This document shows positions 1-34,957 of a stretch of DNA of 34,957 nt, piece after piece. Each line of letters opens with the position of its first letter. The stretch's first letter is position 1. Where the stretch lies: NCBI GenBank assembly GCA_021813365.1, contig JAKALB010000014.1, positions 1 to 34,957 of the forward strand, in the 5' to 3' direction. A program made the position numbers and the translations under genes. The stretch comes from Pseudomonadota bacterium (GTDB lineage Bacteria; Pseudomonadota; Alphaproteobacteria; Rhodobacterales; Rhodobacteraceae). The notes beneath the pieces were generated by a model. That model was not told where the DNA came from. It did not search any database and worked only from the letters and a program-made list of their open reading frames with translations.

Positions 1-238
1 GGGCGGCGGATGGCACCCCGCGCGTCATCCGCAGCGCCAGGCGCCACAGGGCCAGCAGCAGCACCAGCACACCCAGGATGATATGCAGCCAGGCTCCCGT
101 GGTCATCGTCGCCGTCCCGCTGTCGCGAAAGCTGCGCCAGACATGACTCATGTCTTCGCCAAAGATCAGTTGATAGACGATCAGTAGCCCGACAGCCCAA
201 TGCAGGCTGATCTGGGCGCGGGAATAGCCATTGACCAT
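1..238 (-). CDS. Cytochrome b561 family protein, N-terminal 79 residues (truncated by window edge)
   Basis: A membrane di-heme b-type cytochrome that would pass electrons between the quinone pool or other donors and acceptors at the inner membrane. The visible part begins MVNGYSRAQISLHW and holds a first membrane segment (about residues 9-27) with His13, and a second (about 48-66) with His52, the usual spacing of heme ligands in this family. The ATG is preceded by GAGGA at a spacing of 7. It lies 66 nt after a 58-residue membrane protein and probably shares its FNR-type promoter, which suggests expression at low oxygen. The gene continues beyond base 1, so length and the remaining heme ligands cannot be judged. 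Family assignment is firm, the physiological partner is unknown. Confidence 0.85.
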   Translation of the reverse strand, partial: MVNGYSRAQISLHWAVGLLIVYQLIFGEDMSHVWRSFRDSGTATMTTGAWLHIILGVLVLLLALWRLALRMTRGVPSAA

Positions 239-304
239 GTAATCCTCGACAGTTGCAGGTTTCTTGCTGAAACGCAGGAAACCCGGTTTTCCGTCGCAGG
301 TAAA

Positions 305-481
305 TCAGGCCAGGGCGCGCGCGATCAGATAGCTGACCGGGAAGGCCGCGACCAATCCGATCAGCGCGGCCCCCAGGATGGCCTGCCATGTCACCCAGCC
401 CAGGACAAGCACCAGCACCACACCCATGCCGGCCAGGGTCGTGGCCACCACGGAAAGGATCGTCATCATCAACCGCGTCAT
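305..481 (-). CDS. 58-residue two-helix membrane protein
   Basis: A short gene (58 residues) starting MTRLMMTILS and ending ARALA, with two hydrophobic segments at about residues 5-30 and 33-56, so probably two inner-membrane helices. The start is supported by an excellent ribosome site, GGAGGAGGG, four bases before the ATG. Small proteins of this look are common in Rhodobacterales; I recall that some database entries name them 'CTP synthetase', which must be wrong because nothing of that enzyme is present. It is the first gene after an FNR-type promoter and precedes a cytochrome b561, so a role in low-oxygen membrane metabolism is possible, but this is inference. Its TGA stop is in the same reading frame as the cytochrome downstream. 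Confidence 0.75.
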   Translation of the reverse strand: MTRLMMTILSVVATTLAGMGVVLVLVLGWVTWQAILGAALIGLVAAFPVSYLIARALA

Positions 482-506
482 CGTTCCCTCCTCCGCGCGC
501 CCTCTG

Positions 507-548
507 CCGATAGCCGGCCTTGCGCAGGCGGTCGTTGATCGGGATCAA
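507..548 (-). promoter_or_regulatory. Class II FNR/FnrL-type promoter
   Basis: TTGATCGGGATCAA (535-548) is a perfect match to the FNR/FnrL consensus TTGAT-N4-ATCAA. Reading toward the 58-residue gene, a -10-like TATCGG occupies 512-507, predicting transcription start near base 500. The box is then centred at 541.5, that is at -41.5, the position used by class II FNR-activated promoters. The only genes it can serve are the 58-residue protein and the cytochrome b561. The box itself is seen directly; the start site is inferred. Confidence 0.8.
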
Positions 549-570
549 AGGCGGCAACGAAAGGGCCGAG

Positions 571-607
571 GCGGTGGCGCGGGCGGTGGCGCGGGCGGTC
601 CCGCGCC
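571..607. repeat. 12-bp tandem repeat and hairpin behind thuB
   Basis: GCGGTGGCGCGG occurs twice in tandem (571-594) with a further partial copy. Bases 588-595 (GGCGCGGG) and 600-607 (CCCGCGCC) form an 8-bp stem with a 4-nt loop, beginning 13 nt beyond the thuB stop. It could end the thu transcript, but no run of T follows on the minus strand, so it is at best an atypical terminator or a 3' stabilising structure. Confidence 0.5.
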
Positions 608-619
608 GCCGGCAAGGGA

Positions 620-1681
620 TCAGACCTTGAGGCTCAACCCGCCCTGGCCTGCAGACTGTTCGGCCCGGTCCAGCATCTTCTGCAGCACGGCACCCCGGGC
701 GAAATCGGGATCGGCCGCACATTCGCCGCGGATCGCCCCGATGAAACGTTCATAGATCGTGGCCAGCACCGGGGCCTCGACCACATGCCACTCGGCCTTT
801 TGCAGGTCCGGCTCCAGGCAGGCCCGCAGTGTCGAGACATTGTGCTCCCAGGAGACCTCCAGCCCGCCCCTGGTGCCATAGAGGCGCAGCCTCAGGTCGT
901 TCAGATGGCCACTGGCAAAGCGTGTCGCCGCCACCGTGCCCAGTGCACCATTGCCCAGAACCACCTGCATCGTCGCGCTGTCATTGGCGTCCAGCGGATA
1001 GTCCCCGATCCGGTCGCCCGGTGCCTTGTGAAAGGTCGCCAGCCGGCAGGAAATCTCCTGCACCGGCTGCCCGGCGATGAAGGTCGCAAAGTCGAGGATG
1101 TGGATCCCCACATCGCCCAGCACGCCTTTCGAGCCGTGCCTGGTCGACAGCCGCCACAGCCACTGGCTTTCGCGATCCCAGTGGCCCCAGGCCGGCTGGG
1201 TCAGCCAGGATTGCAGGTAGGATGCCTCGAAATGCCGGATCTCGCCGATGGCGCCCGCGCGCACCATCTTTGCCGCCTGTTGCAGCGCCGCCACGTTGCG
1301 GTAGCTGAGATTGACCATGTTCACCACGCCTGCCCGGGCGGCGGCATCGGCCATGGCCTGGGCGTCCGCCTCGTTCGTGGCCAGCGGCTTTTCGCACAGC
1401 ACATGCTTGCCCGCGGCCAGAACCGGCATCGTGGTCGGGTAATGCGCGGCATCGGGCGTGACATTGGTCACGGCATCGAATTTGCCCCAGGCCAGCGCCT
1501 CCTGGATCGAGGCGAAGCCCTTGTCGATCTTGTGTTTCTCGCAAAAGGCCTGCAATTGCTCCGGACGGGTGTCGACACCCGCGACCAGACGGACGCCCTC
1601 GATCCTGGCAAAGTTTTCGGCATGGTTGTTCGCCATGCCGCCGGTGCCCAGGATCAGGATGTGAACCGGCTTCCTGCGCAT
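620..1681 (-). CDS. thuB: ThuB-like sugar dehydrogenase (Gfo/Idh/MocA family)
   Basis: NAD(P)-dependent oxidoreductase of 353 residues. In Sinorhizobium and Agrobacterium ThuB works with ThuA to turn trehalose and related disaccharides into 3-keto sugars in the cytoplasm. The N-terminal Rossmann fold carries LGTGGMA (residues 11-17), the family Glu-Lys-Pro is at 97-99, and the catalytic-type Asp190-x3-His194 (DVGIH) is present. The start codon overlaps the thuA stop by one base (TGATG), implying translational coupling. It is the last gene of the operon. Family membership is certain; the ThuB name comes from gene order (thuEFGKAB) and could instead mean another disaccharide or sugar alcohol as substrate. 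Confidence 0.88.
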   Translation of the reverse strand: MRRKPVHILILGTGGMANNHAENFARIEGVRLVAGVDTRPEQLQAFCEKHKIDKGFASIQEALAWGKFDAVTNVTPDAAHYPTTMPVLAAGKHVLCEKPLATNEADAQAMADAAARAGVVNMVNLSYRNVAALQQAAKMVRAGAIGEIRHFEASYLQSWLTQPAWGHWDRESQWLWRLSTRHGSKGVLGDVGIHILDFATFIAGQPVQEISCRLATFHKAPGDRIGDYPLDANDSATMQVVLGNGALGTVAATRFASGHLNDLRLRLYGTRGGLEVSWEHNVSTLRACLEPDLQKAEWHVVEAPVLATIYERFIGAIRGECAADPDFARGAVLQKMLDRAEQSAGQGGLSLKV

Positions 1682-2466
1682 CAGCGATACCCCTTCTCGC
1701 CGGCGTGATGCAGGCGGGGCCCGCGTTCGACGATCGGCTCCAGCGCCTTTTCGACCGGCGTGTTGGGCGCCTCGTTCGGGTCGGCGATCCGTCGTTCGGG
1801 GTTATGGGCCCAACGCACGGCGTTGGCGATCACCTGCTGCACGATCGGCTGGTGATAGGTCGGATAGGTCTCGTGCCCTGGCCGGAAGTAGAAGATGTTG
1901 CCCGCCCCGCGCCGATAGGTCAGGCCGGAACGGAACACTTCCCCGCCCTGGAACCAGCTGATGAACACCGTCTCCAGCGGTTCCGGCACGCCAAAGGGCT
2001 CGCCATACATTTCCTCGGTCTCCAGTTCGAAATGGTCCGGGATGCCGCGGGCGATCGGATGCTGGCGGCTGGTCACCCAGATCCGCTCGCGCTCGCCGGC
2101 CTCGCGCCAGGTCAGGTTGCAGGGCGCACCCATCAGGCGCTTGAACGGCTTGGAGAAATGCGCCGAGTGCAGGAAGATCACGCCCATTCCGCCCCAGACC
2201 GCGTTGCAGACCCGCTCCACGATCCTGTCGTCCACCGCACCATGCGCCGCATGGCCCCACCAGATCAGCACATCGGTCTCGGCCAGTTTCTCTGCGGTCA
2301 GGCCGTGCTCGGGATCCTGCAACGTCACGGTGCCGGCCGTGATCCCCGCCGCGGCATTCAGCGCCGCGGCGATCGTGCCATGCATGGTCTTGGGATAGAC
2401 CTCGGCCACCACCTTGTTCTTCTGCTCATGGACGTTCTCGCCCCAGACAGTTACGCGAATGGTCAT
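1681..2466 (-). CDS. thuA: ThuA-like trehalose utilisation protein
   Basis: Cytoplasmic protein of 261 residues with the ThuA fold (class I glutamine-amidotransferase-like), seen in the segments VTVWGENVHEQ near the N-terminus, DVLIWWGHAAHG, GVIFLHSAHFSK and FYFRPGHETYP. ThuA acts with ThuB in conversion of trehalose-type disaccharides to 3-keto products. I chose the ATG at 2466 (MTIRV) over one five codons upstream because AGGAGA stands 5 nt before it. The gene follows thuK after about 130 nt that contain a strong hairpin, and overlaps thuB by one base. The exact chemical step done by ThuA is not evident from sequence. Confidence 0.88.
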   Translation of the reverse strand: MTIRVTVWGENVHEQKNKVVAEVYPKTMHGTIAAALNAAAGITAGTVTLQDPEHGLTAEKLAETDVLIWWGHAAHGAVDDRIVERVCNAVWGGMGVIFLHSAHFSKPFKRLMGAPCNLTWREAGERERIWVTSRQHPIARGIPDHFELETEEMYGEPFGVPEPLETVFISWFQGGEVFRSGLTYRRGAGNIFYFRPGHETYPTYHQPIVQQVIANAVRWAHNPERRIADPNEAPNTPVEKALEPIVERGPRLHHAGEKGYR

Positions 2467-2558
2467 CTCTTTCTCCTGCAAGGCGCCGGGCCCTGCTTCA
2501 TCATTGCGGTGCGGTTACTCTCCGGGGCGCCGGCCGGGTGGCCGACCGGCATCCGGTC

Positions 2559-2592
2559 CGGGCGGCCCGCAGGGTTGCCCCGGGGCCGCCCG
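2559..2592 (-). terminator. Hairpin between thuK and thuA
   Basis: CGGGCGGCCC (2559-2568) and GGGCCGCCCG (2583-2592) form a perfect 10-bp stem with a 14-nt loop, starting 5 nt after the thuK stop. No T run follows on the minus strand. It is more likely a processing or stability element that separates the transport half (thuEFGK) from the catabolic half (thuAB) than a full terminator. Confidence 0.55.
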
Positions 2593-2597
2593 CTGTC

Positions 2598-3599
2598 TCA
2601 GCGGATCGGCTTGCCATCCTGATCGAACCGGTGCAACTGCGCGGGCTGCGGGCCGACCGAGATCTTGCTGCCCAGCGCCACATCGGTCTTGCCCGGGCGG
2701 CGGCAGATCAAGGGCTCGTCCGAACCGATCTCCACGAACAGGAAATGGTCCGAGCCCAGATCCTCGACGTGGATCACTTCGCCCGCCCAGGGCTGGCCCG
2801 GACCGATGTCGACATGTTCCGACCGGATGCCCAGCGTGGCACAGCCATAGGCATCGGCGAATGTTCCGGTCAGGAAGTTCATCTTCGGACTGCCGATGAA
2901 CCCCGCCACGAAGATGTTGTCCGGCCGCTCGTAAAGTTCGGCCGGCGTGCCCACCTGTTCCAGCCTGCCATCGCGCAGCACGGCGATCCGGTCGGCCAGG
3001 GTCATCGCCTCGACCTGGTCATGCGTCACGTAGATCATCGTCACGTTGCCCATCGCATGGTGCAGCTTGGCGATTTCCAGCCGCGTGGCGACCCGCAGCG
3101 CGGCGTCCAGGTTCGACAGCGGCTCGTCGAACAGGAACACCCGCGGATCGCGCGTGATGGCGCGGCCGATGGCCACCCGCTGCCGCTGGCCGCCCGACAG
3201 CTGCTTGGGCAGCCGGTCCAGCAGATGTTCGATCTGCAACAGCTTGGCCGCCGCCCGCACCCGCTTGTCGACCTCGTCGGGGCTGGCCTTGGCCAGCTTC
3301 ATCCCGAAGGCCATGTTGTCATAGACCTTCATGTGCGGATAGAGCGCGTAGGACTGGAACACCATCGCGATGCCGCGCCTGGACGGGATCACGTTGTTCA
3401 CCAGCTCGTCGTCGAAAAGGAGCTCCCCCGAGGAAATCTCCTCCAGACCCGAGATCAGGCGCAGCAGGGTGGACTTGCCGCAGCCCGAAGGCCCGACAAA
3501 CACCATGAACTCGCCCTTCTCGATGGTCAGGTCGATGCCCTTGATGACCTCTACCGCACCATAGGACTTCCTGATGTTCTTCAATTCGATCTTGGCCAT
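2598..3599 (-). CDS. thuK: Disaccharide ABC transporter ATPase (MalK/UgpC/ThuK type)
   Basis: ATP-hydrolysing subunit of a CUT1-type sugar importer, 333 residues, working as a dimer on the cytoplasmic face of ThuF-ThuG. The Walker A motif GPSGCGKST is at residues 36-44, Q-loop Gln82, signature LSGGQ at 134-138, Walker B VFLFDEP at 154-160 and switch His193. The C-terminal part after about residue 235 is a short MOBE/TOBE-like regulatory domain, a little shorter than in E. coli MalK (371 residues). It begins 3 nt after the thuG stop. A CUT1 ATPase can serve more than one permease, but in this operon it clearly belongs to the thu system. Confidence 0.92.
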
Positions 3600-3602
3600 G
3601 AT

Positions 3603-4438
<836 letters not shown>

Positions 4439-4442
<4 letters not shown>

Positions 4443-5407
4443 CGCGAAGTCTCCCCGGTCAGGTCCACCCGGCCCAGCCAGATGTAAAGCGAAACGAAGA
4501 TCGCCAGAATGGCGAACAGGGTGGTCGATTCCGCCGAGCCATAGCCGAACTTGGAAAAGTCGATCAGGTTCTCGCGGCTGATCACCGACATGGTCTTGGT
4601 CGCCGTCGAGTTGGGCGTGAGCACATAGACCAGGTCGAAGATGCGCAGCGCATCCAGCATGCGGAAGATCACGGCCACGGCCACCGCCGGCCGGATCAGC
4701 GGCAGCGTGACCTTGAAGAACACCTTGATCGGGTGAACCCCGTCGATCCTGGCGGCTTCGTAGATGTCGCGCGGCACCATCTGCAGGCCGGCCAGGCAAA
4801 GCAGCGCCATGAATGGCGCGGTCTTCCAGATGTCCACGATCAGCACCGCGATCATGGCGGTGTCGTCACGGGCGGTCCAGGCGATCTTTTCGCTGATCAG
4901 ATGCAGATTCAGCAGGATATCGTTCAGGATGCCATACTGGTCGTTCAGCATCCAGGCCCACATCTTGGCCGAGACGATGGTCGGGATGGCCCAGGGGATC
5001 AGGATGGCGGCGCGCACGATGCCGCGGCCCTTGAATTCGGCGTTCAGCACCAGGGCGATCACCAGGCCCAGCACGGTCTCGAAGATCACCGACACCACCG
5101 AGAAGCGGACCGTGTTGTAGACGGCATTCCACCATTTCGGATCGAAGAACACACCGCGATACATCGTCTTGCCGCTGTCCAGCGTCTGGACACGGACGTA
5201 ATTCTGGAACCACACGAACTTGCCGTCATAGATATTGCCGGTGGCGTCGGTGAAGGAAAACCAGATCGTCCGCATCAGCGGCCAGGCCGCCACCAGGAAC
5301 AGCGCGAACAACATGGGTGCCAGGAACCAGAAGGCCGCGCGGGCCCGCTGCTGTTGCAGGCTTGGGCCCATGGCGCGGGCCGGCCCGGACGTCGAAGCTG
5401 TCGTCAT
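4439..5407 (-). CDS. thuF: Sugar ABC transporter permease ThuF (MalF type)
   Basis: First permease subunit, about 322 residues with roughly six membrane segments and the EAA loop YEAARIDGVHPIKVFFKVTLPLI in the C-terminal third. Two in-frame ATGs lie two codons apart (5413 and 5407). I prefer 5407 because the G-rich ribosome site AGAGGGGG directly abuts the upper ATG but is properly spaced from the lower one. A cytoplasmic N-terminal tail of about 25 residues with a QQQRARA stretch precedes the first helix (FWFLAPMLFALFLVAAWP). The gene follows thuE after a terminator-like hairpin, so it is probably made at lower level than the binding protein. Confidence 0.9.
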
Positions 5408-5454
5408 CTCCATCCCCCTCTGCCCCGCGCCCTCCCCTCAGTCCCGGGACGCGG

Positions 5455-5488
5455 AGGAAAGAAAAGGGGCGGCGGAACCCGCCGCCCC
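5455..5488 (-). terminator. Attenuating terminator between thuE and thuF
   Basis: GGGGCGGCGG (5466-5475) and CCGCCGCCCC (5479-5488) form a perfect 10-bp GC stem with a 3-nt loop, followed on the minus strand by TTTTCTTTCC. This has the form of an intrinsic terminator 26 nt after the thuE stop but inside the operon. The likely effect is partial termination, so that binding protein exceeds permease, as is common for ABC importers. Confidence 0.75.
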
Positions 5489-5514
5489 CTCCCGTATCCT
5501 AATCCGAAGGAGGC

Positions 5515-6798
<1,284 letters not shown>

Positions 6799-6848
6799 TG
6801 GGTTCCTCCCTCTAAATTGATGAAGTGCCTCACGGCACGAGCTCCCTT

Positions 6849-6971
6849 GCAAAACGTCTCGGGCGACCCAACTGTGTGGCGCCTTTTCCGAAACGTTTCG
6901 GGCGACATATGGCACGCCCATCAGACAAGTCAACGATTCTTAGGCCAAAGCGCTTTCAAATTGGCCAAAGC
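6849..6971 (-). promoter_or_regulatory. thu promoter with LacI-type operators
   Basis: On the minus strand TTGACT (6933-6928), a 17-nt spacer and ATATGT (6910-6905) form a good sigma-70 promoter with start near 6898. The perfect palindrome CCGAAACGTTTCGG (6888-6901), with the central CG typical of LacI-family sites, covers the start. A weaker copy, GCAAAACGTCTCGG (6849-6862, 11 of 14 identical), is centred 39 bp downstream. A second palindrome, AAAGCGCTTT (6947-6956), lies upstream of the -35. GGCCAAAGC is repeated at 6943-6951 and 6963-6971, exactly 20 bp apart. Repression by a LacI-type regulator such as ThuR is likely, but no such gene is in the window. Confidence 0.7.
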
Positions 6972-7277
6972 ATTGTCATTTTTCCGTGGCAGGGCGCGCA
7001 GACCTGACACAACCATGTATTGTATTCCGGAATGGCGCCGCCCGCCGGCGGACAGCCCGCAGAGCCGCGATCCGGCGCGAATCTCAGGTTTTCCGCGGTG
7101 GATTCACGTCAGAATCGCTGCCCCGTCACGCGCGCAGGGCCCGGCGAGCGCCTCGCGCGGCCGTTGCAACTGGAACAGGAATTCCACGCGCGGCGGCTCT
7201 GCCGCGCCAGCGCCCTGCACAGCGCTTTGGAAAGGACCGGCGCCATCGGACCCGGAAAACCGGAGGACGCAAAACCA
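6972..7277. other. Gene-free stretch between thu control region and tRNA terminator
   Basis: About 300 bases with no convincing gene. A 90-codon plus-strand frame at 7020 has a composition and sequence that look like chance reading in GC-rich DNA. The only structure I see is the 10-bp palindrome ATTCCGGAAT at 7024-7033. The stretch may include regulatory sequence further upstream of thuE. Confidence 0.5.
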
Positions 7278-7304
7278 AAAGGGCCGCGGTGATCGCGGCC
7301 CTTT
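7278..7304 (-). terminator. Terminator of the tRNA-Ala gene
   Basis: AAAGGGCCGCG (7278-7288) and CGCGGCCCTTT (7294-7304) form an 11-bp stem with a 5-nt loop, and the minus strand continues TTTTGGTTTT. This is a clear intrinsic terminator starting 7 nt beyond the tRNA 3' end. Confidence 0.88.
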
Positions 7305-7311
7305 GGAAGAC

Positions 7312-7387
7312 TGGTGGAGCAGAGGGGGATCGAACCCCTGACCTTATCATTGCGAACGATACGCTCTCCCAACTGAGCTACTGCCCC
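7312..7387 (-). tRNA. tRNA-Ala(CGC)
   Basis: A complete 76-nt cloverleaf including an encoded CCA end. The acceptor stem GGGGCAG/CTGCTCC contains the G3-U70 pair that identifies alanine tRNAs. The anticodon stem TATCG/TGATA encloses TTCGCAA, giving anticodon CGC, which reads GCG, a frequent alanine codon in this GC-rich genome. The T arm AGGGG-TTCGATC-CCCCT is regular. No intron or mismatch of note. Confidence 0.97.
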
Positions 7388-7398
7388 GTTCGGGCGCT

Positions 7399-7427
7399 GA
7401 TTTGGCCCATGGCGCGGGCAATGTCAA
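7399..7427 (-). promoter_or_regulatory. Promoter of the tRNA-Ala gene
   Basis: A perfect -35 TTGACA (7427-7422), 17-nt spacer and CAAATC (7404-7399) predict a start near 7392, five bases before the mature tRNA. The -10 is weak, but the perfect -35 and the location fit a strong stable-RNA promoter. Confidence 0.55.
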
Positions 7428-7530
7428 GGGACAGCACCGAGCTCGGCCGAGGCCTGCGGGCGCGGGCATTGGCTCTGGAAGGGGCCGGACGGCCGATCGG
7501 CTGCCCGGCGCCCCCGCGTCTCTGGTCAGG

Positions 7531-7752
7531 TCACACCTGGCACTCGGGATGTTCGGCGACGTCCTGCGGCGTGTCGCAGCCCGAACCTCCCGGAACCCGC
7601 GGCTTGCGGCGCTTCTCGAACTCGCTCCAGATGCCCAGGCTGTCGGCGGACAGGCTGGTGCCGGACAGCACCGGCGCGAAGCCCGCGCTTGCCGGCAGGG
7701 CCAGCAGCGCCGCAGCGGTCAGGGCCAGAGCGGCCAGGATGGTCTTGGTCAT
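7531..7752 (-). CDS. Small secreted protein, 73 residues, function unknown
   Basis: I do not recognise a family. The ATG at 7752 has GAGGAGA 7 nt upstream, and the first 23 residues (MTKTILAALALTAAALLALPASA) are a textbook Sec signal peptide. The mature part is only about 50 residues, with a basic patch (FEKRRKPR), and two cysteines near the C-terminus (GCDTPQD... and ...HPECQV) that could form a disulfide in the periplasm. A longer frame upstream to 7863 has no support. It stands alone between the two-component system and tRNA-Ala on the same strand. The signal peptide plus ribosome site make a real gene likely. Confidence 0.7.
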   Translation of the reverse strand: MTKTILAALALTAAALLALPASAGFAPVLSGTSLSADSLGIWSEFEKRRKPRVPGGSGCDTPQDVAEHPECQV

Positions 7753-7885
7753 TTGCAGGTCTCCTCGGTTGGATGGAATCTGCCCCGAGCGCAACCATGT
7801 CCGGTTTGCGCCGATGCCGCAGCGGACCAAGGTCTTGCGAACCCGGACCGTCGTTCCGACCACCGGACCCGACCAAGGGCCAAGG

Positions 7886-8545
7886 CTATTTCAGGTGTTC
7901 GCGGGCCAGCATCGCCGCCTCGACCCGGTTGCGGACCTGGAGTTTCTGCAGGATCGAGGTCATGTAATGCTTTACGGTCTTTTCCTGCAGGTCCAGCGCC
8001 AGACCGACCTCGCGGTTCGACTTGCCTTGCGCCACCAGCTTCAGAATGTCTTCCTCACGCTTGCTCAGATCGCTCAGCGGCCCGGTCTGGGCATGGGCTG
8101 CCATGGGCGCCGGCTTGCGCATGGCGATCAGCAACCGCCCCGCCAGGCCGGGGCTGACATAGGACCGCCCGGCCGCGATGTCGCGCACCAGTTCCACCAG
8201 TTCCTCGGCCCCCACGCCCTTCAGGATATAGCCCCGCGCGCCCAGTTTCAGCGCGACCATCACATCCTCGTCCTCTTCCGAGGCGGTCAGCACGGCCACG
8301 GCCGGGGGCGTTTCGAGCTTCTGCAACGCGCTCAGCACCGCCAGCCCGCCGCCGCCCGGCATCGACAGGTCCAGGAGCAGAACCTGCGGGCTTTCGCGCC
8401 GCACCGCCTCCAGCGCCTCGTCCGCGTCGCGGGCCTGGGCCACGACGTCGATGCCGCCGTCGGCCAGCGTGCGCGCTAGCCCTTCGCGGTAGATCGGGTG
8501 GTCATCAGCCAGCACCAGACGGATCGCGCCCGACACATCGGTCAT
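7886..8545 (-). CDS. LuxR/NarL-family response regulator
   Basis: DNA-binding response regulator of 219 residues. The receiver domain (about 8-125) has the acidic pair Asp14-Asp15, phosphorylation site Asp59 (LLLDLSMPG), Thr87 and Lys109. The C-terminal helix-turn-helix (about 157-216, LSKREEDILKLVAQGKSNREVG... EKTVKHYMTSILQKLQVRNR) is of the LuxR/NarL type. It would be phosphorylated by the histidine kinase encoded immediately upstream, whose stop overlaps its start (ATGA, 8542-8545). The target genes are unknown; no neighbour gives a clear hint. Confidence 0.93.
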   Translation of the reverse strand: MTDVSGAIRLVLADDHPIYREGLARTLADGGIDVVAQARDADEALEAVRRESPQVLLLDLSMPGGGGLAVLSALQKLETPPAVAVLTASEEDEDVMVALKLGARGYILKGVGAEELVELVRDIAAGRSYVSPGLAGRLLIAMRKPAPMAAHAQTGPLSDLSKREEDILKLVAQGKSNREVGLALDLQEKTVKHYMTSILQKLQVRNRVEAAMLAREHLK

Positions 8546-9933
8546 CCCGAAATCTCCTCCAGATCCAGTTCCAGCACCAGTTCGGCCCCAGGCCCGTCGC
8601 CGCGCGCCCGCAACCGCACACTGCCGCCCAAGGCCTCGGCCCGACCCTGCAGGCCCGCCAGGCCCAGCCCGGCCAGCCCGTCGCCCGCCTCTGCCGGCTC
8701 GGGCTGCGGCCCCGGCCCACGGTCAGCGATCGTCATCCGCAAGTGCCGGCCCTTCTGCACCAGATCGACCGACTGATCCCGCCCCTGCCCGTGACGCCAG
8801 CCGTTCGACAGGCCTTCCTGCAGGGTCCGGCAAACCAGGGTCTTGACCGCCGAACTCGGGTCGCCGCCCAGGTCCATGCTCAGCCGGACTTCGGCATGGG
8901 TCCGCGCCGCATGGGCATCGACCAGCCCCTGCACCAGCGCGTTCAGCGGCTTTCGCTCGATGTCCGGCAGCGACAACCCGCGCGAGATGGTCCGGATTTC
9001 GGTGATCGCCTCGCGCACCGCCCGGTCGATCTGGTCAACCTCGGCCCGGGCGGCCTCGTTGTCGCCCACATGCCGCCGCAAGGCATCCAGCCGCAGCGCC
9101 ACATAGCCGATCAGCTGCGCCGGCCCGTCGTGCAGATCGGCCCCGATCCGCCGCAGGATGCGGTCGGTCTGCCCGGCAAAGCGCGATGCGCCTTCCTGCA
9201 CCCGCCGCCGCAGCGCGATGTTGCGTGCGTTCAGGTCGGTCAGCGCGGCCAGCTGCGTCTCGATCGTCCGGCTGCCGCGCAGCACGATGGCGAACAGGCT
9301 GGCACCGACCAGCAGCACGACCCCCGCCACAACCGCCCACGAGGTCAGCAGCGCCCGGTTCAGATCGGCTTGCAGCTGCGTGGCAATATCATAGAACTCG
9401 ACCACGCACAGCACCTGCCCCGTGGCATTGCTGCGCACGGGGACGTAAATTTCCAGCAGTGGCACATCCAGGTTCGCCTCGGCGTCATCCTCGGCGCCCG
9501 GCCCCGAATCCAGATCATCGAAACTGGCCTGGACTTCACCGCTCCAGGCCTTGCGCAGATTCTCGGCGACCTCAAAGGTCTTGCCCACGATCCTGGCGTT
9601 CGAGGCGCCGATGACCAGCCCGCCCTTCTGCCAGACCTTGAAGCTGACGACCCGCTGCCCCAGCGGCGTGTTCCGCAGCAGGCTTTCGATCGCCGCCAGG
9701 TCATCGGGCGGCAGGTCGATGCGGTCACTCAGATCCTGGACATAGGGCGCCACAAAGCTCTGCATGTACAGCGCCGTGGTGTTGGCGGCATTGCGCACCA
9801 CCGCCTGCTCGATGCGGTCGGCCACAAAGAAGCCCACGACCAGCCCGGCCAGCACCATGACAAGGCCCCCGGCCAGACCGAAGGCGCGGGCCAGCGACAT
9901 GTCTTTCCAACGGAAAACGCGCGGCAATCGCAT
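8542..9933 (-). CDS. Membrane sensor histidine kinase (NarX/DegS-type, HisKA_3)
   Basis: Sensor kinase of 463 residues. Helix 1 is at about 19-38, a periplasmic domain of some 155 residues follows, helix 2 is at about 195-218, then a coiled linker leads to the HisKA_3 dimerisation helix with phospho-acceptor His268 in ADLHDGPAQ. The HATPase part has QEGLSNGWRHG (Asn377) and IADRGPG. The periplasmic region carries an acidic stretch (DDLDSGPGAEDDAEA) and resembles no sensor domain I can name. The start at 9933 lacks a ribosome site but sits exactly 6 nt after a -10-like TAGGCT, consistent with a leaderless mRNA; ATG at 9900 is the alternative. Partner is the overlapping response regulator. Confidence 0.9.
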   Translation of the reverse strand: MRLPRVFRWKDMSLARAFGLAGGLVMVLAGLVVGFFVADRIEQAVVRNAANTTALYMQSFVAPYVQDLSDRIDLPPDDLAAIESLLRNTPLGQRVVSFKVWQKGGLVIGASNARIVGKTFEVAENLRKAWSGEVQASFDDLDSGPGAEDDAEANLDVPLLEIYVPVRSNATGQVLCVVEFYDIATQLQADLNRALLTSWAVVAGVVLLVGASLFAIVLRGSRTIETQLAALTDLNARNIALRRRVQEGASRFAGQTDRILRRIGADLHDGPAQLIGYVALRLDALRRHVGDNEAARAEVDQIDRAVREAITEIRTISRGLSLPDIERKPLNALVQGLVDAHAARTHAEVRLSMDLGGDPSSAVKTLVCRTLQEGLSNGWRHGQGRDQSVDLVQKGRHLRMTIADRGPGPQPEPAEAGDGLAGLGLAGLQGRAEALGGSVRLRARGDGPGAELVLELDLEEISG

Positions 9934-9939
9934 GGGGCC

Positions 9940-9969
9940 AGCCTAGATCAGCCCGGCCCCCCGCCACAA
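9940..9969 (-). promoter_or_regulatory. Predicted leaderless promoter of the histidine kinase
   Basis: TTGTGG (9969-9964), an 18-nt spacer and TAGGCT (9945-9940) end 6 nt before the ATG at 9933. Transcription would start on or next to the A of the start codon. No Shine-Dalgarno sequence is present, which agrees. Confidence 0.5.
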
Positions 9970-9992
9970 GCGCCCGATTGCGGGCGGTAGGG

Positions 9993-10439
9993 TCAGGTCC
10001 GGGCGCCGACCGTCGTGCGGATGAAGTCGATGATCTGACTGGCCGGGCGCGCGCCGGTCAGCCGGCCGACCTCACGCCCGCCGTGGTACAGGATCAGCGC
10101 GGGAATGCCCTGGATACGGGCACGGCCGGCGATGTCGGGATGCGCCTCGGTGTCCAGCTTGCCGAACCGCACCTGCCCGGCCAGAGCCTGCGCCGCCTTG
10201 GCGAATTCCGGCGCCATGGCCCGGCAGGGGCCACACCATGCCGCCCAGTAATCCACGATCAGTGGCAGATCGTCGCCCCGGGTGGCCTTGTCATGCGCCG
10301 CAGCGTCCAGTTCCATCACCTTGCCATCGGCCAGCGGCGCGCCGCAGCTTCCGCATTTCGGCCCATGGGCCAGCCGGTCCTTCGGCACCCGATTCATCTG
10401 CCCGCAGGTGGCACAGCTCAGTTTCACAGCCTCGCTCAT
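9993..10439 (-). CDS. trxC: Thioredoxin 2 (TrxC)
   Basis: Cytoplasmic disulfide reductase of 148 residues. The N-terminal zinc ribbon is complete, with Cys9/Cys12 (CATC) and Cys29/Cys32 (CGSC), the feature that separates TrxC from TrxA. The thioredoxin active site WCGPC is at 68-72 and the cis-Pro segment QGIPALILY is present. I prefer the ATG at 10439 (MSEAVKL) over 10451, with a modest GAGGT 5 nt upstream. TrxC usually responds to oxidative stress. It follows the DUF3775 gene by 60 nt; a 16-bp dyad in that gap may be an operator. Confidence 0.93.
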   Translation of the reverse strand: MSEAVKLSCATCGQMNRVPKDRLAHGPKCGSCGAPLADGKVMELDAAAHDKATRGDDLPLIVDYWAAWCGPCRAMAPEFAKAAQALAGQVRFGKLDTEAHPDIAGRARIQGIPALILYHGGREVGRLTGARPASQIIDFIRTTVGART

Positions 10440-10451
10440 CTCAGACCTCAC

Positions 10452-10467
10452 ATTCCGGTTTCGGAAT
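10452..10467. promoter_or_regulatory. 16-bp inverted repeat in front of trxC
   Basis: ATTCCG-GTTT-CGGAAT is a perfect 6+6 dyad 13 nt upstream of the trxC start. Its place and symmetry suggest a binding site for a dimeric regulator or a small RNA hairpin in the leader. I cannot assign it to a known regulator. Confidence 0.45.
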
Positions 10468-10499
10468 ATGTAGGATGCCCTGGCGCGGCTGAAAAGAGG

Positions 10500-10838
10500 T
10501 CAGAGCAGATCTTCCTCTTCGGCGGCCACATCGACACCCAGCGCCTCAAGCCCGGCCTCCAGATTCTCCGCCAGATGCGGCATTCCCATCAGGTAATCCG
10601 CCGTCGGAGTCGAGGCGCCGGCAAAGGCCGCCTCGACCGCGCTCGCGTAATCCTCGGGCTCGAAGGCACCGCGGCCAACCCAGGCGATGGCGGTCAGATG
10701 CGCCTTCTCATCCTCGTTCAACGCATCGATGAAGGCATGCAGCTCGGCCTCGGACACGGCACCCTGCTCGCGGCTGAGAAAGATGATCTGCACCACGGTC
10801 GCGGGGGCGATTTCAAGCTGGTCGGTCAGATCGGCCAT
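10500..10838 (-). CDS. DUF3775 family protein
   Basis: Soluble protein of 112 residues with no signal or membrane segment. The order of ELEIAPATVVQIIFLSREQ, then LHAFIDALNEDEKAHLTAIAWVGRGAFEPEDY, matches what I know of the DUF3775 family of alphaproteobacteria, whose function is unknown. The C-terminus is acidic (AAEEEDLL). The start at 10838 is chosen because GGAGACAGGAC gives a good ribosome site; upstream in-frame codons lack one. It precedes trxC on the same strand and may be co-transcribed with it. Confidence 0.8.
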   Translation of the reverse strand: MADLTDQLEIAPATVVQIIFLSREQGAVSEAELHAFIDALNEDEKAHLTAIAWVGRGAFEPEDYASAVEAAFAGASTPTADYLMGMPHLAENLEAGLEALGVDVAAEEEDLL

Positions 10839-10903
10839 GTCCTGTCTCCTTTGCCGCATCGTCGACCCTTGCGGCGATTTGGGCAAGCAAAATGCTGTCG
10901 CAG

Positions 10904-11227
10904 CTATCCTGCGAGGGCCAGGATCAGCCCATAGGCCGCCGATCCGGCCAGCGTGGCCAGCACGACCGATCGCGACACCGCCCAGGTCAGCGCCGTGCCC
11001 AGCACGCCGGCCGCCAGCGGGCCCTGCGCGGCCCAGGGGCGCGCCAGTTCCGGCGCGGCCCCGGTCACGAACAGGGCGGCAATCGCGGCCGGTCCCAGCG
11101 CGTTCAGCAGCCGCGCGGCCAGGCCATGCGGCGCCAGCCGGTCCAGGTCGAATCGCGTGGGCAGAAAGCGGAAACCCCAGGTGCAGACCCCGGCAATCAG
11201 GCAGATTTCCAGCACATCAGGCCGCAT
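10904..11227 (-). CDS. azlD: AzlD-family branched-chain amino acid transport subunit
   Basis: Small membrane protein of 107 residues with about three or four hydrophobic segments, including the family's FRFLPTRF-like motif early and LLNALGPAAIAALFV in the middle. AzlD is the partner of the larger AzlC in exporters of branched-chain amino acids or analogues. The ATG at 11227 overlaps the end of azlC by 11 nt, the normal azlCD arrangement and a sign of coupled translation. Substrate cannot be told from sequence. Confidence 0.88.
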   Translation of the reverse strand: MRPDVLEICLIAGVCTWGFRFLPTRFDLDRLAPHGLAARLLNALGPAAIAALFVTGAAPELARPWAAQGPLAAGVLGTALTWAVSRSVVLATLAGSAAYGLILALAG

Positions 11228-11921
11228 CGCGCCACCCCGAACCCAGAACGCCCACCAGGGCTCCCGCCCCCATCCCGGCAAACAGCCCGAGCGTGGACGA
11301 GCCCAGCCAGCCGCCCAGAACCGTGCCGAGGCCCGCTGCCAGGATCAGGGGAATCTGCCGCCGTTGCATCATCGACAGCAGAAGCGCCAGGAACAACGCC
11401 GACAGCATGAAGCCCAGGGCCCCCGCCAGCGCCGGCCAACGGTCCAGCGCCCCGGCTCCCGCCCAGGCGCCGACCACCGTGCCCGCCACCCAGGCGGCAT
11501 ATGCCGAAAAGCCCAGCGCCACCATGAAGGGCTCGCTGAAGCGCCGGCCACGCGCCAGCGCCCCCAGCGCGGCACCGAACACCTCGTCCGTCAGGGCAAA
11601 GGCCCAGGCCCAGGCCGATGCCCGCGAGGCATCTGCCCCCGCCCGGCGCATCAGCACCGGACCATAGAGCAGATGCCGCACATTCATCGCCACCAGCGTG
11701 AAGGCCGCCACCAGCACCGGCACACCGCTGGCAATCAGGGCGACGGCAAGAAACTGCGCCGCCCCGGCAAAGACGATGACCGACAGCGCCGTGGCCTCAA
11801 CCATCCCCAGTCCGCTGCGGGTCGCCGCCACGCCGAAGGAAAAGGCAATGGGGAAATACCCCAGGGCAATCGGCACCGCGGCACGCAACCCATCGGCAAT
11901 GGACAGCTTTTCAGACGACAT
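11217..11921 (-). CDS. azlC: AzlC-family amino acid exporter
   Basis: Inner-membrane protein of 234 residues, with the AzlC signatures IALGYFPIAFSFG near the N-terminus, FAGAAQFLAVALI and MNVRHLLYGPVL, and roughly seven membrane segments. With AzlD it exports branched-chain amino acids or their analogues. The start MSSEKLSI at 11921 has no Shine-Dalgarno sequence; instead a promoter TTGACG-N17-TAGGCA ends 6 nt before it, so the message is predicted to be leaderless. Downstream, azlD overlaps by 11 nt. Confidence 0.9.
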   Translation of the reverse strand: MSSEKLSIADGLRAAVPIALGYFPIAFSFGVAATRSGLGMVEATALSVIVFAGAAQFLAVALIASGVPVLVAAFTLVAMNVRHLLYGPVLMRRAGADASRASAWAWAFALTDEVFGAALGALARGRRFSEPFMVALGFSAYAAWVAGTVVGAWAGAGALDRWPALAGALGFMLSALFLALLLSMMQRRQIPLILAAGLGTVLGGWLGSSTLGLFAGMGAGALVGVLGSGWRDAA

Positions 11922-11927
11922 CCCCGT

Positions 11928-11956
11928 TGCCTACCCGCCCGTCCCCGACCCGTCAA
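11928..11956 (-). promoter_or_regulatory. Predicted leaderless promoter of azlCD
   Basis: TTGACG (11956-11951), 17-nt spacer, TAGGCA (11933-11928), then 6 nt to the ATG. The expected start point is the A of ATG at 11921. The -35 differs from consensus at one base, so this is the strongest of the four promoters of this design in the window. Confidence 0.6.
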
Positions 11957-12044
11957 GCAAGCCGCCGGCTGCACGACAGCCGTGCCTTCGGCCAGGCGCC
12001 CGCCGCGTCGTCGCCGACCCTGCGCCCCGGCGCTGGGGGTTTCA

Positions 12045-12156
12045 CACCCCCAGACCCCCGTGGGATATTTGGACCAAGTTGAAGGCAGACAGGCCTTGCC
12101 CATCACCTGTTCGCAAATATCCCGGGGGGAGGCGAAGCCGGGGGGCAGAGCCCCCC
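12045..12156. repeat. Paired rhodobacterial intergenic repeat
   Basis: Two related modules face each other between gcvP and azlC. The left has GGGGG-TTTCACA-CCCCC and then GGGATATTTG (12062-12071). The right has CAAATATCCC (12114-12123), then GGCGAAGCC and GGGGGGC-AGA-GCCCCCC (12140-12156). The inner 10-mers are perfect inverted repeats 42 nt apart. I recall sequences of this form (G/C hairpin followed by GGATATTT...AGATGAAG) scattered widely in Rhodobacteraceae genomes between genes. Here it lies 48 nt after the gcvP stop and may end or stabilise the gcv transcript. Confidence 0.7.
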
Positions 12157-12203
12157 CCCGCAGCAGGCAGATGGCCGAAGGCGCCGCTGTTTGCCGCCGG
12201 CCG

Positions 12204-15044
<2,841 letters not shown>

Positions 15045-15072
15045 GGCTTTGCACCTGGAATGAGGGGGCGGG

Positions 15073-15093
15073 CGGGCGCCACCCTGGCGCCCG
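15073..15093 (-). terminator. Hairpin between gcvH and gcvP
   Basis: CGGGCGCCA-CCC-TGGCGCCCG is a perfect 9-bp stem with a 3-nt loop, 29 nt before the gcvP start. A second dyad, CCTTCGAAGG, lies at 15103-15112. No T run follows, so a role in RNA processing or in adjusting gcvP relative to gcvTH is more likely than termination. Confidence 0.45.
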
Positions 15094-15150
15094 GCCCAGA
15101 ATCCTTCGAAGGTTCTCGCGCATTGCCGCGAAGGAATTCGGGTGCGAACC

Positions 15151-15172
15151 GATCAGCCGATCAGCCGATCAG
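15151..15172. repeat. 8-bp tandem repeat over the gcvH stop codon
   Basis: GATCAGCC occurs twice and then GATCAG, 22 bases in all. The TGA stop of gcvH lies inside it. Because the unit is 8 bp, gain or loss of a copy would shift the frame of any sequence beyond it, but after the first TGA this would change only the untranslated part. Confidence 0.75.
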
Positions 15173-15517
15173 TTCCTTGTATTCGTCCTCGTCCATGAAC
15201 TGGTCGATGACACCAAGGTCTTCGACCTTCATCTTGAAGAACCAGTATCCCAGCGGGTCTTCGTTGACCAGGCCGGGGTTTTCGGCCAGCCTGTCGTTCA
15301 CCGCGACGATCTCGCCGTCTACCGGGGCCAGGATGTCGCTGGCCGCCTTGACGCTTTCGATCACGCAAACCTCGTCACCCGCGGCCACCTGGGTCTCCAG
15401 CTCGGGCAGTTCGATGAACACCACATCGCCCAGTGCCTCGGCTGCATGTTCGGTGATGCCGACGACCAGCAGATCGCCTTCCACGCGCAGCCATTCATGT
15501 TCCTTGGTGAATTTCAT
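15161..15517 (-). CDS. gcvH: Glycine cleavage system H protein
   Basis: Lipoyl carrier of 118 residues that shuttles the aminomethyl group between GcvP and GcvT. The start MKFTKEHEWLRVEG is the classic N-terminus, and the lipoylated lysine is Lys57 in ESVKAASD. The end YKELIG is slightly shorter than in E. coli (129 residues) but complete. It follows gcvT by 10 nt. Confidence 0.97.
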   Translation of the reverse strand: MKFTKEHEWLRVEGDLLVVGITEHAAEALGDVVFIELPELETQVAAGDEVCVIESVKAASDILAPVDGEIVAVNDRLAENPGLVNEDPLGYWFFKMKVEDLGVIDQFMDEDEYKELIG

Positions 15518-15527
15518 CCGGATAACC

Positions 15528-16646
15528 TCAGCGTTTGTAGGAAGTGGGGTGGAAAGGCAGCGGGGCGACGCTGACAGGCAGCCGCTTGCCGCGCACCTCG
15601 CCCGTCAGCGCCGTGCCGGGCGCGGCCAGGGCGCGCGGCACATAGGCCATGGCGATCGGCCCATCGACCGAAGGACCGAAGCCGCCCGAACAGATCACGC
15701 CCACCTGGGCGTCACCGTCATAAAGCGCCGTGCCGTCGCGCATCGGCGCCCGGCCGGCGGGACGCAGGCCGACGCGCAGCCGCGCCGGGCCGTCGCGCAG
15801 CTCGCCAAGGATGCGCTCCGCGCCGGGAAAGCCGCCCGCGCGCGGGCCTTCGCGGCGCGATTTCTGGATGGCCCAGCCAAGCCCCGCCTCGACGGGCGAG
15901 GTCGTGGTGTCGATGTCATGACCGTACAGGCACAGGCCCGCCTCCAGCCGCAGCGAATCCCGCGCCCCCAGACCGATCGGCAGCACCTCGGCCATGGCCA
16001 GCAACTGCCGCGCAAAGCCTTCAGCCTGCGCCTGGGGCAGCGAGATCTCGAAACCGTCCTCGCCGGTATAGCCCGACCGGCTGACCCAGACATCGCCGAA
16101 CACGCCCACATCCATGAACCGCATCGCCGTGACCTGTGGCACCAGCCGGGCCAGCGCCCGTTCGGCCAGCGGGCCTTGCAGGGCCAGCAGTGCGCGGTCG
16201 GTCACCGGGATCACCTCGGCCACAGCCGACAGATGCGCCTGCATATGGGCGATGTCCGCCGCCTTGCAGGCTGCATTCACCACCACGAACAGATGATCGC
16301 CGCGGTTGGCGAACATCAGGTCGTCCAGAATGCCGCCGGTGGCATTGGTGAACAGGCCATACCGCTGCCGCCCCCGCGCCAGCCCCGCCACATCCACCGG
16401 CATCAGCGCCTCGAACCCCGTCACCAGCGCCGCCATGTCGCCCGACGGCCCGGATCGCGGCCGCAGGATCACCTGCCCCATGTGGCTGACATCGAACAGC
16501 CCCGCTGCCGCGCGGCAGTGCAGATGCTCCTTCATCACGCCGGCGGGGTATTGTACCGGCATCTCGTATCCGGCGAAGGGCACCATCCTGCCGCCCAATG
16601 CCACATGCAGGTCATGCAGACCCAAGCGCAACAGCCCATCGGCCAT
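15528..16646 (-). CDS. gcvT: Aminomethyltransferase, T protein of glycine cleavage
   Basis: Folate-dependent enzyme of 372 residues that takes the methylene carbon from the GcvH-bound intermediate to make 5,10-methylene-tetrahydrofolate and releases ammonia. Visible family segments are MVPFAGYEMPVQYPAGVMKEH, LFDVSHMGQV, the folate-pocket region SRSGYTGEDGFEI and ARDSLRLEAGLCLYGHD. The ATG at 16646 is used because the upstream in-frame codons run into the riboswitch. First gene of the operon. Confidence 0.96.
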   Translation of the reverse strand: MADGLLRLGLHDLHVALGGRMVPFAGYEMPVQYPAGVMKEHLHCRAAAGLFDVSHMGQVILRPRSGPSGDMAALVTGFEALMPVDVAGLARGRQRYGLFTNATGGILDDLMFANRGDHLFVVVNAACKAADIAHMQAHLSAVAEVIPVTDRALLALQGPLAERALARLVPQVTAMRFMDVGVFGDVWVSRSGYTGEDGFEISLPQAQAEGFARQLLAMAEVLPIGLGARDSLRLEAGLCLYGHDIDTTTSPVEAGLGWAIQKSRREGPRAGGFPGAERILGELRDGPARLRVGLRPAGRAPMRDGTALYDGDAQVGVICSGGFGPSVDGPIAMAYVPRALAAPGTALTGEVRGKRLPVSVAPLPFHPTSYKR

Positions 16647-16680
16647 AAGCCGCCGTCCTTCCTGCCGGATTGGTCGCACC

Positions 16681-16717
16681 GGCACCGTGCAAACGGGAAA
16701 CCCCCGTCCTCGGTGCC
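16681..16717 (-). promoter_or_regulatory. Probable expression platform of the glycine riboswitch
   Basis: GGCACCG (16681-16687) pairs with CGGTGCC (16711-16717), with an inner ACGGG/CCCGT pair. The hairpin begins within the 3' edge of aptamer 2, so it and the aptamer end may exclude each other. No T run follows, so control may be by RNA folding near the start codon 35 nt away rather than by simple termination. Confidence 0.45.
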
Positions 16718-16890
16718 CCCTCTGTCCCTGCCCGATCGGGCGCCTGAGATCGTTATCCCTTCGGCGGGCGCATCCGCGCCACTCTCCAGAGTCTTTCACA
16801 GGACGGTCCTTGCGCCTGAGAGTTTACCGGGGCGGTTGCTCCTTCGGCACCGGGCCGGGCCCTGCGGCCTTCCCCGGTTCTCCCGTTCCT
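16716..16890 (-). ncRNA. Tandem glycine riboswitch
   Basis: Two glycine aptamers in series in the gcvT leader. Aptamer 1 (about 16890-16801) contains GGGAGA, GCCGAAGGAGCAACC, CTCTCAGGCGCAAGGACCG. Aptamer 2 (about 16793-16716) contains CTGGAGAG, CCGAAGGGATAACG, ATCTCAGGCGC and GGGACAGAGGGGG. These are the conserved core strings of the class. Binding of glycine normally turns gcv expression on. Aptamer 2 is somewhat divergent: GATAACG replaces the usual GGCAAA-like segment. Confidence 0.93.
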
Positions 16891-16898
16891 GCGCGGCC

Positions 16899-16928
16899 AA
16901 ACTAGGCGAGCAGCACGGCCGTTGGCAA
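16899..16928 (-). promoter_or_regulatory. Predicted gcvTHP promoter
   Basis: TTGCCA (16928-16923), an 18-nt spacer and TAGTTT (16904-16899) predict a start near 16892, right at the 5' edge of aptamer 1. The fit of promoter to riboswitch supports it, though the hexamers are imperfect. Confidence 0.5.
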
Positions 16929-16944
16929 GGAAAAAGCGTGCCAA
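16922..16944. promoter_or_regulatory. Inverted repeat in the gcv / flavoprotein divergent region
   Basis: TTGGCA-N11-TGCCAA is a perfect 6+6 dyad. It overlaps the proposed gcv -35 and also supplies a -35-like TTGGCA for a plus-strand promoter (17-nt spacer to TGTATG at 16945). A regulator bound here could affect both divergent units. No regulator can be named. Confidence 0.4.
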
Positions 16945-17000
16945 TGTATGCAGTGGTGTGCCGATTTCCCCGACTTGCCTTTTGCCGCGAAGCCGCCCAT

Positions 17001-17032
17001 CACCGCCACACCGCCACACCGCCATACCGCCA
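17001..17032. repeat. Four tandem copies of an 8-bp unit
   Basis: CACCGCCA three times and TACCGCCA once, ending 23 nt before the start codon of the flavoprotein gene, in its presumed 5' leader. Perfect short tandem repeats of this kind often vary in copy number. Confidence 0.85.
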
Positions 17033-17055
17033 GGACAGCCCGGACGAGACCGCAC

Positions 17056-18999
17056 ATGTTTCCCCATCTGTTTCAGCCCCTGACGATTCGCGGCGCCACG
17101 CTGAAGAACCGCATCATGTCGACGGGGCACGACACCGTGCTTCCGACCGACGGCACGGTGAACGACGCGCTGATCGCCTATCACGCCGCCCGCGCCGCGG
17201 GCGGCGTCGGCCTGATCGTGACGCAAGTCGCCGGCGTGCACGAGACCGCCCGCTACACCGCGCATCTTCTGATGGCGACCGAGGATGCCTGCATCCCGGG
17301 TTATCGCGCCCTGGCACAGGCAGTGCATGCCCATGGCACCGTCATCGTCTCGCAACTGTTCCACCCGGGGCGCGAGATCATGGAAAGCGCCGACGGCCTG
17401 CTGGCCGTGGCCTATGCGCCCTCGGCCAGCCCGAACGAACGCTTCCATGTCATGCCCCGGGCTCTTGACGAAGACCTGATCGCCGAGATCATCGCCGGTT
17501 ACGCCAGCGCCGCCCGCCGCATCCGGCAGGCCGGATTCGACGGGGTCGAGGTCGTGGCCTCGCACGGCTACCTGCCCGCGCAGTTCCTGAACCCCCGCGT
17601 CAACCGGCGGACCGATGCCTGGGGCGGCAGCGAGGCCAACCGCCGCCGCTTTCTGTCGGACGTGCTGCAGGCGATCCGCGCCGCCACCGACGCGACCTGC
17701 ATCATCGGCATGCGGATCAGCGCCGGAGAGCGCGATGACGAAGGCCTGACCATCCCCGAGGCGCTGGCCGCCACCCAGGCCCTGGAGCCCCTGCTCGATT
17801 ACGTCAACATCACGACCGGCACCTCGGCCAGCCACGGCGGCGCCGTGCATATTGCGCCGCCCATGGCCTTGGCCCCCGCTTATGTCGCCCCCGACGCGGG
17901 CAGCTTCCGCAAGGCGCTGAACATCCCCGTCTTCGTCGCCGGACGCATCAACCAGCCGCAAGAGGCCGAGGCGATCATCGCCAGCGGAAAGGCCGATGTC
18001 TGCGGCATGACCCGCGCCCTGATCGCCGACCCCGACATGCCCAACAAGGCCCGCGCCGGCGCCCTCGACGACATCCGCGCCTGCATCGGCTGCAACCAGG
18101 CCTGCATCGGCCATTTCCACCGCGGTCTGCCCGTCAGTTGCATCCAGCGCCCCGAGACCGGGCGCGAGCTGATCTGGTCCAGCCTGCCTAGGGCCGAAAG
18201 CCCGAAGCGGATCATGGTCATCGGCGGCGGGCCCTGCGGCATGAAGGCCGCCGTCACCGCCGCAAGGCGCGGACACCAGGTCACGCTCTACGATGCCGCC
18301 CGGCAGCTGGGCGGTCAGGTCGCCCTGGCCCAACTGCTGCCCGGCCGTGCCGAATTCGGCGGCCTCTCCACCAACCTCCAGCGCGAATTGGCCCAGGCCG
18401 GGGTCAGCCTTCGCCGCGCGACCCGGGTGACGCCCGACCTGATTGCCCGCGAATCCCCCGACGCCGTGATCCTGGCCACCGGCGCCCTGCCCCGCCGCCC
18501 CGACCTGCCCTGCGATGGGGTCATCTCTGTCCTGACCGCCTGGGACGTGCTGCAAGGCGCCAAAACCGGCACCCGCGTCACCGTGGCCGACTGGCGCGCC
18601 GACTGGATCGGCCCGGGTCTGGCCGAGCTTCTGACCCGCCAGGGCGCCAGGGTCACGCTGGCCGTCACCGCCACCCATGCCGGCGAAAGCCTGCCGCTTT
18701 ACGTTCGCGACACGCTGGCCGCCAGCCTGCACCGGCTCGGCGTGACCGTGATCCCCTATGCTCGCATCTTCGGCACGGCGGGCGACACGGTCTTCCTGCA
18801 GCACACCGCCAGCGGCGAGGCGATCGAGTTGCCGGAGCAGGACACGCTGGTCCTGTCGCTGGGCCATGCACCGCAAGATGACCTGGCCCCGGCGATCCGC
18901 GCCCTGGGCATCCCGCTGCACATGGCCGGCGATTGCCTGGCCCCGCGCACGGCGGAAGAGGCGGTCTACGAAGGGTTGAAGGCGGGCGCGGCGGTCTAG
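17056..18999 (+). CDS. Old-yellow-enzyme-type FMN/4Fe-4S/FAD oxidoreductase, possible N-demethylase
   Basis: Three-part flavoenzyme of 647 residues: an FMN TIM barrel (about 1-340), a 4Fe-4S site with Cys343, Cys346, Cys350 and Cys362, and a FAD/NAD(P) domain starting VIGGGPCG (388-395). This is the layout of 2,4-dienoyl-CoA reductase, trimethylamine dehydrogenase and the DgcA/N-methylproline demethylase group. NRIMSTGHD near residue 19 resembles the latter (NRI-STSH in my memory) and lacks the cysteine that anchors FMN in trimethylamine dehydrogenase. His170-Gly-Tyr172 lies at the active site. Standing divergently from gcvTHP, an enzyme making glycine or sarcosine from methylated glycine would make sense, but this is inference. 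The ATG at 17056 (MFPHLFQPL) matches the family start. Confidence 0.85.
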   Translation: MFPHLFQPLTIRGATLKNRIMSTGHDTVLPTDGTVNDALIAYHAARAAGGVGLIVTQVAGVHETARYTAHLLMATEDACIPGYRALAQAVHAHGTVIVSQLFHPGREIMESADGLLAVAYAPSASPNERFHVMPRALDEDLIAEIIAGYASAARRIRQAGFDGVEVVASHGYLPAQFLNPRVNRRTDAWGGSEANRRRFLSDVLQAIRAATDATCIIGMRISAGERDDEGLTIPEALAATQALEPLLDYVNITTGTSASHGGAVHIAPPMALAPAYVAPDAGSFRKALNIPVFVAGRINQPQEAEAIIASGKADVCGMTRALIADPDMPNKARAGALDDIRACIGCNQACIGHFHRGLPVSCIQRPETGRELIWSSLPRAESPKRIMVIGGGPCGMKAAVTAARRGHQVTLYDAARQLGGQVALAQLLPGRAEFGGLSTNLQRELAQAGVSLRRATRVTPDLIARESPDAVILATGALPRRPDLPCDGVISVLTAWDVLQGAKTGTRVTVADWRADWIGPGLAELLTRQGARVTLAVTATHAGESLPLYVRDTLAASLHRLGVTVIPYARIFGTAGDTVFLQHTASGEAIELPEQDTLVLSLGHAPQDDLAPAIRALGIPLHMAGDCLAPRTAEEAVYEGLKAGAAV

Positions 19000-19201
19000 A
19001 GCGCGATGGGCAGCGGTCGCGCAGGGTTGGAGGCCGGGTGATCACCCCCTGCCCCCAGGGCGCCTTGATGGCCGTGATGCCGGTGATGCCAGCCCCGCCG
19101 CGCGCCACGCATCCCGGCACGCTGCCTTCGCGCCCGCCGGTGCCTCATGCCCAGAGGGGGTCCGGCGGCAGGCCCGGTCGGCAAGCCGGGACAGGCCCGG
19201 C

Positions 19202-20524
19202 TCAGACCGGCTTCACCACTTGCAGCAGCGGCAGCACATCGGCCATCTCCGGCCCGGCATCGCGCCCGGTCAGCGCCCGGCGCAGCGGGCGGAACAGATC
19301 CTTGCCCTTCCGCCCGGTGGCCGCCTTCACCGCCGAGGTCCATGCAGCCCAGGTGTCATGCGTCCAGGGCCGTGGAGGCAGCAGCGCATAGGCCTGCCGC
19401 ACGAAATCGCGATCGGCATCGTCCACCAGCGGCTCGGCCCCATGGCTGAACAGATCCCACCATGCAGCCATGTCGTTCAGCGTGGTGATGTTGCCCTTGG
19501 CCACCGACCAGAACAGTTCGGCCTTCTCGGCCGGCACCCCCAGCGCGGCGATCCGGTCCTTCACCGCCTCGAAAGGCAGTCCCTGCACATAATGGCGGGT
19601 CAGCGGCAGCAGGTCTTCCGGGTCGAACTTGGTCGGCGCCGCACCAAAGGTGCCGATGTCGAAACCGTCGATCAGATCCTGCATCGAATGCGCCAATTCC
19701 ACCGGCCTGGACGAACCCAGCCGCGCCATCAGGCTCAGCAGCGCCATCGGTTCGATGCCCTGCGCGCGCAGGTCCTTCAGACTGAGCGCCCCCAGCCGCT
19801 TGGACAGTTCCTCGCCCTTGGGGCCGGTCAGCAGCGAATGATGCGCAAAGGCCGGCGGTGTGCCGCCCAGGGCCTTCATGATCTGGATCTGCGTGGCGGT
19901 GTTGGTCACATGATCCGCGCCCCGCACGATATGCGTGACCCCCATGTCCACATCATCGACCGACGAGGCAAAGGTATAAAGCACCTGGCCATCGGCCTTG
20001 ATCAGCACCGGGTCCGACACGCTGGCCGCATCGATCGAGATGTCGCCGATGATCCCGTCCTTCCATTCGATCCGCTCTAGATCCAGCTTGAAGCGCCAGT
20101 AGCCCTGCCGCCCCTCGGCGCGATAGGCGGCCTTCTGTGCCTCGGTCAGATGCAGCGAGGCCCGGTCGTAGACCGGGGGTTTGCCCATGTTCAAAAGCTT
20201 CCGGCGCTTCAGGTCCAGTTCGACCGGGCTTTCGAAACATTCGTAGAACCGTCCTGCCGCCTTCAGCTGCTCGGCGGCTTGCGCATAGCGTGCCAACCGC
20301 TTGGACTGCTGTTCCATCCGGTCGAATTTCAGGCCCAGCCAGTCAAGGTCACGCAGGAGGCCGTCGATGTATTCCTGCCTGGAGCGCTCCTGATCGGTGT
20401 CGTCCAGCCGCAGGATGAACGTGCCGCCGGTCTGGCGCGCGATCAGATAGTTCATCAGTGCGGTGCGCAGGTTGCCCACGTGAATATAGCCGGTGGGAGA
20501 GGGGGCAAAGCGGGTGACGGTCAT
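19202..20524 (-). CDS. gltX: Glutamyl-tRNA synthetase, short form
   Basis: Class I aminoacyl-tRNA synthetase of 440 residues that charges tRNA with glutamate. The HIGH motif is HVGN (15-18, after RFAPSPTGYI) and the KMSKS motif is ELSKR (239-243). It is shorter than the usual 465-490. Many alphaproteobacteria have two gltX genes, one of which also charges tRNA-Gln for later amidation by GatCAB; I recall the shorter type from Rhodobacterales but cannot tell which task this copy has. The neighbouring flavoprotein gene converges on it, with 202 nt between. Confidence 0.95.
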   Translation of the reverse strand: MTVTRFAPSPTGYIHVGNLRTALMNYLIARQTGGTFILRLDDTDQERSRQEYIDGLLRDLDWLGLKFDRMEQQSKRLARYAQAAEQLKAAGRFYECFESPVELDLKRRKLLNMGKPPVYDRASLHLTEAQKAAYRAEGRQGYWRFKLDLERIEWKDGIIGDISIDAASVSDPVLIKADGQVLYTFASSVDDVDMGVTHIVRGADHVTNTATQIQIMKALGGTPPAFAHHSLLTGPKGEELSKRLGALSLKDLRAQGIEPMALLSLMARLGSSRPVELAHSMQDLIDGFDIGTFGAAPTKFDPEDLLPLTRHYVQGLPFEAVKDRIAALGVPAEKAELFWSVAKGNITTLNDMAAWWDLFSHGAEPLVDDADRDFVRQAYALLPPRPWTHDTWAAWTSAVKAATGRKGKDLFRPLRRALTGRDAGPEMADVLPLLQVVKPV

Positions 20525-20734
20525 GGGGCGCGGGCCTTTGAAAGGAACCCGGCTTCCCTGTCACAAGGCAAGGGCTTTGTCCAGTTTGCCGGCGCGCCGG
20601 GGTAATTCGCGAGGCCTGGCTGGCCTGCCCTTGCAGCCTGCCTGTCAGCGTGGATGGAACAGGCCTGTCCCGGGGCGCTCGGGCGCCAGACCGGGCGCGG
20701 ACAGGCCATCTTGCACCCACACTACGCCAAGGCC
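20525..20734. other. Intergenic region between gltX and the zinc-protease promoter
   Basis: Divergent spacer. ACAGGCCTGT at about 20661-20670 is a 10-bp palindrome. Apart from that I see no gene or RNA structure. The gltX promoter must lie here but no pair of hexamers stands out. Confidence 0.4.
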
Positions 20735-20763
20735 TTGCGGGTTTTGCCATCCCGGCCTAGCCT
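20735..20763 (+). promoter_or_regulatory. Predicted leaderless promoter of the zinc protease
   Basis: TTGCGG (20735-20740), 17-nt spacer, TAGCCT (20758-20763), then 6 nt to the ATG at 20770. The start would fall on the A of ATG, and no ribosome site is visible. Confidence 0.5.
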
Positions 20764-20769
20764 TGGCGC

Positions 20770-21180
20770 ATGACCCGGCCCGCACCCGAAAGCATCGCCC
20801 CGGACGCCGCCCTAGTCGAGGAGTTGGCGCGGGCCGCGATCAACACCCTGCCCGAGCCCTATGCCGAGGCCGCCCGCGACATCGTGCTGCGGGTCGAGGA
20901 GTTTGCCGATCCCGAGATCCTGCAAGCCATGGGCATCGCCGACCCGTTCGAGTTGACGGGCCTGTACGACGGCACGCCATTGACCGAGAAAAGCTTTTCA
21001 GATCAGATGGTTCAGCCGGATTCGATCTGGCTGTTCCGCCGCCCGATCCTGGACGAATGGGCCGACCGCGGCGATGTCTCGCTGGCCGAGCTGGTGACTC
21101 ATGTCCTGGTCCATGAACTGGCCCACCACTTCGGGTGGAGCGATGACGACATCGCCGCCATCGACCCGTGGTGGGAATGA
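20770..21180 (+). CDS. Minimal zinc metallopeptidase (zincin-like, PF06262 type)
   Basis: Soluble protein of 136 residues. His115-Glu-Leu-Ala-His119 followed by HFGWSDDD is the zinc-binding HExxHxxGxxD motif of the small 'minimal metalloprotease' family; Asp125 or Asp126 would be the third ligand. The N-terminal half (DIVLRVEEFADPEIL) and the LTGLYDG and IWLFRRPILDEW segments are typical. No signal peptide, so cytoplasmic. Substrates are unknown for this family. Followed after 58 nt by a secreted protein gene and pfkB. Confidence 0.88.
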   Translation: MTRPAPESIAPDAALVEELARAAINTLPEPYAEAARDIVLRVEEFADPEILQAMGIADPFELTGLYDGTPLTEKSFSDQMVQPDSIWLFRRPILDEWADRGDVSLAELVTHVLVHELAHHFGWSDDDIAAIDPWWE

Positions 21181-21238
21181 CCTGCCCTTCCACACCCTGT
21201 GCTTCCGCCTTATGATACCGCTAACAAGAGGCTGTCCG

Positions 21239-21820
21239 ATGACTCATGCCCCGATCGCCCGACTTGCCTTTCTCCTGATGCTGACCCTGGCCCTGCCGGC
21301 CGGGGCGGGCCCCATTGTCGACAGCGCCGGCGGGATCGAGGCGCGTCTGGCCGCCCGGGACTATCCGACCGCGATCGCAGGCGCGCGCGACCTTTTGGGC
21401 CAGGTCTGGGCCGAGGTGCCCGAGATCGGCTTCACCCAGGCGCTGCTGGTCAGCGAAACCGCCGCCGGTTATGGCGTCTACAACCCCAGGTCCACCAACC
21501 TGTTCAAGAAGGGCGAGCCGATCATCATCTATGCCGAGCCCTTCGGATTTGCTTACGGCAGCCCTGGCGAAGGCCTGAACTCCATCGGTTTTGCCGTGGA
21601 TCTTCAGGTGCTTGACGCCTCTGGCGCCGAACTGGCCTCGGTGCCGAACGTCACCCAGCTCGACCTGAACTCGCGGTATCAGAACCGCGAATTCCAGGCC
21701 AACATCACCTACAACCTCGATGGCATCGCCCCCGGCAAATACACGCTGGTGACGACGCTGCGCGACAAGAACTCCGAGAAGGCGGGCGTGTTCCGCACCG
21801 ATATCGAAATCACCGAATGA
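21239..21820 (+). CDS. Secreted protein of unknown function, 193 residues
   Basis: I do not recognise the family. The N-terminus MTHAPIARLAFLLMLTLALPAGA is a clear Sec signal peptide (cut after about residue 23), and AAGAGG 8 nt before the ATG supports the start. The mature part looks like a soluble beta-rich domain: FKKGEPIIIYAEPFGFAYG, IGFAVDLQVLDASGAEL, and an end GIAPGKYTLVTTLRDKNSEKAGVFRTDIEITE that reads like an immunoglobulin-like strand pattern. No cysteine in the mature part. Its stop overlaps the first possible start of the PfkB kinase (ATGA), so the two are translationally linked, an odd pairing of a periplasmic protein with a cytoplasmic kinase. Confidence 0.82.
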   Translation: MTHAPIARLAFLLMLTLALPAGAGPIVDSAGGIEARLAARDYPTAIAGARDLLGQVWAEVPEIGFTQALLVSETAAGYGVYNPRSTNLFKKGEPIIIYAEPFGFAYGSPGEGLNSIGFAVDLQVLDASGAELASVPNVTQLDLNSRYQNREFQANITYNLDGIAPGKYTLVTTLRDKNSEKAGVFRTDIEITE

Positions 21821-21828
21821 AGGCAGAC

Positions 21829-22773
21829 ATGCAGACTCCGGTCGTCACGCTGACGCTCAATCCCGCGCTTGACATGTCGACCGAAGTGCCGCGGCTGATC
21901 CCGGATGTGAAGCTGCGCTGTTCCGAGCCGCTGCTGGATCCGGGCGGTGGCGGTCTGAACGTCAGCCGCGCGATCGCCGCGCTGGGCGGCGAAAGCCTGG
22001 CGCTGGTGGCCCTGGGCGGGTTGACCGGCGACCGGCTGGCCGGGCTGATCCGGGCCGAAGGCGTGCCGTTCCTGGCCCTGACCGCGCCTGGCGAGACGCG
22101 GCAGAGCCTGACCGTGACCGCGCGGGATACCGGCCATCAGTTCCGCTTCATGTTGCCCGGGCCGATCTGGGCCGAGGCCGACCAGGAGCGCGTCTTCACC
22201 CTGCTGCGCGCCTCGGCCCGCCCCGGCGCCTTCGGCGTGATCTCGGGCAGCCAGCCGCCGGGCGTTCCGCAGGACTTCCCTGCCCGCCTCGCCCGCGCCA
22301 TGCCCGGCCTGAACGTGGTTCTGGATACGTCCGGTCCCGCCCTGGTCGAGGCCGTGGCCCATCCGATCCCGCATCTGGAAGTGCTGCGCATGGACGGGGA
22401 CGAGGCGGAAACCCTGGCCGGCCGCGCCCTGCCCGACCGCAAGGACACCGCCGACTTTGCGCAGACCCTGCAACGGCGCGGCGTGGCGAAGACCGTCATC
22501 ATCGCGCGCGGCGCCGACGGCTCGGTGCTGGTCGACGGCAATGAACGGCTGTTTGCCCTGGCAGCCAGGGTCGAGGTGAAATCCACCGTGGGCGCGGGCG
22601 ACAGTTTCGTGGGCGGCTATGTCCTGTCGCGCGCCCGCGGCCGTGGCCAGGCCGAAGCCCTGGCGATGGCCACCGCCGCTGCCAGCGCCGCCGTGATCAC
22701 CGACGCCACGCAATTGTGCCGTCGCGAGGATGTGGAACGCCTGCTGCCCGAATGCCCGGTCAGCGCCGTGTGA
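21829..22773 (+). CDS. PfkB-family sugar-phosphate kinase (6- or 1-phosphofructokinase)
   Basis: Ribokinase-fold kinase of 314 residues. TLNPALDMSTEVPRLIPDVKLRC is the typical opening of the phosphofructokinase subgroup, LDPGGGGLNVSRAIAALGG is the substrate-site signature, and TVGAGDSFVGGYV carries the catalytic Asp. Similar to Pfk-2 of E. coli and to FruK; without fru transport genes nearby, 6-phosphofructokinase is the better guess. The ATG at 21829 (MQTPVV) has GAAGG 6 nt upstream; the ATG at 21817, overlapping the preceding stop, is the alternative. No further gene follows on this strand. Confidence 0.87.
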   Translation: MQTPVVTLTLNPALDMSTEVPRLIPDVKLRCSEPLLDPGGGGLNVSRAIAALGGESLALVALGGLTGDRLAGLIRAEGVPFLALTAPGETRQSLTVTARDTGHQFRFMLPGPIWAEADQERVFTLLRASARPGAFGVISGSQPPGVPQDFPARLARAMPGLNVVLDTSGPALVEAVAHPIPHLEVLRMDGDEAETLAGRALPDRKDTADFAQTLQRRGVAKTVIIARGADGSVLVDGNERLFALAARVEVKSTVGAGDSFVGGYVLSRARGRGQAEALAMATAAASAAVITDATQLCRREDVERLLPECPVSAV

Positions 22774-22844
22774 CGCCAGGGCGACGACGGGCACGACTGC
22801 CCATCCTGCCGTCGCCCGCGGTTCGCTGCCGCAACCGTCCCCGC

Positions 22845-23162
22845 CTAGCCGCGGGGAACATAGAGAATGACCGCCGTTCCGGCCAGCGCCAGCGCCCCGC
22901 CCAGCAGATCCCAGCGGTCGGGCCGAGCGCCCTCGACCAGCCACAGCCAGGCCAGCGAGGCGAGCAGATAGACCCCGGCATAGGCGGCAAAGCTGCGGCC
23001 GGCATGGGATGGCGGCGTCAGCGCCAGGGCCCCGGCAAAGACCGCCAGCAGGACGGCACCGGGCAGCAGCCACAGGGCCGGCGCCCCGCGCCACCAGCTC
23101 CACACCGCGAAACAGCCGGCAATCTCGGCCAGCGCCGCCAGCAGATAGAGCCCCAGGGTCAC
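22845..23162 (-). CDS. ynfA: YnfA/UPF0060 family membrane protein
   Basis: Integral membrane protein of 105 residues with four hydrophobic segments, related to small drug/metabolite transporters. The opening [19 protein letters not shown] and the later [24 protein letters not shown] are the family hallmarks. It starts with GTG that overlaps the nadE stop (GTGA, 23159-23162), so it depends on nadE translation. Function in bacteria is unclear; the family name is only descriptive. Confidence 0.9.
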
Positions 23163-24817
23163 GTCGCATCCCTCCAGCGGTTGACGATCGGATAGCGGCG
23201 GTCCAGCCAGAAGGCGCGCCTGGTCAGCCGCGTGCCCGGCGCGGCCTGAAACCGCTTGTATTCGCTGAGATACAACAGCTGTTCCACCCGCTTCACCGTG
23301 GCCCGGTCAAAGCCCTGGTCCACCAGATCGGCCACCGAGGCTTCGTTCTCCACCAGTCCTTCCAGGATCGCGTCCAGCACCTCATAGGGCGGCAGGCTGT
23401 CTTCATCCTTCTGGTTCTCGCGCAATTCGGCGCTTGGCGGCTTGTCGATCACGCCGGGCGGGATGACCACGCCCGCCGGTCCCGCCATCCAGGGCCGGTG
23501 GTTTGCGTTGCGCCAGCGGCAGGTGGCAAAGACCCGCGTCTTGTACAGGTCTTTCAGCGGATTGTAGCCGCCGTTCATGTCGCCATAGATCGTGCAGTAG
23601 CCGACCGCCATTTCCGACTTGTTGCCGGTGGTCAGAAGCATCTCGCCGAACTTGTTTGACAAGGCCATCAGCAGCAGCCCGCGCAGGCGGGACTGGATGT
23701 TTTCCTCGGTGATGCCCGGCGTCGTGCCGGCGAACAGCGGTGCCAGCGCCGCTCCCACCGCCTCTTGCGGCCCGCCGATCGGCACGGTGTCCAGCCGGGT
23801 GCCCAGCGCACGGGCAACCGCCTGGGCATCTTCCAGCGACCGGGCCGAGGTGTAGCGCGAGGGCAGCATCACGCAGCGCACCCTGTCCGCACCCAGCGCA
23901 TCCACCGCAACGGCAGCGACCAGGGCGGAATCGACCCCGCCCGACAGGCCGAGCAGCACGGAGTCGAACCCGGTCTTGGCCAGATAATCCTTCAGGCTGA
24001 GAACCATGGCGCGATAGTCCGCCTCGACCACCGGCGGGATCAGCGCCTTCGGTCCCGGCAGGGCACGCCAGCCGTCGGCCGTCTCTGCGAAATCGACATG
24101 CGTCACGGTCTCGTCGAACTGCGGCAGCTGCACCATCAGCTCGCCCCCCGGGTTCAACACGAAGGAGGCGCCGTCGAACACCTGGTCGTCCTGGCCGCCC
24201 ACCATGTTCAGATAGACCAGCGGCAGCCCGGTCTCGACCACGCGCGACACCATCAGATTCGTGCGCACCAGGGGTTTGCCCCGGTGATAGGGCGATCCGT
24301 TCGGCACCAGCAGGATATCGGCCCCGGTTTCCAGCAGCGTTTCGCAGACCTCCGAATGCCAGGCATCCTCGCAGATCGGCGTGCCGATCCGCAGCGGGCC
24401 GATCCGGTAGGGGCCGCCGATGTCGGCGGCAGAGAACACGCGCTTTTCGTCAAACACCGAATCGTTCGGCAGTTCATGCTTCAGGATCGTGGCGGCGATC
24501 CTGCCGTCATGCAGCACATGGTAGGCATTGTAGAGCTTGCCATCGCGCAGATGCGGCGCGCCGATCCCCAGCGCGGGCCCGTCCTTGATCTCGGCCGCCA
24601 GATCCGCCACCGCCCGCATCGCGGCCCGGGCGAAGGCGGGCTTCATCACCAGATCCTGGGTCTGATAGCCGGTCAGGAACATCTCGGTCAGCGCGACCAT
24701 CTGCGACCCGGCCGCGCGGCCCTCGTCCCAGGCGGCGCGGGCCTTCGCGACATTGCCGGCAAAATCGCCCAGCGTGGGGTTCAACTGGGCCAGGGTCATG
24801 CGAAAGGTGGCGGGCAT
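23159..24817 (-). CDS. nadE: Glutamine-dependent NAD+ synthetase
   Basis: Two-domain enzyme of 552 residues that makes NAD+ from deamido-NAD+. The N-terminal nitrilase-type glutaminase has the Glu45-Lys113-Cys149 triad ([24 protein letters not shown]). The C-terminal synthetase has the ATP loop SGGVDS at 292-297 and [22 protein letters not shown]. The ATG at 24817 is preceded by AGGA at 8 nt; an earlier TTG at 24832 is less likely. Upstream, TAGAAC at 24850-24845 is a possible -10. Confidence 0.96.
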
Positions 24818-24914
24818 CGTCGTGTCCTGCAATCGTGCCCCGCGGTTCTAGCAGGTTGGTCGGCAAGGGAAAGCCTGACTGCCTCGTCCCCGCCCGCCTG
24901 CCGCGCCCCGGCGC

Positions 24915-24943
24915 TTGTCAGGTCGGGGGGCGGCGGCTAGGGT
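24915..24943 (+). promoter_or_regulatory. Predicted promoter of the MORN-repeat gene
   Basis: TTGTCA (24915-24920), 17-nt spacer, TAGGGT (24938-24943), start expected near 24950, leaving a short leader with GGGAG before the ATG at 24969. Confidence 0.5.
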
Positions 24944-24968
24944 TCCGCCGGCAAAGCGGGAGTTGAAG

Positions 24969-26489
24969 ATGGCGGGTCAAGTCGGTCGTTCGACGGGGAT
25001 GCTGATCCTGGCCGCGGGTCTGGCCGCGGGTCTCGGCTGGGGCCTGCCCGGTGCGGGAATCGCGCAGGATACGGGCCAGATCATCACCAAGACCTATGAC
25101 GACGGCTCGGTCTATGAGGGCACGTTCAAGAACGGCCGGCAGGACGGCACCGGCACCTATACCCTGCCCAACGGCTTTACCTATGTCGGCGAATGGGTGG
25201 CCGGCGAGATCAGGGGCAAGGGCCGCGCCAAATATCCGAACGGGTCGATCTACGAAGGCGAATTCGCCAAGGGCAAACCCGAGGGGCAGGGCAAGATCAC
25301 CTTCGCCGACGGCGGCACCTATGAGGGGGACTGGAAGGACGGCGCGATGACCGGAACGGGCCGCGCCACCTATCCCGATGGCTCGATCTACGAGGGCACG
25401 TTCCGCAACGGGCAGCGCAACGGGCAGGGCACGCTGACCACCCCCTCGGGCACGGTCTATGTCGGAACCTGGGTAAACGGAGCCAAGAACGGCAAGGGCA
25501 CCATCACCTATGCCGACGGCACCCGCTATGAAGGCACCTTCCGGGCCGATCAGCGGGACGGCGCGGGCACGCTGACCATGCCGGACGGTCTCACCTATAC
25601 CGGCGACTGGAAGGCCGGGCAGATCACCGGCACCGGCACGCTGAAGGAGCCGAACGGCGACATCTACGCGGGCGCCTTCGTGAACGGCCAGCGCGAAGGC
25701 CAGGGTCGGGCGAATTTCGCCAACGGCGACAGCTATGTGGGCGGCTACAAGGCCGACAAGCGCCACGGCAAGGGCAAGTTCACCGCCAGGGACGGCTCGT
25801 CCTACGACGGCGACTGGGTGGCCGGCCACATGGAGGGCCAGGGCAAGATGGTCTATGCCGACGGCTCGGTCTACGAAGGGACGTTCAAGGCCGATCTGCC
25901 GGATGGCATGGGCAAGATCACCTATCCCGACAAGTCTACCTACGAGGGCGGCTGGGTCAGGGGCGCGATCACGGGACAGGGCAGATCCACCTATGCCAGT
26001 GGCGCGGTCTATGAGGGCAGCGTCGTGGACGGCAAGCCGGACGGCCAGGGCAAGATGACCTATCCCGACGGCTATGTGTATGACGGCCAGTGGAAAGCCG
26101 GTGTGCGCGAGGGCCAGGGAACTGCCACCTATGCCGACGGCACGGTCTATACCGGCGGTTTCGTGGCGGGTCTGCGCGAGGGCAGGGGCAAGCTGACCAT
26201 GCCGAACGGCTTCACCTATGAAGGCGACTGGAAGGCGGGCGAGATGACCGGCATGGGCATCGCCACCTATCCGGGCGGCGAAGTCTATGAAGGTGCCTTC
26301 GTCGGTGGCAAACGCGAGGGCCTGGGCAAGCTGACCTACAGGAAAGGCGAGGTCAGCGAGGGTATCTGGAAGAACGGCATCCTGATGGGCCCGCCCCCCA
26401 CGCCCGGCACCGGGCCGGATGTGCAGACCCCGCCCGCGAATGGCACCGCTGCACCCTCCGGCGGAACGGGCGGCGGGTCGGGCGGCTGA
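24969..26489 (+). CDS. Exported MORN-repeat protein, 18.5 repeats
   Basis: Protein of 506 residues. Residues 1-32 are a signal peptide or membrane anchor (MLILAAGLAAGLGWGLPGAGIAQ), so the rest is probably periplasmic. From residue 48 to about 471 there are 18 full MORN units and a partial nineteenth, each exactly 23 residues with the pattern YEG-aromatic-x-x-G-x5-G-x-G. The sixth residue mostly alternates Phe/Trp, giving a 46-residue super-period whose phase slips at units 9-11. The tail (GPPPTPGTGPDVQTPP..., GGTGGGSGG) is Pro/Gly-rich. MORN sheets act as scaffolds and may bind lipids or proteins; here no partner is evident. The ATG at 24969 has GGGAG 6 nt before it. Confidence 0.9.
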   Translation: MAGQVGRSTGMLILAAGLAAGLGWGLPGAGIAQDTGQIITKTYDDGSVYEGTFKNGRQDGTGTYTLPNGFTYVGEWVAGEIRGKGRAKYPNGSIYEGEFAKGKPEGQGKITFADGGTYEGDWKDGAMTGTGRATYPDGSIYEGTFRNGQRNGQGTLTTPSGTVYVGTWVNGAKNGKGTITYADGTRYEGTFRADQRDGAGTLTMPDGLTYTGDWKAGQITGTGTLKEPNGDIYAGAFVNGQREGQGRANFANGDSYVGGYKADKRHGKGKFTARDGSSYDGDWVAGHMEGQGKMVYADGSVYEGTFKADLPDGMGKITYPDKSTYEGGWVRGAITGQGRSTYASGAVYEGSVVDGKPDGQGKMTYPDGYVYDGQWKAGVREGQGTATYADGTVYTGGFVAGLREGRGKLTMPNGFTYEGDWKAGEMTGMGIATYPGGEVYEGAFVGGKREGLGKLTYRKGEVSEGIWKNGILMGPPPTPGTGPDVQTPPANGTAAPSGGTGGGSGG

Positions 26490-26779
26490 ACGCCGGCGCC
26501 CCCCGGACCGACGCGCTCCGGACCACCGCCCCCATTCCACCACCCCCGAACCACCACCCCCAGGCCGCACCGGGATGCTGCGCCCGCGCCCGTTGCAGAG
26601 CGATACGGGCACAACCCCGCGGGCCGGTCTGGCCGCATCCGGCGCCGCGACAGGCCACCGGGCACCATCGCGCCGACATGGGCCATGTGCTGCGCGGCCG
26701 AGCCGCTGGCGCCCGCGGGCAGCCTGGATCAGACGACCGGCCCGACCCCGGATTTTTGCGCCCCGCCCGGCAAATCGCC
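26490..26779. other. Intergenic stretch before the leucine leader
   Basis: Nearly 300 bases without a credible gene. Bases 26520-26562 are strikingly C-rich on the plus strand with CCACC and CCCCC runs (G-rich on the other). No terminator with a T run is evident for the MORN gene. Confidence 0.45.
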
Positions 26780-26810
26780 CTTTTCTTCCCGTAGATCGTG
26801 ATTATAGTCG
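26780..26810 (+). promoter_or_regulatory. Predicted promoter of the leu leader
   Basis: TATAGT (26803-26808), or TAGTCG (26805-26810) which lies exactly 6 nt before the leader ATG at 26817, is a good -10; the -35 (CTTTTC/TTTCTT around 26780-26787) is weak. Transcription would start at or within two bases of the leader start codon. Confidence 0.4.
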
Positions 26811-26816
26811 CGCCCC

Positions 26817-26915
26817 ATGACCAGGGATCCGTCCATCGCCGCCATCTGTCCCGGCCGCCGCCGGGAGCCCGCGCGCGTCTTGGCCTTCGGTCTGCTTCTT
26901 CTTAGCCGCCTCTGA
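26817..26915 (+). CDS. Leucine-rich leader peptide of leuA (attenuator)
   Basis: A 32-codon frame ending ARVLAFGLLLLSRL-stop, with CTG CTT CTT CTT in a row at 26892-26903 and two further leucines (TTG, CTC) close by. Four consecutive Leu codons, three of them CTT, which is scarce in this GC-rich sequence, directly upstream of leuA are the mark of a transcription-attenuation leader. The peptide itself needs no function; ribosome stalling at the Leu codons when charged tRNA-Leu is low would be the signal. No Shine-Dalgarno site is seen; translation is probably leaderless, as I recall for trpL of Sinorhizobium. Confidence 0.82.
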   Translation: MTRDPSIAAICPGRRREPARVLAFGLLLLSRL

Positions 26916-26956
26916 GCGTGCCCAAGGGCGCGACCGCTCGGAGGTGACCAGCGCCC
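26872..26956 (+). promoter_or_regulatory. Competing RNA pairings of the leu attenuator
   Basis: CGCGCGTCTTGG (26872-26883, within the leader codons just before the Leu run) can pair with CCAAGGGCGCG (26922-26932), about 11 bp with one bulge. The latter overlaps GGGCGC (26926-26931), which can instead pair with GCGCCC (26951-26956), and also a small hairpin GAGCG...CGCTC (26914-26939) with inner GCCC-AA-GGGC. A ribosome stalled on the Leu codons would mask the first segment. No T run follows, so the off state may act through Rho or the leuA ribosome site. Confidence 0.5.
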
Positions 26957-26988
26957 GGATGAAGCAACGATTTTCCCGAGGATACGAC

Positions 26989-28581
26989 ATGACCGAAGCG
27001 ACCGCCGCCGCCCCCAAGGCCCAGGACCGCGTCCTGATTTTCGACACCACCCTGCGCGACGGCGAACAAAGCCCCGGCGCCACGATGACCCATGAGGAAA
27101 AGCTGGAGATCGCCGGCCTCCTGGACGAAATGGGCGTCGACATCATCGAGGCCGGGTTCCCGATCGCCAGCGAAGGCGATTTCGCCGCCGTCACCGACAT
27201 TGCCAAACGGTCGAAGAACTCGACGATCTGCGGCCTGGCACGGGCGAATTACAAGGACATCGACCGCTGCTGGGAGGCGGTGAAACACGCCCGCTCGCCC
27301 CGGATCCATACGTTCATCGGCACCTCGCCCCTGCATCGGGCGATTCCGAACCTGGACATGGACCAGATGGCCGAACGGATTCACGACACCGTGACCCACG
27401 CCCGCAACCTGTGCGACAACGTGCAGTGGTCGCCGATGGACGCAACCCGGACCGAGCCTGACTACCTGTGCCGGGTGGTGGAAATCGCCATCAAGGCCGG
27501 CGCCACCACCGTCAACATCCCCGACACGGTGGGCTACACCTATCCGTTCGAATCCGCCAAGATCATCAGGATGTTGCTGGAGCGGGTTCCCGGTGCGGAC
27601 AAGATCATCCTCGCCACCCATTGCCACAACGACCTGGGAATGGCGACGGCCAATGCGCTGGCCGCGGTCGAGGCCGGCGCCCGGCAGATCGAATGCACCA
27701 TCAACGGTCTCGGCGAACGCGCCGGCAACACCGCTCTGGAAGAGGTCGTGATGGCGATGCGCGTGCGCAACGACATCCTGCCCTATCAGACCGGTATCGA
27801 CACGACCAAGATCATGAACCTCAGCCGCCGTGTCAGCGCCGTCTCGGGCTTTCCGGTGCAGTTCAACAAGGCGATCGTCGGCAAGAACGCCTTCCTGCAC
27901 GAAAGCGGCATCCACCAGGATGGCGTGCTGAAGAATGCGCAGACCTTCGAGATCATGCGGGCTGCCGACATCGGCCTGAACGCCAAGAACATCGCCATGG
28001 GCAAACATTCCGGCCGTGCGGCGCTGCGTTCGAAGCTGAAGGAACTGGGTTTCGATCTGGCCGACAACCAGTTGAACGACGTGTTCGTCCGCTTCAAGGC
28101 GCTCGCGGACCGCAAGAAGGAAGTCTATGACGACGACCTGATCGCGCTGGTGGCCGACGAGGCGACCACCGACCAGCACGACACGATCCAGGTCAAGCGC
28201 CTGCGCGTGGTTTGCGGCACCGAAGGCCCGCGCGAGGCCGAACTGACCCTGATCATCGACGGGGTCGAGAAATCGACCGATGCAACCGGCGACGGCCCGG
28301 TGGATGCGGCCTTCAACGCGGTGGACGAGCTGTTTCCGCACCATGCGCAACTCGAGATCTATCAGGTCCATGCCGTGACCGAGGGCACCGATGCCCAGGC
28401 CACCGTGTCGGTGCGCCTGTCCGAAGACGGGCGCATCGCCACAGGCCAGTCGGCCGACACCGATACCGTGGTGGCCAGCGTCAGGGCCTATGTGAATGCG
28501 CTGAACCGCCTTCTCGTGCGCCGCATGAAGTCCGCGCCCGACAGCGACGTGAAATCGGTCAACTACAAGGATGCGGTCTGA
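26989..28581 (+). CDS. leuA: 2-isopropylmalate synthase
   Basis: First committed enzyme of leucine synthesis, condensing acetyl-CoA with 2-oxoisovalerate; 530 residues. The catalytic barrel starts with the signature FDTTLRDGEQSPGA (18-31) and includes HCHNDLGMATANALAAVEAG with metal-binding histidines and NGLGERAGN. The C-terminal regulatory domain (from about residue 390) that binds leucine is present, so feedback inhibition is likely in addition to attenuation. The ATG at 26989 has GAGGA 6 nt upstream. Length and motifs are those of the common bacterial LeuA1. Confidence 0.97.
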   Translation: MTEATAAAPKAQDRVLIFDTTLRDGEQSPGATMTHEEKLEIAGLLDEMGVDIIEAGFPIASEGDFAAVTDIAKRSKNSTICGLARANYKDIDRCWEAVKHARSPRIHTFIGTSPLHRAIPNLDMDQMAERIHDTVTHARNLCDNVQWSPMDATRTEPDYLCRVVEIAIKAGATTVNIPDTVGYTYPFESAKIIRMLLERVPGADKIILATHCHNDLGMATANALAAVEAGARQIECTINGLGERAGNTALEEVVMAMRVRNDILPYQTGIDTTKIMNLSRRVSAVSGFPVQFNKAIVGKNAFLHESGIHQDGVLKNAQTFEIMRAADIGLNAKNIAMGKHSGRAALRSKLKELGFDLADNQLNDVFVRFKALADRKKEVYDDDLIALVADEATTDQHDTIQVKRLRVVCGTEGPREAELTLIIDGVEKSTDATGDGPVDAAFNAVDELFPHHAQLEIYQVHAVTEGTDAQATVSVRLSEDGRIATGQSADTDTVVASVRAYVNALNRLLVRRMKSAPDSDVKSVNYKDAV

Positions 28582-28587
28582 CGCATT

Positions 28588-28605
28588 CCCGGGGCGCACC
28601 CCGGG
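28588..28605 (+). terminator. Hairpin after leuA
   Basis: CCCGGGG-CGCA-CCCCGGG is a 7-bp stem with a 4-nt loop, 7 nt after the leuA stop. It is followed by G/C-rich sequence rather than T, so it is a weak terminator candidate. Confidence 0.45.
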
Positions 28606-28661
28606 GCCGGCAGGGTCCGGGGGGCGCCATCGCCGAAACGTGAGCACAGGAACGGCGCGGC

Positions 28662-29762
28662 ATGACATCTGCTTACCGGCTGTCCGGCTATCGCGCGCTG
28701 GTCCTGCACATCGGGGTCTACAAGACCGGCAGTTCGCATCTGCAGGCGCTGTTTCTCGCCAATCGCGCGGCTCTGGCGGCGCGGTCGATCCACTTTCCGC
28801 CGTATCGTGATCCGGGCATGGCGCAGCGGCGGGGCGGAAACCACAGCATGGCCGTGCTGCGGATGGGCACCAACGGCCTGTGGCCAGGGCTGTCCGAAAC
28901 GCTCGACCTCGCCTCGCCGCATGCCACCCTGCTGCTTTCGGCCGAGGATTTCGCCCGGCCCGACAGGCTGGCCCATGTGCTGGATCGCCTGCCGGTCGAG
29001 GCCCCCGGCCTGGACAGCCGCTTCATCGCCTATCTGCGGCGCTATGACCACCTACTGGAAAGCGCCTATGCCCAGGCCGTGAAACACCGCGAACATGGTC
29101 CGCTGGAACCCGATGCGCAGGGCGTGCGGTTTCACCAGGATCTGCCGCGCATCCGCGATCGGCTGGGCCACCGGGCGCTGATCCTGCGGCCCTATACTGC
29201 CCGGCACTGGCCCGGTGGCCAGATCGGGCAGGACTTCACCACGGCCCTGGGCTGGACCGGGCTTTGGGCGCAGATGACCGAAGGCCGCGAGGCGCGACAG
29301 AATGTCGGCCTGTCCCGCGTGCACACCCATCTTCTGTCGCGGCTGACCGCGGTGGCCGACAAGCAGGCCCTGCTCGCCTATTTTTCCGACCATCCGCCTC
29401 CGGGAGCCGAGACGCAGACCAGCCGTTTCTTCCTGTCGCCCGCCACGCGGCGGCAGTTGAACCGTGACTGCCTGAAGCAGGACGCCGCCATGTTCCGTGA
29501 CCTGGGCATCGACGATCCGGTCGACTTCTTGGACCTGGAAAGCTTTCCCGATGCCGACAGCTGGACCCCGTTCCGGCCCGACACGCCGGCCCTGGATCGC
29601 TACCTGCAGCAGTTTTTCGATCGGCACCAGGCCCCGACGGCCGCCGCAAGACCGGCCGCAGAGGGCACGGATGTCGAAAATGTGAAACTTCTCGCCGCGA
29701 AATCGCCCGGTGCATGGCAAAAAATATTCAATAAATTCAAGCTCGGCAGAAAGAAGACTTAG
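28662..29762 (+). CDS. Sulfotransferase-like protein
   Basis: Soluble protein of 366 residues. LHIGVYKTGSSHLQ (15-28) is the 5'-phosphosulfate-binding loop of PAPS-dependent sulfotransferases (HIG-x2-KTGT/S-S), with Lys21 as the key residue. A segment HRALILRPYTARHW about the middle may serve the 3'-phosphate site. The C-terminal 35 residues are basic (KIFNKFKLGRKKT) and their codons are AT-richer than the rest. Many Rhodobacterales carry such genes near cell-envelope loci, but acceptor and even activity are unknown. It lies 80 nt after leuA and 99 nt before mreB on the same strand. Confidence 0.65.
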   Translation: MTSAYRLSGYRALVLHIGVYKTGSSHLQALFLANRAALAARSIHFPPYRDPGMAQRRGGNHSMAVLRMGTNGLWPGLSETLDLASPHATLLLSAEDFARPDRLAHVLDRLPVEAPGLDSRFIAYLRRYDHLLESAYAQAVKHREHGPLEPDAQGVRFHQDLPRIRDRLGHRALILRPYTARHWPGGQIGQDFTTALGWTGLWAQMTEGREARQNVGLSRVHTHLLSRLTAVADKQALLAYFSDHPPPGAETQTSRFFLSPATRRQLNRDCLKQDAAMFRDLGIDDPVDFLDLESFPDADSWTPFRPDTPALDRYLQQFFDRHQAPTAAARPAAEGTDVENVKLLAAKSPGAWQKIFNKFKLGRKKT

Positions 29763-29816
29763 GCCCGGCTAGACCCTTTCGCGCAGGGATGCTTCCCGTA
29801 TAGATAACGGCTGCCG

Positions 29817-29832
29817 GACTCGCTTTCGAGTC
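29817..29832 (+). other. Hairpin in the mreB leader
   Basis: GACTCG-CTTT-CGAGTC is a perfect 6-bp stem with a 4-nt loop, 29 nt before the mreB start and behind a possible -10 (TATAGA at 29799-29804). It may be an operator or an mRNA structure. Confidence 0.35.
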
Positions 29833-29843
29833 GCGGCCGCTGA

Positions 29844-30899
<1,056 letters not shown>

Positions 30900-30924
30900 A
30901 GCACCCTGAAGGGGGGGCGGCCAT

Positions 30925-31902
30925 ATGGCCAGCATGCGCAACACCTCGCCCGAGGATTTCACCCGGCCGCTCCGGCGTGTGCTGGTGGGTCTGCTGATGC
31001 TGATCCTGGTCGGGATCTTCCTGCTGTGGCGGATCGACAGCCCCAGGGTCGAACGGTTCCGCGCCGCCCTGATCGACCGGGTGGTGCCCGATTTCAGCTG
31101 GGCCCTGGTGCCGGTGACCAGGGTCATGGGCATGGTGGACGGATTCCAGAGCTATGCCCGGCTCTATGAACAGAACCAGCAGTTGCGCGATGAACTGCAG
31201 CAGATGAAGGCCTGGAAAGAGGCGGCGTTGCAACTGGAACAGAAGAACGCCCGGCTTCTTGACCTGAACCACGTCCGGCTGGACCCGAAGCTGACGCATG
31301 TGACCGGCGTGGTGCTGGCCGATTCGGGCAGCCCGTTCCGCCAGTCGGTGCTGCTGAACGTGGGCGCCCGCGACGGGATCCGCGACGGCTGGGCCACGAT
31401 GGACGGGATCGGCCTGGTGGGGCGCATCTCTGGCGTCGGTCAGACCACCTCGCGCGTGATCCTGCTCACCGATTCCAACAGCCGCGTTCCGATCGAGGTG
31501 CAGCCCTCGGGCCAGAAGGGCATGCTGACCGGCGACAACTCGCCGCTGCCACCCTTGGATTTCCTGGAAAGCGCCGATGCGGTGCGTCCCGGTGACCGGG
31601 TCGTGACCTCGGGCGATGGCGAGGTGTTCCCCGCGGGCCTGCTGGTGGGTCAGGTGGTGATGGGCAGCGACAAGCGGCTGCGCGTGGCGCTGGCCGCCGA
31701 TTACCAGCGGCTGGAGTTCCTGCGCGTGCTGCGCAGCCACGAACTGGAGCCGATCACCGATGCCGGCGCGCTGGTCGCGCCACCGCCCAGCCAGCCGCTG
31801 CCCGAAGGCTATCAGGGCCCGCAGCTGCCGGCGGCCTTGCCCGCGCCGCAGGACAACTCGACCGGGGGGGCGGCCGACCAGCCGCCGGCCGGCAATGGGT
31901 AA
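30925..31902 (+). CDS. mreC: Rod-shape determining protein MreC
   Basis: Bitopic protein of 325 residues that links MreB to the periplasmic cell-wall enzymes. One membrane helix at about 18-37 (VLVGLLMLILVGIFLLW), a coiled coil at about 75-115 (LYEQNQQLRDELQQMKAWKEAALQLEQKNARLL), then the beta-rich domain with SPFRQSVLLNVGARDGIRDGW and GLVGRISGVGQTTSRVILLTD. The C-terminal 40 residues are Pro/Gln-rich and likely disordered. It ends 8 nt inside mreD. Confidence 0.96.
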   Translation: MASMRNTSPEDFTRPLRRVLVGLLMLILVGIFLLWRIDSPRVERFRAALIDRVVPDFSWALVPVTRVMGMVDGFQSYARLYEQNQQLRDELQQMKAWKEAALQLEQKNARLLDLNHVRLDPKLTHVTGVVLADSGSPFRQSVLLNVGARDGIRDGWATMDGIGLVGRISGVGQTTSRVILLTDSNSRVPIEVQPSGQKGMLTGDNSPLPPLDFLESADAVRPGDRVVTSGDGEVFPAGLLVGQVVMGSDKRLRVALAADYQRLEFLRVLRSHELEPITDAGALVAPPPSQPLPEGYQGPQLPAALPAPQDNSTGGAADQPPAGNG

Positions 31903-32437
31903 TGGCTGGATCAACCCGATCTGGGGCCACCGCATGATCTTCGTGGCCGTGGCCGCGGTGCTGATCTTTCTGCATCTTCTGCCGCTGCATCCGGCGGCGG
32001 CGGGCAGCCTGCCGGGGCCGGACCTGCTGTTGTGCCTGGTCATGGCCTGGACGATGCGACGGCCGGAATACCTGCCGGTCTGGTTGCTGGCCGCCGTCAT
32101 GCTGCTGGAGGATTTCCTGCTGATGCGCCCGCCGGGCCTGTGGACGGCCCTGGTCGTCGCAGCGGCCGAGTTCATCCGCAGCCGCATCGCCCTGACGCGC
32201 GAGTTGAACTTTGGCGTCGAGTGGCTGCTGGTGGCCTGCCTGATGCTGGCGGTCTTCGTCGCCTACCGTGTGATCTTTGCCATCGTGTTCCTGCCGCAGC
32301 CGGAATTCGGCTATGCGGTGATCCAGGTGCTGTGGTCGATCCTGTTCTATCCGGCGGTCGTGGCGGTCAGCCGCTATGTGCTCGACCTGCGCAAACCCGC
32401 AATGGGCGAAGTTGACGCCTATGGGAGGCGGCTGTGA
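31895..32437 (+). CDS. mreD: Rod-shape determining protein MreD
   Basis: Inner-membrane protein of 180 residues with about five hydrophobic segments. The end region GYAVIQVLWSILFYPAVVAVSRYVLDLRKP is typical of MreD. The ATG at 31895 lies inside the end of mreC (8-nt overlap), and the stop overlaps the GTG start of mrdA, so mreC-mreD-mrdA are translationally coupled. Confidence 0.92.
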   Translation: MGNGWINPIWGHRMIFVAVAAVLIFLHLLPLHPAAAGSLPGPDLLLCLVMAWTMRRPEYLPVWLLAAVMLLEDFLLMRPPGLWTALVVAAAEFIRSRIALTRELNFGVEWLLVACLMLAVFVAYRVIFAIVFLPQPEFGYAVIQVLWSILFYPAVVAVSRYVLDLRKPAMGEVDAYGRRL

Positions 32438-34377
32438 GGCGCCCGGTCCGCGACCCCGAACGTTCCGGCGGGCAGTTCACCCGGCGCAGCCTGTTCGTCG
32501 GCGGGCTGATGGGCAGTTTCCTGGTCGTGCTGGGTGCGCGTGCGCGCTATCTGGGGGTGGAACAGGCCGACGAATTCCGCCTGTTGGCCGAGGAAAATCG
32601 CGTCAGCCTGCAATTGATCGCCCCGGCGCGCGGCCTGATCCTGGACCGGAATGGCAAGCTGCTGGCCGGCAATGAGCAGAACTACCGTGTGACGCTGACC
32701 CGCGAAGGTGCGGGCGATGTCGACATGGTGCTCGATCGGCTGAGCCATGTGATCGCCATGACGGCAGACGATCTGGCGCGGATCAAGCGGGATATCGAAC
32801 GCAACGCCGCCTTCGTGCCGATCACCATCGCCGACCGACTGACATGGGAGGAATTCAGCCGCATCAACCTGAACGCCCCGGCCCTGCCCGGCGTCACCCC
32901 CGATGTGGGGCTCAGCCGCATCTATCCGCGCGATGTCGATTTCGCCAATATCGTGGGTTATGTGGGCCCGGTGTCGGAAAAGGATCTCGAGGGCCTGGAA
33001 GACCCCGATCCCCTGTTGCGGATTCCGAAGTTCCAGATCGGCAAGATCGGCATCGAGAAATGGATGGAGGATGCGCTGCGCGGCAAGGCCGGCACCAAGA
33101 AGATCGAGGTCAATGCGGTCGGCCGGGTGATGCGCGAACTGGAGCGGAACGAGGGCACGCCGGGCGATGACCTGGTGCTGACCATCGACGCCGATGTGCA
33201 GAATTTCATCCAGGCCCGCGTGGGCGAGGAAAGCGCCGCCGTCATCGTCATGGACGTGACGAACGGCGATATCCTGGCCGCGGTCTCGGCCCCCGGTTTC
33301 GACCCCAACCTGTTCGTCCGCGGCATCTCCAGCCGCGATTATGGTCTGCTGACCGAAAACGATCACAAGCCCCTGGCCAACAAGGTGGTGCAGGGCGGCT
33401 ATCCGCCGGGTTCCACCTTCAAGATGGTGACGGCGCTGGCGGCGCTGAATGCCGGGGTGGTCACGCTCGACGATCATGTGAACTGCCCGGGCTATCTGGA
33501 ATTCGGCGACCGCAGGTTCCACTGCTGGAAACGCGGCGGGCATGGCAAGGTCGACCTCGCCCGCAGCCTGGCCGAAAGCTGCGACGTCTACTATTACGAC
33601 GTGGCGCAGAAGGTCGGCATCGACGCGATTGCCGAGATGGGGCGCAAGCTGGGCCTGGGTGTGCGGCACGAATTGCCGCTTTCGGCCATATCCACCGGCA
33701 CCTTGCCGGATCGTGCCTGGAAGCTGCAGAGATACAAGCAGGAATGGCGCATCGGCGACACGATCAACGCGGCGATCGGCCAGGGCTATGTGCTGGCGAC
33801 GCCGCTGCAACTGTGCGTCATGGCCGCACGTCTGGCCACCGGCCGCGCGGTGGCGCCCCGGATCGTCCGCCAGATCGGCGGCAAGGATGTGCCCGTGCCC
33901 GAACCGGCCAGCCTGGAGATCGACGGCTCTCTGCTGCGTGCCGTGCGAGATGGCATGACCCAGGTGATGAACAGTCAGCGCGGCACGGCCTATTCCAGCC
34001 GGGTGGTGGACCCTGCCATGCTGCTGGCCGGCAAGACCGGCACGTCGCAGGTCCGCAACATCTCGGCCACCGAACGAGAGACGGGGGTTGTGGCGAATGC
34101 CGACATGCCCTGGAAATTCCGCGACCACGCGCTGTTCGTGGCCTTCGCTCCGGCCGAGGCGCCACGTTATGCCGTGGCGGTGCTGGTGGAACACGGCGGG
34201 GGCGGTTCGACCGCGGCAGCGCCGATCGGCCGCGATGCGCTGTTGCGGGTGATGACCGGCGCCATCCCGCCCCTGTCGGCCTATCCCGAAAACCAGCGCA
34301 GCCGGATCGACAGCCTGCTGAAGGAATTGCGCCTGCGTGATCCGGCCGACGGCGCCGGGCGTCCGAAGAAAGCGTAG
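32434..34377 (+). CDS. mrdA: Penicillin-binding protein 2 (elongation transpeptidase)
   Basis: Class B penicillin-binding protein of 647 residues that crosslinks new peptidoglycan during elongation together with RodA. One N-terminal membrane helix (about 20-40), the pedestal domain beginning APARGLILDRNGKLLA, then the transpeptidase with Ser327-Thr-Phe-Lys330 (PPGSTFK), Ser382-Cys-Asp384 and Lys534-Thr-Gly. It starts with GTG overlapping the mreD stop (GTGA). All catalytic motifs are intact. Confidence 0.96.
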   Translation: MRRPVRDPERSGGQFTRRSLFVGGLMGSFLVVLGARARYLGVEQADEFRLLAEENRVSLQLIAPARGLILDRNGKLLAGNEQNYRVTLTREGAGDVDMVLDRLSHVIAMTADDLARIKRDIERNAAFVPITIADRLTWEEFSRINLNAPALPGVTPDVGLSRIYPRDVDFANIVGYVGPVSEKDLEGLEDPDPLLRIPKFQIGKIGIEKWMEDALRGKAGTKKIEVNAVGRVMRELERNEGTPGDDLVLTIDADVQNFIQARVGEESAAVIVMDVTNGDILAAVSAPGFDPNLFVRGISSRDYGLLTENDHKPLANKVVQGGYPPGSTFKMVTALAALNAGVVTLDDHVNCPGYLEFGDRRFHCWKRGGHGKVDLARSLAESCDVYYYDVAQKVGIDAIAEMGRKLGLGVRHELPLSAISTGTLPDRAWKLQRYKQEWRIGDTINAAIGQGYVLATPLQLCVMAARLATGRAVAPRIVRQIGGKDVPVPEPASLEIDGSLLRAVRDGMTQVMNSQRGTAYSSRVVDPAMLLAGKTGTSQVRNISATERETGVVANADMPWKFRDHALFVAFAPAEAPRYAVAVLVEHGGGGSTAAAPIGRDALLRVMTGAIPPLSAYPENQRSRIDSLLKELRLRDPADGAGRPKKA

Positions 34378-34386
34378 GGGGCCGCG

Positions 34387-34957
34387 GTGAGTTTCCTGGA
34401 ATATCGCGTCAAATACATCCCCTCGGGCTTTGCGAAGGTTCTCTATGTGAACTGGGGGCTGTATCTGGTCATCACCGCCATCGCCGCGGTGGGCTGGCTG
34501 ATGCTCTACTCCATTTCCGGCGGCGACCTGGGTCAGTGGGCCGAGCCTCAGATGAAACGCTACGGCGCGGGCCTTGTGCTGGCGCTGATCCTGACCTTCA
34601 CGCCGATCTGGTTCTGGCGCAACATGTCGGCGCTGGCCTATGGCGGCACCTTCCTCTTGCTGGTCATCGTGGAATTGGTCGGCCGGGTCGGCAAGGGCGC
34701 GCAGCGCTGGATCGAACTGGGTCCGATCACCCTGCAGCCGTCCGAGCTGATGAAGGTCGCCATGGTGATGATGCTGGCCGCCTACTACGATTGGTTGCCC
34801 GACCGCCGCATCTCGCAGCCGCTGTGGGTTCTGGCGCCGATGCTGCTGATCCTGGCGCCGGTCGGCCTGGTCCTGGCGCAGCCGAATCTGGGCACCTCGA
34901 TCATGCTGGTGCTGGCCGGCGGCGGAGTGATGTTCGCCGCGGGTGTCAGCCTGTGGT
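34387..34957 (+). CDS. rodA: RodA (SEDS peptidoglycan glycosyltransferase), N-terminal 190 residues
   Basis: Polytopic SEDS-family enzyme that polymerises glycan strands for cell elongation with PBP2; cut by the window end. It starts with GTG 9 nt after the mrdA stop and begins MSFLEYRVKYIPSGFAKVLYVNWGLYL. The conserved segment RVGKGAQRWIELGPITLQPSELMKVA is present. The later conserved loop reads QPNLGTS where E. coli RodA, as I recall, has QPDLGTS. The essential Asp of the extracellular loop lies beyond the window. Confidence 0.95.
   Translation, partial: MSFLEYRVKYIPSGFAKVLYVNWGLYLVITAIAAVGWLMLYSISGGDLGQWAEPQMKRYGAGLVLALILTFTPIWFWRNMSALAYGGTFLLLVIVELVGRVGKGAQRWIELGPITLQPSELMKVAMVMMLAAYYDWLPDRRISQPLWVLAPMLLILAPVGLVLAQPNLGTSIMLVLAGGGVMFAAGVSLW

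Follow-up and report, generated by a model that had tools for sequence, protein, structure and literature searches.

An RNA element upstream of leuA in an alphaproteobacterium of the Rhodobacteraceae resembles the LEU element known from Actinobacteria, and the best explanation that we can offer, with a probability of roughly two in three (about 0.68), is that it controls leuA by translational attenuation. This reading, made on sequence comparison, is suggested by leader codons that pair at the Shine-Dalgarno (SD) region, by the missing terminator, by covariation of the stems and by the same design occurring in two phyla. The window, i.e. the whole stretch of DNA that was analysed, comprises 34,957 nucleotides and corresponds to contig C39; the draft genome it belongs to measures 3.36 Mb. 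Its relevant features are as follows.

26803..26808, + strand: -10 hexamer TATAGT of a putative leaderless promoter, 8 nt 5' of the leader ATG (sequence and set-wide spacing)
26817..26915, + strand: leader ORF of 32 codons, MTRDPSIAAICPGRRREPARVLAFGLLLLSRL and stop (read from the window sequence; relatives)
26889..26956, + strand: core matched by the covariance model R1 at 81.4 bits, this sequence itself being among the 80 training sequences
26892..26903, + strand: Leu-codon run CTG CTT CTT CTT (window sequence)
26893..26902, + strand: 5' side of the base stem, lying within the Leu run (comparison and fold; set-wide permutation controls)
26909..26918, + strand: S1, 5' arm CCTCTGAGCG, with the stop codon TGA inside (alignment covariation)
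26919..26922, + strand: inner hairpin P1a, 5' side (alignment)
26926..26931, + strand: S2 (pseudoknot), 5' side GGGCGC (alignment covariation)
26927..26930, + strand: inner hairpin P1a, 3' side, its letters shared with S2 (alignment)
26935..26944, + strand: S1, 3' arm CGCTCGGAGG (alignment covariation)
26951..26956, + strand: S2 (pseudoknot), 3' side GCGCCC (alignment covariation)
26957..26966, + strand: 3' side of the base stem, GGATGAAGCA, mismatched at one position; 22 nt separate it from the leuA ATG and 11 nt from the SD (comparison and fold)
26978..26981, + strand: SD GAGG of leuA (position and spacing)
26989..28581, + strand: leuA, 2-isopropylmalate synthase (NCBIfam NF002087 and TIGR00973, both above cut-off)

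Conservation among related leuA loci

The element was compared across 110 leuA loci, 80 from named genomes and 30 from the window's own genome and its relatives, of which 109 could be anchored on the LeuA signature; L072, at a contig edge, was dropped. For the tests on 104 loci, which include the window, another five (L019, L028, L056, L071 and L107) were set aside, as an ORF scan found no leader near leuA. Three duplicate elements were kept in these tests and removed from alignment A1 (101 sequences), and R1 was built on 80 of the 101 distinct aligned cores, with 10 divergent and 11 near-identical rows left out. By this model, the element is present in 108 of the 109 anchored loci, with a match where one would expect it in 78 of 80 loci from named genomes and in 30 of the 30 others. 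The two misses are L071, whose lack of an element by R1 is counted against our preferred explanation, and L072, which is cut before the region. Most matched loci also trained R1, while the untrained ones include four of the five set-aside loci (L019, L028, L056 and L107), which do carry the element, only farther upstream. The weakest scores, 23.1-29.0 bits, belong to L065, L077, L079 and L080.

The initial annotation had proposed aligning related loci to look for conserved Leu codons and covarying stems, and both are found. An ATG-initiated ORF with at least four Leu in six codons occurs in 93 of the 104 loci, far above reverse complements (2/104) and dinucleotide shuffles (9/520). No more than three Leu among the last nine codons are found in only 2 of these 104 leaders, the C-terminus reads LLLLxxL-stop in 54, the final residue is Leu in 80, and the stop codon is TGA in all 104. 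That the whole is a constitutive structure without a leucine response, kept for mRNA stability or some other purpose, is therefore very improbable: codon choice in the Leu run does follow partly from pairing, but 93 of 104 leaders with such Leu density, ahead of a gene for leucine synthesis, speak against it.

As for the stems, S1, S2 and the base stem all covary in the related loci. Within A1, 97.5% of cells in S1 are paired, with changes on both sides at 3 of its 10 pairs. A conserved pseudoknot follows the Leu run in this 101-sequence set, with 71 cells showing changes on both sides against 25.3 +/- 3.8 in shuffles, and 90.8% of cells paired against 32.8-58.6% with slid partners; the latter controls matter too, as the shuffles do not preserve relatedness. 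In the main helix of S2, 84.4% of cells are paired. Its outer pair shows a change on both sides in 33 sequences and is unpaired in 38, and its innermost counted pair (columns 55-85) is unpaired in 57 of 100. The inner hairpin P1a is paired in 91.8% of cells, with changes on both sides in only 2, and thus has little covariation of its own. Because P1a and S2 make use of the same letters, they are mutually exclusive.

This well conserved S1/S2 core could also serve as the binding site of a protein or other ligand that controls leuA translation, the leader peptide being incidental. In favour of such a ligand are also the few Leu codons in many alphaproteobacterial leaders, and a statement in an earlier study on Actinobacteria that mutation of the Leu codons had no effect on regulation (PMC1262725). 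A pure binding site, however, would not need the leader ORF, the Leu run and the -10 spacing, all of which are conserved. Moreover, the candidate factor ML1624 has close homologs only in Actinobacteria according to the same paper (PMC1262725), which would make it unfit for alphaproteobacterial elements, and we consider a ligand-controlled pseudoknot quite unlikely.

Leader ORF and putative promoter

In the window, the leader runs from the ATG at 26817 to the TGA at 26913-26915, leaving 73 nt between the stop and the leuA ATG at 26989. The sequence thus bears out what the initial annotation had described, a 32-codon peptide with four consecutive Leu codons 73 nt upstream of leuA. That annotation had also called the leader probably leaderless, a reading that the promoter spacing in related loci fits. 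A -10 hexamer that matches TATAAT or TATAGT at 5 or 6 of 6 positions and ends 6-9 nt before the ATG precedes 82 of 103 leaders, compared to about 1.6% at random positions, a background that is somewhat too low since several in-frame starts were tried for each leader and the best score was taken. None of four SD-like motifs sought 5' of the leader start was present in the 82 leaders with a fitting -10. A scan of the window for the sigma-70 consensus returned no promoter, from which it follows that the -35 is not of the consensus type. Taken from these sequence patterns, the leader is probably translated leaderless, from a transcript that would start at or next to its ATG.

The leader is an unannotated short gene, and the RNA element goes undetected by Rfam 15: at gathering score, no family was found at the window element or in the eight related loci scanned, with sub-threshold matches only (E 2.8 and 4.9). 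An alternative leuA start at the in-frame ATG at 26959 is disfavoured, this ATG being absent in the close relatives L084 and L085, while in L086 the frame closes at once. Elsewhere in the window, a MORN protein with 12 MORN repeat stretches is encoded 5' of the leader region (24915-26489, + strand), and a glycine riboswitch aptamer (RF00504, 51.9 bits; 16794-16896, - strand) lies at the start of gcvT (15528-16799, - strand), with gcvP at 12204-15044 (- strand).

Pairing of the Leu run with the SD region

Across the 104 loci, the Leu run, together with the codon that follows, forms base pairs with letters at the SD or immediately 5' of it. The letters of this base stem vary between loci, for example CTTAGC/GCTAAG, CTTACG/CGTAAG, CTAATC/GATTAG, TCCTAAGCC/GGCTTAGGA and CTACTAAGC/GCTTAGTAG. 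Leaders score 1860 with their own partners, against 1549 +/- 26 (maximum 1626.5) in 200 permutations over the 104 loci. An exact 7-mer partner is found in a locus' own downstream region in 48 of 104 cases, compared to 14.0% when the regions of other loci are used, and among leaders without CTTAG in 12 of 48, compared to 5.7%. The remaining 56 of the 104 loci have no exact 7-mer partner, and this we count against the preferred explanation.

Examples with the base stem on the SD itself are L025, L098 and the four cupin-headed loci. The cupin-headed loci (L019, L028, L056 and L107) carry a small gene between the element and leuA, which gave Cupin_2 in both loci tested (L019 and L107); going by a similar upstream peptide, L124 and L127 have the same arrangement. 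All four of those read have the 3' side of the base stem where the cupin gene would have its SD, the paired stretches before the start of that gene being GGCTAAGGA, GCTAAG beside GA, CTAGGA and GGTTAGGA. The element therefore tracks the first start codon of the operon rather than leuA as such. At L015 and L098, further short ORFs 3' of the element overlap the leuA start (stop/start overlap), which suggests translational coupling there.

The initial annotation had placed the first pairing segment just where a stalled ribosome would cover it. This stands in so far as the 5' arm of S1 lies there; what has to be revised is that the Leu codons take part in pairing themselves, and do so with the SD region of the first gene. 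In the window alone, pairing with the SD box is only partial, as the base stem ends 11 nt before the SD. The minimum-energy fold of the window includes the base stem (-43.8 kcal/mol, with 4 of 200 shuffles as stable), and in it 26889-26892 also pair with letters at the leuA start codon. For seven other loci, picked by hand, the minimum-energy fold contains the base stem in 7/7 and S1 in 6/7 (not in L122). Stability was equalled or beaten by 14 (L122), 18 (L107), 28 (L119) and 33 (L019) of 200 shuffles in four of these seven.

The effect of occupying the Leu run was modelled with ViennaRNA, which does not treat pseudoknots, by making the run unavailable in 96 of the 104 loci. The mean predicted openness of leuA positions -22..-6 then rises from 0.506 to 0.624, with 64 of the 96 loci opening by more than 0.02 and 14 shifting the opposite way by more than 0.02, while a control block placed upstream gives a mean of 0.520, with 30 loci up and 22 down. 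When leaders are swapped between loci (6 permutations), the gain is still 0.067-0.095 compared to 0.118 for the native pairs, which indicates that much of the opening is generic pyrimidine-purine complementarity. The window itself shows a shift of just 0.01 when the run is blocked, and this too is counted against the preferred explanation, as are the mismatch in its base stem and the 11 nt between that stem and the SD. The modelled direction would fit a stalled ribosome that opens leuA, while the size of the effect is no proof of it.

Termination or translation

No intrinsic or T-rich terminator was found at 26500-27100 of the window, and in just 9 of the 104 loci does the stretch from the element to leuA include eight consecutive nt with at least five T. 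The absence of a T-rich terminator, already remarked upon in the initial annotation, is thereby confirmed. Pairing of the Leu codons at the SD region would account for it. A possible alternative is transcription attenuation, in which the position of the ribosome decides on Rho-dependent termination, or termination at an unusual hairpin, before leuA, and SD masking is secondary. The leader, its stop codon and the mutually exclusive P1a and S2 do look attenuator-like, and short leuA leader RNAs of 85, 65 and 45 nt are reported for Mycobacterium tuberculosis (PMC3526491). These could reflect premature termination in that species, and are counted against translational attenuation. However, the window has no terminator-like site, T-rich stretches are as rare as stated, and termination would not need the base stem to sit at the SD of the first gene, be it cupin or leuA. 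In addition, much of the 73-nt gap between leader and leuA is predicted to be paired, which would leave little free RNA for Rho. On balance, we regard control by termination as unlikely.

Under translational attenuation, our preferred reading, the transcript would have its 5' end at the leader ATG or directly beside it, and the leader would be translated leaderless. With leucyl-tRNA plentiful, ribosomes would pass through the Leu run and be released at the UGA within S1, after which S1, with either P1a or the S2 pseudoknot, would fold and bring the Leu run beside the region upstream of leuA. The free Leu run would then pair on or beside the SD, a pairing that the comparison supports, and would close it. 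Under leucine shortage, a ribosome halted at the Leu codons would occupy the pairing partner of the SD, so that the SD would be free and LeuA could be made. Such a scheme would require no terminator. The leaderless start, the stalling at Leu codons, the masking of the SD in vivo and the leucine response are the parts of it that we infer.

Comparison with known leader elements

The LEU element, described upstream of leuA in Actinobacteria by Seliverstov et al. (2005, PMC1262725), is made up of a Leu-run leader, a pseudoknot, an alternative hairpin and a base stem in which the Leu run pairs with the leuA SD. In that study it was a computed structure of unknown mechanism; regulation through a bound factor was favoured, orthologs of ML1624 being named, and mutations of the Leu codons were said to be without influence on regulation (its ref. 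22). The element described here shares with it (PMC1262725) the position before leuA, the Leu-run leader ORF, the pseudoknot, the base stem of Leu run and SD and, upon that base stem, an alternative hairpin. It differs in that it occurs in Alphaproteobacteria, before a LeuA of the TIGR00973 kind, whereas the one Streptomyces LeuA tested has IPMS_D2 as its second domain instead of HCS_D2. Furthermore, the stop codon lies inside the 5' arm of S1 here, but 3' of that arm in the five actinobacterial leaders read, and the base stem often lies immediately 5' of the SD instead of covering it.

Seven upstream regions of actinobacterial LeuA genes, taken from plasmid-collection records, were examined as well. 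Five have a recognisable leader, that of Microbacterium beginning with MQFGLLLLSC, and two Streptomyces copies (L115 and L120) have none. With filters off, R1 places four of the five leaders at the top: Tsukamurella (L122, 28.3 bits), Microbacterium (L119, 27.1), Nocardia (L118, 25.7) and Nonomuraea (L116, 18.2). L117, the fifth, gets 11.3 bits, less than two chance matches (13.9 and 13.3). Default filters leave just L119, L118 and L116 (the last at E 0.15, where E-values are rough owing to a shortened calibration) and miss L122. The likeness to the actinobacterial element could be due to convergence, transfer or descent, all of which are possible.

Several related leaders appear in print. LeuL1 of S. 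lividans, MRFGLLLLSCRGEGL and stop, is reported as leaderless and without a typical intrinsic terminator (PMC8079986); the leader of C. diphtheriae reads MNRANLLLLRRGGSQA and stop (PMC5784534), and that of C. glutamicum has four consecutive Leu codons (PMC4046766). In the alphaproteobacterium Sinorhizobium meliloti, the trp attenuator has a leaderless leader peptide, trpL/rnTrpL, as the present element would, but it is a transcription attenuator that yields an sRNA (PMC10117765), unlike the element here, for which no terminator was found. The initial annotation mentions an earlier prediction of leuA attenuation of this kind in alphaproteobacteria; among the full-text matches listed, a scope that leaves most subscription papers outside, none concerns an alphaproteobacterial leuA leader.

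Two further systems lend themselves to comparison. Classical leu attenuators of Gammaproteobacteria combine a leader with Leu codons before leuA, an intrinsic terminator and a four-segment switch; the leader with Leu codons is found here too, but the Rho-independent terminator is not. In mycobacteria, Canestrari and colleagues are said to have described, in 2020, polycysteine leaderless short ORFs on which stalled ribosomes prevent masking of the next ribosome-binding site. These would likewise be leaderless short ORFs with a codon run for the amino acid of the pathway, but reportedly they concern cysteine and other operons, and they are not known to have a pseudoknot.

Distribution beyond Rhodobacterales

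At E 0.01, R1 matches 20 of 385 genomes of the class, and, the window's own match aside, each of the other 19 is followed downstream by a gene that bears the LeuA signature. In a draw from the phylum, 34 of 398 genomes are matched, all 34 in the same class, in a draw that does not list the class of 344 non-matching genomes. A class-wide set of 102 loci was assembled from 15 fetched as R1 hits and 87 chosen by LeuA protein alone, the latter excluding weaker LeuA matches, as well as six LeuA loci that came from the same draw of genomes and had been taken as R1 hits before. By a leader-plus-S1 rule, the leader stop lies in a CCCCTGA-type S1 hairpin in 57 of the 87 LeuA-chosen loci (two of the 57 being duplicates) and in 14 of the 15 R1-chosen ones; as the rule itself uses S1, the presence of S1 in this set is not independent evidence.

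Among the 69 distinct class-wide leaders, 59 fit L-x-L-x-x-P-stop, and 44 have no more than three Leu among the last nine codons. The base stem is seen here as well, with an own-partner score of 1309 compared to 1209 +/- 24 (maximum 1273) in 300 permutations over the 69 loci. S2 is unsupported as a class-wide feature at these 69 loci (own score 1011 compared to 975 +/- 25, permutation maximum 1033.5). With S2 unsupported and 44 of the 69 leaders poor in Leu, leucine sensing is less sure outside Rhodobacterales. These low-Leu leaders, together with the statement on Leu-codon mutations in PMC1262725, are the main facts against leucine stalling as a general signal.

We tentatively put forward a wider picture, one that is rather doubtful as it stands: a single kind of leuA leader that controls translation, in which the sensed codons are themselves the SD-masking strand, may be common to Actinobacteria and a large part of the Alphaproteobacteria, the latter having built the stop into the main stem. 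Outside Rhodobacterales, the leader would have shrunk to L-x-L-x-x-P-stop, and what the switch responds to may be a ribosome kept waiting at the UGA, through slow release or an arrest-type Pro-stop peptide, rather than starvation at a long Leu run. In S. meliloti (L121), where LeuA is of another kind, CTTCTTCTTCTC is found at about 450-660; then come, ahead of leuA, a possible hairpin resembling S1 and GAGAAG. R1 gives this locus only 15.4 bits; the sequence hints at a related leader, with a putative reading frame and start.

Implications

The occurrence of the LEU design in a second phylum provides about 100 divergent sequences that separate what is conserved (the leader, S1 and the base stem to the SD) from what is variable, and argues against a sensor protein confined to Actinobacteria. 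The SD-masking design accounts for the missing terminator, and the mechanism is now testable in Rhodobacter.
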